DNA of 64,000 nucleotides, from assembly GCF_003674065.1 (NCBI RefSeq), contig NZ_RDBE01000001.1:160257-224256 (forward strand), given 5' to 3'. The DNA is from Nocardioides mangrovicus. GTDB lineage: Bacteria > Actinomycetota > Actinomycetes > Propionibacteriales > Nocardioidaceae. The notes under the pieces are model-generated. The model was not told the DNA's origin and did no database searches. It saw only the letters and a program-made list of their open reading frames with translations. Shown in pieces: positions 1 to 64,000 of the stretch. The position numbers and the translations under genes are program-made. Within the stretch, counting starts at the first letter, position 1; each line of letters begins with the position of its first letter.

Positions 1-1039
<1,039 letters not shown>

Positions 1040-1043
<4 letters not shown>

Positions 1044-1104
1044 GCGGGGTCCTCGCGGCGTTGTTCGGGGAAGCGGAGCGGAGGAGAAGAAGGCCGTGGG
1101 GTGC

Positions 1105-1108
<4 letters not shown>
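1040..1108 (-). CDS. possible 22-codon coupling ORF between korA and korB
   Basis: A 22-codon reading frame exactly bridges korA and korB. Its ATG (1108-1106) overlaps the korA TGA as ATGA, and its own TGA (1042-1040) overlaps the korB ATG as ATGA. A strong AGGAGG Shine-Dalgarno lies before its ATG, whereas korB has only a weaker GAGG. The predicted peptide is Pro/Arg-rich and shows no domain. It may be a translational-coupling device rather than a functional peptide, or a chance frame. I know of no family match. Confidence 0.3.
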
Positions 1109-2991
<1,883 letters not shown>

Positions 2992-3070
2992 GCCTTCTCC
3001 TCCAGCCGCTCACGCCTGCGCGGCACAGCTGTCCACGATAGCCGGGTAAGGGTGACCTACCCCGCTCGTC

Positions 3071-3094
3071 TCACTCCCGCGAGCGGGGGAGTGA
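3071..3094. promoter_or_regulatory. inverted repeat in the korA/cysP divergent region
   Basis: Perfect 8-bp arms TCACTCCC and GGGAGTGA separated by 8 bp lie midway between the divergent korA and cysP starts. The position suggests an operator for one or both genes. A hairpin role is less likely because no coding sequence ends here. I do not recognise the binding protein. Confidence 0.4.
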
Positions 3095-3222
3095 CGAACG
3101 CCACGTCCAGGTCCAGGGAGCAGACGGTGGCGGATGTGCATGCAATCTGTAGTAAGTTCGTGGTCAATAGTCAGTAACTCGGGTTGCGATTCCCTCTCTC
3201 GACCAACGAAGGACCACGACGC

Positions 3223-4257
3223 ATGTCGATCAAGACCAAGGCCGTCCTCGCCGGAGCACTCGTCGGTGCGGTGGGCCTGACCGGCTGTGCCACCGCCAGT
3301 GCGGGCGGGAGCAGCAGCGGCTCCAAGAGCATCAGCGTCGTCGGCTTCTCGGTGATGAAGACCGCCAACACCAAGGTCATCGCCGACTTCAAGAAGACCT
3401 CCGCCGGCAAGGGCGTGACCTTCAAGCAGTCCTACGGCGCCTCCGGCGACCAGGCCCGCGCCGTCGTCTCCGGCCTCAAGGCCGACGAGGCGCACCTGTC
3501 GCTGGAGCCCGACGTCGCCAAGCTGGTCGACGCCGGCAAGGTCGCCTCGGACTGGAAGAGCGGCGCCAACGCCGGCCCGGACAACGGCATCCTCACCCAG
3601 TCGGTCGTGGTCATCGTGGTCCGCAAGGGCAACCCGCTGGGCATCAAGACCTGGGACGACCTGACCAAGAAGGGCGTCAAGATCGTCACCCCCAACCCGG
3701 GCTCGTCGGGCTCGGCCAAGTGGAACATCCTGGCCGCGTACGGCCACGTGCTGGCCAACGGCGGCAGCGAGGCCGACGCGCAGACGTACCTGACCTCGTT
3801 CCTGAAGAACGTCGTCGCGCTGCCGGGCAGCGGCAAGGACGCCACCACCGCCTTCGAGGGTGGCACCGGCGACGTGCTGCTCTCCTACGAGAACGAGGCG
3901 ATCGAGGCGCGCCAGGCCGGCGCCGACGTCGACTACATCGTCCCGCCGCAGACCCTGCTCATCCAGAACCCGGGCGTGCTGACCAAGACCGCCTCGAGCT
4001 CGGCGAAGGCGTTCTTGAAGTTCCAGCAGAGCACCAAGGGCCAGACCGACTACGCCGAGCAGGGCTTCCGTCCGCTGGAGGACTCGATCAAGGTCACGGT
4101 CAAGGGCGCGAACGACCCGAGCGACCCGTTCCCGGCCCCGCAGACCCTGATGACCATCGACAAGGACTTCGGCGGCTGGACCAGCGCCAACACGAAGTAC
4201 TTCGACGAGACCGACGGCATCGTCACCAAGGCCCTCGAGGCCTCGGGCAAGAGCTGA
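3223..4257 (+). CDS. cysP: sulfate ABC transporter substrate-binding lipoprotein
   Basis: Extracellular sulfate/thiosulfate-binding protein of an ABC importer, lipid-anchored to the membrane. From the ATG at 3223 it is 344 aa. A short signal peptide ends in an LTGC lipobox with the lipidated Cys at residue 22. The SYGASGDQARAV and KADEAHLSLEPDVAKL segments match the ligand-binding region of Sbp/CysP proteins, and the NPGSSGSAKWN segment is also typical. An upstream in-frame start at 3184 would add 13 residues ahead of the signal peptide; 3223 is preferred because GAAGGA sits about 10 bases before it. It is the first gene of cysPTWA, with only 3 bp to cysT. Sulfate specificity is inferred from the permease and ATPase neighbours. 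Confidence 0.93.
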   Translation: MSIKTKAVLAGALVGAVGLTGCATASAGGSSSGSKSISVVGFSVMKTANTKVIADFKKTSAGKGVTFKQSYGASGDQARAVVSGLKADEAHLSLEPDVAKLVDAGKVASDWKSGANAGPDNGILTQSVVVIVVRKGNPLGIKTWDDLTKKGVKIVTPNPGSSGSAKWNILAAYGHVLANGGSEADAQTYLTSFLKNVVALPGSGKDATTAFEGGTGDVLLSYENEAIEARQAGADVDYIVPPQTLLIQNPGVLTKTASSSAKAFLKFQQSTKGQTDYAEQGFRPLEDSIKVTVKGANDPSDPFPAPQTLMTIDKDFGGWTSANTKYFDETDGIVTKALEASGKS

Positions 4258-4260
4258 CGC

Positions 4261-5118
4261 ATGGCGGTCATCGCCTCTGCCGCGAGCCCGGCGCCCCCTG
4301 CCAACCCCAGGGGGCGCCGGGCTCGCGGTGCGCGTTCGCTCGGCGCCGGCTCCACGCTGAGCCTGGGCATCTCGGTGCTCTGGTTCAGCCTGCTGGTGCT
4401 CATCCCCCTGGTCGCGGTGCTGGTCTCCGCGGCCGGGCTGGGCCCCGCGGGCTTCTGGAAGGTGCTCTCCAGCCCGCAGACGGCCGCGGCCATCCGGTTG
4501 ACCGTGGAGCAGTCGGTGTTGGTCACCCTGCTCAACGTGGTCATGGGCACGACGCTGGCCTGGGTGCTGGTGCGCGACCGGTTCTTCGGCAAGCGCGCGC
4601 TCGACGTCGTCATCGACGTGCCGTTCGCGCTGCCCACCATCGTCGCCGGCCTCGTGCTGCTCTCTCTCTACGGGCCGCGCTCGCCGCTGGGCATCAACGC
4701 CGTCAACACCCGCTACGCCGTCTTCTTGGCGCTGGCCTTCGTGACGCTGCCGTTCGTGGTGCGCACGGTGCAGCCGGTGCTCGAGACGCTGGAGCGCGAC
4801 GTCGAGGAGGCCGCCGCCTCGCTGGGCGCCGGCCGGCTCACGACGTTCCGGCGAGTGATCCTGCCCAGCCTGGTGCCCGCCATCAGCGCCGGTGCGGCCC
4901 TCTCCTTCGCCCGCGGCATCAGCGAGTACGGCTCCCTGGTGCTGCTCTCGGGCAACCTGCCCGGCCGTACCGAGGTGGCCTCGGTGCGGGTGCTCACCTA
5001 CATCGAGAACGGCCACAAGGACCAGGCCTCGGCCGTCGCCGCGGTGCTGCTGGTCGTGGCGCTGCTGGTGATCGTCGTGCTCGACGTCGTCCAGAGGAGG
5101 CTGGCCCGCCGTGGCTGA
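4261..5118 (+). CDS. cysT: sulfate ABC transporter permease CysT
   Basis: Inner-membrane permease (285 aa) of the sulfate importer. It has about six transmembrane segments, beginning near residue 38 after a basic, Pro/Ala-rich N-terminus. The cytoplasmic EAA loop that contacts CysA is visible as EEAAASLGAGRLTTFRRVILP near residues 182-202, followed by the FARGISEYGS segment characteristic of CysT/CysU. It starts 3 bp after the cysP stop and overlaps cysW by 8 bp, so all four transporter genes are likely co-translated from one mRNA. Confidence 0.94.
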   Translation: MAVIASAASPAPPANPRGRRARGARSLGAGSTLSLGISVLWFSLLVLIPLVAVLVSAAGLGPAGFWKVLSSPQTAAAIRLTVEQSVLVTLLNVVMGTTLAWVLVRDRFFGKRALDVVIDVPFALPTIVAGLVLLSLYGPRSPLGINAVNTRYAVFLALAFVTLPFVVRTVQPVLETLERDVEEAAASLGAGRLTTFRRVILPSLVPAISAGAALSFARGISEYGSLVLLSGNLPGRTEVASVRVLTYIENGHKDQASAVAAVLLVVALLVIVVLDVVQRRLARRG

Positions 5119-5950
5119 GGCAACGTCCACCACCGCGTACGCGCGGGACCCGAAGCCGGTGCGCTGGGGGCTGCGCATCCTCGTCGTCGGCTACGTGTTC
5201 CTGCTCGTGGCCTGGCCGACCTACCTGGTCTTCGAGAACGCCCTGAAGCCGGGTGTCGGCAAGATGCTCTCCGGCCTGGGTGACCCCGAGGTCTCCCACG
5301 CGCTGGCGCTGACCGTCACCATCACGATCTGGGCGGTGGTGATCAACCTGGCCTTCGGGCTCACCGTCTCGCTGCTGCTGGTGCGCTACGACTTCCCGGG
5401 CAAGCGCGTGCTCTCGGCGCTGCTCGACGTGCCGCTCTCGGTCTCGCCGGTGGTCGTGGGCCTCGCGCTGGTGCTGGTCTACAACGGCCAGGACGGCTGG
5501 TTCGGTCCCTGGCTGGAGAAGGCGGGCTACCAAGTCATCTTCTCCACGCCCGGCATCGTCATGGCCACGGTCTTCGTGGCCCTGCCGCTGGTGATCCGCG
5601 AGATCGTGCCGGTGCTGGAGGAGATCGGCGACGACCAGGAGCAGGCCGCCCGCAGCCTGGGGGCCAACGGCTACCAGACCTTCTGGCGCATCACCCTGCC
5701 CGGCATCAAGTGGGCCGTCGTCTACGGCGTCGTGCTCGCCCTGGCCCGCTCGCTCGGCGAGTTCGGTGCCGTCAAGATCGTCTCGGGGAACATCGTCGGC
5801 CAGTCGCAGACCGCGACCCTCTCGGTCGAGGAGACCTACCAGAACTTCCAGCAGCAGACGGCCTACGCTGAGTCCGCCCTGCTCGCGCTGGCGGCGATGG
5901 TGTGTCTGGTGATCGTGGCCGTCATCCGTCCCAAGGAGCACAAGAAGTGA
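5111..5950 (+). CDS. cysW: sulfate ABC transporter permease CysW
   Basis: Second permease subunit (279 aa) of the sulfate importer, heterodimerising with CysT. It has six predicted membrane spans. The EAA loop reads [22 protein letters not shown], and the [18 protein letters not shown] segment is diagnostic of CysW. It starts with GTG at 5111, overlapping the end of cysT by 8 bp. It is followed 7 bp after its stop by cysA. No unusual features. Confidence 0.94.
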
Positions 5951-5957
5951 GCCCCCG

Positions 5958-6926
5958 ATGAGCATCAACGTCTCCGGCGTCACCAAGCGGTTCGGCGACT
6001 TCGTCGCCCTCGACGACGTCTCCGTCGACCTCCCCACCGGCCAGCTCACCGCGCTGCTCGGGCCCAGCGGCGGCGGCAAGTCCACGCTGCTGCGCATCAT
6101 CGCCGGGCTGGAGTCGGCCGACTCCGGCACCGTCACGATCGAGGGGACCGAGGCCACCCACCTGCCGCCGCAGAAGCGCAACGTCGGCTTCGTCTTCCAG
6201 CACTACGCGGCCTTCAAGCACATGAGCGTGGCCAAGAACGTCGCGTTCGGCCTAGAGATCCGGCACCGCTCCAAGGAGGAGGTCAAGAAGCGGGTGGGCG
6301 ACCTGCTCGACCTGGTGCACCTGAGCCAGTTCGCCGACCGGCTGCCCTCGCAGCTCTCCGGCGGGCAGCGCCAGCGCATGGCGCTGGCGCGGGCACTCGC
6401 CGTCGAGCCGTCGGTGCTGCTGCTCGACGAGCCGTTCGGCGCCTTGGACGCGAAAGTCCGCAAGGAGCTGCGCGACTGGCTGCGACGGCTGCACGACGAG
6501 GTGCACGTGACCTCGGTGTTCGTCACCCACGACCAGGAGGAGGCGCTCGAGGTCGCCGACGAGATCGTCGTCATCAACGACGGCCGCATCGAGCAGATCG
6601 GCGCCCCCGACGACCTCTACGACTCCCCGGCCAGCGACTTCGTCATGACGTTCCTCGGCCCGACCACACGGCTGGGCGGCGTCCTGGTGCGACCGCACGA
6701 CATCGACGTGCTCACCCACACCGTCCCTGGGGCCGTCGCGGGTCGCATCGAGCGGCAGCTGCGGGTCGGCTTCGAGGTGCGGCTGACCGTGGCCACCGAG
6801 GACGCTCAGCAGGTGGAGGTCACCGTCACCCGGGCCACGCAGCGCCAGCTCGACCTGCACGAGGGCGTCGAGGTTTGGCTCACCCCCACCACCGGGGTGC
6901 CCCGGGCCGAGATCGCCGCCGTCTGA
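5958..6926 (+). CDS. cysA: sulfate ABC transporter ATP-binding protein CysA
   Basis: ATPase (322 aa) that powers the sulfate importer. Walker [10 protein letters not shown] is near residue 36, the Q-loop FQHYAAF near 82, the signature [15 protein letters not shown] near 133, Walker [13 protein letters not shown] near 155 and the H-loop [10 protein letters not shown] near 192. A short TOBE-like regulatory tail follows (about residues 235-322). It is slightly shorter than the E. coli protein in this tail. It is the last gene of cysPTWA, convergent with the glycosyltransferase gene ending at 6941. The 14-bp gap plus flanks can form a GCGCAC/GTGCGC stem (6929-6952) that might serve as a weak terminator. 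Confidence 0.94.
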
Positions 6927-6940
6927 GGGCGCACGCGACC

Positions 6941-8020
6941 TCAGGGGTGCGCGGCGTAGAAGTCCAGGTGGGCCTGGGCGGCCCGGCGCCAGGTGAAGCG
7001 GCGTGCCAGCAGCCGCCCCGGCCCCGGGTCGGGCTCGGTGCGCGTCGCGGCGTCGAGGAGGCGGGCGAACGACGCCGGGTCGGTGCCGTAGCCGACGGTG
7101 TCGCCGAACACCTCGCGCAGCACCGGCAGGTCGCGCGCGACGACGGGGGTCCCGGCCGCGAGCGCCTCCATGGCGGCCAGGCCGAAACCCTCCTTCGTCG
7201 AGACCATCGCCAACGCGTCGGCCTGGGCGACGAGCGACGGCAGCTCGTCCTCGGTGAGGGTGCCGAGGACGACGGGCTCGACGCCCAGCTCGGCCGCGCG
7301 CTGCTCGTACCGGGCCCGGTAGTCGCGGTAGTCGAAGAGCGTCTCGCCGCCGCCGATCACCAGCCGCAGCTCGGGCCGCCGAGCGCGCAGCAGCGCGAAC
7401 GCCTCGAGCAGGTCGAGGCTGCCCTTGCGCGGCTCGATGCCGCCGAGCGCGAGCACGTAGCGGCCGAGCCGGGCCGACCACCGGTCGCGCCCCGCCCGGT
7501 CGGCGGCGCCGTGCTCGAAGCGCGCGGCGTCGACGCCGTTGGGGATGACGGTGGGCGTGAGCCCCCAGCCCTGCCGGACCTCGTCGGCCACGGCCGCGGA
7601 GACACAGATCCTCTGCCGTGGCGCCACCACCGCCCGCTCGTGACAGGCGGCCAGCTCGGGGGTGGTGAAGGTGTCGAGGTGGTGGATGGTGCGCACGCAC
7701 GGCAGGGCGGCGTTGGCCGAGATGCAGTCCTGGGCGTGGACCACGTCGTAACCGGCCCGCGCCGGGGCGAAGGCCTCGCGCAGCACCGCGATCGAGCGGA
7801 CGATGCGCGCCCCGACCGGCTCGGCGTCGTCGGGCGCGAACGGGACGGCCACCACCCCGACCGTCGGGTCGACGGGACGGAAGAAGCCCTGGTCGCCCTC
7901 GCGGGCCAGCGTCCAGACGTCGACCTCGACCCCTTTGGCGGCGAGCGCCTCGGCCAGCGCGAGGGTGTGCACGACGCCGCCGCGGGGGCGCGTCGAGTAG
8001 GTCAGCAGCGCCAGCCTCAC
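6941..8020 (-). CDS. MSMEG_0565-family glycosyltransferase
   Basis: GT4-fold glycosyltransferase (359 aa) of the type found only in Nit1C-like clusters (MSMEG_0565 family). The N-terminal acceptor domain begins LTYSTRPRGGVVHTLALAEAL. The C-terminal nucleotide-sugar domain carries GGIEPRKGSLDLLEAF near residue 205 and the EGFGLAAMEALAAGTPVVA motif near 290, with the conserved glutamate. It starts with GTG at 8020, whose GTGA overlaps the TGA of the preceding nitrilase-like gene. As the last gene of the operon it may glycosylate the cluster's unknown product. Donor and acceptor cannot be read from the sequence. Confidence 0.85.
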   Translation of the reverse strand: MRLALLTYSTRPRGGVVHTLALAEALAAKGVEVDVWTLAREGDQGFFRPVDPTVGVVAVPFAPDDAEPVGARIVRSIAVLREAFAPARAGYDVVHAQDCISANAALPCVRTIHHLDTFTTPELAACHERAVVAPRQRICVSAAVADEVRQGWGLTPTVIPNGVDAARFEHGAADRAGRDRWSARLGRYVLALGGIEPRKGSLDLLEAFALLRARRPELRLVIGGGETLFDYRDYRARYEQRAAELGVEPVVLGTLTEDELPSLVAQADALAMVSTKEGFGLAAMEALAAGTPVVARDLPVLREVFGDTVGYGTDPASFARLLDAATRTEPDPGPGRLLARRFTWRRAAQAHLDFYAAHP

Positions 8021-8844
8021 CGCAGCCGGTCCTGGTAGGCCGTCGGCGCGATCTCCTTGAGGTGGTTGAGCATCCGACGCGCCCGGCTGGTCTCGGCCGC
8101 CACGTCGACGTCGGCCACCGCCAGGCCGCCCTTGGAGGAGGTCCGGGCGAGCACGTCGCCGCCGGGGCCGACCACCTTGGCCAGGCCCAGGAAGCGCAAC
8201 CGGCCGTAGCTGCCGGTCTGGTTGGCCGAGGCGACCACCACCTGGTTCTCCGCCGCGCGGGCGCAGTCGTAGAGGTCGAAGAGCCGGGCCTGGCGGTCCT
8301 GCGGCAGCCGGCGGGAGCGGTCGGTGACGCTGGCCGGCCAGGCCGAGAGGCAGGCGATCACGTCGGCGCCGTCGAGCGCGAGCGAGCGCGCCGACTCCGG
8401 GAAGGTCTTGTCGTAGTCGATGAGCATGCCCATGCGCCCGAGCGGGGTGTCGAAGGCGTCGAACCGGCTGCCCGGCGTGAAGACCGACGCCTCGCCGGCG
8501 GGCAGGTGCACCTTGCGGTGGCGACCGAGGACGCCGTCGCCGCTCAGGCACAGCGCGGCGTTGTGGCGCCGCTCGCCGTCGGCCTCGGTCAGTCCCACGC
8601 AGACCACCAGCGACCCGGCGCGGGCGATCAGCCGTCGTACCTCGGGACCGTCGGGGTCCAGGGCGGGCGGCACGTCGGCCGCGTCGGGGTCCTGGAGGTC
8701 GCCGAGGTAGCCGCCCAGGGCAGCATCGGGCAGCACGAGCAGGTCGGCTCCCGCGCTCTCGGCGTCGCCCACGATGCCCTCGACCTTGGTCAGACACCGG
8801 TCCAGGTCGCGGCCGAAGTGCGCCGCGGCGACAGCGATCCTCAC
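8017..8844 (-). CDS. nitrilase-superfamily paralogue lacking catalytic Cys and Glu
   Basis: Carbon-nitrogen hydrolase-fold protein (275 aa), clearly paralogous to the nitrilase encoded at 10141-10995 (shared blocks HRKVH, SAWPAS, ANQTGSYG/SNQTGTFG, GHAKVVGPGG-like). The catalytic triad is broken. The glutamate box reads LLVLPDAALGG instead of LLALPEACLGG, and the nucleophile box reads MLIDYDKTFPE instead of MLICYDKGFPE (Asp-143, codon 8416-8418). The lysine in HRKVH is kept. Hydrolysis by the usual thioester route should therefore be impossible, so the protein may be structural, regulatory or a partner in a hetero-oligomer. It is embedded by GTGA overlaps between the flavoprotein and glycosyltransferase genes. 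The open frame and conserved core argue against random decay. Confidence 0.85.
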   Translation of the reverse strand: MRIAVAAAHFGRDLDRCLTKVEGIVGDAESAGADLLVLPDAALGGYLGDLQDPDAADVPPALDPDGPEVRRLIARAGSLVVCVGLTEADGERRHNAALCLSGDGVLGRHRKVHLPAGEASVFTPGSRFDAFDTPLGRMGMLIDYDKTFPESARSLALDGADVIACLSAWPASVTDRSRRLPQDRQARLFDLYDCARAAENQVVVASANQTGSYGRLRFLGLAKVVGPGGDVLARTSSKGGLAVADVDVAAETSRARRMLNHLKEIAPTAYQDRLR

Positions 8845-10148
8845 GACCCGACGCTCGCCCGCGGGGCCGCGACGACGTGCCGGGCGAGGTGGGTCGCGAC
8901 GTGCTCGGCATCCTCGGCGATGCCGAGGAACCGCCCCGATCCCCAGGTGTGCAGCCAGGGCAGGCCGAGGAAGTACAGGCCGCGGACCGCGGTCACGCCG
9001 CGCTGGTGCGTCGGGCGGCCGGTGCCGTCGAACACCCCGACCTCGACCCACCGGTAGTCGGGCCGGTAGCCGATCGCCCAGACCACGCTGGTGATGCCGG
9101 CCTCGGCGAGGTCGAGGTCCAGCAGCTCCTGGTCCGTGTTCTCGTCCGGCTGCCACACCGGCTCGTACCGGCTCGGCGGCGGCGCCTGGACGCCCTCCGC
9201 CTCGATGTAGCGGTCGATGTCGGCGCAGATGGAGTTGTAGACCGCGTCGGCGGAGTCCAGCGAGCGACGCAGGGTGGGCCGGAACCGCAGCGTCGTGCCG
9301 GATCCCTCGGTGAGCAGGCCGTGCAGCCGCATGCCGTCGGCGGCGAAGCGGCGCAGGTCGATGTCGTGGCCGCCGTCGCGGCCGGTCACGTAGTGGTTGG
9401 TCTTCTCGCGGGCGGCGAGACCGCCCGGGTACTGCGCGACCGGGGTGTCGTAGAGCCCCATCTCGGCCAGCCAGGTCATCGAGTCCCGGCCCCGGTAGGT
9501 GCGGGCCACGCGCGGTGCGTCGCCGATGGCCAGGTGCACCTGGCGACCGGCCAGGTGCAGGTCCTCGGCGATCTGAGCACCGGACTGTCCCGACCCGACG
9601 ACCAGCACGGCGCCCTCGGGCAGCGAGGCCGGGTTCTGGTAGTCCGAGGCGGTCAGCTGGTGCACCGAGGGGTCCAGGGCCAGCGCCCAGGCGGGCACGA
9701 CGGGGATGTGATAGCCGCCGGTGGCGACGACGACGGCCTCCGCTCGGCGGGTCACCTCGCCGTCGGGGCCGATCGAGGTGACCGTGAACCCGTCGGGGTC
9801 CTGCGTGAGCGAGGTGACCCGGGTGTGCTCGACCAGCGGCGGGTCGAAGGTCGCGGGATAGCCGCCGAGCCAGGTCACGACCTCCTCGCGGTTCATGAAG
9901 CCGTCGGGGTCCGGGCCGTCGTAGGCGTATCCCGGCAGCCGGCACTGCCAGTTCGGGGTGACCAGGGTGAAGGAGTCCCAGCGGGTGTCGGCCCACTCGT
10001 GCCCGGCCGTGCTCGCCTCGAGCACGACGTGGTCGATGCCGGCCTGCCGCAGGTGCCAGCTCGTGGCCAGCCCGGCCTGGCCGGCGCCGACGACCACCAC
10101 CGCGACCTGCTCCTGCTCGGCAGTCGACCCAGAAGACGCCTCAGGCAC
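8841..10148 (-). CDS. MSMEG_0569-family flavin-dependent oxidoreductase
   Basis: FAD/NAD(P)H flavoprotein (435 aa) resembling group B flavin monooxygenases. The FAD Rossmann motif VVVVGAGQAGLATSWHL is near residue 17. A second NAD(P)-type motif, VLVVGSGQSGAQIAEDL, is near 180. The C-terminal WAIGYRPDYRW segment resembles the ATG-type motif. Family members occur in Nit1C clusters, so it probably oxidises a cluster intermediate. The substrate is unknown. It starts with GTG at 10148, overlapping the nitrilase stop by 8 bp, with GGAG upstream. It overlaps the next gene as GTGA. The longer frame to 10292 is rejected because it would run antisense-like through the nitrilase C-terminus. Confidence 0.88.
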   Translation of the reverse strand: MPEASSGSTAEQEQVAVVVVGAGQAGLATSWHLRQAGIDHVVLEASTAGHEWADTRWDSFTLVTPNWQCRLPGYAYDGPDPDGFMNREEVVTWLGGYPATFDPPLVEHTRVTSLTQDPDGFTVTSIGPDGEVTRRAEAVVVATGGYHIPVVPAWALALDPSVHQLTASDYQNPASLPEGAVLVVGSGQSGAQIAEDLHLAGRQVHLAIGDAPRVARTYRGRDSMTWLAEMGLYDTPVAQYPGGLAAREKTNHYVTGRDGGHDIDLRRFAADGMRLHGLLTEGSGTTLRFRPTLRRSLDSADAVYNSICADIDRYIEAEGVQAPPPSRYEPVWQPDENTDQELLDLDLAEAGITSVVWAIGYRPDYRWVEVGVFDGTGRPTHQRGVTAVRGLYFLGLPWLHTWGSGRFLGIAEDAEHVATHLARHVVAAPRASVGS

Positions 10149-10995
10149 CGGAGGGCTCCGTCGCCAGGTAGACCTCGGGTCGCCGGTCGCGCAGGTAGGA
10201 CATCGAGCGACGGGCGGTGGCGATCGCGTCGGGCACGTCGAGCTCGGCCACCGCGAGGGCGTCGTCGACACCGGTGACGGCCAGCACCTCACCGCCCGGG
10301 CCCACCACCTTGGCGTGCCCGACGAAGCGCAGCGTGCCGAAGGTGCCGGTCTGGTTGGAGGCCACCCACACCACCTGGTTCTCCAGGGCGCGCACCCGGT
10401 CGAAGAGGTCGAAGCGGTGGGTCCAGCGGTCGTCGTCGAGGTCGGCGGCGGTCGCCGTCCGCGAGGCCGGCCACGCCGAGATGCAGGTGATGACGTCGGC
10501 GCCGTCGAGGGCGAGCGTGCGGGCGGCCTCGGGGAACCCCTTGTCGTAGCAGATCAGCATGCCCAGCCGGCCGGCCGGCGAGTCCACGGCGGCCAGCACG
10601 TCGCCGGCGGCGTAGAAGGCGCCCTCGCCGAGCGGCTGGTGCACCTTGCGGTGCACGCCGAGCACCCCGTCGCCGGTGACCGCGACGGCGCTGTTGTAGC
10701 GGTCGGTGCCGTCGGACTCGCACAGCCCCACCACCACCGTCATGTCGCGCGCGGCGCGTGCGACGCGGGACAGCTCCGGCCCGTCGATGTCCATCACCGG
10801 AGGTCCCTCGTCGCCATCGGCGCCGGCCGCGTCGGTGCTGTCGAGCGCGGCGAGGTAGCCGCCCAGGCAGGCCTCCGGCAGCGCGAGCAGCTCCACGCCA
10901 CGGCTCCGGGCCTCCTCGACGACCGCGTCGATCCGCGCCAGGTTGGCCTCGACGTCGCGTCCGAACCACCCGGCCAGGGCGGCCAGCACGCTCAT
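10141..10995 (-). CDS. Nit1C-type nitrilase (Nit6803-like)
   Basis: Carbon-nitrogen hydrolase of the nitrilase superfamily (284 aa), related to the cyanobacterial Nit6803/sll0784 group. The triad is intact: Glu in LLALPEACLGG near residue 42, Lys in HRKVH near 130 and Cys in MLICYDKGFPE near 148. In Pseudomonas fluorescens the homologous Nit1C nitrilase is needed for growth on cyanide, which is literature knowledge. The physiological substrate here is unknown. Its ATG overlaps the stop of the upstream GNAT-AIRS gene (ATGA), and the flavoprotein start overlaps its end. A second, catalytically broken copy lies two genes downstream. Confidence 0.9.
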   Translation of the reverse strand: MSVLAALAGWFGRDVEANLARIDAVVEEARSRGVELLALPEACLGGYLAALDSTDAAGADGDEGPPVMDIDGPELSRVARAARDMTVVVGLCESDGTDRYNSAVAVTGDGVLGVHRKVHQPLGEGAFYAAGDVLAAVDSPAGRLGMLICYDKGFPEAARTLALDGADVITCISAWPASRTATAADLDDDRWTHRFDLFDRVRALENQVVWVASNQTGTFGTLRFVGHAKVVGPGGEVLAVTGVDDALAVAELDVPDAIATARRSMSYLRDRRPEVYLATEPSGA

Positions 10996-12377
10996 GCCGC
11001 GGGCCCCAGTCCGGTCACGGCACCGACCGCCTCGGTGACGACGCCGTCGGGCCAGCGCAGCCCCACGCCGGACCCCTCGACCAGCTCACCGCACCTGGCG
11101 TGGCTCACGAAGCCGGGCAGGTCGGCGGGCCGGGCGTCGGCGGTGACCATGGCGAAGCCCGGGAAGCAGGTCAGCCAGTCGCCGGTCGTGGCGGCGGCGG
11201 GCTTCACGACGTCGGCGACGTCGAGCACGGCGCGGCATCCTGAGGCCTCGGCCAGCATCCCGGTCGTGCCCACCACCCCGGCCATCGAGACGTCCTTCGC
11301 CGCGGCCGGGCGCAGGGCCGGCACCACCTCGCGCAGCGCCCGCAGCTCGGCGGGGGTGCGGTGGGAGGTGGAGTCCCACTGCGCGCCGGTGTAGCCGGGC
11401 CGCCAGCCCCCGCCGAGGTCGGCGGTGAGCGAGAGCCGCTGCCCCGCCCGGCCCCCGCCGCCCGGCACCGGGCGGTCGGTGCGGCCTAGCGCGGTCACGC
11501 TGAGCGCGGCGGGCACGCCGAGCTGGGTGTGCCCGCCGAGCACCGCGACGTCGTAGGCCGCGGCCGCGTCGGCCAGGCCGCGCAGCACCCGTCGCGCGAA
11601 CGAGGCATCACGGGCGGCCACCGCGTCGAGCAGCCCGACCGGGGCGGCGCCCATCGCGAACAGGTCGTTGAGGTTCACCAGCACCGAGCACCAGCCGGCC
11701 CACTCGGGGTCGCGCTCGACCATCGCGGGGACGATGGCGTCGCAGGCCGCCACCAGGTCCGAGCCCGGCACGGGCGCGCCGTCGTCGCCGAGGAACCCCT
11801 CGCCGGGCCGGGTGAGGGAGACCAGGAGGCCGCCCAGCGGCTGCTTGGTGGCGGCCACCAGCCGGCGGACCCGCGCCACCGGCCACTCCAGGCGTCGGTG
11901 GGGCCGGCCGTGGAGGTCGACCGGCTCGTGGGTCGACCAGCCCAGCCGGGTGAAGAGCGGCACGTTCTGGGTCTGGACGGTCGCGTCGAACCGCAACGCC
12001 CCGGCCGCCTCGGCGTGCACGCACGCGGCCCTCACCAGGGCCGCGCCGACGCCCAGGCCGGCCCGGGCCGACGCGGCCACCGCCAGCCGGCTGCCGCGCC
12101 ACCAGCCGATGTCGGCTCCTCGCAGCGCCGGGTGGACCCGCACCCCGCCGAGCACCTGCCCGTCGGTGGCGAGCGCGACCAGGCTCACCGTGCGCGGGTC
12201 CTCGTCGACCTCGTCGCGGTCGCTGTGGTCGAAGACGCCCTGCTCGCCGACGAAGACCTCCCGGCGCAGCGCGTGGAGGGCGTCGAGCTCGCGGCGGCCG
12301 GCGGGCAGCACCGTGAACGCCGGGACCGGACCGGCGTCGCTGCCGGTCAGGATGCCGTTGTCGAGGGTCGTGGTCAT
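10992..12377 (-). CDS. GNAT acetyltransferase-AIR synthase-like fusion (MSMEG_0567 family)
   Basis: Bifunctional-looking protein (461 aa). Residues about 20-170 form a GNAT N-acetyltransferase-like domain (FVGEQGVFDHSDRDEVDED, AVAASARAGLGVGAALVRAA). Residues about 185-460 form an AIR synthase/PurM-like ATP-binding domain (VNLNDLFAMGAAPVGLLDA, GGHTQLG, KDVSMAGVVGTTGMLAEASGCRAVLDV). Cyanobacteria and Pseudomonas carry these as two genes; fusion is the actinobacterial form. The combination suggests acyl transfer and ATP-dependent amide or ring chemistry on a small molecule, but the reaction is not established. It begins 1 bp after the radical SAM stop and overlaps the nitrilase start. Confidence 0.88.
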   Translation of the reverse strand: MTTTLDNGILTGSDAGPVPAFTVLPAGRRELDALHALRREVFVGEQGVFDHSDRDEVDEDPRTVSLVALATDGQVLGGVRVHPALRGADIGWWRGSRLAVAASARAGLGVGAALVRAACVHAEAAGALRFDATVQTQNVPLFTRLGWSTHEPVDLHGRPHRRLEWPVARVRRLVAATKQPLGGLLVSLTRPGEGFLGDDGAPVPGSDLVAACDAIVPAMVERDPEWAGWCSVLVNLNDLFAMGAAPVGLLDAVAARDASFARRVLRGLADAAAAYDVAVLGGHTQLGVPAALSVTALGRTDRPVPGGGGRAGQRLSLTADLGGGWRPGYTGAQWDSTSHRTPAELRALREVVPALRPAAAKDVSMAGVVGTTGMLAEASGCRAVLDVADVVKPAAATTGDWLTCFPGFAMVTADARPADLPGFVSHARCGELVEGSGVGLRWPDGVVTEAVGAVTGLGPAA

Positions 12378-12378
12378 C

Positions 12379-13437
12379 TCAGCCTCCCTGGCAGCCCAGG
12401 GCCGAGCAGGCGCCGCAGGCCGCGCAGCCGGCCGCCTGGTCGGCGCCGGCCATGCCGGCCCGTCGCAGCGCCGCGGCCACCCGCGAGGTCACGTCGGCCA
12501 CCACCTCGTACGCCGGCGCCGGCACGTGGTCGACCTCGGTGGCCAAGGTGCCGGCCAGCGGCCGGAACGGCACGACGAACGGGTAGACGCCCATCGCGAT
12601 GAGCTCCTCGGCCCCCGCCACCAGCTCGTCGGGGTCCTCGCCCAGCCCGATGAGCAGGTAGGTCGAGACCTGGTTCCAGCCGAACACGCGGACCGCCTCG
12701 GCCCAGGCCGCCCGGTACTCCGACATCGGCACCGAGCCCTTGCCGGGCATCCAACGGAGCCGGGCGTCGTCGTCGAGGGACTCCACGTGGATGCCGATCG
12801 AGTTCGCCCCGGCCCGGTGCAGCTCGCTCAGTGTGGCCAGGTCGCCGGGCGGCTCGCATTGCACCTGGATGGGCAGGTCGGGCAGCACCTCGCGGACGGC
12901 CCGCACGCAGCGGGCCAGATGGGTGGCCCCGCGGTCGCGACCGCGAGAGGTGCCCGTGGTCATCACCAGCTGCGAGACGCCGTCGAGCTCGTGGGCGGCC
13001 AGCGCCACCTCCGCGATCTGGGCCGGGGTCTTGACCGCGATCGTCGAGCCCTGGCGCAGCGACTCCTCGATGGCGCAGAACCGGCACCGCTCGGACTCCG
13101 CGTAGCGCACGCAGGTCTGCACGACCGTCGTGGCCAGCACGTGCGCGGAGTGCAGCCGGGCGATCTGCTCGTAGGGCACACCGTCCTCGGTGACGAGGTC
13201 GTAGAAGCGAGGCCGGGCCACCGCCTCGACGCCCATCCCGGTGTCCGCCCCGTCGAGCAGCAGCCGGCCGCCGTCGACGCTGTAGGGGCTGCGCGGGTTC
13301 AGCGGGATCGCGGCGCCCACCCCGTCGAGCAGCACGTGGCCGTCGTCGCTGGGGCCGGCGCCGGCACGACGGCTCACCGGAGCGTCCATGAGGCGCACGC
13401 CGCGGATCGCGACGTCCACCCGGGTCGAGGAGCCCAC
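12379..13437 (-). CDS. MSMEG_0568-family radical SAM protein
   Basis: Radical SAM enzyme (352 aa). The cluster-binding cysteines are spaced Cx8CxxC (CVRYAESERCRFC, near residues 108-120), wider than the classical Cx3Cx2C. A second cysteine-rich tail (CAACGACSALGCQ) at the extreme C-terminus could bind another Fe-S cluster. The GTSRGRDRG and IGIHVESLDDDARLRWMPGKG segments fit a TIM-barrel biotin-synthase-like core. Family members are restricted to Nit1C clusters; the chemistry is unknown. It starts with GTG at 13437, 4 bp after the Sll0783-like gene, and is followed after 1 bp by the GNAT-AIRS fusion. Confidence 0.88.
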   Translation of the reverse strand: MGSSTRVDVAIRGVRLMDAPVSRRAGAGPSDDGHVLLDGVGAAIPLNPRSPYSVDGGRLLLDGADTGMGVEAVARPRFYDLVTEDGVPYEQIARLHSAHVLATTVVQTCVRYAESERCRFCAIEESLRQGSTIAVKTPAQIAEVALAAHELDGVSQLVMTTGTSRGRDRGATHLARCVRAVREVLPDLPIQVQCEPPGDLATLSELHRAGANSIGIHVESLDDDARLRWMPGKGSVPMSEYRAAWAEAVRVFGWNQVSTYLLIGLGEDPDELVAGAEELIAMGVYPFVVPFRPLAGTLATEVDHVPAPAYEVVADVTSRVAAALRRAGMAGADQAAGCAACGACSALGCQGG

Positions 13438-13441
13438 GGCG

Positions 13442-13966
13442 CTAGAGGTTGTAGACGGAGTTGATGATGGCGCCCTTGTTGGCGAAGTGGATGACGGCGT
13501 CCTGCACGTCGAGCGGGTGGCACGGGACGACGCCCTCGATGACGTCCTCCTCGCGCAGCCCGTGCAGCGCCATGCCGAAGCGGCAGCACAGCACCGTGCC
13601 GCCCTCGGAGATGAAGGTCTTGATCGCGTCGTTCATGTTCTGGTTGCCGGGGAAGGCGACGTCGCCGGTCGTGGGGAAGCCGCGGGTGTCCATGCAGGCC
13701 AACGTGCCCGGACCGTAGAAGTAGAGGGTGGTGTCGAAGCCCTTGCGCAGCGCGCGGGTCGACTGCAGGACGGCCACGAAGCTCACCGAGCTCTCGTGCG
13801 GGATGCCGTGCACCAGCGTCAGCCAGGCCTGACCCTCGGAGGCCTGGTAGTCGGGGAAGAGCTTCGTGCTGCCGTAGAGGTTGGTGCCCTTCTCCTGGGA
13901 GGGGTGGGGGATCTCGGCCACGGACTTCTCCATGTTGGCCAGGATCTCGTCGTCGTAGGCGGACAT
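13442..13966 (-). CDS. MSMEG_0572/Sll0783-family nitrogen starvation response protein
   Basis: Small cytosolic protein (174 aa) of the MSMEG_0572/Sll0783 family, named from strong induction of the cyanobacterial gene on nitrogen starvation. The central KTFISEGGTVLCCRFGMALHG region resembles DsrE/F-like folds with a double cysteine, but no catalytic role is known. It has an excellent Shine-Dalgarno (AAGGAG) before the ATG at 13966. It sits between the amidohydrolase gene (42 bp upstream) and the radical SAM gene. The usual neighbour of the MSMEG_0570 family (about 95 aa) is not found here. Confidence 0.87.
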   Translation of the reverse strand: MSAYDDEILANMEKSVAEIPHPSQEKGTNLYGSTKLFPDYQASEGQAWLTLVHGIPHESSVSFVAVLQSTRALRKGFDTTLYFYGPGTLACMDTRGFPTTGDVAFPGNQNMNDAIKTFISEGGTVLCCRFGMALHGLREEDVIEGVVPCHPLDVQDAVIHFANKGAIINSVYNL

Positions 13967-14008
13967 GTTTCTCCTTGTGGGGTTGGGCTAACTCGGTTGG
14001 GGTGGAGC

Positions 14009-14836
14009 TCAGCTGTCGTAGAGCGTCGCGAGGTTGGTGCGGAAGAAGCCGTCGGCCAGCTCGCCGTCGCCGGCCGCCGCGCGCAGCCGGGCGTACTCGC
14101 CGGCGTGGTCGCCCCACGGGGTGTCGGTGGCGAACAGCACCCGGTCGTGGCCGACACCGCGGCGCTCGATCTCCGAGACCAGCCACGTCGGGGCGAAGCC
14201 GATCGCCCAGGAGGTGTCGGTGTAGACGCGCTTGCCGGCCTCGACCCAGTCGAAGAAGCGGCCGCCGATGAGCTTGATGTGGCCGCTCATCCCGCCCCCG
14301 AGGTGGACGAGGTGGATCTTCGTGGCGTCGCCGTAGCGCTCCACGAGGGTGCCCACGCGATCGATGTCGGAGGCGGCGCCGGGGGAGGTGTGCACGTGCA
14401 CGACGAGGTCGCGCTCGGCCGCGGTGGTGAAGATGCGGTCCAGCTGCTCCTGGCAGTCGGGGTCGTCGGGAGCCCCGCCGAGCAGGAAGCTGGTCTTCAG
14501 CGCGACGACGCCGGCCTCACCGGCCAGCGCGAGAGCCGCGTCGTTGCGCTCGGCATCGCTGGCCAGCGGCGAGAGCCACAGCCCGCAGCGCACCCGGTCG
14601 TCGCGCTGCGCGGCCTCCAGGGCGAGGTGGTTGAGCCCGAAGGCGGCGTCGGGGTCGGGCACGCCGTAATTGGGCAGCACGACCGTGCGCTCCACCCGCT
14701 CGGCGTCCAACCGGGCCAGGAACTCGGTGACGGTGGCGCTGGCGCTCAGGTCCGGCCTGACCGGGGCGCCGCCGTAGAACCCGAACGCCGGCAGCACGCC
14801 GATGTGGCGGTGCGCGTCGTTCGTGGTCGGTTCCAT
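14009..14836 (-). CDS. amidohydrolase-2 family metal-dependent hydrolase
   Basis: TIM-barrel amidohydrolase (275 aa from the ATG at 14836; a GTG at 14839 is also possible) of the PF04909 class, which includes ACMSD- and LigJ-type decarboxylases and hydratases. The metal ligands are visible: HxH in DAHRHIG at the N-terminus, His in VVHVHTSPG, His in HLVHLGGG and Asp in LFATDTPWGD. It is the most upstream gene of the minus-strand operon that continues into the Nit1C genes. It could equally serve the dioxygenase pathway encoded next door, because LigJ-like enzymes act after ring cleavage. The substrate is unknown. Confidence 0.8.
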   Translation of the reverse strand: MEPTTNDAHRHIGVLPAFGFYGGAPVRPDLSASATVTEFLARLDAERVERTVVLPNYGVPDPDAAFGLNHLALEAAQRDDRVRCGLWLSPLASDAERNDAALALAGEAGVVALKTSFLLGGAPDDPDCQEQLDRIFTTAAERDLVVHVHTSPGAASDIDRVGTLVERYGDATKIHLVHLGGGMSGHIKLIGGRFFDWVEAGKRVYTDTSWAIGFAPTWLVSEIERRGVGHDRVLFATDTPWGDHAGEYARLRAAAGDGELADGFFRTNLATLYDS

Positions 14837-14859
14837 CACTCGATGGAACGGGCCAGGTG

Positions 14860-14920
14860 TTTCGGCGTGGTTTCGCCAGGAATACCGATCGCGAGCGAAC
14901 GCGTAAGTTCGCGGTTACGC
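14860..14920 (-). promoter_or_regulatory. candidate nitrogen-control (GlnR-like) promoter region of the Nit1C operon
   Basis: Upstream of the amidohydrolase start the minus strand carries GAAAC-CACGCC-GAAAC (14875-14860), two copies with the exact 6-bp spacer of actinobacterial GlnR sites. Further up it carries GTAAC-N6-CTTAC (14918-14903). The same stretch also contains the inverted arms GCGTAA/TTACGC. The match to the GTNAC-N6-GAAAC consensus is incomplete, so this is a candidate only. Confidence 0.35.
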
Positions 14921-14939
14921 CGGTCGGCTCAGAAGTGGC

Positions 14940-15302
14940 TCAGGTGTCGATGGCGGGGTAGGGGAGCTCGACGTGCGCCAGCTTCGCGGCGTAGTCCAGC
15001 TGCATGCCCAGCGGCTCGTCGAAGTCGCGCTCGAACATCGCGATCCACAGCGTCAGCGTGAGGAACGGGTGGGCGCCCATCTCGAACAGCGCCACCTGGT
15101 CGTGGGCGACCAGGGCCTCGCGCTCGGCGTCGGTCAGCCGCAGCCAGGTGGTCTGCTCGGCGTCGATGCTGTTGAGGAGCTTCCCGGCGAGCTCGCTCTC
15201 CCACCAGGCCACGAGGGCGGCGGGGTCCTCGCGGTAGCGCTCGGTGAGCTCGGCGTCGCGGTCGACGGTGTAGAGGAACTTGTTCAGCAGGTACTTGCTC
15301 AC
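14940..15302 (-). CDS. ligA: LigA-like small subunit of extradiol dioxygenase
   Basis: Small (alpha) subunit, 120 aa, of a class III extradiol dioxygenase of the protocatechuate 4,5-dioxygenase LigAB type. It forms the lid over the LigB active site. The helical LigA fold is suggested by LNKFLYTVDRDAELTERYREDP and by the LTDAEREALVAHDQVALFEMGAHPFLTLTLW segment. It starts with GTG at 15302, overlapping the ligB stop as GTGA, so the two subunits are coupled. The true ring substrate (protocatechuate, gallate or a heteroaromatic diol) cannot be told from the sequence. Confidence 0.85.
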   Translation of the reverse strand: MSKYLLNKFLYTVDRDAELTERYREDPAALVAWWESELAGKLLNSIDAEQTTWLRLTDAEREALVAHDQVALFEMGAHPFLTLTLWIAMFERDFDEPLGMQLDYAAKLAHVELPYPAIDT

Positions 15303-16174
15303 GACCGCGTCCCCTCGATCAGCTGCGGGTTGGGGTACCAGGTGAAGTAGGCCTCCATGGTGTGGAAGAGATCCAGGTGGTCGGCGTAGTCGGCCTTCAC
15401 GTGTCCGGCGATGCCCATCATCAGCATGAAGTCCATGAAGCCGTGGGTGGCGTTGCCCGGCGCGTGCAGGCTGTCGAGCGTCACCTCCGAGAGGCAGCCG
15501 TCGATGTCGCCGTTGCCGATCCACTCCACGGCCCGGGCGTCGAACTCCGGGTCGGGGCCGTGCGGTCCGAACTGGCGGGGACCGCCCAGCTCCAAGGAGA
15601 GGTGCCCGGTGCCGATGACGGCGACGCGCAGGTCGCTGGGCCAGGCGTCGATGATCTCGCGGATGGTGCGGCCCAGGGCCACGAAGCGCTCGGGCCGGGG
15701 CAGCGGCGGCGCGAAGATGTTGGTGTAGATCGGCACGATCGGGAGGTCGTTCTGCGGCCGCACGGTGAAGATCGGGCAGGTGACCGAGTGGTCGACCCGC
15801 AGCTCGTTGGAGAAGGCGAGGTCGAAGCCCTTGTCGATGCCCTCGCGCAGCATGTACGCCGAGAGTTCCTCGTGGCCTTTGAAGAACAGCTTCGGGAGCC
15901 CGAACTCCCGCATCTCGTTCTCCCAGTTGCCGTCGTAGAACGGCGCCTTGCCCACCAGGAACTGCGGCATGTTGTCCAGCCAGATCTGGTGGAAGTGGTC
16001 GGAGCCGACCATCACCAAGACGTCGGGGTTCGCCCGCGTCAGCGTCTCGCGGTACGCCTCGACCTTGCGCACCCACTCGGCCGCGAAGGGCGGCGCCTCC
16101 TCCGGTGCCAGCTGGCTGGTCCGGTAGTAGAACGGGTGGTGCGTCGTGGCCAGGATCGCCACCAGCTGGGCCAT
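15299..16174 (-). CDS. ligB: LigB-type extradiol ring-cleavage dioxygenase large subunit
   Basis: Catalytic (beta) subunit, 291 aa, of a LigAB-type non-haem Fe(II) extradiol dioxygenase. Likely Fe ligands are the His pair in ILATTHHPFYYR near residue 11 and the glutamate downstream; VMVGSDHFHQIWLDNMPQF supplies a further conserved His pair. GTGHLSLELGGPR near 180 carries the conserved catalytic His. It lies at the head of the ligBA pair and diverges from an IclR regulator. A perfect 10-bp-arm palindrome (16216-16243) lies between them, so it is probably controlled by that regulator. Confidence 0.88.
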   Translation of the reverse strand: MAQLVAILATTHHPFYYRTSQLAPEEAPPFAAEWVRKVEAYRETLTRANPDVLVMVGSDHFHQIWLDNMPQFLVGKAPFYDGNWENEMREFGLPKLFFKGHEELSAYMLREGIDKGFDLAFSNELRVDHSVTCPIFTVRPQNDLPIVPIYTNIFAPPLPRPERFVALGRTIREIIDAWPSDLRVAVIGTGHLSLELGGPRQFGPHGPDPEFDARAVEWIGNGDIDGCLSEVTLDSLHAPGNATHGFMDFMLMMGIAGHVKADYADHLDLFHTMEAYFTWYPNPQLIEGTRS

Positions 16175-16215
16175 GGTCAGACCTTCCCTTGCTCCGGCGT
16201 CGGCGCCGGGACCGT

Positions 16216-16243
16216 CGGTTCACCATGGTGCCGTGGTGAACCG
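16216..16243. promoter_or_regulatory. palindromic operator between ligB and the IclR gene
   Basis: Perfect inverted repeat CGGTTCACCA - 8 bp - TGGTGAACCG, placed 42 bp before ligB and 30 bp before the IclR start. This is the usual place for an IclR autoregulatory operator. A nearly identical element is found at 43433-43458. Confidence 0.7.
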
Positions 16244-16272
16244 GTGAAAACGTACACCTGTCCGCAGAGCGT

Positions 16273-17097
16273 ATGGCGCTGTGGGACGATCCTGAGGTGG
16301 CAGGACGCGGCACCGGACCGGACTTCGTCGAGGCACTCGCGCGCGGCCTCGACGTGCTCACCTGCTTCGACGACCTGCACCGGGAGATGACGCTGGCCGA
16401 GGTGGCCGCGGCCACCGACCTGGCCCGGCCGACCGCGCGGCGGCTGCTGCTGACCCTGGCCGAGCTGGGCTACGTCCGGGTGGCCGACGGCCGCTTCGCC
16501 CTCACTCCGGCGGTGCTGCGCCTGGGCTCGGCCTACGCGAGCTCGCTGGGCCTGTGGGAGATGGCGCGCCCGCACCTGGAGGAGCTCGTCGCGCAGACCC
16601 ACGAGTCGTCCTCGATGAGCCAGCTCGACGGCTCCGACATCGTCTACGTCGCCCGGGTCGCGGTGCCGAAGATCATCGCGCTGCGCGTCGACATCGGCAC
16701 CCGCTTCCCGGCCGTCGTGGCCTCGCAGGGCAAGGTGCTGCTCGCCGCGCTCTCGCCCGAGGAGCTCGACCGGGTGCTGGCCGAGCCCACCCGCTCGGGA
16801 GTCGCGGCGCCGCCGGTCGACCGGACCGCCCTGGGCGAGGAGCTCGCCGTCGTCCGTGAGCGCGGCTGGGCGCTGGCCGACGAGGAGCTCGCCCGCGGCA
16901 TCCGCTCGGTCGCGGTGCCGGTGCGCGACGGCGGCGGCGAGGTGCGCGCCGCCATGAACGTCACCGTCCACGCCGCCGAGACCAGCGTCGCCACGCTGAC
17001 CGAGGAGTACCTCCCGCTGCTGGTGCAGGCCGCCGGTCGCGTCGCCGACGACTGGGCCGCGTGGCACTCCCGGCCGCAGGTCGAGCTCCATCCCTGA
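16273..17097 (+). CDS. IclR-family transcriptional regulator
   Basis: IclR-type regulator (274 aa). The N-terminal winged helix (about residues 20-75: ALARGLDVLTCFDDLHREMTLAEVAAATDLARPTARRLLLTLAELGYV) is followed by the effector-binding domain (about 90-265: SSSMSQLDGSDIVYVARV, GTRFPAVVASQGKVLLAAL, RGIRSVAVPVRDGGGEVRAAMNV). It resembles the PcaR/PcaU/PobR subgroup that senses aromatic acids or ring-cleavage products. It diverges from ligBA across a 98-bp region with a perfect palindrome and probably controls the surrounding catabolic genes. The ligand is unknown. Its ATG has no clear Shine-Dalgarno. Confidence 0.93.
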   Translation: MALWDDPEVAGRGTGPDFVEALARGLDVLTCFDDLHREMTLAEVAAATDLARPTARRLLLTLAELGYVRVADGRFALTPAVLRLGSAYASSLGLWEMARPHLEELVAQTHESSSMSQLDGSDIVYVARVAVPKIIALRVDIGTRFPAVVASQGKVLLAALSPEELDRVLAEPTRSGVAAPPVDRTALGEELAVVRERGWALADEELARGIRSVAVPVRDGGGEVRAAMNVTVHAAETSVATLTEEYLPLLVQAAGRVADDWAAWHSRPQVELHP

Positions 17098-17144
17098 CTC
17101 GGCTGTGCTGCTTGGCTGTCGCGGCTCGGCTGTCCCGGCCCGGC

Positions 17145-18572
17145 TCAGCTGCTCCGGCGGTGCGTGGAGGAGTCGGCGTAGTCGGTGTAGGTGTAGGGGT
17201 TGTCGAGCACCTTCGACTCCGGGATGTCCGGGGTCATGCCCTTCTCCCACTCCTCCTCGCCGAGCGTCGAGCGCAAGTGCTCGACGGTGTCGGCCACAGC
17301 GGCGCGCGCCTTGGCCAGGTCGGCGTCGACCAGGCGGCCGCCGCGCTTGAGCACCTTGCCGTCGACCAGCACGGTGTCGACGTCGCCGCGCTGGGCCTGG
17401 AAGACCACGTGGCCGAACGGGTTGAGGATCGGGAACATCACCGGGGAGTCGTCGTTCTTGATCAGCACCACGTCGGCCTGCTTGCCCTTCTCCAGGCTGC
17501 CGATCTTGTCGTCGAGCCCGAGCGCCTTCGCCCCGCCGCGGGTGGCCCAGTCGACGACGTCGGCGGCGCGCAGGCCGAGGTTGGTCACGGTGTCGCCGGC
17601 GGCGTGGGCCTCGGTGTGCTCGCGGGCGTGGTCGGCCGAGAGCGTCGAGCGCATCGCGGAGAACCCGTCGCCGCTCCACCACACGCTGGTGTCGACCGAG
17701 AGCGAGACCGGGATGCCGTGGCGGCGCAGCGCCCAGCTCGAGGGGTAGCCCTGGCCGCAGGTCGACTCGCTCTCGGCGGAGACCGAGGCCGAGCCGCCGC
17801 TGGCGGCGATGCGCTGGTAGGAGTCCTCGCTCAGCGTCGCCGCGTGCACGTAGACGGTCTCGGGCGTCATGAAGCCGCCCTCGTGCATGAGCCGGATGCC
17901 GTCGTCGTTGGTGGCGCCCCACACACCGGCGTGGGTGGTGACGGGCACGCCGAGCTCGCGGGCCACCTCGAAGGCCGCCTTCTCGGGGAAGGTCGGGTCG
18001 CCGGTGACGTCGAAGGCCATCTGGAAGCCGAGCATGTCCGAGCGGGGAAGCTCGTCGACGAAGGCCTTGAACTCCGGGGTGGTCGACCACTCCCACGGGC
18101 CGGCCTGGATGTTGCCGTAGGCCAGCACGAACCTTGCCGGCACCTCGCGCAGCGCGTCGACCGCGGCGCGCGCGTGGTCGGTGGTCTGCAGGTTGTGCGA
18201 CCAGTCGACGCTGGTGGTGACGCCGGCCTCGACCGCGTCGAGGGCCGAGAGCAGGTTGCCGGCGTAGATGTCCTGCGGCCGGAAGTGCTTGCCGTGCTCG
18301 AGGTAGTTCCACACGAAGTACTGCGTCAGGGTCCAGTCGGCGCCGTAGCCGCGCATCGCGGTCTGCCACATGTGCCGGTGGGTGTCGACCATGCCGGGCA
18401 TGAGGATGCCGCCACTGGCGTCGATCTCCTCGGTGCCCTCTGGCACTGTCAGGTTCGTGCCCACCGCCTCGATCTTGTCGTCGACGACGAGCACGTCGGC
18501 GTCGGGCAGGACCGTGCGGGCGTCGTCCATCGTGAGGACGGTCCCGTGACGGAAGACGATCGAGCTGCTCAT
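17145..18572 (-). CDS. ATZ/TRZ-type amidohydrolase (deaminase/chlorohydrolase family)
   Basis: Metal-dependent amidohydrolase (475 aa) of the AtzA/TrzN/guanine-deaminase class, which removes amino or other groups from heterocyclic rings. The HxH motif MPGMVDTHRHMW is near residue 63. Further ligands lie in VTTHAGVWG, in VYVHAATLSED and in the SLSVDTSVWW Asp box. A beta-sandwich composite domain (N-terminal FRHGTVLTMDDARTVLPDADVLV; C-terminal GSLEKGKQADVVLIKND) frames the barrel. The substrate is unknown. The location, divergent from a CoA-transferase with overlapping inverted repeats between, suggests a role in feeding the ring-cleavage pathway. Confidence 0.88.
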   Translation of the reverse strand: MSSSIVFRHGTVLTMDDARTVLPDADVLVVDDKIEAVGTNLTVPEGTEEIDASGGILMPGMVDTHRHMWQTAMRGYGADWTLTQYFVWNYLEHGKHFRPQDIYAGNLLSALDAVEAGVTTSVDWSHNLQTTDHARAAVDALREVPARFVLAYGNIQAGPWEWSTTPEFKAFVDELPRSDMLGFQMAFDVTGDPTFPEKAAFEVARELGVPVTTHAGVWGATNDDGIRLMHEGGFMTPETVYVHAATLSEDSYQRIAASGGSASVSAESESTCGQGYPSSWALRRHGIPVSLSVDTSVWWSGDGFSAMRSTLSADHAREHTEAHAAGDTVTNLGLRAADVVDWATRGGAKALGLDDKIGSLEKGKQADVVLIKNDDSPVMFPILNPFGHVVFQAQRGDVDTVLVDGKVLKRGGRLVDADLAKARAAVADTVEHLRSTLGEEEWEKGMTPDIPESKVLDNPYTYTDYADSSTHRRSS

Positions 18573-18596
18573 GGCGTGCTACCTTCCGATCTGTTC

Positions 18597-18623
18597 TGCG
18601 GACATGTGTCCGCTCCATGGACA
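18597..18623. promoter_or_regulatory. overlapping inverted repeats between ATZ-type hydrolase and CoA-transferase
   Basis: Three GGACA/TGTCC half-sites form two interlocking inverted repeats. GCGGACA-TG-TGTCCGC is at 18597-18612 and GTGTCC-N7-GGACAC at 18605-18623. They lie between divergent starts at 18572 and 18665. This looks like a cooperative operator and differs from the palindrome beside ligB. Confidence 0.5.
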
Positions 18624-18664
18624 CGCTCGTGTAACCGCTGCCACATGTCAAGGAGGAACCTCTC

Positions 18665-19810
18665 GTGACCGGACCGCTCGACGGGCTGCTGGTGGCCGAC
18701 TTCTCGCGCGTGCTGGCCGGGCCGTACGCCACCATGCTGCTGGCCGATCTCGGCGCCGACGTGATCAAGGTCGAGGGCCCCGGCGGTGACGACACCCGCC
18801 ACTGGACCCCGCCCGTGCGTGACGGCGTCGGCACCTACTTCCTGGGCATCAACCGCAACAAGCGCTCGGTCGTGCTCGACCTCAAGGACGCCGACGACCT
18901 GGTGCTGGCCCACGAGCTCTCCACCCGCGCCGACGTGTTCATCCAGAACTTCAAGCCCGGCGGCCTGGACCGCTACGGCCTGGGCTACGACGACGTCGCC
19001 CGCCGCAACCCGGCGAGCGTGTACTGCTCGATCAGCGGGTTCGGCGCGGACGGCGGTCGCTCGTTGCCCGGTTACGACATCTTGGTGCAGGCCTCGTCGG
19101 GGCTGATGAGCCTCACCGGGAGCCCCGACGGGCCGGCCTACCGCTCGGGCATCTCGGTCTTCGACGTGATGACCGGGCTGCAGTCGGTCATCGCGATCCT
19201 CGCCGCGCTGCGCCACCGCGACGCGACCGGCGAGGGTCAGCACGTCGAGACCAACCTGCTCTCCACGGCAATGTCGACCATGGTCAACCAGACCTCGGCC
19301 TACGTCGCGGGCGGAGTGGTGCCGCACCGCATGGGCAACGAGCACCTGAGCCTCTACCCCTACGAGCCGATGGCCACTGCCGATGGCGACCTCATCATCG
19401 CCGTCGGCAACGACACCCAGTTCCGGCGGCTGGTGACCTCGCTCGGCGCGCCCGACCTGGCCGACGACGAGCGCTTCGACACCGTCGCCCACCGCAACGA
19501 GTACCGCGGCGAGCTGCGGCCGATCCTGACCGACCTGCTCTCGGTGCACTCGGCGCAGGAGTGGTTCGACCTGCTGTCGGCCGACGGCATCGCCTGCGGC
19601 CCGATCAACGACGTCCGGGGCGGCGTCGAGCTCGCCGAGTCGCTGGGCCTGGACCCGGTGGCGATGGCCGGCGACGTGCCGACCGTGCGCAACCCCATCC
19701 GGTTCAGCGCCACGCCGCCGCGCTACGACCGTCCCCCGCCCGGCCTCGACGAGCACGGCGCCGAGATCCGGTCCTGGCTGGCGAAGAACCCCGAGGAGAA
19801 GCATGGCTGA
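18665..19810 (+). CDS. family III CoA-transferase (CaiB/BaiF)
   Basis: CoA-transferase of the CaiB/BaiF (formyl-CoA transferase) family, 381 aa. It moves CoA from a donor thioester to an organic acid. The N-terminal block LLVADFSRVLAGPYATMLLADLGADVIKVE is diagnostic. The catalytic Asp lies in RSGISVFDVMTG near residue 167. It starts with GTG at 18665 after an excellent AAGGAGG. It overlaps the citryl-CoA-lyase-like gene by 8 bp, which implies that the acyl-CoA it makes is cleaved by the next enzyme. The acid is unknown; citrate- or citramalate-like hydroxy acids are plausible given the partner. Confidence 0.92.
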   Translation: MTGPLDGLLVADFSRVLAGPYATMLLADLGADVIKVEGPGGDDTRHWTPPVRDGVGTYFLGINRNKRSVVLDLKDADDLVLAHELSTRADVFIQNFKPGGLDRYGLGYDDVARRNPASVYCSISGFGADGGRSLPGYDILVQASSGLMSLTGSPDGPAYRSGISVFDVMTGLQSVIAILAALRHRDATGEGQHVETNLLSTAMSTMVNQTSAYVAGGVVPHRMGNEHLSLYPYEPMATADGDLIIAVGNDTQFRRLVTSLGAPDLADDERFDTVAHRNEYRGELRPILTDLLSVHSAQEWFDLLSADGIACGPINDVRGGVELAESLGLDPVAMAGDVPTVRNPIRFSATPPRYDRPPPGLDEHGAEIRSWLAKNPEEKHG

Positions 19811-20594
19811 GCTGCCCGAGTTCCCCACGTCCCTGGGTACCTCCGAGGGCACCACCATCACCCTGCTGGGCCAGGACCTGGCCGCCGACCTGATGGGCGA
19901 GGTGACCTTCGGCGAGCTCGCCTACTGGCTGATCACCCTGCAGCGGCCCACGCCTCAGCAGGCCCGGCTCTTCGAGGCCGTGCTCCTCGGGCTGGCCGAC
20001 CACGGCTACACGCCGACCGCGATCGCCGCCCGTCTGACCTACCTCAGCGCCCCCGACTCCATCCAGGGGGCACTGGCGGCCGGGTTGCTCGGCGGCGGCT
20101 CGCGGTTCCTCGGCGTCACCGAGGACACCGGCCGCTTCCTCGCCGAGGTGCTCGACGGGCTCGACGAGCTGCCGGGCGACGACGCCGCCTGGGACGTCGT
20201 GGCCGAGGCCGCCGTCCGCCGGCAGCGCGAGGCCGGCCGGTTCGTCCCCGGCCTGGGCCACCCGGTGCACAAGGAGGGCGACCCGCGCACCCCGCGGCTG
20301 ATCCAGATCGCCCACGAGGAAGGGCTCTACGGCCCCCACCTGGCGCTGTTCGAGGCTGTCGGCCGCGTGCACCCAGGTGTCCTCGGCAAGACGCTCCCGC
20401 TCAACGGCGCCGGCGTCAGCGGCGCCGCGCTCGCCGACCTCGGCATTCCGCAGGAGCTCCTGCGCGGCACCGTGCTGCTGGCCCGCTGCGCCGGCCTGCT
20501 GGGCCACATCGCCGAGGAGATCCGCCGACCGGTGGCCAACGACGTCTACATGACGGTGGACCGCAACGCGGTCTACGTCGCGCCGGAGGACTGA
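19803..20594 (+). CDS. citryl-CoA lyase-like protein (citrate synthase fold)
   Basis: Citrate-synthase-fold protein of 263 aa, much shorter than citrate synthase (about 430 aa) and typical of citryl-CoA lyases and CcsB/Ccl-like proteins. The catalytic His lies in GLGHPVHKEGDPRTPRL near residue 154-170. GAGVSGAALADLGIPQELLRGT follows near 200 with the region carrying the catalytic Asp. It probably performs a retro-Claisen cleavage of a 3-hydroxyacyl-CoA to acetyl-CoA (or propionyl-CoA) plus a 2-oxoacid. The substrate would be supplied by the overlapping CoA-transferase gene. This could be the terminal step of the ring-cleavage pathway in place of an aldolase. That assignment is inference. Confidence 0.85.
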   Translation: MAELPEFPTSLGTSEGTTITLLGQDLAADLMGEVTFGELAYWLITLQRPTPQQARLFEAVLLGLADHGYTPTAIAARLTYLSAPDSIQGALAAGLLGGGSRFLGVTEDTGRFLAEVLDGLDELPGDDAAWDVVAEAAVRRQREAGRFVPGLGHPVHKEGDPRTPRLIQIAHEEGLYGPHLALFEAVGRVHPGVLGKTLPLNGAGVSGAALADLGIPQELLRGTVLLARCAGLLGHIAEEIRRPVANDVYMTVDRNAVYVAPED

Positions 20595-20604
20595 GCCGAG
20601 CCGC

Positions 20605-23322
20605 TCAGCGCCAGACCCGACGCACCACGCAGGTGACGTCGAAGGGGTCCAGGCCGCGGTGGGTGGCCAGCACGCCGGCGCCCTCGGGGGAGCCGGCGTA
20701 GACGGCCGGCCCGCCGCCCACCCAGTGGTCCCACGCCGCGGCGTAGGCGTCGGCGCGGTCGCGGGTGGTGGCGAGCACCGCGGGCACGGTGTGCCAGACC
20801 TCGCCGTCGGCCACGCGACCGGTCAGTGCGCCCAGCCCGCGCAGCAGGCCGCCGACGCCGCGCGGCGGCGAGGTGACGTCGCGGCGCACGACGTAGCGCG
20901 GACCCGACATGGGCGACACCGCCTCCTCCAGTGCCGCGGCGAACACCGCCGAGGTCTCGTCGTCGGTGTCGAGACGGAAGGTCTCCTCGCCGTCGGTGGT
21001 GACCTCGCCGTGCAGGTCGTCGGCGCCCGCGGCGCTGAGCCCGGCTCGCTGCAGGCCGTCGGCGATGCTGGCCGCGACCAGCCCGACCGTCACCGGGTGC
21101 CGGCTGGCGGCCAGCAGCCGCGAGCGACCCCAGCACGCGGCACCGAGCACGACGAGCACGGCGGCCGCGGCCAGCCACGCCGGTGGCAGCCCGAGCAGCA
21201 CGACGGCCACCACGAGCACTGCCAGCAGCGCCGCGGTCCAGGCCGGCCAGGCCTGGGGGCGGCGTCGGCTCGCCAGCGACCACGGCACCAGACCGGTGGC
21301 CGTCACGCGCGCGGCGGCGAGCGCCGACGACACGTGCGTCGGGTCGCGACGCACCCGCACCACACTCGCCGTGCGGTCCTCGTAGTGCTGGCCCACCTGC
21401 CAGTTCTCCCGAACCTCCTCGCGCCGCTCGGCGCGGACGAGCATGGCGGCGTCGATGGCGTCGAACTGCTCGGTGGGCGGGGGCGCGTCGTTGCCGAACC
21501 GGGCGTCGACCCCGGCCACGCCGTCGACGACGGTGCCCTTCTCGTCGACGGTGAAGTAGCCGCGGTGCTTGCGCACGTAGCGCTCCCAGTCGTTCGTGCC
21601 GGCGACGTGCCCCTCGTACACGCACACCGGCGACCAGATCAGCGCCGTCTTCTCGGGCCGGTCGGGGTCGGTCCGCAGCGCCCGGCCGCGGGTCTGCACT
21701 ACAGCGGTGGCGGTGGTGGCCGTGGTGAGGTCGACCAGGGTCGTGACGCAGGGGGCGTCCCAGCCCTCGCCCAGCAGCCCGCGGGTGCCCACCAGTGCCC
21801 GGGTGCCGCCCACCCGCAGGAAGTCGGTGGCGTGGGCCGTCCAGACCCGGCTGGTCCAGGGGCCGGTGAGCATCGGACCCTCGTCGGTGGTGTCGACGCG
21901 CAGCGCCACCGCGAGCGCGGTGTCGGTGGCCGCGACGTGCTCGCGCAGCGCCTCCAGCGTCTCGGCGGAGCCGGCCACCGTGCGGCCGGTGACCAGCAGG
22001 GGGGAGAGAGCGGCGGTGTCGGGGTCGGCCAGCAGCGTCTGGAGCACGCCGAGGGCCGAGCCGGCGGGGTCGGGCGCAGCCGACCCGTCGAGCCGGCGGC
22101 GGCTGGTGGCCGTCGCCCGTTCGTGGTCGCACACGACCAGCGCGCGCACGTCGTCGCCCAGGCTCGAGCGGTCGGCTCGCAGGATCGCGGCCACCGCCTG
22201 CTGCTTCGCGCTGGAGCGCGCGGTCACCCGGTCGACGGTGCTGCGACCGGAGCGGATGCCTCGCTTGGTCCACACCAGCCCGATCGCCGGCAGGGTCCGG
22301 CGCACCGCCTCGATCACGCGCTGGTCGTTCTCGTCGCCCTCCTCGGCCCGGGCCACCACCACGCCGAGCAGCCAGTCCTGCAGCAGCAGCCGCCAGTCCT
22401 CGGGGTCGAGCCGGCGCCGGTGACGCTCGCGCAGCACCGCACCCGCGGGCAGCGCCAGCAGGCCGTCGGCCACCATCCGCAGCGCGGCGTCGGTGAGCTC
22501 GGGCTCGCGGGCGGCCAGCTCCTCCCACGTGGTGCGCCGCTGCTCGACCGGGTCGACGAACCGCGCCGTCAGCCACTGCGGGAACGGTGTGCTGCCGAAG
22601 CCGGGGGCGAAGAGGTCGCTGGTCAGCTCGGCGAAGCGGGTGGCCTGCTCGGCCAGCCAGCGCGACTCGTCGGCCGTCGGTGTGGTCAGCCAGGCCAGCT
22701 CGGCGTACGGCGCGAGGATGCCCTCCCTCACCAGCGCCGGGATCCGCGCCTCGTAGAGCACCGGGCCGAAGAGCGTGTCGATCAGCTCGGCCTCGCGCCG
22801 CGTCATCGCGGTGGGCGGGGTGGCGGTCAGGCCGAGCACCACCGCGTCGGGCAGCGAGTCCAGCACCTCGCGCAGCAGCTCGCCCCACACCTCGAGCAGG
22901 TGGTGGCACTCGTCGAGCACCAACGTGAGCGGCCCGGCCTCGCGCATGCGCTCCACCAGGGCGGCGCCGTTGGCGTGCAGCCGTCCCAGCTGCGAGCCGG
23001 CGACCTCCTCCTCGTCGTCCTCGAAGACCGCAAGCGACTGGTAGGTCAGCGAGGTGAAGCCCGCGTCGAGACCGCGGTCGGTGCCGGCGGGCTCACCGCC
23101 GTAGGCGTCCCAGGTGCGGGCCCACTGCATCTGGATGGCGGCGTTGGGGGAGAGGACCACCGTCGTGCGACCGAGCTCGTGGGCGACCTCGGTGCCGACC
23201 AGCGTCTTGCCGGAGCCGGGCGGCATGGTGACCCACCAGCGCGACGCCCCGGCCTCCCGCGCGCGGTCGAGCGCCGCCAGCGCCTCCTGCTGGTGCCGCC
23301 GTAACGGGTGCGGGCACGGCAT
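20605..23322 (-). CDS. SF2 DEAD/DEAH-type helicase with C-terminal membrane hairpin
   Basis: Superfamily 2 helicase-like protein, 905 aa. Walker A MPPGSGKT is near residue 33, a DECH box (VLDECHHLLEVW) near 135, motif III LTATPP near 160 and motif VI QTRGRALR near 544. The C-terminal half is unusual. About residues 690-731 are two adjacent hydrophobic stretches (AALLAVLVVAVVLLGL and AWLAAAAVLVVLGAACW) forming a likely membrane hairpin, followed by a roughly 170-residue cytosolic tail without recognised motifs. Such tethering is atypical for a helicase. It starts 7 bp after the stop of the yajQ-like gene, so the two are probably co-transcribed. Nucleic acid substrate and role (repair, defence, RNA) are unknown. 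Confidence 0.85.
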   Translation of the reverse strand: MPCPHPLRRHQQEALAALDRAREAGASRWWVTMPPGSGKTLVGTEVAHELGRTTVVLSPNAAIQMQWARTWDAYGGEPAGTDRGLDAGFTSLTYQSLAVFEDDEEEVAGSQLGRLHANGAALVERMREAGPLTLVLDECHHLLEVWGELLREVLDSLPDAVVLGLTATPPTAMTRREAELIDTLFGPVLYEARIPALVREGILAPYAELAWLTTPTADESRWLAEQATRFAELTSDLFAPGFGSTPFPQWLTARFVDPVEQRRTTWEELAAREPELTDAALRMVADGLLALPAGAVLRERHRRRLDPEDWRLLLQDWLLGVVVARAEEGDENDQRVIEAVRRTLPAIGLVWTKRGIRSGRSTVDRVTARSSAKQQAVAAILRADRSSLGDDVRALVVCDHERATATSRRRLDGSAAPDPAGSALGVLQTLLADPDTAALSPLLVTGRTVAGSAETLEALREHVAATDTALAVALRVDTTDEGPMLTGPWTSRVWTAHATDFLRVGGTRALVGTRGLLGEGWDAPCVTTLVDLTTATTATAVVQTRGRALRTDPDRPEKTALIWSPVCVYEGHVAGTNDWERYVRKHRGYFTVDEKGTVVDGVAGVDARFGNDAPPPTEQFDAIDAAMLVRAERREEVRENWQVGQHYEDRTASVVRVRRDPTHVSSALAAARVTATGLVPWSLASRRRPQAWPAWTAALLAVLVVAVVLLGLPPAWLAAAAVLVVLGAACWGRSRLLAASRHPVTVGLVAASIADGLQRAGLSAAGADDLHGEVTTDGEETFRLDTDDETSAVFAAALEEAVSPMSGPRYVVRRDVTSPPRGVGGLLRGLGALTGRVADGEVWHTVPAVLATTRDRADAYAAAWDHWVGGGPAVYAGSPEGAGVLATHRGLDPFDVTCVVRRVWR

Positions 23323-23329
23323 CCGGGGC

Positions 23330-23821
23330 TCAGCGGTAGTTGGTGAACTGCACCGCGAAGTCGTAGTCCTGGGCCTTGACCAGGGCGATGACGGCCTGCA
23401 GGTCGTCGCGCTTCTTGCTGCTCACGCGCAGCTCGTCGCCCTGCACCTGCGCCTTGACGCCCTTGGGCCCCTCGTCGCGGATCAGCTTGCCGATCTTCTT
23501 CGCGTCCTCGGAGGTGATGCCCTCCTTCAGCGCCACGCTGATCTTGGAGACCTGGCCGGACTGGCGCGGCTCGCCGGCGTCGAGCACCTTCAGCGACACG
23601 TCGCGCTTGACCAGCTTCTCCTTGAAGACGTCGAGCACCGCGGTGGCGCGGTCATCGGCGTTGGCCTCGATCTCGACGCCCTTCTCACCCGACCAGGAGA
23701 TCGAGGCGCCGGTGCCCTTGAAGTCGTAGCGCTGCGCGATCTCGCGGGAGGTCTGCGAGAGCGCGTTGTCGACCTCCTGGTGGTCGAGCTTGCTGACGAT
23801 GTCGAACGACGAGTCCGCCAC
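23330..23821 (-). CDS. yajQ: YajQ-family nucleotide-binding protein
   Basis: YajQ/DUF520-family protein of 163 aa, the usual length. It has two RNP-like ferredoxin folds. The N-terminal [20 protein letters not shown], the RYDFKGT motif near residue 32 and the final [12 protein letters not shown] are family signatures. Xanthomonas and Pseudomonas members bind cyclic di-GMP; whether the actinobacterial ones do is not settled. The GTG start at 23821 follows a GAAGGAG Shine-Dalgarno. It is the promoter-proximal gene of a pair with the membrane-hairpin helicase and diverges from tRNA-Tyr. Confidence 0.95.
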
Positions 23822-23913
23822 GGTGGGTGGCTCCTTCACGATTTCTTCGGCTGAGTCGCGCTGCGCTATCCTCGGCTGCGCTGCGTGGGTCAGACTACGC
23901 GGCCAGCGAACCC

Positions 23914-23995
23914 GGCAGGTTGCCCGAGCGGCCAATGGGAGCGGACTGTAAATCCGTCGGCTTTGCCTTCGAAGGTTCGAATCCTTCACCTGCCA
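23914..23995 (+). tRNA. tRNA-Tyr (GTA)
   Basis: The acceptor arms GGCAGGT and ACCTGCC pair fully with discriminator A. The anticodon loop holds GTA at 23948-23950 between GCGGA and TCCGT. The 82-nt length and extra stem show the long variable arm of bacterial class II tRNA-Tyr. CCA is not encoded. A strong hairpin terminator follows. Confidence 0.97.
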
Positions 23996-24007
23996 CGTTC
24001 GACGTGA

Positions 24008-24038
24008 GGGGCTCCGAGCGATGCGCTCGGAGCCCCTT
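24008..24038 (+). terminator. terminator after tRNA-Tyr
   Basis: Perfect 13-bp GC-rich stem (GGGGCTCCGAGCG / CGCTCGGAGCCCC) with an ATG triloop, 13 bp after the tRNA, followed by TT. It is a typical actinobacterial L-shaped terminator without a long U tract. Confidence 0.9.
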
Positions 24039-24118
24039 CGTGCGTCTGCTGTCACGACGGCGAGAAGTTGTCGTGACGCAGCCGTGTCGGCGCTGCGCCA
24101 TGTCCTAGCGTGCAGCGG

Positions 24119-25090
24119 GTGAGCACCCCGGACATCCCGCTGATCGACCTCTCGCTGTGGCGCGACGGGCACGACGCCGACCGCGCCGCCATCGCCGCCC
24201 GGCTCGACCGGGCGATGCAGGACTCGGGCTTCTTCCTCGTCGAGCACCACGGCATCCCCGTCGAGCTGCTGGCCGACCTGCGTACGGCGGCGCGCGCCTT
24301 CTTCGCGCTGCCGGCCGAGCAGAAGGAGCACTACCGCACGCACGTCGGCGGCCGTGGCTGGCTGGCGCGGGGTTCGGAGGCCAACGCCTTCTACGGCGAG
24401 GTGGCCGACACCGCGAAGGCCGACCTCAAGGAGAGCCTCACCTTCGGCCGCGAGCTGGTCACCGGCGACGCCGCCCTCGACGCGGAGTGGTTCGTGCCCA
24501 ACCGCTGGCCCGACGTACCCGGTCTCGAGGAGCTCGGCCGGCGCTGGATGGACCTGGCGCACGGCCTCTACGACGACCTGCTGCGGATGCTGGCCACCGC
24601 CCTCGGTCTGGAGGAGTCCTACTTCTACGACCGCACCCGGCTCTCGCCGCACACCTTCAACCTCAACCGCTACCCACCGCTGAGCGAGGTCGGCGCCGCC
24701 CAGCACGGGCAGTTCCGGGTGGCTCCGCACACCGACTGGGGCATGCTCACCGTCCTGGACCGCCAGCCCGGGTACGGCGGCCTGCAGGTGCAGACCCCCG
24801 ACGGTGAGTGGGCCGACGCCCCCTACGTCGAGGGCGCGCTGACGGTGAACATCGCCGACATCTTGGCCCGCTGGACCGCGGACCGGTGGCGCTCGACCCG
24901 GCACCGCGTCCTGCCGCCCAGCGACCGGGCGCCGGGGGAGGAGCTGATCAGCGTCATTCTCTTCTTCGAGGCCGACATGGACCAGCTGATCGCGCCGCTG
25001 CCGCCCCCGGTCGGCGGCTCCGCGGAGTACGAGCCGGTCGTCGCGGCCGACTACCTGGCCGAGCGCACCCGGGCCGCCGCGGTGGGCTGA
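24119..25090 (+). CDS. isopenicillin N synthase-family 2OG-Fe(II) oxygenase
   Basis: Non-haem Fe(II) dioxygenase (323 aa) of the isopenicillin-N-synthase/2OG family. An N-terminal DIOX_N domain ([22 protein letters not shown]) precedes the jelly-roll core. HTDWG near residue 204 supplies His and Asp, and STRHRV near 262 the distal His. The 2OG-clamping Arg expected in an RxS motif after the distal His seems replaced by Leu (ELISVILFF), which hints at a different co-substrate mode. The GTG at 24119 is preferred because TAGCGT lies 7 bases upstream (leaderless pattern); GTG 24110 is the alternative. The substrate is unknown. Confidence 0.85.
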
Positions 25091-25099
25091 GCCACATTT

Positions 25100-25128
25100 G
25101 ATTGTGCACAACCAGGTTGTGCGCAATC
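25100..25128. promoter_or_regulatory. OhrR operator
   Basis: Inverted repeat GATTGTGCACAAC - CAG - GTTGTGCGCAATC with one mismatched pair, lying 8 bp before the ohrR start. Its TTGTGCACAA-type core is that of known MarR/OhrR boxes. It probably mediates peroxide-responsive autoregulation of ohrR-ohr. Confidence 0.75.
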
Positions 25129-25136
25129 ATTTAAGC

Positions 25137-25592
25137 ATGCCCATCACCGACGAGATGGTCTGCTTCTCGCTCTACGCCGCCACCCGCGCGACCACCCAGG
25201 CCTACCGGGCGCTGCTGGAGCCCTGGGGGCTGACCTATCCCCAGTACCTCGTGCTGGTGCAGCTGTGGGTCGAGGGCGACCAGAGCGTCACCACGCTGGG
25301 CGACCGGCTGCAGCTGGACTCCGGCACCCTCTCGCCGCTGCTGCGACGGATGGAGCAGGCGGGGTGGGTGGAGAAGCAGCGCCGCTCGCCCGACGAGCGG
25401 ATCGTCACCGTGACCACCACCGAGCGCGGCGAGGAGCTGCGCGCCGAGCTCGCCCATATCCCGCAGCGGATCGCCGCCGGCACCGGGCTCTCCGGGCAGG
25501 AGGCCGCGCGCGAGCTCATCGAGACCCTGCAGCGCCTCACCGAGACCATGCACCGCGTCGCTTCGGACGCGGGCACCACCAGGAAGGAATGA
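25137..25592 (+). CDS. ohrR: OhrR-type MarR-family peroxide sensor
   Basis: MarR-family repressor (151 aa) of the OhrR class, which senses organic hydroperoxides through an N-terminal cysteine. Here the Cys is residue 9, in DEMVCFSLYAATRA, with the Tyr partners in the expected region. The winged helix covers about residues 45-105 (LGDRLQLDSGTLSPLLRRMEQAGWVEKQRRSPDERIV). The ATG at 25137 is chosen over an upstream frame start at 25098, which would lie inside the operator. No Shine-Dalgarno is visible, so a leaderless mRNA is possible. ohr follows 5 bp downstream. Confidence 0.93.
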   Translation: MPITDEMVCFSLYAATRATTQAYRALLEPWGLTYPQYLVLVQLWVEGDQSVTTLGDRLQLDSGTLSPLLRRMEQAGWVEKQRRSPDERIVTVTTTERGEELRAELAHIPQRIAAGTGLSGQEAARELIETLQRLTETMHRVASDAGTTRKE

Positions 25593-25597
25593 CCAGC

Positions 25598-26032
25598 ATG
25601 TCCACCACCAGCCCCGCCGAGGTCCTCTACACCGCCGAGGCGCTCTCCACCGGCGCCGGCCGCAACGGCCGCGTCGCCACCAGCTCGTTCGCCCTCGACC
25701 TCGCCGTCCCCACCGCGATGGGCGGATCGGGCGAGGGCACCAACCCCGAGCAGCTCTTCGCCGCGGGCTACGCCGCCTGCTTCCACTCCGCGCTGCAGGG
25801 CATCGCGCGCCGCGAGAAGGTCGACGTCGAGGGATCCTCGGTGGGCGGCCGGGTGCAGATCGGCCCCAACGGCGAGGGCGGATACCAGCTCGCCGTGGAG
25901 CTCGAGGTCGTCATCCCCGGCCTCGACCACGACCAGGCGCAGGCGCTCGCCGACGCCGCCCACCAGGTCTGCCCCTACTCCAACGCGACCCGCGGCAACA
26001 TCGACGTCGCCATCACCGTCAGCGACGACTGA
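25598..26032 (+). CDS. ohr: organic hydroperoxide resistance protein Ohr
   Basis: Ohr thiol peroxidase (144 aa), which reduces fatty-acid and other organic hydroperoxides. Both catalytic cysteines are present: YAACFHSAL near residue 62 and VCPYSNATRGN near 127. The N-terminal LYTAEALSTGAGRNGRV is a family signature. The AGGAAGGA Shine-Dalgarno (25581-25588) fits the ATG at 25598 better than the one at 25589. It is co-transcribed with ohrR. Confidence 0.96.
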   Translation: MSTTSPAEVLYTAEALSTGAGRNGRVATSSFALDLAVPTAMGGSGEGTNPEQLFAAGYAACFHSALQGIARREKVDVEGSSVGGRVQIGPNGEGGYQLAVELEVVIPGLDHDQAQALADAAHQVCPYSNATRGNIDVAITVSDD

Positions 26033-26097
26033 CCGCGTCCAGCTTCAGCACCCTTCCCGCCACCAGCCCGCCCCGCAGTCCCAGGAGGAACCGCCCC

Positions 26098-27075
26098 ATG
26101 CGTGCCGTCGTGCACCACACCTTCGCCGAGCCCGAGACCGTCCTCGTGGTCGAGCAGCGCCCGATGCCCGAGCCGGGTGAGGGCGAGGTTCGCATCCGCA
26201 CGGTGCTCTCGCCCATCCACCAGCACGACCTGTGGACCGTCCGCGGCACCTACGGCTTCAAGCCGGAGCTGCCCGCGGCGTCCGGCACAGAGGCCCTGGG
26301 GGTGGTCGACACGCTCGGCCCCGGCGTCGAGGGTCTCGAGGTCGGCCAGCGGGTGGTCTCCAGCGCGACCTTCGGGGTGTGGGCGGAGTACGTCATCGCG
26401 CCGGCGGCCGGGTTGCTGCCGGTGCCCGACGGCGTACCGGACGAGGCGGCGGCCCAGCTGGTGGCGATGCCGTTCAGCGCCATCAGCCTGCTGCACTCCC
26501 TGGACCTGCCGGCTGGATCCTGGCTGGTGCAGAACGCCGCCAACGGCGCGGTCGGGCGCATCGTCGCCCAGCTGGCCGCGGCGCGCGGGCTGCACGTGGT
26601 GGGCCTGGTGCGCCGCTCCGCCGCCGTGGCCGAGCTGGCCGAGCAGGGCATCGAGGGCATCGTCGCCACCGACGCCGAGGACTGGCGCGAGCAGGTCGCT
26701 GCGCTGACCGGCGGCGCGCCCCTGGTGGCCGGAGTCGACTCGCTGGGCGGTCGCGCCTCGGGCGAGGTGCTCTCGGTGCTGGCCGACGACGCCACGCTGG
26801 TGGCCTTCGGCGCGATGAACTCGCCGGTCATGGAGATCGGGTCCGGCGACCTGATCTTCAAGCAGGCCACGGTGAAGGGCTTCTGGGGAGCCCGGGTCAG
26901 CCGCGAGCTGGAGCCGGCCGTCCGTGCGGCGCTGCTGCGCGAGCTGGTCGAGCGGGTCGCCGCCGGCGAGCTCACGCTGCCGGTCGCTGCCGTCCACCCC
27001 TTCGAGGAGGTGGCCGACGCGGTGCGCGCCACCCAGCAGCCCGGTCGCGTGGGCAAGGTCCTGCTGCGGCCCTAG
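26098..27075 (+). CDS. zinc-independent MDR-family quinone oxidoreductase-like protein
   Basis: Medium-chain dehydrogenase/reductase (325 aa). The GroES-like N-terminal domain (about residues 1-125) has no structural-zinc cysteine cluster, and the NADPH-binding Rossmann domain carries NAANGAVGRIVAQLAAARG near 150. This fits quinone reductases or trans-2-enoyl-CoA reductase (ETR)-like proteins more than alcohol dehydrogenases. An AGGAGGAA Shine-Dalgarno stands before the ATG. It follows ohr by 65 bp and may belong to the same redox-stress unit. The substrate is unknown. Confidence 0.85.
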   Translation: MRAVVHHTFAEPETVLVVEQRPMPEPGEGEVRIRTVLSPIHQHDLWTVRGTYGFKPELPAASGTEALGVVDTLGPGVEGLEVGQRVVSSATFGVWAEYVIAPAAGLLPVPDGVPDEAAAQLVAMPFSAISLLHSLDLPAGSWLVQNAANGAVGRIVAQLAAARGLHVVGLVRRSAAVAELAEQGIEGIVATDAEDWREQVAALTGGAPLVAGVDSLGGRASGEVLSVLADDATLVAFGAMNSPVMEIGSGDLIFKQATVKGFWGARVSRELEPAVRAALLRELVERVAAGELTLPVAAVHPFEEVADAVRATQQPGRVGKVLLRP

Positions 27076-27099
27076 GTTCGCTCCGCGGTGGTCGACGGC

Positions 27100-28662
27100 T
27101 CAGGCGTCGGCCACCACGTCGCGGGTCACGGCGCTCTGCTCGGCGAGCACGGTGCCGATCTCGGCCTGGGTCTGGGTGACCTCCTCGACCGTGCGGCCGA
27201 TCGAGGTGAGTGCCTCGACCACGGCGGCGACGTCGGTCTGGATGGTGCCGACCCGTCGACCGATGTCCTCGGTGGCCCGCGCGGTCTCGGCGGCGAGCTC
27301 CTTGACCTCGCCGGCCACGACCGCGAAGCCCTTGCCGGCCTGACCGGCCCGGGCGGCCTCGATGGTGGCGTTGAGCGCCAGCAGGTTGGTCTGCCCGGCG
27401 ATGGTCGAGATCGTCTTGACGATGTTGCCGATCGCCGTGCTGGACTCCGAGAGCCGACCGGCCGCGGCGTCGGCCTGCAAGGTGAGCTCGAGCGCGCCGC
27501 CGGCCACCGACGTGGCCCGGTCGACGTTGCGGCCCACCTCGTCGATCGAGACCACCATCGCCGAGCCCGCCGCGCGGACGCGGTCGGAGGCGTCGAGTCG
27601 CTCGAACGCGTGCGAGACCAGCGAGACGGTGCTGCGCAGCGCGTCGCGACGACTGTCGGAGAGGGTGAGGGTCTCGGTGGCGAAGAAGTCCATGGTGCCG
27701 ACGACCTCGCCGCGCACCAGGATGGGCAGGCAGACCCCGGACTTGACGCCGGCGCGGCCGGCGGCGGGGGCCCGCACGCAGTCGGTGACCTCGGCCAGGT
27801 CGGCCACGAACACCAGCTCGCGCTGCCGCCAGGCGCGCCCGGACAGGCCGACGCCCTCGGCGAACGAGGCGGCCAGCGTCACCTCGCGGAACTCGGCGCC
27901 GGCGGTGCCCGACTCCTGGGCGAAGCGCAGCACGGCCGCGTCGCGGTCGATCTGCCAGTAGGACCCGTAGGCCCAGCCGAACTCGCGGCGGATGGTGTCC
28001 AGGGCGGCGGTGACCGCGGCGCTGCGGTCGGTAGCGCGGGCGAGCTCGTTGAGCACGACGGTCACCGCCGTGAGGTCGGCGAACGCCTGCCGCTGCTGGT
28101 CGGCCTCGAAGAGCCGGTCGAGGGCCTGGCTGACCAGCACCCCGACCGCGCGCATCGCGGCCAGCCGCTCCGGGCTGGGGTCGAGCGTCTCGGTGGCGAA
28201 GAAGTCCATCGTGCCGATCACGCGACCGGCGTGCAGGATCGGGAAGCAGATGCCGCTGCGCACCCCGGCCCGGCCGGCCGCGGGAGCGCGGACGCAGTCG
28301 GTCACCTCGGCCAGCTCGGGCACGAAGACGAGGTCCCGGGCCCGCCAGGCGCGACCGGAGAGCCCCACGCCCTCGGCGAAGCTGGCCTGCATGGTGACCT
28401 CGCGGAACTCCGCGCCGGCCGACCCGGACTCCACAGCGAAGCGCAGCTCGCCGACCTCGGGGTCGACGCGCCAGAACGAGCCGTAGGCCAGGCCGAACGC
28501 CTCGCGGACGGCGTCGAGCGCCAGCCGCGCCGCGGTGTCGACGTCCTCGGCGCCGGCGAGCGCCTCGAGCACGCTGAGCACGGCCCTGGCGTCGCGGCGG
28601 CTCTCCTCGAGCAAGTCCTGCGACGACAGCGCCCGGTCCTGGCGCGAAGATCGAGTGAACAC
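27100..28662 (-). CDS. cytosolic GAF-GAF methyl-accepting chemotaxis-like protein
   Basis: Soluble sensor (520 aa) with two GAF domains (about residues 25-185 and 195-355) and a short MCP signalling domain (about 360-520). The latter holds the hairpin tip [17 protein letters not shown]. No transmembrane segment or HAMP domain is seen. The GAF cores are near-duplicates offset by 516 nt (172 codons). Both contain [16 protein letters not shown] and a further Cys (SGIC or SGVC), then a [11 protein letters not shown] block, so they may bind the same ligand or sense redox. The GTG at 28662 follows GGAGGGG and is preferred to the longer frame to 28890. No che genes are in view. Confidence 0.88.
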
Positions 28663-28750
28663 GGGTACCCCTCCGGGCTCTCCAGGTCGATGACAACGGT
28701 GTCTCGCCCTTGGAGATCGGCACTCCCCAGCGGTTCTTGAGCGATTCAGG

Positions 28751-29437
28751 TCAACGGCGCTCGGGAGGACGCAGCACGGCGAAGGGATCGGTGATCTCCA
28801 GCACCCGGCTGCGGAAGCGGTAGAGCGCGGCCGGCCGCCCGCCGTCGGGGCCGGGGGCGCTGTGCTCGCCGGTGGGTTCGATGAGCCCACGCCGGGTCGA
28901 CACGCGCTGCAGGTTGGTGGCGCCGACGTCGTATCCCAGGGCGGCGCTGACCACCTCGCGCAGTCGCTGGATGGTGAACTCGCGCGGCGCCAGGGCGAAC
29001 CCGATGTTGGTGTAGCTCAGCTTGGCCCGCAGCCGCTCGCTGGCGGCGCTGATGAAGTCGACGTGGTCGAAGGCCAGGGGCGGCAGGTCGGCCACCGGGT
29101 GCCACGCGGTGTCGTCGGGCAGCGCCGGCTCGGCGTCGGGCGGGACGATGGCCAGGTAGCCGGTGGCCAGCACTCGCGCCCGCGGGTCGCGGTCGACCCT
29201 GCTGTGGGTGGCCACCTGCTCCAGCCAGGCCACCTCGCGGACGTCGACCTTGGCTCCCAGGTGCTCGGTGATCGCCTCGCGCAGCCGCTGTCGTGGCCCG
29301 ATCCCGCCGCCCGGCAGCGCCCAGCGGCCCGCGTCGGGATCGCTGCGACGTCGCCACAGCAGCACGCTGAGTCCCGGCTCGCGCACCGAGAGCACGATGC
29401 CCAGCACCTCGTGGGGGTAGGCAGGGAAGGGTTCCAC
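28751..29437 (-). CDS. nrtR: NrtR-family Nudix-related NAD biosynthesis repressor
   Basis: Transcriptional regulator (228 aa) with an N-terminal Nudix fold (about residues 10-145) and a C-terminal winged helix (about 155-225, [26 protein letters not shown]). The Nudix box [19 protein letters not shown] lacks the first catalytic Glu, as in NrtR proteins that bind ADP-ribose rather than hydrolyse it. It diverges from nadABC, the classic NrtR target, with a perfect palindrome between. The GTG at 29437 is favoured because a TAACAT -10-like box lies 8 bases upstream. The alternative GTG at 29464 would put the palindrome inside the gene. Confidence 0.85.
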
Positions 29438-29451
29438 GCGGATCGATGTTA

Positions 29452-29464
29452 GTGTCGTCGACAC
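29452..29464. promoter_or_regulatory. probable NrtR operator between nrtR and nadA
   Basis: Perfect palindrome GTGTCG-T-CGACAC, 15 bp upstream of the nrtR start and 25 bp upstream of nadA, overlapping the presumed promoters of both. Binding by NrtR would coordinate repression of de novo NAD synthesis with NAD/ADP-ribose level. Confidence 0.65.
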
Positions 29465-29489
29465 CGGTTATCGACTGTGAGGCGAAAAC

Positions 29490-30461
29490 ATGACCGCGAC
29501 GATGACGGACTGGCAGAGCGAGGTCAAGGAGCTGGCGCGGCATCGAGACGCGCTGGTGCTGGCCCACAACTACATGCGTCCGGAGATCCAGGACGTCGCC
29601 GACGTCGTCGGCGACTCGCTCGCCCTCGCGCGGCACGCGGCCACCACCGACGCCTCGACCATCGTGCTCTGTGGGGTGTACTTCATGGCCGAGACCGCGA
29701 AGCTGCTCAGCCCCGACAAGACGGTGCTGATCCCGACCGACCAGGCCGGCTGCTCGCTGGCCGACACCGTCACCGCGGCCGACGTGCGCCGCTGGCGCGA
29801 GGAGAACCCCGGCGCGGTGGTGGTGGCCTACGTCAACACCTCGGCCGAGGTGAAGGCGGAGGCCGACATCTGCTGCACCTCCTCCAACGCCGTCGAGGTG
29901 GTCGACTCGGTGCCCGAGGACGTGCCGGTGCTGTTCCTGCCCGACCAGTTCCTCGGCGCCCACGTGCGTCGGGTGACCGGGCGCCGCAACCTGCAGGTGT
30001 GGTTGGGGGAGTGCCACGTGCACGCAGGCATCAGCCCCGACGACGTCCGCCGCCAGGTGGCGGCGTACCCGGACGCCGAGCTGCTGGTGCACCCCGAGTG
30101 CGGCTGCGCCACCTCGGCCTTGTGGCTGGCCGAGGAGGGCGTGCTGCCGAAGGAGCGCACCCACGTGCTCTCCACCGGTGGCATGGTCGAGGCCGCGCGC
30201 GCCGCCACGGCCTCGACGGTGCTGGTAGCCACGGAGATCGGCATGCTGCACCAGCTGCGCAAGGCCAAGCCGGGCACGGAGTTCCTGGCCATGAACGAGA
30301 AGGCCTCGTGCCGCTACATGAAGATGACGACGCCCGACCTGCTGGTGCGCTGCCTGCGTGAGGGACGCGACGAGGTGAGCGTCCCGCCGGCGGTTGCCGA
30401 GCGGGCGCGCCACTCGGTCGAGGCGATGATCCGCCTCGGTGAGCCGGGCGGTGGCGAGTGA
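29490..30461 (+). CDS. nadA: quinolinate synthase A
   Basis: Quinolinate synthase (323 aa), a [4Fe-4S] enzyme that condenses iminoaspartate with dihydroxyacetone phosphate in de novo NAD synthesis. Candidate cluster cysteines are visible in [12 protein letters not shown] near residue 65, DICCTSSNA near 128 and HPECGC near 208. Further signatures are [21 protein letters not shown] and STGGMVEA. The ATG at 29490 fits a weak GAGGCG site. nadB follows with a 4-bp overlap, so the three nad genes form an operon under the palindrome at 29452. Confidence 0.96.
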
Positions 30462-31855
30462 GCGCCCACGACGTCGTGGTCGTCGGCTCCGGTGTCGCCG
30501 GGATGTCGGCGGCGCTCGGGCTGGCCGCGACCCGCGACGTGCTGGTGCTCGAGGACGCCGACGGTTCCACGCGGTGGGCGCAGGGCGGCATCGCCGCGGC
30601 GTTCGGGTCCGACCCGGCCGAGGAACACGCCGTCGACACCCAGGTCGCCGGCGCGGGGCTCTGCGACCCCGACGCCGTGCGGCGGCTGACCGAGGAGGGT
30701 CCCCTTCGCGTGGCCGAGCTGGTCGGCCGCGGCGCCCGCCTGGATCGCGAGGCCGACGGCTCGCTGCAGCGCTCCCGCGAGGGCGGCCACGGCCGGCGCC
30801 GGGTGGTGCACACCGACGGCGACGCGACGGGCGCCGAGGTCTGGCGGACGCTGCACGCCGCCGGCTCCTCGCTGCACCGCCGCCGCGCCCGGGTCGTCGG
30901 GCTCAGCCTCACCGCGGGCCAGGTGACCGGCGTCGTGACCGCCGACGGCGAGCACATCGCCGCTCGCGCCGTGGTGCTGGCCACCGGCGGGCTGGGCCAC
31001 GTCTACGGCGCCACGACCAACCCCGAGGGAGTCCGCGGCGACGGGCTCGCCCTGGCCCTGGCCGCGGGCGCGGCCACCAGCCACCTGGAGTTCGTGCAGT
31101 TCCACCCCACCGCGCTGGCCACGGGCGGCTCGGGCCAGCTGCCGCTGGTCACCGAGGCGCTGCGCGGCGACGGCGCCGTGCTGCGCGACCGGGCGGGCAC
31201 GGCGTTCATGCAGGGTCGCCACCCGCTGGCCGACCTGGCCCCTCGCGACGTCGTCGCGGCCGCCGTCCACGAGGCGGGCGGCGGCGAGCACGTCTGGCTC
31301 GACTGCCGCGGGGTGGCCGAGGTCCGCCGGCACTTCCCGACCGTGACGGCGGCCTGCGAGGCGATCGGCGTCGACCCCGCCCGCGACCTCGTGCCGGTGC
31401 GCGCGGCCCAGCACTTCCTGTGCGGCGGCGTCACCACCGACCGCTGGGGCGCCACCAGCCTGCCCGGGCTCTACGCCGTCGGCGAGGTGGCCGACTCCGG
31501 CGTCCACGGCGCCAACCGGCTGGCCTCCAACAGCCTGCTCGAGGGGCTGGTCTACGGCGCCCGCGTGGCGGCCGGCCTCACCCTGGAGCTGCCCTCGCTG
31601 CCGGCCGGCGCCTCGCGCGACGTGCTCGTCGCCCGCGACCCGGTGCTCGCCGCTCGGGCCTCGGCGCTGATGGACGCCCACGCCGGCATCGTCCGCGACG
31701 CCGAGGGGCTCGGCCGGGCGGCCGACTGGCTCGCCCCGCGCATCGAGCTCGACGCCACCTGCCGGGTGGCGGCGGCCGTGGTGGCGGCGGCGCTGGCCCG
31801 GCGCGAGAGCGTGGGCTGCCACCGTCGCTCCGACGTTGCGGCGCTGGTGGCGTGA
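30458..31855 (+). CDS. nadB: L-aspartate oxidase
   Basis: FAD-dependent L-aspartate oxidase (465 aa), which makes iminoaspartate for NadA. The dinucleotide motif [17 protein letters not shown] is near residue 6. The succinate-dehydrogenase-type flavoprotein blocks [22 protein letters not shown] near 212 and [29 protein letters not shown] near 340 are all present. The C-terminal helical domain is short. It starts with GTG at 30458, overlapping nadA, and its TGA overlaps the nadC ATG by one base. Confidence 0.96.
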
Positions 31856-32664
31856 TGGACCTCGACGCGCTGCTCGCCGCCACCCTCGCCGAGGACCTCG
31901 GCGACGCCGGTGACCTCACCTCGCTGGCCACGGTGCCCGCCGACGCCGTGCTGCGGGTCGGCTACGTCACCCGCCAGCCGGGCGTCGTATGTGGGCTGCA
32001 GGTGGTGGAGGCGCTGTGCCCGGGTCTGGTCGTCGACGCGAGCGACGGTGACCGCGTCGAGGCCGGTCGGCGGCTCGCGGTCTGGGAGGCACCCGCTCGC
32101 GAGGTGCTGCGCCTCGAGCGCACCTCCCTCAACCTGCTCGGCCACCTCAGCGGCGTCGCCACCGCGACGCGCGCGTGGGTCGACGCGGTCGAGGGCACCG
32201 GCGCCCGCATCCGCGACACCCGCAAGACGCTGCCGCTGCTGCGCGACCTGCAGAAGTACGCCGTGCGCTGCGGCGGCGGCGTCAACCACCGCGCCGGCCT
32301 CTACGACGCGATCCTCATCAAGGACAACCACGTCGCGGCGGCCGGGGGAGTCGGGGCGGCGCTGGACGCGGCCTACGCCGCCCACCCGCGCGGCACGCTG
32401 GTGGTGCAGGTCGAGGTCGACTCCCTCGACCAGCTCGACGAGGCGCTCGACCACGGCGCGGAGCAGGTGCTGCTCGACAACTTCTCGCTGGCCGACCTCC
32501 GCGAGGCCGTGCGTCGTCGCCCCGCCGGCGTCATGCTCGAGGCCAGCGGCGGCCTGCGCCTCGAGAACGCCCGAGCCGTGGCCTCGACCCGCGTCGACTA
32601 CCTCGCCGTCGGGGCGCTCACGCACTCGGTCGTGGTCCTCGACGTCGGGCTGGACGTCGTCTGA
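31855..32664 (+). CDS. nadC: nicotinate-nucleotide pyrophosphorylase (quinolinate phosphoribosyltransferase)
   Basis: QPRTase (269 aa), which converts quinolinate and PRPP to nicotinate mononucleotide, completing the nadABC set. Signatures include ATLAEDLGDAGDLTS at the N-terminus, RDTRKTLPLLRDLQKYAVRCGGGVNHR near 120-147, LIKDNHV near 157 and LEASGGLRLENAR near 222. The length is standard. It is followed by a bidirectional hairpin terminator shared with the convergent FMN reductase gene. Confidence 0.96.
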   Translation: MDLDALLAATLAEDLGDAGDLTSLATVPADAVLRVGYVTRQPGVVCGLQVVEALCPGLVVDASDGDRVEAGRRLAVWEAPAREVLRLERTSLNLLGHLSGVATATRAWVDAVEGTGARIRDTRKTLPLLRDLQKYAVRCGGGVNHRAGLYDAILIKDNHVAAAGGVGAALDAAYAAHPRGTLVVQVEVDSLDQLDEALDHGAEQVLLDNFSLADLREAVRRRPAGVMLEASGGLRLENARAVASTRVDYLAVGALTHSVVVLDVGLDVV

Positions 32665-32740
32665 GCCGGGGGTGGACCGACCGGGCGAGGGGTCATGAAC
32701 TGCGGTCGGTGGTCAGGTCTTCTCCTGCCCTGGAGCCGCA

Positions 32741-32760
32741 ATCCCCGCACGTGCGGGGAA
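32741..32760. terminator. bidirectional terminator between nadC and FMN reductase
   Basis: Self-complementary GC-rich hairpin TCCCCGCA-CG-TGCGGGGA located between the convergent ends of nadC (32664) and the FMN reductase gene (32767). It probably serves both strands. Confidence 0.7.
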
Positions 32761-32766
32761 TGACGG

Positions 32767-33366
32767 CTATCCGCGCAGCAGCTCCTCGAACGGCACCGGC
32801 TCGGCGAACGGGTCGGCCACAGCCGCCACCGGGAGCCGCCCGACGACCTTGTCGGCGAGCTCGCGGGCGGCGCGGTCGACGCGCGGGGTGATGGCGTCGG
32901 CGCCGCCGAAGTCGTCGGTGGCGGCGAAGACGCCGGTCGCGACGACGTCGGCCCGCAGGTAGGCGAAGAGCGGTCGCATGGCGACGTCGACCACCAGCGA
33001 GTGGCGGGCGGTGCCGGCGGTGGCGGCCAGCAGCACCGGCTTGCCCTCCAGCGTGCCCGGCTCCACGACGTCGAAGAACGTCTTGAACAGGCCGCTGTAG
33101 GAGGCGCTGAACACCGGCGTCACGGCGATGAGGGCGTCGGCGCGGGCGACACCGGCGATCGCCTCGGCGAGCGGGCCGCTGGGGAAGCCGGTGAGCAGGT
33201 GGTCGGTGAGCGCGTGCGCCAGGTCGCGCAGCTCCACGTGCACCACCTCGACCTGCTCGCCGCCCAGCCGCAGCGCACGGTCGGTGGCCTCGGCCAGCCG
33301 GTCGGCCAGCAGCCGTGTGGTGGAGGGGTTGCTGAGCCCGGCGGAGACGACGGCGACGGTGCGCAT
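32767..33366 (-). CDS. CE1759-like FMN reductase
   Basis: NADPH-dependent FMN reductase-type flavodoxin-fold protein (199 aa from the ATG at 33366; GTG at 33369 is possible). The FMN phosphate loop VVSAGLSNPSTTRLLADRL is near residue 7, and the VTPVFSASYSGLFKTFFD segment near 85 is typical. It overlaps the stop of the upstream luciferase-like monooxygenase gene, so it probably provides reduced FMN to that enzyme. This gene pairing is known from Corynebacterium (CE1758/CE1759). Confidence 0.88.
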   Translation of the reverse strand: MRTVAVVSAGLSNPSTTRLLADRLAEATDRALRLGGEQVEVVHVELRDLAHALTDHLLTGFPSGPLAEAIAGVARADALIAVTPVFSASYSGLFKTFFDVVEPGTLEGKPVLLAATAGTARHSLVVDVAMRPLFAYLRADVVATGVFAATDDFGGADAITPRVDRAARELADKVVGRLPVAAVADPFAEPVPFEELLRG

Positions 33367-34448
33367 CACGCGGCCACCCGTCGCGACTCCAGCAGCGACT
33401 GGTGCGTGGGCGCGTCGGGCACGTGGGCCGGCTTGAGCTTCGCGAACTCCTCGCGCAGCACCGGCACCACCTGCTCGCCGAGGATGTCCAGCTGCTCCAG
33501 CACGGTCTTCAGCGGCAGTCCGGCGTGGTCCATGAGGAACAGCTGGCGCTGGTAGTCCCCGACGTACTCACGGAAGCCCAGCGTGCGCTCGATGACCTGC
33601 TGTGGGCTCCCGACGGTCAACGGGGTCTGGGCCATGAAGTCCTCCAGCGAGGGGCCGTGGCCGTAGACCGGGGCGTTGTCGAAGTACGGCCGGAACTCCC
33701 GCACCGCGTCCTGGCTGTTGGCCCGCATGAACACCTGTCCGCCCAGGCCGACGATGGCCTGGTCGGCCGAGCCGTGGCCGTAGTGCTCGAAGCGGCGCCG
33801 GTAGAGCCCCACCATCTGCTCGGTGTGCGAGGCGGGCCAGAAGATGTGGTTGGCGAAGAAGCCGTCGCCGTAGTACGCGGCCTGCTCGGCGATCTCCGGC
33901 GAGCGGATCGACCCGTGCCAGACGAAGGGCGGCACGTCGTCGAGCGGCCGTGGCGAGGAGGTGTAGCCCTGCAGCGGGGTGCGGAACCGGCCCTGCCAGT
34001 CGACGTCGGTCTCGCGCCACAGCCGGTGCAGGAGCGCGTAGTTCTCGACGGCCAGCGGGAGGCCCTGGCGGATGTCCTTGCCGAACCACGGGTAGACCGG
34101 TCCGGTGTTGCCGCGACCCATCACCAGGTCGACGCGTCCGTCGGCGAGGTGCTGCAGCTTGGCGTAGTCCTCGGCGATGAGCACCGGGTCCGTGGTGGTG
34201 ATCAGGGTGGTCGCGGTCGAGAGGATGATCCGCTCTGTCCGCGCGGCGACGAAGGCCAGCGTCGCGGTCGGGTTGGAGGAGATGAACGGCGGGTTGTGGT
34301 GCTCGCCGGTGGCGAAGACGTCCAGGCCGACCTCCTCGGCCTTCTCGGCGATGGCGACCGTCGCCTTGATCCGCTCCTGCTCCGTGGGCACGCGCCCGGT
34401 GGTCGGGTCGAGCGTGACGTCGCCGACGGTGAAGATCCCGAACTGCAT
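33366..34448 (-). CDS. CE1758-like FMN-dependent luciferase-like monooxygenase
   Basis: LLM-class flavin-dependent monooxygenase (360 aa) with a TIM-barrel fold. The N-terminal MQFGIFTVGDV and the FATGEHHNPPFISSNP segment near residue 45 match the family. It receives FMNH2 from the reductase encoded immediately downstream with overlapping ends. Substrate unknown. The start is preceded at about 20 bp by the small inverted repeat TTGAA-GG-TTCAA, a plausible operator for a redox- or ligand-sensing repressor that is not encoded next to it. Confidence 0.88.
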   Translation of the reverse strand: MQFGIFTVGDVTLDPTTGRVPTEQERIKATVAIAEKAEEVGLDVFATGEHHNPPFISSNPTATLAFVAARTERIILSTATTLITTTDPVLIAEDYAKLQHLADGRVDLVMGRGNTGPVYPWFGKDIRQGLPLAVENYALLHRLWRETDVDWQGRFRTPLQGYTSSPRPLDDVPPFVWHGSIRSPEIAEQAAYYGDGFFANHIFWPASHTEQMVGLYRRRFEHYGHGSADQAIVGLGGQVFMRANSQDAVREFRPYFDNAPVYGHGPSLEDFMAQTPLTVGSPQQVIERTLGFREYVGDYQRQLFLMDHAGLPLKTVLEQLDILGEQVVPVLREEFAKLKPAHVPDAPTHQSLLESRRVAA

Positions 34449-34464
34449 GATCGCTCCCCACTGG

Positions 34465-34476
34465 TTGAAGGTTCAA
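34465..34476. promoter_or_regulatory. short palindrome upstream of the luciferase-like monooxygenase
   Basis: TTGAA-GG-TTCAA lies 17 bp upstream of the monooxygenase ATG in an otherwise GC-rich 151-bp intergenic region. MarR/HxlR-type repressors bind comparable AT-rich sites. No adjacent regulator gene is present, so the assignment is tentative. Confidence 0.35.
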
Positions 34477-34599
34477 TGATACGAGCGATCTGGTGGTCAC
34501 GGCTATTCCGTGAGCCACACGCGACCGATGCCGGCGGCGGCCGCTGAGGGCAGCCTCACCTGGCTGGACGCGCGCCGGCGTCGGGGCGATGGTGGGCTC

Positions 34600-34884
34600 A
34601 TGACCCAGCTCCCCGTCATCAGCACCTGCAGTGTCGAGGGTTGCTCCTACAACCACGACCACGACTGTCATGCCGGAGCCATCACCGTCACCGGTGACCA
34701 CTCCGCCTGCGGCACCTACATCCACACCGACTCCCCGGCCGGCAACGACACCACCGCCCAGGTGGGCGCCTGCCACCGTGCCGACTGCGTCCACAACGAG
34801 TCGCTGGAGTGTCATGCCGAGAGCATCGAGATCGGCGCCGGTGACGACCCGGCCGACTGCCTGACCTACGCCGCCTCGGCCTGA
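34600..34884 (+). CDS. DUF1540 cysteine-rich protein (two tandem repeats)
   Basis: Small protein of 94 aa made of two DUF1540 repeats. Residues about 10-43 (CSVEGCSYNHDHDCHAGAI ... CGTY) and about 58-90 (CHRADCVHNESLECHAESI ... CLTY) share the Cx4Cx7C pattern with a fourth Cys, so each repeat may bind a metal. The function is unknown. The ATG at 34600 has a GATGGT box 6 bases upstream, consistent with leaderless transcription. Longer N-terminal frames from 34510 are not conserved-looking and are left out. Confidence 0.75.
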   Translation: MTQLPVISTCSVEGCSYNHDHDCHAGAITVTGDHSACGTYIHTDSPAGNDTTAQVGACHRADCVHNESLECHAESIEIGAGDDPADCLTYAASA

Positions 34885-34921
34885 GCCGGACGCGGTAGCG
34901 CTCGCGACCTACGCTGAGGTC

Positions 34922-35833
34922 GTGAGCGTGGAGGTGATCGGTCCCCGAGACGTCCCGCTCGGAGGCCTGCGATCGATGACGGTCCGGCGCACGCTGCCCA
35001 GCCGCGGCCGGACGACCATCGGTGCGTGGTGCTTCGCCGACCACTACGGGCCCGACGCCGTCGCCGAGACCGGCGGCATGGTCGTGCCGCCACACCCGCA
35101 CACGGGCCTGCAGACCGTCAGCTGGCTGTTCACCGGCGAGATCGAGCACCGCGACAGCGCCGGTCACCGCGCCGTCGTCCGCCCCGGCGAGATGAACCTG
35201 ATGACAGCCGGGCGCGGCATCAGCCACTCCGAGATCTCCACCGACGGCACCGAGGTGCTGCACGGCGTCCAGCTGTGGCTGGCGCTGCCCGACGCCAGCC
35301 GCGAGATAGAGCCCGGGTTCGAGCACTACGTGCCCCCGGTGGTCGACGGCCACGGCTGGTGGGCGCGGGTCTTCCTCGGTGCGGTGCTCGGCGGCCGCTC
35401 ACCGGTCACGACCTACTCCGGGCTGCTCGGTGCCGAGCTCACCCTCGCCGCCGGCGTCCGGCTCACCGTGCCGGTCGATCCTGCCTACGAGCACGGCGTG
35501 CTGGTCGACACCGGCAATGTGGTGCTCGACGGCGAGCCGGTCGCCGGCTCCCGCCTGGGCTACGTGCCGCCCGGGCACAACACGCTGCAGCTGCAGGCCC
35601 TCGAGCCCACCCGGCTGGTGCTGCTCGGCGGGGTCCCGCTGGGCGAGCGACTGGTGATGTGGTGGAACTTCGTGGGCCGCAGCCACGAGGAGATCGCCGA
35701 GTACCGCCGCGCCTGGCAGGCGCTGCTCGACGACGGCGAGCCGGGCCGGTTCGCGCTCCCCGACGACGACCGTCACCCCAGCATCCCGGCTCCCGAGATG
35801 CCCCGCGGGGTGCGGCTGACGCCGCGGACCTAG
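34922..35833 (+). CDS. pirin family protein
   Basis: Pirin-like bicupin (303 aa). The N-terminal cupin carries the metal-binding set in PPHPHTGLQTVSWLFTGEIEHRDS (about residues 58-81), and HSEIS and EVLHGVQLW follow. A C-terminal pirin_C domain holds the GVPLGERLVMWWNFVGRS segment. Some pirins are quercetin 2,3-dioxygenases, others transcription co-factors; the role here is unknown. The GTG at 34922 has TACGCT exactly 6 bases upstream, the pattern of a leaderless start. Confidence 0.9.
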   Translation: MSVEVIGPRDVPLGGLRSMTVRRTLPSRGRTTIGAWCFADHYGPDAVAETGGMVVPPHPHTGLQTVSWLFTGEIEHRDSAGHRAVVRPGEMNLMTAGRGISHSEISTDGTEVLHGVQLWLALPDASREIEPGFEHYVPPVVDGHGWWARVFLGAVLGGRSPVTTYSGLLGAELTLAAGVRLTVPVDPAYEHGVLVDTGNVVLDGEPVAGSRLGYVPPGHNTLQLQALEPTRLVLLGGVPLGERLVMWWNFVGRSHEEIAEYRRAWQALLDDGEPGRFALPDDDRHPSIPAPEMPRGVRLTPRT

Positions 35834-35889
35834 GCCGTGGACCCGGGCTGTGGACGTGGGCCGTGGACCTGGTCCGCACGGCCTAGCAT
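35830..35889 (+). promoter_or_regulatory. repeat-rich promoter region of the homocysteine methyltransferase
   Basis: Three direct repeats beginning GTGGAC occur at 35837, 35850 and 35863, an exact 13-bp period. They are enclosed by perfect 10-bp inverted arms CTAGGCCGTG (35830-35839) and CACGGCCTAG (35877-35886). A TAGCAT -10-like box (35884-35889) lies 6 bases before the GTG at 35896, suggesting a leaderless transcript. The repeats look like an operator array or a structured terminator for the pirin gene. Confidence 0.5.
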
Positions 35890-35895
35890 CTCCCC

Positions 35896-36771
35896 GTGCC
35901 TGTGAATCTCTCCTCCCGCCCGGTCCTGCTCGACGGCGCCACCGGCACCTGGCTGCAGGACCACGGCCTCGACGACGGCGGCTCGGGTGAGCTGTGGAAC
36001 GTCGAGCGCCCCGACGTCATCCGCGCGCTGCACCGGGCGTACGCCGAGGCCGGCTCGCAGCTGCTGACCACCAACACCTTCGGCGGCACCCGGCCCCGCC
36101 TGGAGATGCACGGCCTGGGCGAGCGGGTGCACGAGCTGAGCGAGGCCGGTGCTCGGCTCGCCCGCGAGGTCGCCGACGCCCACGACCTGCTGGTCGCCGG
36201 CGACGTCGGGCCCACCGGCGAGCTGATGGCGCCGCTGGGCACCATGGACGAGGCCGAGGCCCAGGCGATCTTCGCCGAGCAGATCCGCGGCCTGGTCGAC
36301 GGCGGCGCCGACCTGATCCTCATCGAAACGCTGAGCGACCTGGCCGAGGCGAGCGCCGCCGTGGCCGCCGCCCACGAGGTCGCCCCCGACCTGCCGGTGC
36401 TGGTGACGCTCAGCTTCGACACCAACCTGCGCACCATGATGGGCGTGCGTCCCGGCGACGCCGTCCGCGCGCTGGCCGAGGCCGGCGCCACCGGCGTGGG
36501 CGCCAACTGCGGCCGTGGGCCGGAGGAGATGGAGACCATCGTCGCCGAGATGGTGCAGGCGCGCCCCGAGGGTGTGCTGCTGGTGGCGCAGTCCAACGCC
36601 GGGCTCCCCGAGGTCTCCGGTGACACCTTCGTCTACACGGTCGGGCCCGACGAGCTCGGCGCCCACGCGCGACGACTGGTGGATCTCGGCGTCGACGTCG
36701 TCGGCGGCTGCTGCGGCTCGACGCCCGCCCACGTGCGCGCGATGGCGGACCAGCTGGCCGTCGGCGTCTGA
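35896..36771 (+). CDS. homocysteine S-methyltransferase family protein
   Basis: Zinc-dependent homocysteine S-methyltransferase (291 aa) of the PF02574 barrel family. It may be a betaine- or S-methylmethionine-type enzyme. The N-terminal LLDGATGTWLQ is diagnostic. The zinc ligands are Cys in GANCGRG near residue 202 and the paired Cys in VGGCCGSTP near 273. It is a stand-alone domain, not a MetH module. The methyl donor is unknown. The GTG start fits the leaderless pattern described for the region just upstream. tag follows 2 bp after its stop. Confidence 0.88.
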   Translation: MPVNLSSRPVLLDGATGTWLQDHGLDDGGSGELWNVERPDVIRALHRAYAEAGSQLLTTNTFGGTRPRLEMHGLGERVHELSEAGARLAREVADAHDLLVAGDVGPTGELMAPLGTMDEAEAQAIFAEQIRGLVDGGADLILIETLSDLAEASAAVAAAHEVAPDLPVLVTLSFDTNLRTMMGVRPGDAVRALAEAGATGVGANCGRGPEEMETIVAEMVQARPEGVLLVAQSNAGLPEVSGDTFVYTVGPDELGAHARRLVDLGVDVVGGCCGSTPAHVRAMADQLAVGV

Positions 36772-36773
36772 GG

Positions 36774-37367
36774 ATGGCCGAGGGCCCGGTGGTCGGCGAC
36801 GACGGCGTCGCCCGCTGTCCGTGGGGCGACGGCCCCGCGATGCGTCGCTACCACGACACCGAGTGGGGGATGCCGGTGCGCGGTGAGACCGCGATGTTCG
36901 AGCGGCTCTCGCTCGAGGCCTTCCAGGCCGGGCTGTCATGGCGGACGATCCTCGACAAGCGCGAGCGGTTCCGTGAGGTGTTCCACGGCTTCGACGTCGA
37001 CGCCGTCGCGGCCCTGGCCGACGCCGACCTCGAGCGGCTGCTGACCGACCCCGGCATCGTCCGCAACCGGGCCAAGGTCGAGGCCACACGGGGCAACGCC
37101 CGCGCCGCGGCCGAGCTGCGCCAGCACGGCGGCCTGGAGTCGGTCATCCGCGCTCACCGCCCCGATGACACCCCGCGGCCGGCCACCACCGCCGAGATGC
37201 CCACCGTCTCCGCCGAGAGCACCGCGCTGTCCAAGGACCTGCGCAAGCGCGGCTTCCGCTTCGTCGGCCCCACCACGATGCACGCGCTGATGGAGGCCGT
37301 CGGCCTGGTCGACACCCACCTGATCGGCTGCCACCGACGTGCCGCCAGCGGCGAATGGGGCAGCTGA
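36774..37367 (+). CDS. tag: DNA-3-methyladenine glycosylase I
   Basis: Tag-type glycosylase (197 aa), which excises 3-methyladenine from alkylated DNA. Signatures are RCPWG near residue 14 and YHDTEWGMPV near 26, LSLEAFQAGLSWRTIL near 45, and the C-terminal zinc-binding residues VDTHLIGCHRR near 178. The HhH-like fold length is normal. It is co-directional with and 2 bp from the homocysteine methyltransferase gene. A strong terminator hairpin begins within its last codons. Confidence 0.94.
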   Translation: MAEGPVVGDDGVARCPWGDGPAMRRYHDTEWGMPVRGETAMFERLSLEAFQAGLSWRTILDKRERFREVFHGFDVDAVAALADADLERLLTDPGIVRNRAKVEATRGNARAAAELRQHGGLESVIRAHRPDDTPRPATTAEMPTVSAESTALSKDLRKRGFRFVGPTTMHALMEAVGLVDTHLIGCHRRAASGEWGS

Positions 37368-37396
37368 CCCGCCACCAGCAGGTGGCGGGTCAGCTG
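37361..37396. terminator. strong bidirectional terminator after tag
   Basis: Perfect 16-bp stem (CAGCTGACCCGCCACC / GGTGGCGGGTCAGCTG) with an AGCA loop. It overlaps the tag stop codon and lies 10 bp from the end of the convergent GT39 gene, so it is likely used in both directions. Confidence 0.88.
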
Positions 37397-37406
37397 GCCC
37401 TGGTGA

Positions 37407-39425
37407 TCAGGTGGTCAGGTCGTAGACGGTCGTGCCTCCGATCGTGGTGGCGGTGAAGTTGCTCTTGACCCAGTTGGTGATCTGGGTCCCGACGCTCGAC
37501 GACCCGCCACCGCCGCCCTGACCGGAGCTGGCGATGAAGTAGGTGATCTTCCCCTCCTTCACCCAGGCCTTGAACTGGGCCAGCGTAGGAGCGTCGTCGG
37601 AGCCGGAGAACCCGCCGATGCCGATCACCGAGGTACCGGTCGCCAGCTCGTAGGACGCCGCGTTCTGAGCTCCGACGGTGGCCGCCGACCAGGTGGTCGT
37701 CGTGGACTCCAGCGCCTTCGCCAACCTGCTGCTGACCGACGTCGTGCCACCACCGCCGCCACCGCTGGGTCGCGACGACGACCCGGAGCTGCTCGAGGAG
37801 GACGAGGAGCCCGAGGAGCTCGAGCCCGAGCGGCTCGGGGGGTTGCCGCTGGGCCGGGTGCCGCTGGCCTTCGTGCCGCTCGGCTTGGTGCCGCTCGGCT
37901 TGGTGCCGCCACCGCCCATGCCGCCACCCATCGCGTTGCTGGAGGACGACGAGGAGGAGTCGGAGACCGCGGTCGGGATGCTGCCGGTGTGCGGGGTGTT
38001 CGCCGTGCGCAGACCCCAGTCGGCGATGGGCGCCGCGACCGCGAGGACGCCGACCAGGGCCAGGGCGGGAAGACCGCGCCGGACCGAGCCGCCGGCCAGC
38101 CAACGGGTCATCAGGCCGAGAGTGGCTGCGACCCCGAGCGCGATCGCCACGACGACGTAGACCGTGGGGGTGCCGCCGGTGGTCAGCAGGTGCACGCCCC
38201 AGGCAGACGTCGCGACCACCATGGCGATGAGGAGCGCGTGGCACGCGGCACTGTTGCGCACCCACAGCTCGCGGCCGGCGATGGCCACCAGTGCGGCGAT
38301 GGCCGGGGCGAGGGCCACCGAGTAGTAGGGGTGGATGGTGCCCTGCATGAAGCTGAACGTCAGACCGGTGGCGAGCAGCGAGCCGCCCCACACCAGGGCC
38401 GCCGCACGCAGTCGGTCGGTGCGAGGAGCCGAGCGGGTCACCCAGAACAGCGCGGCGATGGCGACGAGCGCGGCCGGCAGCAACCAGGAGATCTCCAGGC
38501 CGAACTCGCCGCTGAACATGCGCTGCAGCCCGGTCGAGCCGCCGAAGCTGGAGTTCTGGCCGCCTCCACCGCCGCTCATGTTGCCCGAGCCGCCGAACAG
38601 ACGGCCCAGACCGTTGTAGCCGAAGGCCAGCTCCAGCGGGTTGTTGTCGGTGCTCCCACCGATGTAGGGGCGGTCGGCTGCGGGCCACAGCAGGACGGCC
38701 AGGATCCACCAACCGGCCGAGACGACCAGGGTGACGCCGGCCAGCAGCAGCTGCCGCACCCGCTTCCACACCCCGTTCGGTCCGAGTGCGAGGTAGGCCA
38801 GGGAGAGCGCAGGCAGCACGAGGAGCGCCTGGCCGCTCTTGGTCAAGAACCCGAAGCCGAGCGCGACGCCGGCCAGCGCCAGCCACTTCGTCCGACCGTC
38901 CTCGAGCGCTCGGGTCACGCAGTAGGTCGCCGCGACGACGAGCAGCAGCAGGAGGGCGTCGGGGTTGTCGAAGCGGAAGATCAGCACGGCGGCCGGGGTC
39001 AGCGCGAGCAGCGCACCCGCCGCGAGGCCGGCGACCGGGCCCGCCACGCGGCGCACGGCGGCGAACAGCAGGCCGACCGCGGCGACGCCCTCCAGCGCCT
39101 GGGGAATGAGCAGCGTCCAGCTGTTGAAGCCGACGACGCGGGCCAGGAGACCGGGTAGCCACAGCGACGCCGGCGGCTTGTCCACGGTGATGGACGAGGC
39201 GGCGTCGAGCGCTCCGAAGAACCAGGCCTTCCAGCTCTGTGAGCCTGCCTGGATGGCTGCGGCGTAGTAGGAGTTGGCGTAGCCCGAGGAGCTGAGCTGC
39301 CAGAGATAGAGGCCTCCGGTGGCCACCAGGAGCGCCAGGAGGGCAGGACGGACCCACGCGGGGTCGCGCCGCGGTGGCGGGGAGGGTCGGGTGGTCGACC
39401 GGTCGAGCACGGGTGCGTGGGCCAT
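37407..39425 (-). CDS. GT39 (PMT/ArnT-like) membrane glycosyltransferase with exported C-terminal domain
   Basis: Polytopic GT-C glycosyltransferase (672 aa). About ten or more membrane spans follow a short cytosolic N-terminus. The first extracytoplasmic loop carries SSITVDKPPASLWLPG near residue 75, with the conserved Asp that binds the lipid-linked donor. After the last span comes a low-complexity linker (about residues 520-575) of TKPSG-type repeats and Ser/Gly runs. A globular extracytoplasmic domain of about 100 residues follows. The gene sits 1 bp after a polyprenyl-phosphate sugar synthase-like GT2 gene, which likely supplies its donor. It probably glycosylates envelope lipids, glycans or proteins. 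The ATG at 39425 is chosen; the longer frame to 39821 is out-of-context antisense. Confidence 0.88.
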   Translation of the reverse strand: MAHAPVLDRSTTRPSPPPRRDPAWVRPALLALLVATGGLYLWQLSSSGYANSYYAAAIQAGSQSWKAWFFGALDAASSITVDKPPASLWLPGLLARVVGFNSWTLLIPQALEGVAAVGLLFAAVRRVAGPVAGLAAGALLALTPAAVLIFRFDNPDALLLLLVVAATYCVTRALEDGRTKWLALAGVALGFGFLTKSGQALLVLPALSLAYLALGPNGVWKRVRQLLLAGVTLVVSAGWWILAVLLWPAADRPYIGGSTDNNPLELAFGYNGLGRLFGGSGNMSGGGGGQNSSFGGSTGLQRMFSGEFGLEISWLLPAALVAIAALFWVTRSAPRTDRLRAAALVWGGSLLATGLTFSFMQGTIHPYYSVALAPAIAALVAIAGRELWVRNSAACHALLIAMVVATSAWGVHLLTTGGTPTVYVVVAIALGVAATLGLMTRWLAGGSVRRGLPALALVGVLAVAAPIADWGLRTANTPHTGSIPTAVSDSSSSSSSNAMGGGMGGGGTKPSGTKPSGTKASGTRPSGNPPSRSGSSSSGSSSSSSSSGSSSRPSGGGGGGTTSVSSRLAKALESTTTTWSAATVGAQNAASYELATGTSVIGIGGFSGSDDAPTLAQFKAWVKEGKITYFIASSGQGGGGGSSSVGTQITNWVKSNFTATTIGGTTVYDLTT

Positions 39426-39426
39426 C

Positions 39427-40248
39427 TCAGGCCGCCTCTCGGATCGTGGTGGGAACGAGCTGGTCGGTGGCCGAGGCGACGGCCGCGACCTGGGCGCGGG
39501 CGCTGCGGATCCGCCACATCCCGCGCAGGTCCTTCGCCGCGGTGTCGACGATGTCGACGCGGCTGTCGGGGTCGTCGGTCCAGTCGACCGGGACCTCGTG
39601 GACACGAAGACCCATCCGCTCGGCCAGCACGAGAAGCTCGGTGTCGAAGAACCACTCCTGGTCCACCACGGCCGGCAGCAAGGAGCCGGCGGTGTCGCGG
39701 CGGATGGCCTTGAAGCCGCACTGGGCGTCGGAGAATCTGGCCCGCAACAGAGTGCGCAGCAGTCGGTTGTAGCAGCGAGAGATGAACTCCCGCTTGGGTC
39801 CGCGCACGACGTGGGAGTCACGGTGCAGCCGGGTGCCGATGGCCAGTTCGGAGTGACCGGTCAGGAGGGGGGCCACCAGCGGCAGGAGTGCGGACAGGTC
39901 GGTGGAGAGATCGACGTCCATGTACGCCACGACGGTTGCGTCGGAGGCGAGCCAGGCGGTGCGCAGCGCGCGACCCCGGCCCTTCTGCGCCAGCCGCAGG
40001 TACGCCACGCCGGGCAGGTCGTCGGCGAGGCCGCGGCCGATCTCCTCGGTGCGGTCCGTGCTGGCGTTGTCGGCCACCGTGATCCGCACGTCGAACGGCA
40101 GCTCGCGCCGGACGAAGGCGTGCACGCGCCGTACGCTGCCGGCGAGCGACGCCTCCTCGTTGTAGACGGGGATGACGACCTCGAGCAGCGGGGAGCGGCG
40201 CTCCAGGCGGGTGACGCGGGTCGGGGGCGGGGCGGTGGTCTCGGTCAT
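39427..40248 (-). CDS. GT2 polyprenyl-phosphate glycosyltransferase-like protein
   Basis: Family 2 glycosyltransferase (273 aa) of the dolichyl-phosphate mannose/glucose synthase type. Motifs are VVIPVYNEEASL near residue 24, TVADNASTDRT near 57, the DxD metal site AYMDVDLSTD near 108, and QCGFKAIRRD near 180. It has no C-terminal membrane domain. It likely makes a polyprenyl-phosphate sugar used by the GT39 enzyme encoded 1 bp downstream. Sugar identity is unknown. Confidence 0.9.
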   Translation of the reverse strand: MTETTAPPPTRVTRLERRSPLLEVVIPVYNEEASLAGSVRRVHAFVRRELPFDVRITVADNASTDRTEEIGRGLADDLPGVAYLRLAQKGRGRALRTAWLASDATVVAYMDVDLSTDLSALLPLVAPLLTGHSELAIGTRLHRDSHVVRGPKREFISRCYNRLLRTLLRARFSDAQCGFKAIRRDTAGSLLPAVVDQEWFFDTELLVLAERMGLRVHEVPVDWTDDPDSRVDIVDTAAKDLRGMWRIRSARAQVAAVASATDQLVPTTIREAA

Positions 40249-40321
40249 GTACCGAGACTCGCCCGCCCACCTCGCCGCGGCGTGGGGTTGTTCTGTGGGT
40301 TTTCTGTGAGCAGCGACGCCG

Positions 40322-42238
<1,917 letters not shown>

Positions 42239-42280
42239 GAGTCTCCTGAAGGTCGGGTTGTGAGTGCCGGTCCAGGATAG

Positions 42281-42293
42281 TTGTCTTCGACAA
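42281..42293. promoter_or_regulatory. palindrome upstream of the MFS exporter
   Basis: TTGTC-TTC-GACAA, in the AT-richer context between the exporter start (42238) and the aminotransferase stop (42314). This form is typical of MarR/TetR-type operators at efflux genes. The regulator is not in the window. Confidence 0.45.
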
Positions 42294-42313
42294 TCAACGC
42301 GAACCGCTTCGGA

Positions 42314-43405
42314 TTACGCCAGGACCTCGTCCAGGGCGGCGAGCACCAGCTCGACGGCGTCGGGCCGGGCGTTGTGGCCCATCAGCCCGATCCGCCAGAC
42401 GGTGGCGGCGTAGGCGCCGGCTCCTGCGCCGATCTCGAGCCCGAACCGCTCCAGCAGGCGCGCGCGCACCGCGGCGGAGTCGACGCCGTCGGGCACCTTG
42501 ACCGTGGTCAGCTCCGGCAGCCGCGAGCCCTTCTCGGCGAACAGCTCCAGGCCGCGCTGCTCCAGCCCGTCCTGCAGCTGCTGGCCGGCGGCGGCGTGCC
42601 GCGCCCACACCGACTCCAGACCCTCCTCCAGGATCCGGCCCAGCCCGGCGTGGAGCGAGGCGACCATCGCCACCGGCGCGGTGTGGTGGTACGTGCGTCC
42701 GCCACCGGCCTTCGTGCCGGCCTCGCCGACGTAACCGCCCAGCAGCCCGAGGTCGAGGTACCACGACCGCGGCTTCTCGACCCGGCGCTCGAAGGCGCGG
42801 TCGTTGATGGTGAACGGCGCGAGCCCGGGCGCGACGCCCAGGCACTTCTGCGTGCCCGCGTAGCCGACGTCGATGCCCCACTCGTCGGCGTGCAGCTCGA
42901 TGCCGGCGATGCTGGTGACCGCGTCGGTGAGCAGCAGGGCGTCGCCCTTGCCCGCGCCCAGGCCCGCGATGTCGGAGCGCACGCCGGTGGAGGTCTCGGC
43001 GTGGACCGCGGCGATGATCGCCGGGCTCGGGTGGGCGCCGGTCACCCGGTCGACGTCGACCGGCGTGCCCCACTCGTGCTCCACCGGCACCACCTCGGCA
43101 CCGCAGCGGGCGGCGACGTCGCACATCCGCTGCCCGAACAGTCCGTTGACCGCCACGACCACCACGTCGCCCTCGTGCACGGTGTTGACGAAGGCCGCCT
43201 CCATGCCCGCGGACCCCGTGGCGCTGAGCGGCAGCGTGCGCGCGTTGGCGGTGCCCCACACCGTCCGCAGCCACTCGCAGGTCTCGTCCATCATCGCCAG
43301 GAACGCCGGGTCGAGGTGCCCCAGGATCGGCAGCCCCAGCGCCGCCGTCGCCTCCGGGTAGGGGTTGGACGGACCGGGACCGAAGAGGTGGCGCTCGAGG
43401 ATCAT
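42314..43405 (-). CDS. alanine-glyoxylate aminotransferase family protein
   Basis: Class V PLP-dependent aminotransferase (363 aa) of the alanine/serine/ureidoglycine-glyoxylate type, converting glyoxylate to glycine with an amino donor. The N-terminal FGPGPSNPYPEA is the family signature. The PLP Lys lies in GYAGTQKCLGVAPG near residue 195, and TDAVTSIAGIELHADEWGID near 170 supplies the ring-binding Asp. The amino donor is not evident. A palindrome 28 bp upstream nearly matches the one next to the IclR gene at 16216, suggesting shared control. A glycolate-oxidase-like gene lies 0.7 kb away. Confidence 0.9.
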   Translation of the reverse strand: MILERHLFGPGPSNPYPEATAALGLPILGHLDPAFLAMMDETCEWLRTVWGTANARTLPLSATGSAGMEAAFVNTVHEGDVVVVAVNGLFGQRMCDVAARCGAEVVPVEHEWGTPVDVDRVTGAHPSPAIIAAVHAETSTGVRSDIAGLGAGKGDALLLTDAVTSIAGIELHADEWGIDVGYAGTQKCLGVAPGLAPFTINDRAFERRVEKPRSWYLDLGLLGGYVGEAGTKAGGGRTYHHTAPVAMVASLHAGLGRILEEGLESVWARHAAAGQQLQDGLEQRGLELFAEKGSRLPELTTVKVPDGVDSAAVRARLLERFGLEIGAGAGAYAATVWRIGLMGHNARPDAVELVLAALDEVLA

Positions 43406-43432
43406 GGAGCCGACGTAACCACAGCCGTCGCT

Positions 43433-43458
43433 CGTTCACCATGGTGGCATGGTGAACG
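43433..43458. promoter_or_regulatory. palindromic operator upstream of the glyoxylate aminotransferase
   Basis: Perfect inverted repeat CGTTCACCAT - GGTGGC - ATGGTGAACG. Its 24-bp core (GTTCACCA-N8-TGGTGAAC, 43434-43457) matches 22 of 24 positions of the element at 16218-16241 beside the IclR gene, including most of the spacer. Confidence 0.7.
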
Positions 43459-43522
43459 GCCACCTCCCACGACGTAGGACCTGTGGGAAGTGGACGTTCA
43501 TCGTGGGAAGTACGGTCCCGAG

Positions 43523-44080
43523 GTGATCCTCGTCGAGGAGTACGACCCCGCCTGGCCCGGCCGCTTCGAGGCGCTCCGCGAGGAGTACGCCGAGGCGCTG
43601 GCGGCGGCAGAGGTTCCGGTGGTGGCGATCGAGCATGTCGGCAGTACGTCGGTGCCCGGACTCGCGGCCAAGCCGGTCATCGACATCGACGTCGTGGTCG
43701 GGCCCGACCACGTCGCCGCTGCGTCCGCGGTGATGGAATCGCTCGGGTTCGTCGCCCGTGGCGATCTGGGCGTCCCCGAGCGGTACGCCTTCCGCGCACC
43801 CGAGCGGCTCGGCCCCACCCATACCTACGTCGTCGTCGAGGGATCACTGTCGCTGCGCAACCACCTGGGCGTGCGCCGGGTGCTGCGCGAGCACGCGGCG
43901 CTGCGCGAGGAGTACGCGGAGACCAAGCGACGGGCCGGTCGCGAGGCGGCGGACATCGACGAGTACATCGCCCACAAGAGCGACGTCGTGCAGCGCATCC
44001 TGGCCGCGGCCGGCGTCGAGCAGGCCGAGCGGGCAGCGATCGACGCGGTCAACCGCCCTACAGGACCGCCCCGGGGTTGA
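43523..44080 (+). CDS. GrpB family protein (nucleotidyltransferase-like)
   Basis: GrpB/UPF0157-family protein (185 aa), with a predicted nucleotidyltransferase-like fold of unknown role. Signatures are YDPAWPGRFEALREEY, EHVGSTSVPGLAAKPVIDIDVVV near residue 37-60 and the C-terminal AHKSDVVQRIL. The GTG at 43523 is preferred because TACGGT stands 6 bases upstream (leaderless pattern) and family members usually begin just before the YDP motif. GTG 43490 is an alternative. Two GTGGGAAGT direct repeats 20 bp apart (43483, 43503) flank the presumed promoter. The 3' end overlaps the convergent FAD-oxidase gene by 23 bp. Confidence 0.85.
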   Translation: MILVEEYDPAWPGRFEALREEYAEALAAAEVPVVAIEHVGSTSVPGLAAKPVIDIDVVVGPDHVAAASAVMESLGFVARGDLGVPERYAFRAPERLGPTHTYVVVEGSLSLRNHLGVRRVLREHAALREEYAETKRRAGREAADIDEYIAHKSDVVQRILAAAGVEQAERAAIDAVNRPTGPPRG

Positions 44081-45422
44081 GGATCCCGGCGGGGTCGAGG
44101 GCGTCCTTGACCCGGCGCGAGAGCGCCATGACGTCGGGACCGAGCTGGTCGGGCAGGGCCGCCCGCTTCGCGCGGCCCACGCCGTGCTCGCCGGTGATGG
44201 TGCCGCCCAGGCCGATGGCCAGCGACATCACCTCGTCGAAGGCGAGGCGGGCCCGCTTCTCGACGGCGGGGTCGGCCGGGTCGAAGACGATGATGGGGTG
44301 GGTGTTGCCGTCGCCGGCGTGGGCGACGACCGGGATGCGCACCTCGTGCTCGGCGGCGATCGCCGCGATGCCGTCGATCAGCGTCGGCAGCAGCGGCACC
44401 GGGGCGCCGACGTCCTCGAGCAGCAGCGAGCCCTGCTGCTCGAGTGCGAGGAAGGCGTTGCGACGGGCGGCGACGAACATCTCCGACTCGGCGGGGTCGG
44501 TGGTGGTGGCCACCTCGGTGGCGCCGGCGGCCGCACACGCCTGCTCCATCACCGCCAGCTCCAGCGCGCACGCCTCGCCGGGGGCGTCGGACTGGGCGAT
44601 CATCAGGGCGCCGGCGCTGCGGTCCAGGCCGTGGGAGCGCCAGTCCTCCACCGCGTTGATGGAGGCGTTGTCCATCAGCTCCATCATCGAGGGCCGCACC
44701 TTCGCCCCGATGGCGACGACGGCGCGCGAGGCGTCGGTCATCGAGTCGAAGACCGCCACCAGCGTCGCGCGCTCGGACTGGGCGGGCACCAGCCGCAGGA
44801 TGGCGCGGGTGACGATGCCCAGCGTGCCCTCGCTGCCGACGAACAGCTTGAGCAGCGAGAGCCCGGCGACGTCCTTGATCCGCTTGCCGCCGAGCGTGAC
44901 GAGGGTGCCGTCGGCCAGCACGACGTCGAGCCCGAGCACGTAGTCGGTCGTCACCCCGTACTTCACGCAGCACAGGCCGCCGGCGTTGGTGGCGACGTTG
45001 CCGCCGATGGAGCACATCTCGAACGACGACGGGTCCGGCGGGTACCAGAGCCCTTCTTGCGCCGCCGCCTGCTTGACCTCGACGTTGAGGGCGCCGGGCT
45101 CGACCACGGCAACCCGGCAGGCGGTGTCGATCTCGATGTCCCGCATCCGCTCCAGGCTGATCACCAGGCCGTCCTCGACCGCCGAGGCGCCACCGGAGAG
45201 CCCGCTGCCCGCGCCGCGCGGCACCACCGCGACGCCGTGGCGGGCGGCCCAGCGGACCGCCTCCTGCACGTGCTCGGCGCACTCCGCGCGCACGACCGCG
45301 GCAGGGGTTCCGGCGGTGACGTCGTGCGACCAGTCGTGCCGGTAGCGCTCGAGCGCGTCGGGGTCGGTGAGCACGACGCCGTCCGGGAGCGCCTCGGTGA
45401 GCTCGATCACAGAGGGGTGCAT
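44058..45422 (-). CDS. GlcD-like FAD-binding oxidase/dehydrogenase
   Basis: FAD-linked oxidoreductase (454 aa) of the VAO/PCMH family, like glycolate oxidase GlcD or D-lactate dehydrogenase. The FAD pyrophosphate loop VVPRGAGSGLSGGASAVEDG is near residue 62. SIGGNVATNAGG near 140 and the C-terminal GEHGVGRAKR are diagnostic. Separate GlcE/GlcF subunits are not seen, so it may act alone. It would yield glyoxylate or another 2-oxoacid, consistent with the nearby glyoxylate aminotransferase. Its promoter overlaps that of the divergent amidase within 23 bp. The 3' end overlaps grpB. Confidence 0.9.
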   Translation of the reverse strand: MHPSVIELTEALPDGVVLTDPDALERYRHDWSHDVTAGTPAAVVRAECAEHVQEAVRWAARHGVAVVPRGAGSGLSGGASAVEDGLVISLERMRDIEIDTACRVAVVEPGALNVEVKQAAAQEGLWYPPDPSSFEMCSIGGNVATNAGGLCCVKYGVTTDYVLGLDVVLADGTLVTLGGKRIKDVAGLSLLKLFVGSEGTLGIVTRAILRLVPAQSERATLVAVFDSMTDASRAVVAIGAKVRPSMMELMDNASINAVEDWRSHGLDRSAGALMIAQSDAPGEACALELAVMEQACAAAGATEVATTTDPAESEMFVAARRNAFLALEQQGSLLLEDVGAPVPLLPTLIDGIAAIAAEHEVRIPVVAHAGDGNTHPIIVFDPADPAVEKRARLAFDEVMSLAIGLGGTITGEHGVGRAKRAALPDQLGPDVMALSRRVKDALDPAGILNPGAVL

Positions 45423-45430
45423 GGCGCCCC

Positions 45431-45438
45431 ACTATCGT
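45431..45438. promoter_or_regulatory. overlapping divergent -10 elements of glcD-like and amidase genes
   Basis: Only 23 bp separate the two divergent starts. The octamer ACTATCGT contains a plus-strand TATCGT (45433-45438, 7 bases before the amidase GTG) and a minus-strand GATAGT (45436-45431, 8 bases before the oxidase ATG). Both transcripts would be essentially leaderless and mutually exclusive. Confidence 0.5.
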
Positions 45439-45445
45439 CCGGGGC

Positions 45446-46867
45446 GTGGCACGAGTCCATGCCTTCGGTGACGACGCGCTGGCCGACGACGACGCCGTGG
45501 GGCTGCGCGAACGGCTGCAGGCCGGCACGGTCTCGCCTCGCGAGCTGGTCGACGCGGCCATCGCGCGTGCGGAGCGGGTCGACCCCGAGCTGGGCGCGGT
45601 CGCCTACCGGGCCTACGACCGTGCCCGGACCGACGCCGCCGAGCAGCGGCCCGGCTGGTTCTCCGGCATCCCGACCCTGGTCAAGGACAACGCCGACGTC
45701 GCGGGCCTGCCCACCCAGCAGGGCTCGCGGGCATGGGTGGCCCGGCCGGCCGCGCGCGACGGCGACGTCGCCCGAGTGCTCGGCGCCCTCGGCCTGGTCA
45801 CCCTGGGCAAGACCCAGCTCTCCGAGTTCGGCTTCAGCGCCTCCGCCGAGTTCGCCCCGGACTCCGGCTGGCCCCCCGTGCGCAACCCGTGGGACCCCGC
45901 CCGCACCGCCGGAGCGTCCTCGGCCGGGGCCGCGGCGCTGGTCGCCTCCGGCGCGGTGCCGCTCGCGCACGCCAACGACGGCGGTGGCTCGATCCGGATC
46001 CCGGCCTCGTGCTGTGGCCTGGTGGGGCTCAAGCCCACCCGTGGCCGCACCCCCACCGAGGCGCTGAACCGGCAGATGCCGGTGCGGCTGGTCGCCGACG
46101 GCGTCCTCACGCGCAGCGTCCGCGACACCGCCGCGTTCCTGCGCGAGTCGGAGAGGGTCTACCGCGAGCTCTCGCTGCCGCCCGTCGGCGACATCCGCGG
46201 CCCGAGCCGCAAACGCCTGCGGGTGGGGGTCGTCACCGCCAGCATCGGCGAGCGGACCGTCGACGCCGAGAACGTCGCGGCCGTCGAGTCGCTCGGCGGC
46301 CTGCTCGACGACGCCGGCCACCACGTCCGAGCCACGACGGTGCCCGCGCCCGAGACCTTCGCCGACGACTTCGTGCTGCTGTGGGGCTTCCTGGCCGCGC
46401 TCATCTGCGACACCGGCCGGGTCAGCCTCGGCCGGCATTTCGACCGCCGGGCCACCGACCACCTCACGCAGGGGCTGGCGCGCCACTTCCACCGCCACGG
46501 CTGGCGCTTCCCGGCCGCCGTACGCCGGCTGCGGTCCTCCACGGCGGTCTCCCAGCGCTTCTGGTCCGACCAGCGCTTCGATGTGGTCCTCAGCCCGGTG
46601 CTCGCCCACCCGACGCCGCCGCTGGGCGTGCTCGACCCCGGCCAGCCCTACGAGACGGTGCTGGCCCGCCTCCTCGAGTGGGTCGCCTTCACTCCGTGGC
46701 AGAACGCCACCGGCGAGCCCGCGATCTCGCTGCCCACCGCCACCTCGGCCGACGGCACCCCGATCGGCGTCATGGCCTCCGCGCCCACCGGCGGCGAGGC
46801 GACGCTGCTCGGGCTGGCCTTCGAGGTCGAGCAGCTCGCCCCCTTCCGGCGGATCCAGGACCGCTGA
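45446..46867 (+). CDS. amidase (amidase signature family)
   Basis: Amidase signature hydrolase (473 aa). The Ser-cisSer-Lys triad is recognisable: Lys in IPTLVKDNADVAG near residue 77, the bridging Ser in TAGASSAGAAALVASG near 153, and the nucleophile region NDGGGSIRIPASCCGLVGLKPTRGR near 178. The family cleaves amides, including indole-acetamide, nicotinamide analogues and urethanes. The substrate is not evident. It starts with GTG at 45446, divergent from the GlcD-like gene through an overlapping promoter. Confidence 0.92.
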   Translation: MARVHAFGDDALADDDAVGLRERLQAGTVSPRELVDAAIARAERVDPELGAVAYRAYDRARTDAAEQRPGWFSGIPTLVKDNADVAGLPTQQGSRAWVARPAARDGDVARVLGALGLVTLGKTQLSEFGFSASAEFAPDSGWPPVRNPWDPARTAGASSAGAAALVASGAVPLAHANDGGGSIRIPASCCGLVGLKPTRGRTPTEALNRQMPVRLVADGVLTRSVRDTAAFLRESERVYRELSLPPVGDIRGPSRKRLRVGVVTASIGERTVDAENVAAVESLGGLLDDAGHHVRATTVPAPETFADDFVLLWGFLAALICDTGRVSLGRHFDRRATDHLTQGLARHFHRHGWRFPAAVRRLRSSTAVSQRFWSDQRFDVVLSPVLAHPTPPLGVLDPGQPYETVLARLLEWVAFTPWQNATGEPAISLPTATSADGTPIGVMASAPTGGEATLLGLAFEVEQLAPFRRIQDR

Positions 46868-46885
46868 CCTGCCCAGAGGTGCGGC

Positions 46886-47686
46886 TCAGCGGCCCCGGGA
46901 GCCCTCGGCGTTGGGCACCACCAGCAGGGTCTGCCGGGTCCAGCCGACCAGCCCGGTCTCGTCGTAGATCGTCGACGCCGCGACACCGACCGCGCCCGGG
47001 CCGAGGGTGGTGACCGCGTCGAGGCAGATCCACTCGCCCTCGGCGGGGCGCACCAGGTGCACGGTGAGCTCGGTGTTGAGGAAGTTCCAGGCGTCCGCGT
47101 CCAGCGCCGAGGAGACGCCGGAGGCCGAGTCGGCGCACACCAGCACCCGCTGCAGCGGGCTCAGCGCCTCGCCCTCGAGCAGCGGCAGCAGCGGCCGCAT
47201 CCACACCACGCCGGGGCCGGGCCGGGAGACCGCGCCGTTCACCCAGCGCCACTCCACCGACTCCATGTAGCCGTCGCGGTGCCAGGTCGCGGGCGGCTCC
47301 TCGTGGCGGCCGTCGCCGGGGGCGTGGCCGGCCATCGGGAGGGCGTCGCCGGGGCCGTCCGCGGTCAGCGGCATCGCCCACGCCTGAGCGCGGGCCACGA
47401 CGCGTCCCGAGGAGTCGGCCAGTGCGGCGCCCACCAGCGCGACCGTGCGGCCGGGCCGGAGCACCTCGGAGGTGACCTGCAGCGGGCCCACGGGCACCGG
47501 TCCGAGCAGGTCGAGGGTGAACCGGCCCACCGTGCGGCCGGGCTCGACGAGCGCCTCGACGGCGCGGGCGAGCAGCGCCGCGGGCGGGCCGCCGTGCTGC
47601 GCCGCGGCGGTCCACGGACCGGCGGTGCGAGGCGTCGCGACGACCTCGCCCGGGGTGTCGCCGGCGAGGTAGTAGGCGGATTTCAC
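46886..47686 (-). CDS. thioesterase-family (double hotdog) protein
   Basis: Predicted acyl-CoA thioesterase-like protein of 266 aa with two hotdog halves. The first half (about residues 15-110) has the QHGGPPAALLARAVEAL helix and GRFTLDLLGPVPVGPLQV. The second half (about 165-262) carries NTELTVHLVRPAEGEWICLDAVT and ASTIYDETGLVGWTRQTLLV. This is the TesB-like architecture of actinobacterial thioesterase-family proteins. The GTG at 47686 with GGAGG just upstream is chosen over the longer frame. The gene converges with the amidase and diverges from tRNA-Thr. The acyl substrate is unknown. Confidence 0.85.
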   Translation of the reverse strand: MKSAYYLAGDTPGEVVATPRTAGPWTAAAQHGGPPAALLARAVEALVEPGRTVGRFTLDLLGPVPVGPLQVTSEVLRPGRTVALVGAALADSSGRVVARAQAWAMPLTADGPGDALPMAGHAPGDGRHEEPPATWHRDGYMESVEWRWVNGAVSRPGPGVVWMRPLLPLLEGEALSPLQRVLVCADSASGVSSALDADAWNFLNTELTVHLVRPAEGEWICLDAVTTLGPGAVGVAASTIYDETGLVGWTRQTLLVVPNAEGSRGR

Positions 47687-47752
47687 GTTCCTCCGAGGCG
47701 CTGTGTAGTCTGGGGCGTCGCGTACGCGGGTCCCCACGGGCCCTGTGTGCCT

Positions 47753-47825
47753 GCCCCTTTAGCTCAGTCGGCAGAGCGTCTCCATGGTAAGGAGAAGGTC
47801 TACGGTTCGATTCCGTAAAGGGGCT
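47753..47825 (+). tRNA. tRNA-Thr (GGT)
   Basis: The acceptor GCCCCTT pairs with AAGGGGC. The anticodon stem TCTCC/GGAGA encloses loop ATGGTAA with anticodon GGT at 47786-47788. It is 73 nt, CCA not encoded. A possible promoter is TTCACG (47682) with TAGTCT (47706). Confidence 0.97.
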
Positions 47826-47891
47826 CCGGGACGACGTCGGCAGCAGAGGAACCCTCGCGGGAATCTCTGAGGCCGGACGCCTGTTCCACGC

Positions 47892-47965
47892 GGCGGGGTA
47901 GCTCAGGTGGTGAGAGCGCACGACTCATAATCGTGAGGTCGCGGGTTCGAGCCCCGCCCCCGCTA
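47892..47965 (+). tRNA. tRNA-Met (CAT), elongator type
   Basis: Acceptor GGCGGGG pairs with CCCCGCT (one G-U at the end). The anticodon stem CACGA/TCGTG encloses CTCATAA with CAT at 47926-47928. It lacks the mismatched first pair and the three G-C anticodon pairs of initiator tRNA, so it is the elongator form. It lies 66 bp after tRNA-Thr and 38 bp before rpmG. Confidence 0.95.
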
Positions 47966-48003
47966 CCGACTAGGTCCCACCGCAGCAGGAAGAGGCACCA
48001 GAA

Positions 48004-48174
48004 GTGGCCAGCAAGTCCTCCGACGTCCGCCCCAAGATCACCTTGGCGTGCGTGGACTGCAAGGAACGCAACTACATCACCAAGAAGAACCGTCGTAACG
48101 ACCCCGACCGGCTCGAGCTGGCGAAGTTCTGCCCGCGCTGCCGCAAGCACACCGCGCACCGCGAGACCCGCTGA
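48004..48174 (+). CDS. rpmG: 50S ribosomal protein L33
   Basis: Ribosomal protein L33, 56 aa, encoded in the gap after tRNA-Met. It begins [19 protein letters not shown] after the GTG start, with AGGAAGAGG upstream. The CVDC and CPRC pairs show it is the zinc-binding (C+) paralogue. Its place ahead of hadAB and near secE-nusG matches the conserved actinobacterial order. Confidence 0.96.
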
Positions 48175-48190
48175 ACCTGGGGTCCAGCAC

Positions 48191-48589
48191 ATGGTCGACA
48201 GCTCTCTGGCCGGCCGCACGTTCCCGCCTCCGCCCTCACTGCAGGTGACCGCGGAGGCGGTTCGTGCGTTCGCCGCCGCCACGGGCACGCCGTACGCCGA
48301 GGGCGAGCCGGCGCCGGCGACGTTCCCCATCGTCGTGGCCTTCGTCGCGATGCAGGCCCTGATGGGCGACCCGGAGGTCGGCATCGACCTGAGCCACGTC
48401 ATCCACGGTGAGCAGCGCTTCGCCTACGAGCGTCCGGTCGTGGTCGGCGACGAGCTGACCGCCACCCTCACCGTCGACACGCTGCGCCAGATCGGCGGCG
48501 CCGACATCATCGGCACCACCAGCGCGATCACCGACGCCGACGGTGCGCTGGTCTGCACCGCCAAGGCCACCTTGGTACACACCGCATGA
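48191..48589 (+). CDS. HadA-like MaoC-type dehydratase subunit
   Basis: Hotdog protein (132 aa) corresponding to HadA of the mycobacterial HadABC region: N-terminal LAGRTFPPPPSLQVTAEAVRAFAAATG, then HVIHGEQRFAYERPVVVGDEL near residue 75. HadA subunits lack the catalytic Asp-His pair and support HadB; no DxxxxH motif is visible here either. In mycobacteria the complex dehydrates 3-hydroxyacyl-ACP in mycolate synthesis. In an organism likely without mycolates the role is uncertain. It overlaps hadB by 4 bp and follows rpmG by 16 bp. Confidence 0.85.
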   Translation: MVDSSLAGRTFPPPPSLQVTAEAVRAFAAATGTPYAEGEPAPATFPIVVAFVAMQALMGDPEVGIDLSHVIHGEQRFAYERPVVVGDELTATLTVDTLRQIGGADIIGTTSAITDADGALVCTAKATLVHTA

Positions 48590-48987
48590 GCCTGGAGGCC
48601 GGCGAGGAGCTCGCCACGCAGACCTTCCGGGTCACACGCGCCGACCTGGTCGCCTACGCCGCGGCCGCCGGCGACCCGAACCCGATCCACCAGGACGCCG
48701 ACGTCGCCCGCTCGGTCGGGCTGCCCGGCGTCATCGCCCACGGCATGTACACGCTCGCGCTGGCCGCCCGCGCCGTCGACGGCTGGGCCGGAGCCCCCGG
48801 ACGCGTGGTCGAGCTGGGGGCGAAGTTCACCAAGCCGGTCGTCGTGCCGGCCGGCGAGGACGGCGCCGAGGTCGTCGTGGCCGGCACCGTGAAGAAGGTC
48901 GAGGACGGCCGGGCCACCATCGGCCTCACCGTGACCTGCGGTGCGGACAAGGTGCTCGGCATGCCCACCGCCGTCGTCGCCCTGTGA
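48586..48987 (+). CDS. HadB-like MaoC-type dehydratase, catalytic subunit
   Basis: MaoC-like hotdog protein (133 aa) equivalent to HadB. The hydratase motif with catalytic Asp and His is present as AAGDPNPIHQD near residue 27-37, followed by GVIAHGMYTLALAARAV. It probably pairs with the preceding HadA-like subunit to dehydrate a 3-hydroxyacyl-ACP or -CoA. Its stop overlaps the murB GTG as GTGA. No HadC homologue follows. Confidence 0.88.
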   Translation: MSLEAGEELATQTFRVTRADLVAYAAAAGDPNPIHQDADVARSVGLPGVIAHGMYTLALAARAVDGWAGAPGRVVELGAKFTKPVVVPAGEDGAEVVVAGTVKKVEDGRATIGLTVTCGADKVLGMPTAVVAL

Positions 48988-49997
48988 GGCTCGCCGAGCA
49001 CACCACCCTGCGTCTCGGCGGCCCGGCCGACGAGGTGGTCGCCGCCACCGGCTCCGAGGAGCTGGTCGAGGCCGTCCGCTCCGCCGACGCCGCCGGCACC
49101 CCCGTGCTGCTGCTGGCCGGCGGCAGCAACCTGGTGGTCGCCGACGCCGGCTTCGGCGGCCGGGTGGTCCACGTCGCCACCCGCGGCGTGCAGGTCGAGT
49201 CCGACGCGTGCGGCGGCGCGATGGTGCGCGTGGCCGCCGGCGAGCCCTGGGACGACCTCGTCGTCCGGGCGCTCGCCGAGGGCTGGCTCGGCCTCGAGGC
49301 GCTGTCGGGCATCCCGGGCTCCGTCGGAGCGACGCCGGTGCAGAACGTCGGCGCCTACGGCCAGGAGGTCGCCCAGACGATCGCCTCGGTGCGCACCTTC
49401 GACCGCGTCGAGCGGGCGGTGCGCACGCTGGCGGCCGCCGAGTGCGGCTTCGGCTACCGCACCAGCCGCTTCAAGGTCGACCCGCTGCGCTACGTCGTCC
49501 TCGACGTCACCTTCCAGCTCCGGCTCGGCACGCTCGGCGGTCCCGTCGCCTACGCCGAGCTCGCGCGCTCACTGGGCGTGGCGGCGGGGGAGCGGGCGCC
49601 GGCCGCCGACGTCCGCGAGGCCGTGCTGACGCTGCGCCGCGGCAAGGGCATGGTGCTCGATGAGGCCGACCACGACACCTGGAGCGCCGGCTCGTTCTTC
49701 ACCAACCCGGTGGTCGAGCCCGAGCGCGTGCCCGCCGGCGCCCCGGCCTGGCCGCAGCCCGACGGCAGCGTCAAGACCAGTGCCGCCTGGCTCATCGAGC
49801 ACGCCGGGTTCGAGCGCGGCCACGTCCGGGGCCACGTGGCGATCTCGGGCAAGCACACGCTCGCCCTGACCAATCGAGGCGGCGGCACCACCGCCGAGCT
49901 GGTCGCGCTGGCCACCGAGATCCGCGACGGCGTGGAGCTCGCCTACGGGGTCCGGCTGGACCCCGAGCCGACCTTGGTCGGCTGCCGCGTGGGCTGA
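48984..49997 (+). CDS. murB: UDP-N-acetylenolpyruvoylglucosamine reductase
   Basis: MurB (337 aa), which reduces UDP-GlcNAc-enolpyruvate to UDP-MurNAc in peptidoglycan synthesis. The N-terminal FAD domain carries EHTTLRLGGPADEVV, LLLAGGSNLVVADAGFGG near residue 45, and the IPGSVGATPVQNVGAYGQEV block near 113. FGYRTSRFK near 155, the proton-donor Ser in SAGSFFTNPVV near 237 and the C-terminal ISGKHTLALTNRG are family features. The GTG start overlaps the HadB-like stop. It converges with the DUF4190 gene 6 bp away. Confidence 0.96.
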   Translation: MRLAEHTTLRLGGPADEVVAATGSEELVEAVRSADAAGTPVLLLAGGSNLVVADAGFGGRVVHVATRGVQVESDACGGAMVRVAAGEPWDDLVVRALAEGWLGLEALSGIPGSVGATPVQNVGAYGQEVAQTIASVRTFDRVERAVRTLAAAECGFGYRTSRFKVDPLRYVVLDVTFQLRLGTLGGPVAYAELARSLGVAAGERAPAADVREAVLTLRRGKGMVLDEADHDTWSAGSFFTNPVVEPERVPAGAPAWPQPDGSVKTSAAWLIEHAGFERGHVRGHVAISGKHTLALTNRGGGTTAELVALATEIRDGVELAYGVRLDPEPTLVGCRVG

Positions 49998-50003
49998 CCC
50001 GGC

Positions 50004-50687
50004 TCAGGAGTTGTAGCTGTAGCTCGAGCTGGAGTTGAACCCGCCGGCGATCGCGATGATCACGATGATCACGATGAACGCCACGATCAGGGCCAGCAGC
50101 ACCGTGCCGATGATGCCCATGACGAAGCCGGCCGTGGCCGAGCCCTCGCCGCCGAGCTGTCCTCCGGACTCGCGGATCTCGCGCCGGGCCTTCGCGCCGA
50201 TCCACCAGGCGAACGGCGAGACCAGCACCGGCAGCCCGCACAGGAACGTGCCGACCAGGGCGATGATCCCCAGCACCATGGCCGTGGTGGCCTGCGGGTG
50301 GTTCGGCCGGGCCGCGTAGCCGTATCCCGGCTGCGGCTGCCCGTACGCCGGTGCGGGGTAGGCGCCCGGCTGGGCCGGGGGCGGGGGAGGAGGCGGCCCG
50401 CCCGACGGCTGCCCGTAGCCCGCCCACGGGTTGTGGTCCTGCGGTTGCCCGGCCTGTTGCCCGGCCTGTTGCCCGGACTGCTGACCGGACTGCTGACCGG
50501 ACTGCTGACCGGCCTGCTGGGCCGCCTGCTGCTCCCAGTAGCCCGGCTGCTCGGGCTGCTCGGGCTGCTCGGGCGGGGGTGCCGCCGGGGTGGGCGTGAT
50601 CGGCGCCGTCTCGTCGCTCCCGGGCGCCTGCTCCTTCGGCGGCTTGGCGAACGGGTCGTCGGGATCCGGGCCGGGGTACTGCGTCAT
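50004..50687 (-). CDS. DUF4190 membrane protein with Pro/Gln-rich N-terminus
   Basis: Membrane protein of 227 aa. The first 130 residues are low complexity. They include a Gln-rich tract of QQAG/QQSG repeats (DNA about 50446-50520, 12-nt units) and a Pro/Tyr/Gly-rich stretch. Two membrane helices follow, TTAMVLGIIALVGTFLCGLPV near residue 133 and a longer one near 195-215, flanking a basic loop. This is the DUF4190 arrangement. The function is unknown. Its ATG overlaps the stop of the adenosine-deaminase-like gene upstream (ATGA). Confidence 0.85.
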   Translation of the reverse strand: MTQYPGPDPDDPFAKPPKEQAPGSDETAPITPTPAAPPPEQPEQPEQPGYWEQQAAQQAGQQSGQQSGQQSGQQAGQQAGQPQDHNPWAGYGQPSGGPPPPPPPAQPGAYPAPAYGQPQPGYGYAARPNHPQATTAMVLGIIALVGTFLCGLPVLVSPFAWWIGAKARREIRESGGQLGGEGSATAGFVMGIIGTVLLALIVAFIVIIVIIAIAGGFNSSSSYSYNS

Positions 50688-51712
50688 GAGGGGGATTGTG
50701 CCAACCAGGCGTCGACGTCGGCCAACGCCGTCGCCACCAGGTCGCTCGGGGCGCGGCTGGCGCGAAACGACATCCGGGCCAGCTCGGCCAGGTCGGCGTC
50801 CTCGAGCGCGTGGGCGGCGCGCATCGTCGCGTACTGGGCGTTGAGCCGGGAGCCGAACAACAGCGGGTCGTCCGCGCCGAGCGCGACGGTGGCCCCGGCC
50901 TCGAGCAGCTGGGGGAGCGGCACCGAGGCCAGGTCGGTGTAGACCCCGAGGGCCACGTTGGAGGTCGGGCACACCTCCAGGGCCACGCCGCTGCTCGCGA
51001 TGCGCTCGAGCAGGGCCGGGTCCTCGGCCGACCGGACGCCGTGACCCAGCCGCTGGGCGTGCAGGTCGTCCAGGCACGCGCGGACGTGGGAGGGGCCGAC
51101 GAGCTCGCCGCCGTGCGGGTCGAGCATCAGCCCGGCGCGCTCGGCGATGCGGAAGGCCGGTGCGAACTCCGCGGTGCGGCCGCGGCGTTCGTCGTTGGAG
51201 AGCCCGAAGCCGACGACGCCGCGGTCGACGTACTGGGTGGCCAGCCGCGCCAGCGTCCGAGCGTCCAGCGGGTGGCGGGTGCGGTTGGCGGCGATGACCA
51301 CGGCGATGCCCAGCCCCGTCCGGCGCGAGGCGTCCGCGACGGCGTCGAGCACCAGGTCGGTGAAGGCGGTGACCCCGCCGAACAGGGTCGCGTAGCCGCT
51401 GGGGTCGACCTGGATCTCCAGCCAGCGACCGCCGTCGGCGACGTCGTCCTCGGCGGTCTCGCGGACCAGGCGCCGCACGTCGGCCTCGGTGCGCAGCACG
51501 GACCGGGCGACGTCGTAGAGCCGCTGGAAGCGGAACCAGCCCTTCTCGTCGGCGGCCGAGAGGGTCGGCGGCCAGTCCTCGACCAGCGCGTCGGGCAGCA
51601 CGTGACCGTCGCGCTCGGCCAGCTCGAGGAGGGTGGCGTGGCGCATCGACCCCGTGAAGTGCAGGTGCAGGTGAGCCTTCGGCAGCGCCCGGAGCTCCCG
51701 CCGCGCGCTCAC
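50684..51712 (-). CDS. adenosine deaminase-family protein
   Basis: Metal-dependent nucleoside deaminase-like protein (342 aa). Zinc ligands and catalytic residues are visible: HLHLH near residue 14-18, DPHGGE near 197 and GHGVRSAEDP near 222. The ADDP motif near 275 carries the metal-bound Asp. The usual HxHxD/EG reads HLHFTGS, with Thr where ribose-contacting Asp/Glu normally sits, as in an actinobacterial subgroup. The nucleoside specificity may therefore differ from adenosine. It starts with GTG at 51712, overlapping the aminotransferase stop. Confidence 0.88.
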   Translation of the reverse strand: MSARRELRALPKAHLHLHFTGSMRHATLLELAERDGHVLPDALVEDWPPTLSAADEKGWFRFQRLYDVARSVLRTEADVRRLVRETAEDDVADGGRWLEIQVDPSGYATLFGGVTAFTDLVLDAVADASRRTGLGIAVVIAANRTRHPLDARTLARLATQYVDRGVVGFGLSNDERRGRTAEFAPAFRIAERAGLMLDPHGGELVGPSHVRACLDDLHAQRLGHGVRSAEDPALLERIASSGVALEVCPTSNVALGVYTDLASVPLPQLLEAGATVALGADDPLLFGSRLNAQYATMRAAHALEDADLAELARMSFRASRAPSDLVATALADVDAWLAQSPS

Positions 51713-52986
51713 TCCGCCCGCTTCTCGGCGGCGGCCAGCAGGACGCAGGTGGTCACCGCCTCCATCGCCGCGGTGACGTCGGCCAGCGGCGGGAAGGTCG
51801 GTGCGAGCCGGATGTTGCGGTCGCGCGGGTCGTCGTTGTACGGGAAGGCCGAGCCGGCGGGCGTCAGGGCCACGCCGGCCTGCTTGGCCAGCTCGATGAC
51901 GCGCGAGGCGGTGCCGTCGACCACGTCGAGGCTCACGAAGTAGCCGCCCGCCGGCTTGGTCCAGCTCGCGACGCCCGTGCCGCCCAGTCGCTCGGTGAGC
52001 ACGCGGTCGACCTCGTCGAACTTGGGGGCGATGATCTCGCGGTGCTTGACCATGTGGTCGCGCACGCCCTGCGGCGAGCCGAAGAACTGCGCGTGCCGCA
52101 GCTGGTTGAGCTTGTCGGGGCCGATCGAGCCCTGCGAGAGGTTGCCGACGTACCAGCCGATGTTGTCCACCGAGCCGGCCAGGAACGCCACTCCGGCGCC
52201 GGCGTAGGTGATCTTGGAGGTGGAGGCGAACACCAGCGGCCGGTGCGGGTGGCCGGCTGCGGTGGCCAGCGAGGTGATGTCGGCGCTCTTGGTCTCCTGC
52301 GGCGTGAGGTGGTGGAAGGCGTAGGCGTTGTCCCAGAACAGCTTGAAGTCCGGCGCCGCGGTCGGCATCGAGGCCAGCCGCTCGGCCACCTCCTGGGTGC
52401 ACACCGAGCCGGTCGGGTTGGCGTAGGTCGGTACCAGCCACATGCCCTTGACGCTCGGGTCCGACGCCGCCAGCGCGGCCACCGCCTCGACGTCGGGGCC
52501 GTCGTCGTTCATCGGCACGGTGACCATGTCGATCCCGAACCACTGCAGCAGCGTGAAGTGCCGGTCGTAGCCGGGGACCGGGCAGATGAAGGTGACCTTC
52601 TCCTCCGCGCCCCAGGGCCGCTCGCCGTCGACCGCTCCGCGGAGCCAGAGGAAGCTGAGGACGTCGCGCATCATCATCAGGCTGGAGCTGCCGCCCGCCA
52701 CGACCTGCTCGGGCTCGACCCACAGCAGCTCGGCGAACATCGCCCGCAGCTCGGCGATGCCCTCCAGGCCGCCGTAGTTGCGGGTGTCGACGCCCGCGGC
52801 GTCCGTGGTGCTCGTGGGCAGCGAGAGCAGGCCATCGGACAGGTCGAGCTGGGAGGCGGACGGCTTGCCCCGGGTCAGGTCCAGTCGCAGGTCCGCGGCG
52901 CGCAGCTCCTCATAGGCCGACCGGAGCTGGTCGAGGTCGGGCGGTTCGGGGGCAGACTGGTCGGGGGCGGCAGGGTCGAGGCTCAC
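51709..52986 (-). CDS. PLP-dependent aminotransferase class I/II (MocR-independent group)
   Basis: Fold-type I aminotransferase (425 aa), related to PF12897 aspartate/alanine aminotransferases. LTRGKPSASQLDLSDGLLSLP near residue 36, NYGGLEGIAELRAMFAELL near 70 and PTYANPTGSVCTQE near 186 are conserved. The PLP Lys lies in VFASTSKITYAGAG near 255. The C-terminal NIRLAPTFPPL is also typical. The amino-acid substrate is not evident. It starts with GTG at 52986 and heads a minus-strand unit with the adenosine-deaminase-like and DUF4190 genes. Confidence 0.88.
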   Translation of the reverse strand: MSLDPAAPDQSAPEPPDLDQLRSAYEELRAADLRLDLTRGKPSASQLDLSDGLLSLPTSTTDAAGVDTRNYGGLEGIAELRAMFAELLWVEPEQVVAGGSSSLMMMRDVLSFLWLRGAVDGERPWGAEEKVTFICPVPGYDRHFTLLQWFGIDMVTVPMNDDGPDVEAVAALAASDPSVKGMWLVPTYANPTGSVCTQEVAERLASMPTAAPDFKLFWDNAYAFHHLTPQETKSADITSLATAAGHPHRPLVFASTSKITYAGAGVAFLAGSVDNIGWYVGNLSQGSIGPDKLNQLRHAQFFGSPQGVRDHMVKHREIIAPKFDEVDRVLTERLGGTGVASWTKPAGGYFVSLDVVDGTASRVIELAKQAGVALTPAGSAFPYNDDPRDRNIRLAPTFPPLADVTAAMEAVTTCVLLAAAEKRAE

Positions 52987-53097
52987 GTCGCCATGCTCCC
53001 AAACCCGCGCGCTCGGTTCGACTTCGCCTGGGAGCCGCCCGTAGACTCGCCCGTGGCGATGGTGTGGCCATGCTTCGGCATGCCCCGGAAGCGGCAC

Positions 53098-53127
53098 TGA
53101 TCCGGGCCAGACTGATCCGGGCCAGAC
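53098..53127. repeat. tandem 15-bp repeat upstream of tRNA-Trp
   Basis: Two perfect head-to-tail copies of TGATCCGGGCCAGAC end 7 bp before tRNA-Trp. They lie in the probable leader of the tRNA-Trp-secE-nusG transcript (possible promoter TTCGAC at 53017 with TAGACT at 53042). Function unknown; slippage product or operator are both possible. Confidence 0.6.
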
Positions 53128-53134
53128 CCGCCGT

Positions 53135-53207
53135 AGGGCACTAGCTCAATTGGCAGAGCATCGGTCTCCAAAACCGAAGGTTGGGGGTTCAAGTCCCTCG
53201 TGCCCTG
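53135..53207 (+). tRNA. tRNA-Trp (CCA)
   Basis: Acceptor AGGGCAC pairs with GTGCCCT, discriminator G. The anticodon stem TCGGT/ACCGA encloses CTCCAAA with anticodon CCA. Position directly before secE-nusG is the conserved bacterial arrangement. CCA end not encoded. Confidence 0.97.
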
Positions 53208-53258
53208 CAGAGCAGACCACCATCCACCGCGACCGCACGACGACGAAAGGGCAGTGGC

Positions 53259-53522
53259 GTGACCGACAGCAAGTCCCTGGGGTCCTCCAGCGGACGCTCC
53301 GCGCGCGGACGCTCGACGCCCACCGGTCGCGAGCGCACCAGCCCGGCGACCTTCTACCGCCAGGTCGTGGCCGAGCTGCGCAAGGTGGTCTGGCCGACCC
53401 AGCAGCAGCTGATCACCTACTTCATCGTGGTGGTCAGCTTCGTGCTGTTCTTCATGGCCGTGGTCTCGCTGCTCGACCTCGGCTTCGGCAAGGCGGTCTT
53501 CGCCCTGTTCGGGCACAAGTGA
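53259..53522 (+). CDS. secE: preprotein translocase subunit SecE
   Basis: SecE (87 aa), the small single-span subunit of the SecYEG channel. The conserved amphipathic helix [23 protein letters not shown] is near residues 32-54, followed by one membrane helix ([19 protein letters not shown]). The GTG at 53259 follows an AAAGGG site. The N-terminal 30 residues are Ser/Arg-rich, as in actinobacteria. nusG follows 26 bp downstream. Confidence 0.96.
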
Positions 53523-53548
53523 CGATCGGAAAAGGTGACTCAGCAACC

Positions 53549-54448
53549 GTGTCGCAGTACGAAGAGGACCAGCACCCCGCGTCGGCCGAGGCCGAGGCGC
53601 TGACCGGGACGACCCCCGTGGTCGAGCCGGTCGTGGAGCTGCCCGACCTCGAGCACGCCGCCGACTCCGAGGGCGAGAGCGACGACGTCGTCCTGGGCGC
53701 CTCCGACGAGGAGCTCACCGACGAGGAGTCCCCCGAGGACCTCCTCGCCTCCGAGGAGGAGCACGTCGAGGAGCAGGAGGCCACCGATGCCACCGATGTC
53801 GCCGACGTGCCGGCCGACCCGATGGAGGAGTTCCGTCAGGCGCTGCGCGAGAAGCCGGGTGACTGGTTCGTCGTGCACACCTACTCCGGCATGGAGAACC
53901 GGGTGAAGGCGAACCTGGAGAACCGCACCACCTCGCTCAACATGGAGGACTACATCCACGAGATCGTGGTCCCCACCGAGGAGGTCGCCGAGATCAAGAA
54001 CGGCCAGCGCAAGATGGTCAAGCGCACCGTGCTGCCCGGCTACGTCCTGGTGCGCATGGACCTGACCGACGAGTCCTGGGCCGCGGTGCGCCACACCCCG
54101 TCGGTCACCGGCTTCGTGGGTCAGAGCCACCAGCCGATCCCGCTGAGCCTGGACGAGGTCGAGGGCATGCTCGCCCCGGCCGTCCGCGCCGAGGCCGAGG
54201 CCGCTGCGGTGGCCGTCGCCGGCTCGGGTGAGGGCGGCACCACCACCACCGCCACCCCGCGCAAGCCCATCGAGGTGGCCGACTTCGAGGTCCAGGACTC
54301 CGTCATGGTCGTCGACGGCCCGTTCGCGACGCTCCACGCGACGATCACCGAGATCAACGCCGAGTCGCAGCGGGTCAAGGCCCTCGTCGAGATCTTCGGC
54401 CGGGAGACCCCGGTCGAGCTGTCCTTCTCGCAGATCGAGCGAGTCTGA
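53549..54448 (+). CDS. nusG: transcription termination/antitermination protein NusG
   Basis: NusG (299 aa), which binds RNA polymerase and couples it to Rho or the ribosome. An acidic N-terminal extension of about 90 residues, typical of actinobacteria, precedes the NGN domain (about 103-215: [36 protein letters not shown]). The KOW domain forms the C-terminus (about 245-299: [22 protein letters not shown]). An insertion between the domains is Ala/Thr-rich. The GTG at 53549 is used, with AAAGGTGA upstream; GTG 53519 is also in frame. Confidence 0.96.
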
Positions 54449-54457
54449 CTGAGCGCC

Positions 54458-54492
54458 GGTCGAGGAGGTCGCGCAGCGACCGTCTCGAAATC
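54458..54492. repeat. REP-like palindrome between nusG and rplK
   Basis: Nested symmetric element TCGAG-GA-GGTCGC-GCA-GCGACC-GT-CTCGA (54460-54488) placed 10 bp after nusG. Sequences of this type (TTTCGAGACGGTCGC...) are scattered intergenic repeats in Nocardioides-like genomes, from memory. It could also act as an attenuator before rplK. Confidence 0.6.
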
Positions 54493-54585
54493 CCGCAAGG
54501 AACACAGCAGCCGGCACCACGGCTGACCAGCACATGTGGAAGGGGCACCAGCCCCGTCATCACCACGAGATAGAGAAGAGAAGCA

Positions 54586-55014
54586 ATGCCTCCCAAGAAG
54601 AAGATCGCTGCCCTGGTCAAGGTGCAGCTCCAGGCCGGCGCAGCGACGCCGGCCCCGCCCGTCGGTACCGCGCTCGGTCCGCACGGCGTGAACATCATGG
54701 AGTTCTGCAAGGCGTACAACGCCGAGACGGAGTCCATGCGCGGCAACGTCATCCCCGTCGAGATCACGATCTTCGAGGACCGGTCGTTCTCGTTCATCAC
54801 CAAGACCCCGCCGGCCGCCGAGCTGATCAAGAAGGCAGCCGGCCTGGCCAAGGGCTCCGGCGTCCCGCACAAGGAGAAGGTCGGCAAGCTCACGAAGGAC
54901 CAGGTCCGCGAGATCGCCACCACCAAGCTCCCCGACCTCAACGCCAACGACGTCGAGGCCGCCATGAAGATCGTCGAGGGCACCGCCCGCTCCATGGGCG
55001 TCACCACCGACTGA
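54586..55014 (+). CDS. rplK: 50S ribosomal protein L11
   Basis: Ribosomal protein L11 (142 aa), part of the GTPase-associated centre and the target of thiopeptides. [42 protein letters not shown] and the C-terminal rRNA-binding domain ([43 protein letters not shown]) are canonical. The ATG at 54586 has GAGAAGAGAAG upstream. The 137-bp gap from nusG holds a REP-like palindrome; rplA follows after 100 bp. Confidence 0.98.
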
Positions 55015-55114
55015 GCGAGCGTCTCGACACCCAGCACCACCGAGTCATCGATCGCACAGTGGCAGGGCCGCGCTGGCCCGCATCACCACACCTGGAAGAG
55101 AAGAGAGACCAGAC

Positions 55115-55828
55115 ATGCAGCGCAGCAAGACCTACCGGGCCGCGGCCCAGACCATCGACGCCGACGAGCTGTACGCCCCGCTGGCGGCCATCAAGCTCGC
55201 CAAGGACGGCGCGAAGCGTAAGTTCGACGAGACCGTCGACATCGCCATGCGCCTGGGCGTCGACCCCCGCAAGGCCGACCAGATGGTGCGCGGCACCGTC
55301 AACCTCCCGCACGGCACCGGCAAGACCGCCAAGGTGCTGGTCTTCGCCGTGGGCGACAAGGCCGAGGCGGCCCGCGCCGCCGGTGCCGACGAGGTCGGCG
55401 GCGACGAGCTGATCGAGAAGGTCGGCGGCGGCTACCTCGACTTCGACGCCGTCGTGGCCACGCCCGACCTGATGGGCAAGGTCGGCCGCCTGGGCCGCGT
55501 GCTGGGCCCCCGCGGCCTGATGCCGAACCCGAAGACCGGCACCGTCACGCCCGACCCGGCCAAGGCCGTCACGGACATCAAGGGCGGCAAGATCGAGTTC
55601 CGCGTCGACCGGCACGCGAACCTGCACTTCATCATCGGCAAGTCCTCGTTCTCGCCCGAGCAGCTGGCCGACAACTACGCGGCCGCGCTCGAGGAGGTGC
55701 TGCGGCTCAAGCCCGCCAGCTCCAAGGGCCGCTACATCAAGAAGATCACGGTCTCCACGACCATGGGACCCGGTGTGCAGGTCGACCCGAACCGCACGCG
55801 CAACCTCTCCGTCGAGGACGAGGCGTAA
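55115..55828 (+). CDS. rplA: 50S ribosomal protein L1
   Basis: Ribosomal protein L1 (237 aa), which forms the L1 stalk and in many bacteria represses its own operon. Signatures are [27 protein letters not shown], the [27 protein letters not shown] loop near residue 120-145, and the C-terminal TISTTMGPG-like segment. The ATG at 55115 follows GAAGAGAAGAGAG. Unusually, a lipoprotein gene starts only 4 bp after its stop. Confidence 0.98.
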
Positions 55829-55832
55829 CACC

Positions 55833-56684
55833 ATGCTGACGCGGGTCTCGGGACGCGTCGTCGCATCGCTGAGCGCCGCCGCGCTGCTCGCCCTCACCGC
55901 CGGTTGCGGCGGGGGCAGCAGCGACGGCGGCTCGTCCGCGTCGAGCGGCTCCAGCACCACGGCCGCCTCGCCGGACAGCAGCTCGTCGGGCAGCAGCTCG
56001 CCCAGCACCGTGAGCGCCGGCGGCCAGGGGCTGTCGAAGACCGACCTGTTCAGCCGGCTGCTGGCCGCGCAGCAGAAGGCCGGCAGCTACCACTTCACGC
56101 TCACCACCGGGGTCGCGGGCCAGACCGTCACCGGTCGGGGCAGCGCCGACACCTCGCGCACCCCGCCGTCGTCCCAGGTGGCGATCGGCGTCGCGAACCA
56201 GCAGTTCACCGCGCTGCAGGTCGCCGGCGTCTACTACTTCAAGGGCGGCCCGTTCGGCACGAGCAAGTGGCTCAAGATCGATCCGAAGGCGAGCAGCAAC
56301 GGGCTCGGCGCGCTCGTCGGCCAGCTCGGCAGCAGCGACCCGGCCTCCGCGCTGGCCGCCCTGCAGGGCGCCGCGAGCGTCACCGAGAAGGGCAGCGCCC
56401 AGGTCGACGGCACGAGCACCACCGAGTACGACGTCACGGTCCCCAGCTCGGCGCTGGTGAAGTCCTCGGCCGTGTCCTCCCAGCTGCAGTCCGTGCTGCC
56501 GAAGCAGATCACCTACCAGGTCTTCGTCAGCAGCGACGACCTGTTGCGGCGGCTCTCCTCGAGCTACGCCGTCCAGGGCAAGCAGGCGACGACCCGCATC
56601 GACTTCTCCGACTACGGCGCGAAGGTCTCGATCTCCGCGCCCCCGGCGTCGCAGACGACCACCACCTTCACCCCGGGTGGCTAG
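55833..56684 (+). CDS. LppX/LprAFG-like secreted lipoprotein
   Basis: Putative lipoprotein (283 aa). The signal peptide ends in a lipobox LTAGC (Cys about residue 27), followed by a Gly/Ser/Thr-rich linker of about 35 residues. The domain from about residue 66 onward has the features of the LppX/LprAFG fold: FSRLLAAQQKAGSYHFTLTT, WLKIDPK, TTEYDVTVP and TTRIDFSDYGAKVSISAP. In mycobacteria such proteins carry lipids across the envelope. The gene begins 4 bp after rplA and lies inside the ribosomal protein region, ahead of the rplJ promoter, so it may be co-expressed with rplKA. Confidence 0.85.
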   Translation: MLTRVSGRVVASLSAAALLALTAGCGGGSSDGGSSASSGSSTTAASPDSSSSGSSSPSTVSAGGQGLSKTDLFSRLLAAQQKAGSYHFTLTTGVAGQTVTGRGSADTSRTPPSSQVAIGVANQQFTALQVAGVYYFKGGPFGTSKWLKIDPKASSNGLGALVGQLGSSDPASALAALQGAASVTEKGSAQVDGTSTTEYDVTVPSSALVKSSAVSSQLQSVLPKQITYQVFVSSDDLLRRLSSSYAVQGKQATTRIDFSDYGAKVSISAPPASQTTTTFTPGG

Positions 56685-56706
56685 GCCCGGGGCAGCGCGG
56701 GCGGAT

Positions 56707-56736
56707 TTGGAGCCGACGGCGTGCTCCCCGTACGCT
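56707..56736 (+). promoter_or_regulatory. rplJ-rplL promoter
   Basis: TTGGAG (56707-56712) and TACGCT (56731-56736) with an 18-bp spacer, immediately after the lipoprotein gene. A start near 56743 would place the L10 leader at the 5' end of the rplJL mRNA. Confidence 0.6.
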
Positions 56737-56742
56737 TGCCCC

Positions 56743-56930
56743 TCGTAACCGAAGACCGCCGGTCCCTCACCTGGTGAGGCGAAGGCTCCGCGACGCGGGC
56801 GACCAGCGCAGGTGACAGAGCCGAGCACCAGCTCCCGCGCCCTGTGGCCCGCGCTGTTCGATGAACACCGCGCCCGGGGCGCCTTCTCGTTCCTGCGGTC
56901 CTCACCTGTGACCACAGCGAGGGAAGGAGT
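56743..56930 (+). ncRNA. ribosomal protein L10 leader
   Basis: A structured 5' leader of about 190 nt between the promoter and rplJ. The ACCGAAGACCGCCGGT segment near 56748 matches the conserved core of actinobacterial L10 leaders, which bind L10-L7/L12 to repress their own translation. Base-paired stretches follow (CTCACC-TGGTGAG near 56767). The assignment rests on position and this core. Confidence 0.7.
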
Positions 56931-56933
56931 GCC

Positions 56934-57596
56934 ATGGCGACGTCTGAGAAGACCGCTGCGGTGGCCGAGATCGTCGAGGCGTTCAACGACGCCAGCGGTG
57001 CCGTCCTCACCGAGTACCGCGGCCTCACGGTCAAGCAGCTCAAGGACCTGCGCCGTTCGCTCGGCGAGAACGCCCAGTACTCGGTCGTGAAGAACACCCT
57101 CACCAAGATCGCGGCCAAGCAGGCCGGCGTCGAGGGTGTCGACGACCTGCTGGTCGGCCCGACCGCGATCGCGTTCATCAACGGCGACCTGGTCGAGGCG
57201 GCCAAGGGCCTGCGCGACTTCGCCAAGGCCAACCCGGCCCTGGTGATCAAGGGCGGCTACGTCGACGGCGCCACGCTCGACGCCGGCGAGATCGCCAAGC
57301 TGGCCGACCTGGAGTCGCGCGAGGTGCTGCTGGGCAAGCTGGCCGGCGCCATGCTCGCGTCGCTGAGCCAGGCCGTGTACCTGCTCAACGCGCCTCTGGC
57401 CCAGGCCGCCCGGCTGGCGGCCGCGCTGGAGGCGAAGAAGCAGGAGGAGGGCGGCCCCGAAGCCAGCCCCGAGGCCAGCACCGAGGCCAGCACCGAGGCC
57501 AGCACCGAGCCGGCCGAGGCGGCCGAGGCCACCACCGAGCCGGCCGAGGCCACCACCGAGGCCACCGAGTCAACCGAATCAACCCCTGAGGCCTGA
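56934..57596 (+). CDS. rplJ: 50S ribosomal protein L10 with long acidic repeat tail
   Basis: Ribosomal protein L10 (220 aa), base of the L7/L12 stalk. The conserved part (residues 1-165) includes [56 protein letters not shown] and LVGPTAIAF. After the L12-binding helix comes a roughly 45-residue tail of EAST and EATTEP-type repeats, longer than usual and encoded by near-identical 12-nt units (57470-57510). GGGAAGGAG precedes the ATG. It is controlled by the upstream leader; rplL follows after 29 bp. Confidence 0.97.
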
Positions 57597-57625
57597 GGGC
57601 CTCCCCAGAAGGAAGGAACGCCACC

Positions 57626-58021
57626 ATGGCGAAGCTCAGCACCGACGAGCTCCTGGACGCCTTCAAGGAGATGACCCTCCTGGAGCTCAGCGAGTTCGTG
57701 AAGCAGTTCGAGGACACCTTCGGCGTCACCGCCGCCGCTCCGGTCGCCGTCGCGGCCGCGCCGGCTGCGGGCGGCGCTGCCGGCGGCGGCGACGCCGCTG
57801 CGGAGGAGCAGGACGAGTTCGACGTCGTCCTCGAGGCCGCCGGCGACAAGAAGATCAACGTCATCAAGGAGGTCCGCGCGCTCACCAGCCTGGGCCTCAA
57901 GGAGGCCAAGGACCTCGTCGAGTCCGCTCCGAAGGCCGTCCTGGAGAAGGTCAAGAAGGAAGACGCGCAGAAGGCCAAGGAGGCCCTCGAGGCCGCCGGC
58001 GCCACCGTCGCGGTCAAGTGA
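57626..58021 (+). CDS. rplL: 50S ribosomal protein L7/L12
   Basis: Ribosomal protein L7/L12 (131 aa), the mobile stalk that recruits translational GTPases. The dimerisation domain ([31 protein letters not shown]), the Ala/Gly-rich hinge and the C-terminal domain ([40 protein letters not shown]) are complete. AGAAGGAAGG precedes the ATG. A strong terminator follows. Confidence 0.98.
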
Positions 58022-58038
58022 TCTGACGAACGCATCTT

Positions 58039-58073
58039 CGAACGGCCGTCCCGCTGTGCGGGGCGGCCGTTCG
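58039..58073 (+). terminator. terminator after rplL
   Basis: 15-bp stem CGAACGGCCGTCCCG / CGGGGCGGCCGTTCG with one T-G pair and a CTGTG loop, 17 bp after the rplL stop. It ends the rplJL transcript before the mce operon. Confidence 0.9.
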
Positions 58074-58175
58074 GCATTCTCGGACGGCTCTCGATGCACA
58101 GGTGTGCACAAGCCCGCTCGCGGGTAGGGTCCCGGTTGGACTTTCGTCACACTCAGGCGCAGAATCCGCGTTACT

Positions 58176-58189
58176 TTACTCGCCGGTAA
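58176..58189. promoter_or_regulatory. possible operator upstream of the mce operon
   Basis: Imperfect dyad TTAC-TCGCCG-GTAA about 80 bp before mkl, in an AT-richer patch (CGTTACTTTACTCG) that may also hold the promoter. TetR/GntR-type lipid regulators bind similar TTAC...GTAA sites; no regulator gene is adjacent. Weak support. Confidence 0.3.
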
Positions 58190-58269
58190 TCGTTGAGACA
58201 TCGGGCGGGACAGCGTCGCGGGGGAGCCGGAGCCACCCGCGTTCGTCTCGGAGGGAGCAGGCAAGCGTC

Positions 58270-59223
58270 ATGGGCGTCGAGATCGAGATCAAGGACCTGA
58301 CCAAGAGCTTTGGTCGGCAGCTGATCTGGGGCGATGTCACCTTGACCATCCCTGCCGGTGAGATCTGCGTGATGCTCGGCCCCTCCGGCACCGGCAAGTC
58401 GGTGCTGCTGAAGACCCTCATCGGGCTGCTCAAGCCCGACCGCGGCAGCGTCGTCATCGAGGGCGTCGACATCGCCAGCTGCTCGGAGCGCGACCTCTAC
58501 GAGGTCCGCAAGCTGTTCGGCGTCCTGTTCCAGGACGGCGCCATGTTTGGCTCGATGAACCTCTACGACAACGTGGCGTTCCCGCTGCGCGAGCACACCA
58601 AGAAGTCCGAGTCCGAGATCCGCAAGATCGTCATGGAGAAGATGGAGCTCGTCGGCCTGGTCGGCACCGAGGACAAGCTCCCCGGTGAGATCTCGGGCGG
58701 GATGCGCAAGCGCGCCGGCATCGCCCGCGGGCTGGTGCTCGACCCCGAGATCATCCTCTTCGACGAGCCCGACTCCGGCCTGGACCCGGTGCGGACCTCG
58801 TTCCTCAACCAGCTGATCGTCGACCTCAACGCCCAGATCGACGCGACGTTCCTCATCGTCACCCACGACATCAACACCGCGCGCACGGTGCCGGACAACA
58901 TCGGTCTGCTCTACCACAAGCACCTGGCCATGTTCGGGCCGCGCGAGATGCTGCTGTCCTCGGAGGAGCCGGTGGTCCGCCAGTTCCTCAACGCCCAGCG
59001 CGTCGGCCCGATCGGCATGTCGGAGGAGAAGGACGCCGACGAGCTCGAGGCCGAGAAGGACCAGGAGCTGCCGCCGCTGCCGCCGATCCCGATGCAGATG
59101 GAGCCCTCCAACGGCATCCCGCGGCGCAGCCAGCGCGAGCCCGGTTCCTGGTGCAAGGAAAACGGCGTCACGCCGCCCCCCGGGTCGTTCGAGGAGAACA
59201 TGTCGATGGTGACGGAGGTCTGA
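58270..59223 (+). CDS. mkl: Mce-system ABC ATPase (Mkl/MceG-like)
   Basis: ATPase (317 aa) of the MlaF/MceG type that energises Mce lipid import. Walker A GPSGTGKSV is near residue 39. The signature ISGGMRKRAGIARGL near 145 is the SGGMRKR form specific to Mce/Mla ATPases. Walker B ILFDEPDSGLDPV follows near 165. After residue 255 comes an acidic, Pro-rich C-terminal extension of about 60 residues, as in actinobacterial homologues. GGAGGGAG lies about 15 bases before the ATG. It heads the operon, unlike mycobacteria, where mceG is elsewhere in the genome. Confidence 0.94.
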   Translation: MGVEIEIKDLTKSFGRQLIWGDVTLTIPAGEICVMLGPSGTGKSVLLKTLIGLLKPDRGSVVIEGVDIASCSERDLYEVRKLFGVLFQDGAMFGSMNLYDNVAFPLREHTKKSESEIRKIVMEKMELVGLVGTEDKLPGEISGGMRKRAGIARGLVLDPEIILFDEPDSGLDPVRTSFLNQLIVDLNAQIDATFLIVTHDINTARTVPDNIGLLYHKHLAMFGPREMLLSSEEPVVRQFLNAQRVGPIGMSEEKDADELEAEKDQELPPLPPIPMQMEPSNGIPRRSQREPGSWCKENGVTPPPGSFEENMSMVTEV

Positions 59224-59227
59224 GCCG

Positions 59228-60013
59228 ATGTCGTCCTTGACTGCCTCGCGCGTGCTGGCTCCCATCGGGACCGCCGGCAAGCTGTTCGCGTTCGCCCTCG
59301 ACGTCGCCAAGCAGCTGCCGCGCCGGCCGTTCCAGCTCAAGGAGTTCATCCAGCAGGCTTGGTTCATCGCCTCGGTGACGATCATCCCGACCGCGCTGGT
59401 CGCCATCCCCTTCGGCGCCGTGATCGCGCTGCAGGTGGGCGGCCTGATCAAGCAGTTCGGCGCGCAGTCCTTCACCGGCTCCGCCGCCGTGCTCGCCGTC
59501 GTCCGCGAGGCGGGCCCGATCGCCACCGCGCTGCTCATCGCCGGCGCCGGCGGCTCGGCCATCGCCGCCGACCTCGGCGCGCGGAAGATCCGCGAGGAGC
59601 TCGATGCGATGATGGTGCTGGGCATCGACCCGATCCAGCGGCTGGTCGTGCCGCGCGTGCTGGCCGCGATGATGGTGGCGGTCTTCCTCAACGGGCTGGT
59701 CAGCATCGTCGGCGTCATCGGCGGGTACTTCTTCAACGTCGTGCTCCAAGGCGGCACCCCCGGTGCCTACCTAGCGAGCTTCACCGCGCTCGCGCAGCTG
59801 CCCGACCTGTGGCAGGGCATGGTCAAGGCGCTGATCTTCGGACTCATCGCCGCCATCGTCGCCGCTTACAAGGGGATGAACGCCGGCGGCGGCCCGAAAG
59901 GCGTCGGCGACGCGGTGAACGAGTCCGTCGTCATCACGTTTCTGCTGCTGTTCGTCGTCAACTTCATCGTCACGGCCGTCTACTTCCAGCTCGTGCCACC
60001 GAAGACGGGCTGA
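59228..60013 (+). CDS. yrbEA: YrbE/MlaE-family permease A
   Basis: First MlaE-type permease (261 aa) of the Mce importer. It has about five to six membrane spans and the conserved MlaE loop in LGARKIREELDAMMVLGIDPIQRLVVPRVLAAM (about residues 117-150), with the Glu of the EExDAxxxxGxxP motif. AGPIATALLIAGAGGSAIAADLG precedes it. The ATG is 4 bp after the mkl stop; yrbEB follows 3 bp later. Pairs with YrbEB in the membrane. The lipid cargo is unknown. Confidence 0.95.
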   Translation: MSSLTASRVLAPIGTAGKLFAFALDVAKQLPRRPFQLKEFIQQAWFIASVTIIPTALVAIPFGAVIALQVGGLIKQFGAQSFTGSAAVLAVVREAGPIATALLIAGAGGSAIAADLGARKIREELDAMMVLGIDPIQRLVVPRVLAAMMVAVFLNGLVSIVGVIGGYFFNVVLQGGTPGAYLASFTALAQLPDLWQGMVKALIFGLIAAIVAAYKGMNAGGGPKGVGDAVNESVVITFLLLFVVNFIVTAVYFQLVPPKTG

Positions 60014-60016
60014 GCC

Positions 60017-60844
60017 GTGGCGAGCATCCGCAGCATCTACACCAAGCCGCTGGGCACCCTGGACACCCTGGGCGCGCAGCTCTCCTTCTACGTCCGCGCG
60101 CTGACCTGGGCGCCGCGCTCGGTGCGGCGCTACAAGAAGGAGATCCTCCGGCTGCTGGCCGAGGTCACCTTGGGCTCGGGTGCGCTGGCCGTCATCGGCG
60201 GCACCGTCGGCGTCATCACCGGCCTGGCCTTCTTCACCGGCACCGAGGTCGGCCTGCAGGGCTACGCGTCGCTGAACCAGCTCGGGGTCGCGGCCTTCTC
60301 CGGGTTCGTCTCGGCCTACTTCAACACCCGCGAGATCTCACCGCTGGTGGCCGGCATCGCGCTGGCCGCCACGGTCGGCTGCGGCTTCACCGCGCAGCTC
60401 GGTGCGATGCGGATCTCCGAGGAGGTCGACGCCCTCGAGGTCATGGCGGTGCCCTCGCTGCCGTTCCTGGTCACCACGCGCATCATCGCCGGGCTGGTCG
60501 CGGTCACCCCGCTCTACATCGTCGGCCTGCTGGCCTCCTACTTCGCCACCAGGCTCACCGTCACGGCGTTCTTCCACCAGAGCGGTGGCACCTACGACCA
60601 CTACTTCAACCAGTTCCTGCCACCGGGCGACGTGCTGTGGTCGTTCGGCAAGGTGCTGGTGTTCTCGGTCGTGGTGATCCTCATCCACTGCTACCACGGC
60701 TACAACGCCTCGGGCGGTCCGGCCGGGGTGGGCGTGGCGGTCGGTCGTGCCGTGCGGACCTCCATCGTGGCGATCAACGTCATCGACCTGTTCTTGAGCA
60801 TGGCCATCTGGGGCGCCACGACCACCGTGCGGTTGGCGGGGTAG
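60017..60844 (+). CDS. yrbEB: YrbE/MlaE-family permease B
   Basis: Second MlaE-type permease (275 aa) of the Mce importer. The conserved loop reads AQLGAMRISEEVDALEVMAVPSLPFLVTTRIIAG near residues 127-160. It has an amphipathic N-terminal helix and about six spans. The GTG start is 3 bp after yrbEA, and the first mce gene starts 5 bp after its stop. It is the standard yrbE1B position in an actinobacterial mce operon. Confidence 0.95.
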   Translation: MASIRSIYTKPLGTLDTLGAQLSFYVRALTWAPRSVRRYKKEILRLLAEVTLGSGALAVIGGTVGVITGLAFFTGTEVGLQGYASLNQLGVAAFSGFVSAYFNTREISPLVAGIALAATVGCGFTAQLGAMRISEEVDALEVMAVPSLPFLVTTRIIAGLVAVTPLYIVGLLASYFATRLTVTAFFHQSGGTYDHYFNQFLPPGDVLWSFGKVLVFSVVVILIHCYHGYNASGGPAGVGVAVGRAVRTSIVAINVIDLFLSMAIWGATTTVRLAG

Positions 60845-60849
60845 CGGCG

Positions 60850-62214
60850 ATGCGCAACACCGTGCGGTACCGCACCCTCGGGGTGCTGTTCCTGACCCTC
60901 GTGCTGGTGGGGGTCTACTGCGTCTACGCCATCTTCGCCCAGAAGTTCACCAGCTTCACCGACGTCGCCCTGCACGCCGACAACTCGGGGCTGCAGCTGC
61001 CCGACCGGGCCGACGTGAAGGTGCGCGGCGACATCGTCGGCGAGGTCCGCAAGGTGGTCACCGACAAGAGCGGTGGCGTCACGATGACCCTGGGTCTGCA
61101 GCCCGACAAGGCCAAGCAGATCCCGGCCAACGTGTCAGCCTCGATCCTGCCCAAGACGCTGTTCGGCGAGAAGTACGTCTCCCTCGACATCCCCTCGCGG
61201 CCCTCGACCGCGCCACTGCGCACCGGCGACAAGATCACGCAGACCAAGCTGCCGATCGAGGTCGAGCAGGTCCTCAACGACATCTACCCGCTGCTGCGCA
61301 CGGTGCAGCCGGTCGAGCTGAACTACACGCTCACCGCGCTCGCCACGGCGCTGGAGGGCCGCGGGAACCAGATCGGGGAGAACCTGCAGGTCCTCAACAA
61401 CTACCTGATCAAGATGAACCCGAAGGTCCCGAAGCTGATCGCGGACCTCAAGCTGCTCACCAGCGTCTCCAACACCTACGCCGACGTGGCGCCCGAGCTG
61501 GGCCGGATCCTGCGCAACACCGTCAAGACCGGCAACACCCTGCTGACCAAGCAGCAGCGGCTGCACCAGTTCCTGCAGAGCACCACGGCCTTCTCCAACA
61601 CCGCCACCGGGTTCTTGAACGCCAACGGCGACAACATCGTGCAGCTCGGCCAGCTCAGCGAGCCGACCGTCGCCTTGTTGCAGAAGTACTCCTCGGAGTT
61701 CCCCTGCATGCTCCAGGGCATCGTGAACCAGGCACCGAAGCTGGGCAGCACCTTCCGAGGCTTCATCTTCCACATCAACCTGCTCACGATCCCCAAGCAG
61801 CCCCGGCAGAGCGCCGCCAACCCGCTCGGCAACGGCTACGGCACCGCCGACGTGCCCGTCTACGCCGACACCCGCGGCCCCTACTGCGGCAAGCTCCCCA
61901 ACCCGCCGTGGAACCCCTCGAACCCGTTCACGGCCATCCCCAACTTCAACGACGGCGTCGCCGAGGGCAACAACGACCTCAAGCGGGTGGCCCCCTCGGT
62001 GGACTCCGGCGCCACCAGCTCGAGCACCGCCGACTCCGGCACGACCACCGCCACCGCCGCCAACGTCAGCGGCAACCCGGCCGAGAAGGCGCTGATGACC
62101 TCGCTCGCCGCCCCCGTGCTCGGGGTGCCGGCCGACCAGGTCGGCGACGTCACCACGCTGCTCTTCGGCCCGCTCGCCCGCGGGTCGCAGGTGGACATGG
62201 AGGCGAGCAAGTAG
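60850..62214 (+). CDS. mceA: MCE-family protein A
   Basis: First MCE protein (454 aa) of the operon. One N-terminal membrane anchor (LGVLFLTLVLVGVYCVYAIF, about residues 10-29) is followed by the MCE/MlaD domain (about 37-115: VALHADNSGLQLPDRADVKVRGDIVGEVRKV, ASILPKTLFGEKYVSLDIP). A long helical domain (about 130-330) builds the periplasmic tunnel, and a Ser/Thr/Ala-rich tail ends the protein. The YCG and PCM cysteines may pair. Its TAG stop overlaps the GTG of the next mce gene by one base. Confidence 0.94.
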   Translation: MRNTVRYRTLGVLFLTLVLVGVYCVYAIFAQKFTSFTDVALHADNSGLQLPDRADVKVRGDIVGEVRKVVTDKSGGVTMTLGLQPDKAKQIPANVSASILPKTLFGEKYVSLDIPSRPSTAPLRTGDKITQTKLPIEVEQVLNDIYPLLRTVQPVELNYTLTALATALEGRGNQIGENLQVLNNYLIKMNPKVPKLIADLKLLTSVSNTYADVAPELGRILRNTVKTGNTLLTKQQRLHQFLQSTTAFSNTATGFLNANGDNIVQLGQLSEPTVALLQKYSSEFPCMLQGIVNQAPKLGSTFRGFIFHINLLTIPKQPRQSAANPLGNGYGTADVPVYADTRGPYCGKLPNPPWNPSNPFTAIPNFNDGVAEGNNDLKRVAPSVDSGATSSSTADSGTTTATAANVSGNPAEKALMTSLAAPVLGVPADQVGDVTTLLFGPLARGSQVDMEASK

Positions 62215-63305
62215 TGGCCTCCCTGCTGGACAAGAAGACCCGCTCCGACGGGCTCAAGCTGCTGATCTTCATCGTCGTCACCAGCCTCGCCACCGGCGTG
62301 CTGGTGGTGCTGATCGGCAACTTCACCTTCGGCGCCAAGCGCACGTACAAGGCCGAGTTCGCCGACGCCACCGGGGTCACCAAGGGCGACGACGTCCGGA
62401 TCGCCGGCGTCAAGGTGGGCAGCGTCAAGAGCATCGCCGTCTACCACCGCACCAAGGCACTGGTGACCTTCAGCGTCCTCGACGACGCCACCGTCACCCG
62501 CTCCTCGACCGCCACCATCCGCTACCGCAACCTGGTGGGGCAGCGCTACATCTCGCTCACCCAGGGCATCGGCGACACCTCGCGCCTGCCCGACGAGGCG
62601 ATGATCCCGCTGGACCGCACCCAGCCCGCCCTCGACCTCACGGTGCTGCTCAACGGCTTCAAGCCGCTGTTCGCCGCGCTCTCGCCCAGCGACATCAACA
62701 AGCTGTCGTACGAGGTGATCCAGGTCTTCCAGGGCGAGGGCGGCAACATCGAGGGCCTGCTGGCCGACACCGCCTCGCTCACCCAGACGCTGGCCAGCAA
62801 GGACAAGGTCATCGGGGAGCTGATCGACAACCTCAACGCGGTGCTGAGCACCGTCGCCAAGCGCGACAATGAGCTGAGCTCGCTGATCGTGCGGTTGCGG
62901 CAGTTCGTCGGCGGCCTCAAGGACGACCGGCAGGCCATCCTGGGCTCGCTGGACAGCATCTCCGACCTCACCGACTCCACCGCCGGCCTGCTCACCGAGG
63001 CCCGCCCGCCGCTGGCCAACGACGTCACCCAGCTCAAGCGCGTCACCGCCAACCTCAACCAGGGTGCCCCCGAGCTCGACCGAGCGCTGCAGGTGCTGCC
63101 GATCAAGCTGACCAAGATCGGCCGGACCGCCATCTACGGCTCGTTCTTCAACTTCTACCTCTGCCAGCTCAACGGCACGATCCAGATCCCCAGCCAGCTG
63201 TCCGCCTTGCTCAACACCCTGCCGCTCAACGGCACCCTCGACGGCAACGACATCAAGCTGAGCGTCTTCAACAACACGGCGGCGAGGTGCTCCCTCAACC
63301 CATGA
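62214..63305 (+). CDS. mceB: MCE-family protein B
   Basis: Second MCE protein (363 aa). Membrane anchor near residues 15-37 (LKLLIFIVVTSLATGVLVVLIG). The MCE domain (about 43-120) has the YKAEFADATGVTKGDDVRIAGVKVGSVKSI consensus and YRNLVGQRYISLTQG. The C-terminal helical region carries NEL/ASKD-type coiled repeats. It starts with GTG overlapping the mceA stop. Its TGA overlaps the mceC ATG (ATGA). Two C-terminal Cys (YLCQL and RCSL) are conserved-looking. Confidence 0.94.
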   Translation: MASLLDKKTRSDGLKLLIFIVVTSLATGVLVVLIGNFTFGAKRTYKAEFADATGVTKGDDVRIAGVKVGSVKSIAVYHRTKALVTFSVLDDATVTRSSTATIRYRNLVGQRYISLTQGIGDTSRLPDEAMIPLDRTQPALDLTVLLNGFKPLFAALSPSDINKLSYEVIQVFQGEGGNIEGLLADTASLTQTLASKDKVIGELIDNLNAVLSTVAKRDNELSSLIVRLRQFVGGLKDDRQAILGSLDSISDLTDSTAGLLTEARPPLANDVTQLKRVTANLNQGAPELDRALQVLPIKLTKIGRTAIYGSFFNFYLCQLNGTIQIPSQLSALLNTLPLNGTLDGNDIKLSVFNNTAARCSLNP

Positions 63306-64000
63306 GCCTGCCCTTCCGCGAGCGCAACCCGGTGACCATCGGGCTGGTCTCGTTCGCCGTGATCATCTTGTTGATGCTGGCCGCCTTCAAGGCCGACCAG
63401 CTGCCGCTGATCGGTGGCGGCGACACCTACTACGCCAACTTCTCCGACGCCAGCGGCATCGTCGCCGGCAACGAGGTCCGCGTCGCCGGCGTCCGCGTCG
63501 GCAAGGTCAAGAGCGTCGACCTCTCCCACGGTCACGTCCGGGTCGCCTTCCAGGTGCAGGACAAGCTGGACCTCGGCGCCGACACCGCGGCCCAGATCAA
63601 GGTCAAGACGTTGCTCGGCTCGATGTTCTTGGCCCTCGAGCCGGCCGGATCGGGCCACCTGCAAGACGGCGCCACCATCCCGCAGAGCCGCACCAAGTCC
63701 GCCTACGACATCGTGCAGGCGTTCAGCGGGCTGGCCAGCCGCACCGAGAAGATCGACCTCGACCAGCTGCGCACCTCGCTCAATACCCTGGCCGGGGTCA
63801 CCGAGAACACCCCCGAGGAGTTCCAGGGCACGCTCAAGGGCCTCTCCGACCTCTCGGCCAACATCGCGGCCCGCGACGACCAGCTCAACACGCTCCTGGC
63901 CAACGCCAAGTCGGTCAGCACGGTGCTCGCCGATCGCAACCAGGACGTCGTGAAGCTGATGAAGGACTCCGACGTGCTGCTGCGGGCGCTGGTCGCGCGG
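63302..64000 (+). CDS. mceC: MCE-family protein C (partial)
   Basis: Third MCE protein, cut by the window edge after 233 codons. N-terminal anchor NPVTIGLVSFAVIILLMLAAF (about residues 9-29). The MCE domain (about 40-115) has YYANFSDASGIVAGNEVRVAGVRVGKVKSVDL and IKVKTLLGSMFLALEPAG. The start of the helical domain follows, with ARDDQLNTLLANAKSVSTVLADRNQDV. The ATG overlaps the mceB stop. The operon presumably continues with mceD-F. Confidence 0.94.
   Translation, partial: MSLPFRERNPVTIGLVSFAVIILLMLAAFKADQLPLIGGGDTYYANFSDASGIVAGNEVRVAGVRVGKVKSVDLSHGHVRVAFQVQDKLDLGADTAAQIKVKTLLGSMFLALEPAGSGHLQDGATIPQSRTKSAYDIVQAFSGLASRTEKIDLDQLRTSLNTLAGVTENTPEEFQGTLKGLSDLSANIAARDDQLNTLLANAKSVSTVLADRNQDVVKLMKDSDVLLRALVAR

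Follow-up and report, generated by a model that had tools for sequence, protein, structure and literature searches.

The question raised by this locus is whether a nitrilase-like gene lacking its catalytic residues is a damaged copy or a protein retained in another role. The stretch of Nocardioides mangrovicus DNA analysed here (64,000 nucleotides, the window) includes two related nitrilase-fold genes, whose products are referred to as A and B (Table 1). The two proteins are 52 % identical and their genes are separated by a single gene, for a flavin oxidoreductase. In B, the motifs LPEACLGG and MLICYDK in the gene translation supply an intact triad (E41, K117 and C149), and the corresponding motifs of A, LPDAALGG and MLIDYDK, supply D40, K111 and D143. 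Hence, as the original prediction stated, Asp40 and Asp143 stand in A for the catalytic Glu and Cys, with Lys111 and the second Glu, Glu118, retained. Both proteins match CN_hydrolase (Pfam PF00795; 111 bits for A and 134.5 bits for B, cut-off 23.2) and have its alpha-beta-beta-alpha fold, but A has Asp-Lys-Asp in the window where that family has Glu-Lys-Cys. The predicted monomer structures each have a pLDDT of 92.1, and the 50 matches listed by Foldseek for A are, judging from their titles, all nitrilase-superfamily proteins.

Table 1. Features of the gene cluster containing A and B (window positions)
Feature	Position	Strand	Basis
MSMEG_0565 family glycosyltransferase (TIGR04047)	6941..8020	-	profile match
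A: nitrilase-fold pseudoenzyme, 275 aa	8017..8844	-	translation, Pfam, model, relatives' alignment
MSMEG_0569 family flavin-dependent oxidoreductase (TIGR04046)	8841..10148	-	profile match; GTG 10148 start read from sequence
B: intact CN-hydrolase paralogue, 284 aa, Glu41-Lys117-Glu124-Cys149	10141..10995	-	translation, Pfam, model, relatives' alignment
GNAT + AIR-synthase-like fusion (TIGR04045, TIGR04050; MSMEG_0567)	10992..12377	-	profile match
MSMEG_0568 family radical SAM protein (TIGR04043)	12379..13437	-	profile match
MSMEG_0572/Sll0783 family nitrogen starvation response protein (TIGR04044)	13442..13966	-	profile match
Amidohydro_2 family hydrolase	14009..14839	-	Pfam match

Judged from its neighbour genes, the cluster is of the Nit1C type, as had been proposed: TIGR04043, TIGR04044, TIGR04045, TIGR04050, TIGR04046 and TIGR04047 all score above cut-off in the window (for the oxidoreductase, 630.1 bits against 498.35, scored from position 10103). 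However, going by the scores of TIGR04048, the Nit6803/Nit1C nitrilase model, neither A nor B is a canonical Nit1C nitrilase (25.7 and 43.2 bits, respectively, cut-off 502.6); on other members, the best E-values were 8.4e-14 among 49 B proteins and 1.6e-9 among 37 A proteins. Of the 43 clusters in the class survey that have B, 35 also contain a relative of the Amidohydro_2 hydrolase. All four junctions flanking A and B, read from the sequence, overlap. These are ATGA at 10995-10992 at the 5' end of B, a GTG at 10148-10146 preceding the stop at 10143-10141 between B and the oxidoreductase, GTGA at 8844-8841 between the oxidoreductase and A, and GTGA at 8020-8017 between A and the glycosyltransferase. 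The overlaps on both sides of A agree with the translational coupling predicted for its gene. A half-site at 14859-14874 resembling the pattern that we take to be that of GlnR was one of six matches in the window, where 7.5 are expected by chance, so that a GlnR box here is at chance level.

The Cys site is occupied by Asp in all 127 distinct A proteins, though the 80 A rows behind this number that came from a pattern scan of genome contigs were retrieved with MLIDYD, which biases them toward Asp, and are no evidence on this site when taken alone. Asp was found in 30 of 30 A proteins in an order survey and 29 of 29 in a class survey (the two have genomes in common), and in 20 of 20 from one Mycobacterium-type genus. 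Among these relatives of A, none carried the usual Glu and Cys. Together with Asp143, Lys111 and Glu118 are invariant in the 127 proteins. The Glu site drifts, with D in 112, G in nine, Q in three and Y, H and N in one each, and at least seven changes on a 37-tip tree; the expectation that both sites have become Asp is thus borne out for the window and, across relatives, for the Cys site only. The Glu-Lys-Cys triad is retained in 127 of 127 B proteins. As Cys is present at the catalytic position in all 15 outgroup CN hydrolases, it was A that lost it, and A probably has no hydrolytic activity.

The A proteins formed a single clade in both trees (support 100 in the first and 100/96 in the second, which was built from 21 of the 37 A proteins and 32 of the 49 B proteins), and on this branching A is one old clade. 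In the first tree, the relationship to A of a B clade from clusters without A, and of one Acidimicrobiia B, was unresolved. The second tree, with intact relatives from other classes as the outgroup, placed all B proteins including these in one clade (99/91), but this outgroup does not lie on one side of any branch and two cluster-borne relatives are weakly placed (91/44). A was more conserved than B in 4277 of 5356 pairs. As dS from the NG86 method is underestimated for distant GC-rich pairs, including some of the 28 below, dN/dS is used only to compare A with B. It was lower for A in 38 of 48 disjoint pairs and higher in nine; when only the 28 disjoint pairs in which dS was <0.5 for both proteins were considered, the medians were 0.113 (A) and 0.170 (B), with A lower in 22. 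Among all close pairs, which are not independent, the medians were 0.348 and 0.374, with A higher in 1607 of 4657. By these measures, the A gene is not decaying and selection on it is not relaxed. A private mutation, a sequencing error or a decaying duplicate could account for the absence of both catalytic residues from the window copy, but the identical Cys replacement in every A examined, the open frames, the conservation of A, and a dN/dS that is usually lower than in the active paralogue led us to reject this explanation, which we regard as extremely improbable.

Among the 66 places in the class survey, 29 contained A and B, 14 contained B alone and none contained A alone. The 14 genomes with B alone, 13 of them from one family, have no A elsewhere, and A is therefore dispensable in some lineages (14 of 43 B clusters). 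At 76 of the 80 scan loci B was in the same stretch as A, although in L032 it is fragmented, like other genes there. The remaining loci were three cut by contig ends (L054, L085 and L087) and L088, the sole complete-looking stretch with A and no B, in which A still adjoins the glycosyltransferase and an intact B and the oxidoreductase are found elsewhere in the genome. The existence of A without B was rejected on this basis, and in the L088 genome, with its unlinked B, the pair is thus retained even when split. All 104 stretches that carry both genes have them on the same strand, with B upstream; the two are near neighbours in 65 of these stretches and overlap by 4 bases in 33 of the 65. No natural A-B fusion, which would have demonstrated contact, was seen among the ORFs of 186 loci.

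In this superfamily, the dimer surface known as the A surface is made up of alpha5 and alpha6, and activity is lost when this surface is mutated (PMC4981594). Helices 143-157 and 184-200 were taken to represent it. Nine positions are fixed in both families but to different residues, and six of these (143, 147, 185, 188, 192 and 198) are in the two helices, compared with 18 of the 79 positions at which both families share one fixed residue (Fisher p 0.011; 0.028 if 143 is left out). In A these helices are nearly frozen (mean entropy 0.30 versus 1.62 in other helices), though this is equally consistent with an A:A homodimer. Five of five intact relatives from other actinobacterial classes have Gln at site 185/191, and Ala or Val at 198/204, so that Trp191 and Leu204 of B and Leu188 of A look derived. 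However, B proteins from clusters without A retain Arg194 (14/14), Leu204 (14/14) and Trp191 (11/14), and only positions 198, 201 and 234 change in B when A is absent. The idea that the B interface residues are purely an adaptation to A was thus not borne out. Covariation between A and B (mutual information with APC, 62 non-redundant pairs including the window) gave a block mean of -0.004, reached by 74.5 % of shuffles, and is uninformative because only seven A and ten B interface-helix columns vary.

With a probability of about one half, we consider A to be a subunit that has lost catalysis, forms a pair with B and gives shape to, or regulates, the active site of B. The prediction of a selected pseudoenzyme or a new chemistry was supported, and of the forms suggested the hetero-oligomer partner appears to fit best. 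Under the proposed mechanism, A would be an ancient dead paralogue of B that strong selection retains in an accessory role, and the two proteins, which are translated from one coupled mRNA, would pair via alpha5 and alpha6, the dimer interface common to the superfamily. In each A:B dimer, a single active site with Cys would be functional. A may steady alpha5 of B, which starts at the catalytic Cys, or adjust specificity by way of the site at which A itself was once active, or do both; in that site, Asp143 takes the place of the Cys next to Lys111 and Glu118, neither of which varies. A more specific version can be put forward only tentatively, namely that A is a natural, clade-wide Cys-to-Asp pseudoenzyme, the first of its kind according to our searches. 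As the allosteric half of an asymmetric A:B dimer, it would use its Asp143-Lys111-Glu118 pocket to bind a metabolite from the Nit1C-type pathway and would determine how active or how specific B is.

The same pocket could instead belong to a stand-alone homodimeric binding protein or sensor, with the old site recognizing a substrate or product of the pathway or an ammonium-like group and signalling to the other enzymes of the cluster. Each of 37 A proteins has the same residue at Tyr46, Lys111, Glu118, Asp143, Trp169 and Pro170, the protein as a whole is strongly conserved, and alpha5 and alpha6 are conserved as in any dimer. However, CN_hydrolase is the sole domain found in A, with no effector domain attached, and both the presence of A only alongside B (29 of 29 class-survey clusters, and in trans for L088) and its place downstream of B on the same strand (104/104) point to joint work with B, making a sensor rather unlikely. 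An enzyme with a new chemistry, in which Asp143 serves as the nucleophile or the base with Lys111 and Glu118 at its side, would explain why these three never vary and why the nearby Thr147 is specific to A and invariant (37/37), but its mechanism would have to manage without the general base, as Asp, Gly, Gln, His, Asn and Tyr all occur at that site. We know of no active nitrilase-superfamily member with Asp for Cys, which also counts against this explanation, and we consider it improbable.

Somewhat less probable again is a role as scaffold or partner of the flanking MSMEG_0569 oxidoreductase or MSMEG_0565 glycosyltransferase and not of B. A shares 4-base overlaps with both neighbours in the window, 28 of the 29 A-bearing class-survey clusters include MSMEG_0569 (the 29th, L124, has what we read as another FAD-type ORF in that slot), and MSMEG_0569 is missing from 12 of the 14 clusters lacking A; the position of A beside the glycosyltransferase in L088 also fits. 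However, the 12 clusters lacking both genes represent two genera of one family, L161 and L167 retain the oxidoreductase without A, and the oxidoreductase is distant from A in L136 and L141, where A adjoins B, and elsewhere in the L088 genome.

Many soil bacteria have, in a nitrogen-starvation cluster, a nitrilase-like protein without the cutting residues that is more strictly conserved than its working twin and is probably a partner or control part rather than an ordinary enzyme. If A is a dead subunit, assays of B alone may fail to show what it really acts on or how selectively, and 'aliphatic amidase' is probably a misnomer for MSMEG_0566-type genes. The pair would also offer a clean natural example, open to testing with two proteins, of a duplicated enzyme in which one half works and the other does not.

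The cluster has gene families in common with the gpr operon of Mycobacterium smegmatis, MSMEG_0565-0572 (PMC6039565), with MSMEG_0565, 0567, 0568, 0569 and 0572 recognized by model, together with the two hydrolases; no MSMEG_0570 protein was identified among the model matches in the window. The order differs, being 0572-0568-0567-B-0569-A-0565 in the window and 0572-B-0569-0568-0567-A-0565 in a Mycolicibacterium relative (L072), and by position the latter order equates B with MSMEG_0571 and A with MSMEG_0566. GlnR-dependent resistance to peroxide in M. smegmatis requires the gpr cluster, which is induced under nitrogen starvation; what each of its genes contributes was left open by the authors (PMC6039565). 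Though the pairing had been thought undescribed, both genes already appear in M. smegmatis papers, MSMEG_0566 as an aliphatic amidase and MSMEG_0571 as a carbon-nitrogen hydrolase; the triad loss is not mentioned in the available text of these papers, and a full-text search of open-licence papers, outside which most subscription papers fall, found no report of it. The Nit1C cluster with Nit6803/NitC (PMC1199592) has radical SAM, GNAT and pyridine-nucleotide oxidoreductase-type genes in common with the window, and TIGR04044 and TIGR04045 unite the Sll0783/Sll0786 and MSMEG families, but the available text describes one nitrilase there, of a different subfamily from A and B. Among the Foldseek matches listed, the closest solved folds to A are the Pyrococcus nitrilase/amidase structures 3IVZ, 1J31 and 6YPA (27 % identity, TM 0.82-0.83 by query length), which are enzymes (6YPA being a laboratory C146A variant), unlike the apparently naturally dead A. 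Grass NIT4A and NIT4B are, like A and B, two nitrilase-superfamily paralogues, and their heterocomplex is required for activity (PMC3537687, PMC6214922, PMC5154151); they are plant nitrilases, whereas A and B are an operonic bacterial pair.

The minus strand of the window carries a closely packed cluster of eight genes, reading from 14839 down to 6941 (see table), with overlapping gene junctions around the intact CN hydrolase, B, and its triad-deficient paralogue, A. The pairing of a nitrilase with a triad-deficient paralogue was as originally observed, and a single gene separates the two. A and B are 52 % identical and account for two of the eight PF00795 matches in the source genome.

Features of the gene cluster and its upstream flank in the window
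Feature	Position	Strand	Remarks
Putative IclR-type regulator	16273-17097	+	divergent ORF; assigned by sequence reading
LigB-type extradiol dioxygenase	14940-16174	-	immediately upstream of the cluster
Putative LigA-like subunit			short ORF within the 14940-16174 range shared with the LigB-type gene; assigned by sequence reading
GlnR-like half-site	14859-14874	-	one mismatch; ~20 bases 5' of the first cluster gene; matches across the whole window are at chance level
Amidohydro_2 hydrolase	14839-14009	-	
MSMEG_0572 protein	13966-13442	-	
Radical SAM	13437-12379	-	
GNAT/AIR fusion	12377-10992	-	
CN hydrolase B	10995-10141	-	Glu41-Lys117-Cys149
Flavin oxidoreductase	about 10148-8841	-	
CN hydrolase A	8844-8017	-	Asp40-Lys111-Asp143; second active-site Glu retained
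Glycosyltransferase	8020-6941	-	

A scan of genome contigs recovered 80 loci with an A-type gene, a set biased toward Asp because one search pattern included the Asp. Three further searches were free of this bias, and covered the order of the source organism (196 genomes, A as query, best 30 matches taken), its class (393 genomes scanned for the MSMEG_0572 marker, found at 66 places in 59 of them, with the region around each place examined) and the genus of one genome, G242 (148 genomes); the order and class samples overlap in genomes. The last is probably Mycobacterium in the wide sense, as the A of G242 is 85 % identical to that of Mycolicibacterium stellerae. No relative of A with the normal Glu and Cys was found in any of the three. 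The Cys site was Asp in all of the best 30 order matches and in 29/29 A proteins from the class regions, and A, present in 20 genomes of the genus, was Asp-Lys-Asp in every one, the 10 other CN hydrolases from the same search being Glu-Lys-Cys. A private change of the window copy is therefore rejected. The Glu site varied (Asp 24, Gly 4, His 1 and Asn 1 in the order; Asp 22, Gly 6 and Gln 1 in the class). Written as the residues at the Glu site, Lys, second Glu and Cys site, the 127 distinct A ORFs pooled from the loci collected up to the class survey, those of the contig scan included, are DKED (112), GKED (9), QKED (3), YKED (1), HKED (1) and NKED (1), and all 127 distinct B ORFs are EKEC.

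Relaxed selection on A was also looked for, among 104 loci carrying both genes, and was not seen. The dN/dS of A was lower than that of B in 38 of 48 disjoint pairs, higher in 9 and tied in 1, and in the 28 disjoint pairs with both dS values <0.5 the medians were 0.113 for A and 0.170 for B, with A lower in 22. A was more conserved than B in 4277 of 5356 pairs, which are non-independent. Across the full set of 4657 close pairs, again non-independent and including some distant pairs with underestimated dS, the medians were nearer (0.348 for A and 0.374 for B). As the triad-less A is at least as conserved as the intact B, it must perform some function.

The 66 class-survey places include 29 with A and B, 14 with B only, none with A only and 23 with neither. 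Four of these 23 (L128, L134, L142 and L145) have cluster genes on a contig that ends before B and A, one (L183) is a distant cluster, and the remaining 18 yielded neither a radical SAM gene nor either of A and B, L121 and L185 each having one more cluster-type gene. In all 104 stretches with one gene of each, A and B share a strand and B precedes A; 65 of the pairs are near neighbours (a 4-base overlap in 33), and in the other 39 further genes intervene. In Rhodococcoides trifolii, one contig (L088) has the marker, radical SAM, GNAT/AIR, A and glycosyltransferase genes without B, and an intact B and the oxidoreductase are on another (L256), so both have been retained though unlinked.

Some variant arrangements were noted. 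Another FAD-type ORF, assigned by reading its glycine-rich start, follows B in the usual MSMEG_0569 oxidoreductase slot in L124 (about 8360-9850), where A comes next, and in L126 (4085-5755), where A is missing. An MSMEG_0572 gene without other cluster genes was seen in the stretches examined, some of them short, at L122, L123, L125, L129, L131, L169 and L172-L176; genomes G310, G387 and G448 have such a lone copy plus a full cluster. A contig labelled Acidobacteriaceae (L087) has a partial cluster (57-68 % identity) in an order resembling that of Mycolicibacterium (L072); it could be of actinobacterial origin and have been assigned to the wrong bin.

Phylogenetic analysis of 37 A, 49 B and 15 other CN hydrolases set A apart on a branch supported at 100; Glu and Cys are present in each of the 15 others and are thus ancestral. 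When 346 genomes from across the phylum were searched, three from other classes (G771, G791 and G811) proved to encode five close relatives, all Glu-Lys-Cys. Two of the five are in the same cluster type, between the GNAT/AIR and oxidoreductase genes, and no A was found near these two within the sequence stretch examined. With the five as outgroup, A (100/96) and B (99/91) are each a single clade. A is also present in an Acidimicrobiia genome (L046), so the duplication is either old within Actinomycetota or was transferred. Should the B clade hold, at least three losses of A would be needed: one in a 12-cluster clade spanning two genera of one family (f21; the tree includes five of the 12), one in L161 and one in L167. 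The 12 f21 clusters, L126 among them, also lack MSMEG_0569. A was not found elsewhere in the 14 A-less genomes; in each, the B of the cluster is the single strong match to A, and nothing else scores >90 bits. A further group of intact CN hydrolases, which share 48-56 % identity with A or B, occurs in other actinobacterial classes (L251:9476-10582, L254:9534-11408 and L255:199-1098). Their surroundings showed no cluster genes within the stretches examined, and two of the genomes concerned also carry the cluster-borne relative.

At nine positions both families are fixed but differ in the residue, namely (A numbering, A/B) 143 Asp/Cys, 147 Thr/Ala, 185 Gln/Trp, 188 Leu/Arg, 192 Tyr/Phe, 198 Ala/Leu, 219 Leu/Val, 259 Leu/Met and 264 Glu/Asp. 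A model of A (pLDDT 92.1) is helical at 143-147, 149-157 and 184-200, and 6 of the 9 fall within 143-157 and 184-200, vs 18 of the 79 positions at which A and B share one fixed residue (Fisher p 0.011, or 0.028 if 143 is left out). Matched by fold position rather than coordinates, these predicted helices would be alpha5 and alpha6, which build the dimer interface termed the A surface; this surface may contribute to placement of the catalytic Cys, and mutations in it are reported to abolish activity (PMC4981594). The dimer is described as common to all known functional superfamily members (PMC4700190). Mean entropy in the interface helices vs other helices is 0.30 vs 1.62 for A and 0.47 vs 1.59 for B; with these helices nearly frozen, A seems still to use the surface. 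Since Gln occupies the 185/191 site in all five intact relatives, and either Ala or Val the 198/204 site, B seems to have acquired the bulky Trp and Leu, and A appears to have gained Leu in place of a polar residue. From these residues, the surfaces of A and B seem to have grown unlike, as expected of a hetero-specific pair. Against such adaptation, however, B proteins without A retain most of these interface residues. They differ from paired B proteins at 198 (Tyr in 9/14 vs Phe in 110/113), 201 and 234, the first two falling in the second helix.

Our proposal is that A and B form a dimer with a single active site, in which A would position or tune B. The varying Glu site of A argues against hydrolysis via an Asp nucleophile, and the invariant Asp143, Lys111 and Glu118 would be compatible with ligand binding or with a structural salt bridge. 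B gave several weak matches to NCBIfam models, none passing, the best being N-carbamoylputrescine amidase (106.8 bits vs a cut-off of 410.25).

By its neighbours the cluster is of the Nit1C type, but it lacks the Nit6803 nitrilase. It corresponds to the gpr operon (MSMEG_0565-0572) of Mycobacterium smegmatis, in which, going by the gene order in L072, MSMEG_0571 is B and MSMEG_0566 is A. Both are in nitrogen-limitation response tables (PMC4222082, PMC4617892), the operon is reported to be necessary for GlnR-dependent peroxide resistance, and selenoprotein read-through of MSMEG_0571 has been proposed (PMC6039565); the available portions of these three papers do not mention triad loss in either protein. 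Grasses have heteromeric nitrilases whose activity is reported to require heterocomplexes (PMC6214922, PMC3537687). A pseudoenzyme paired with an active paralogue is a known phenomenon and, as far as searches of the open-licence full-text literature can tell, is new for the nitrilase superfamily.
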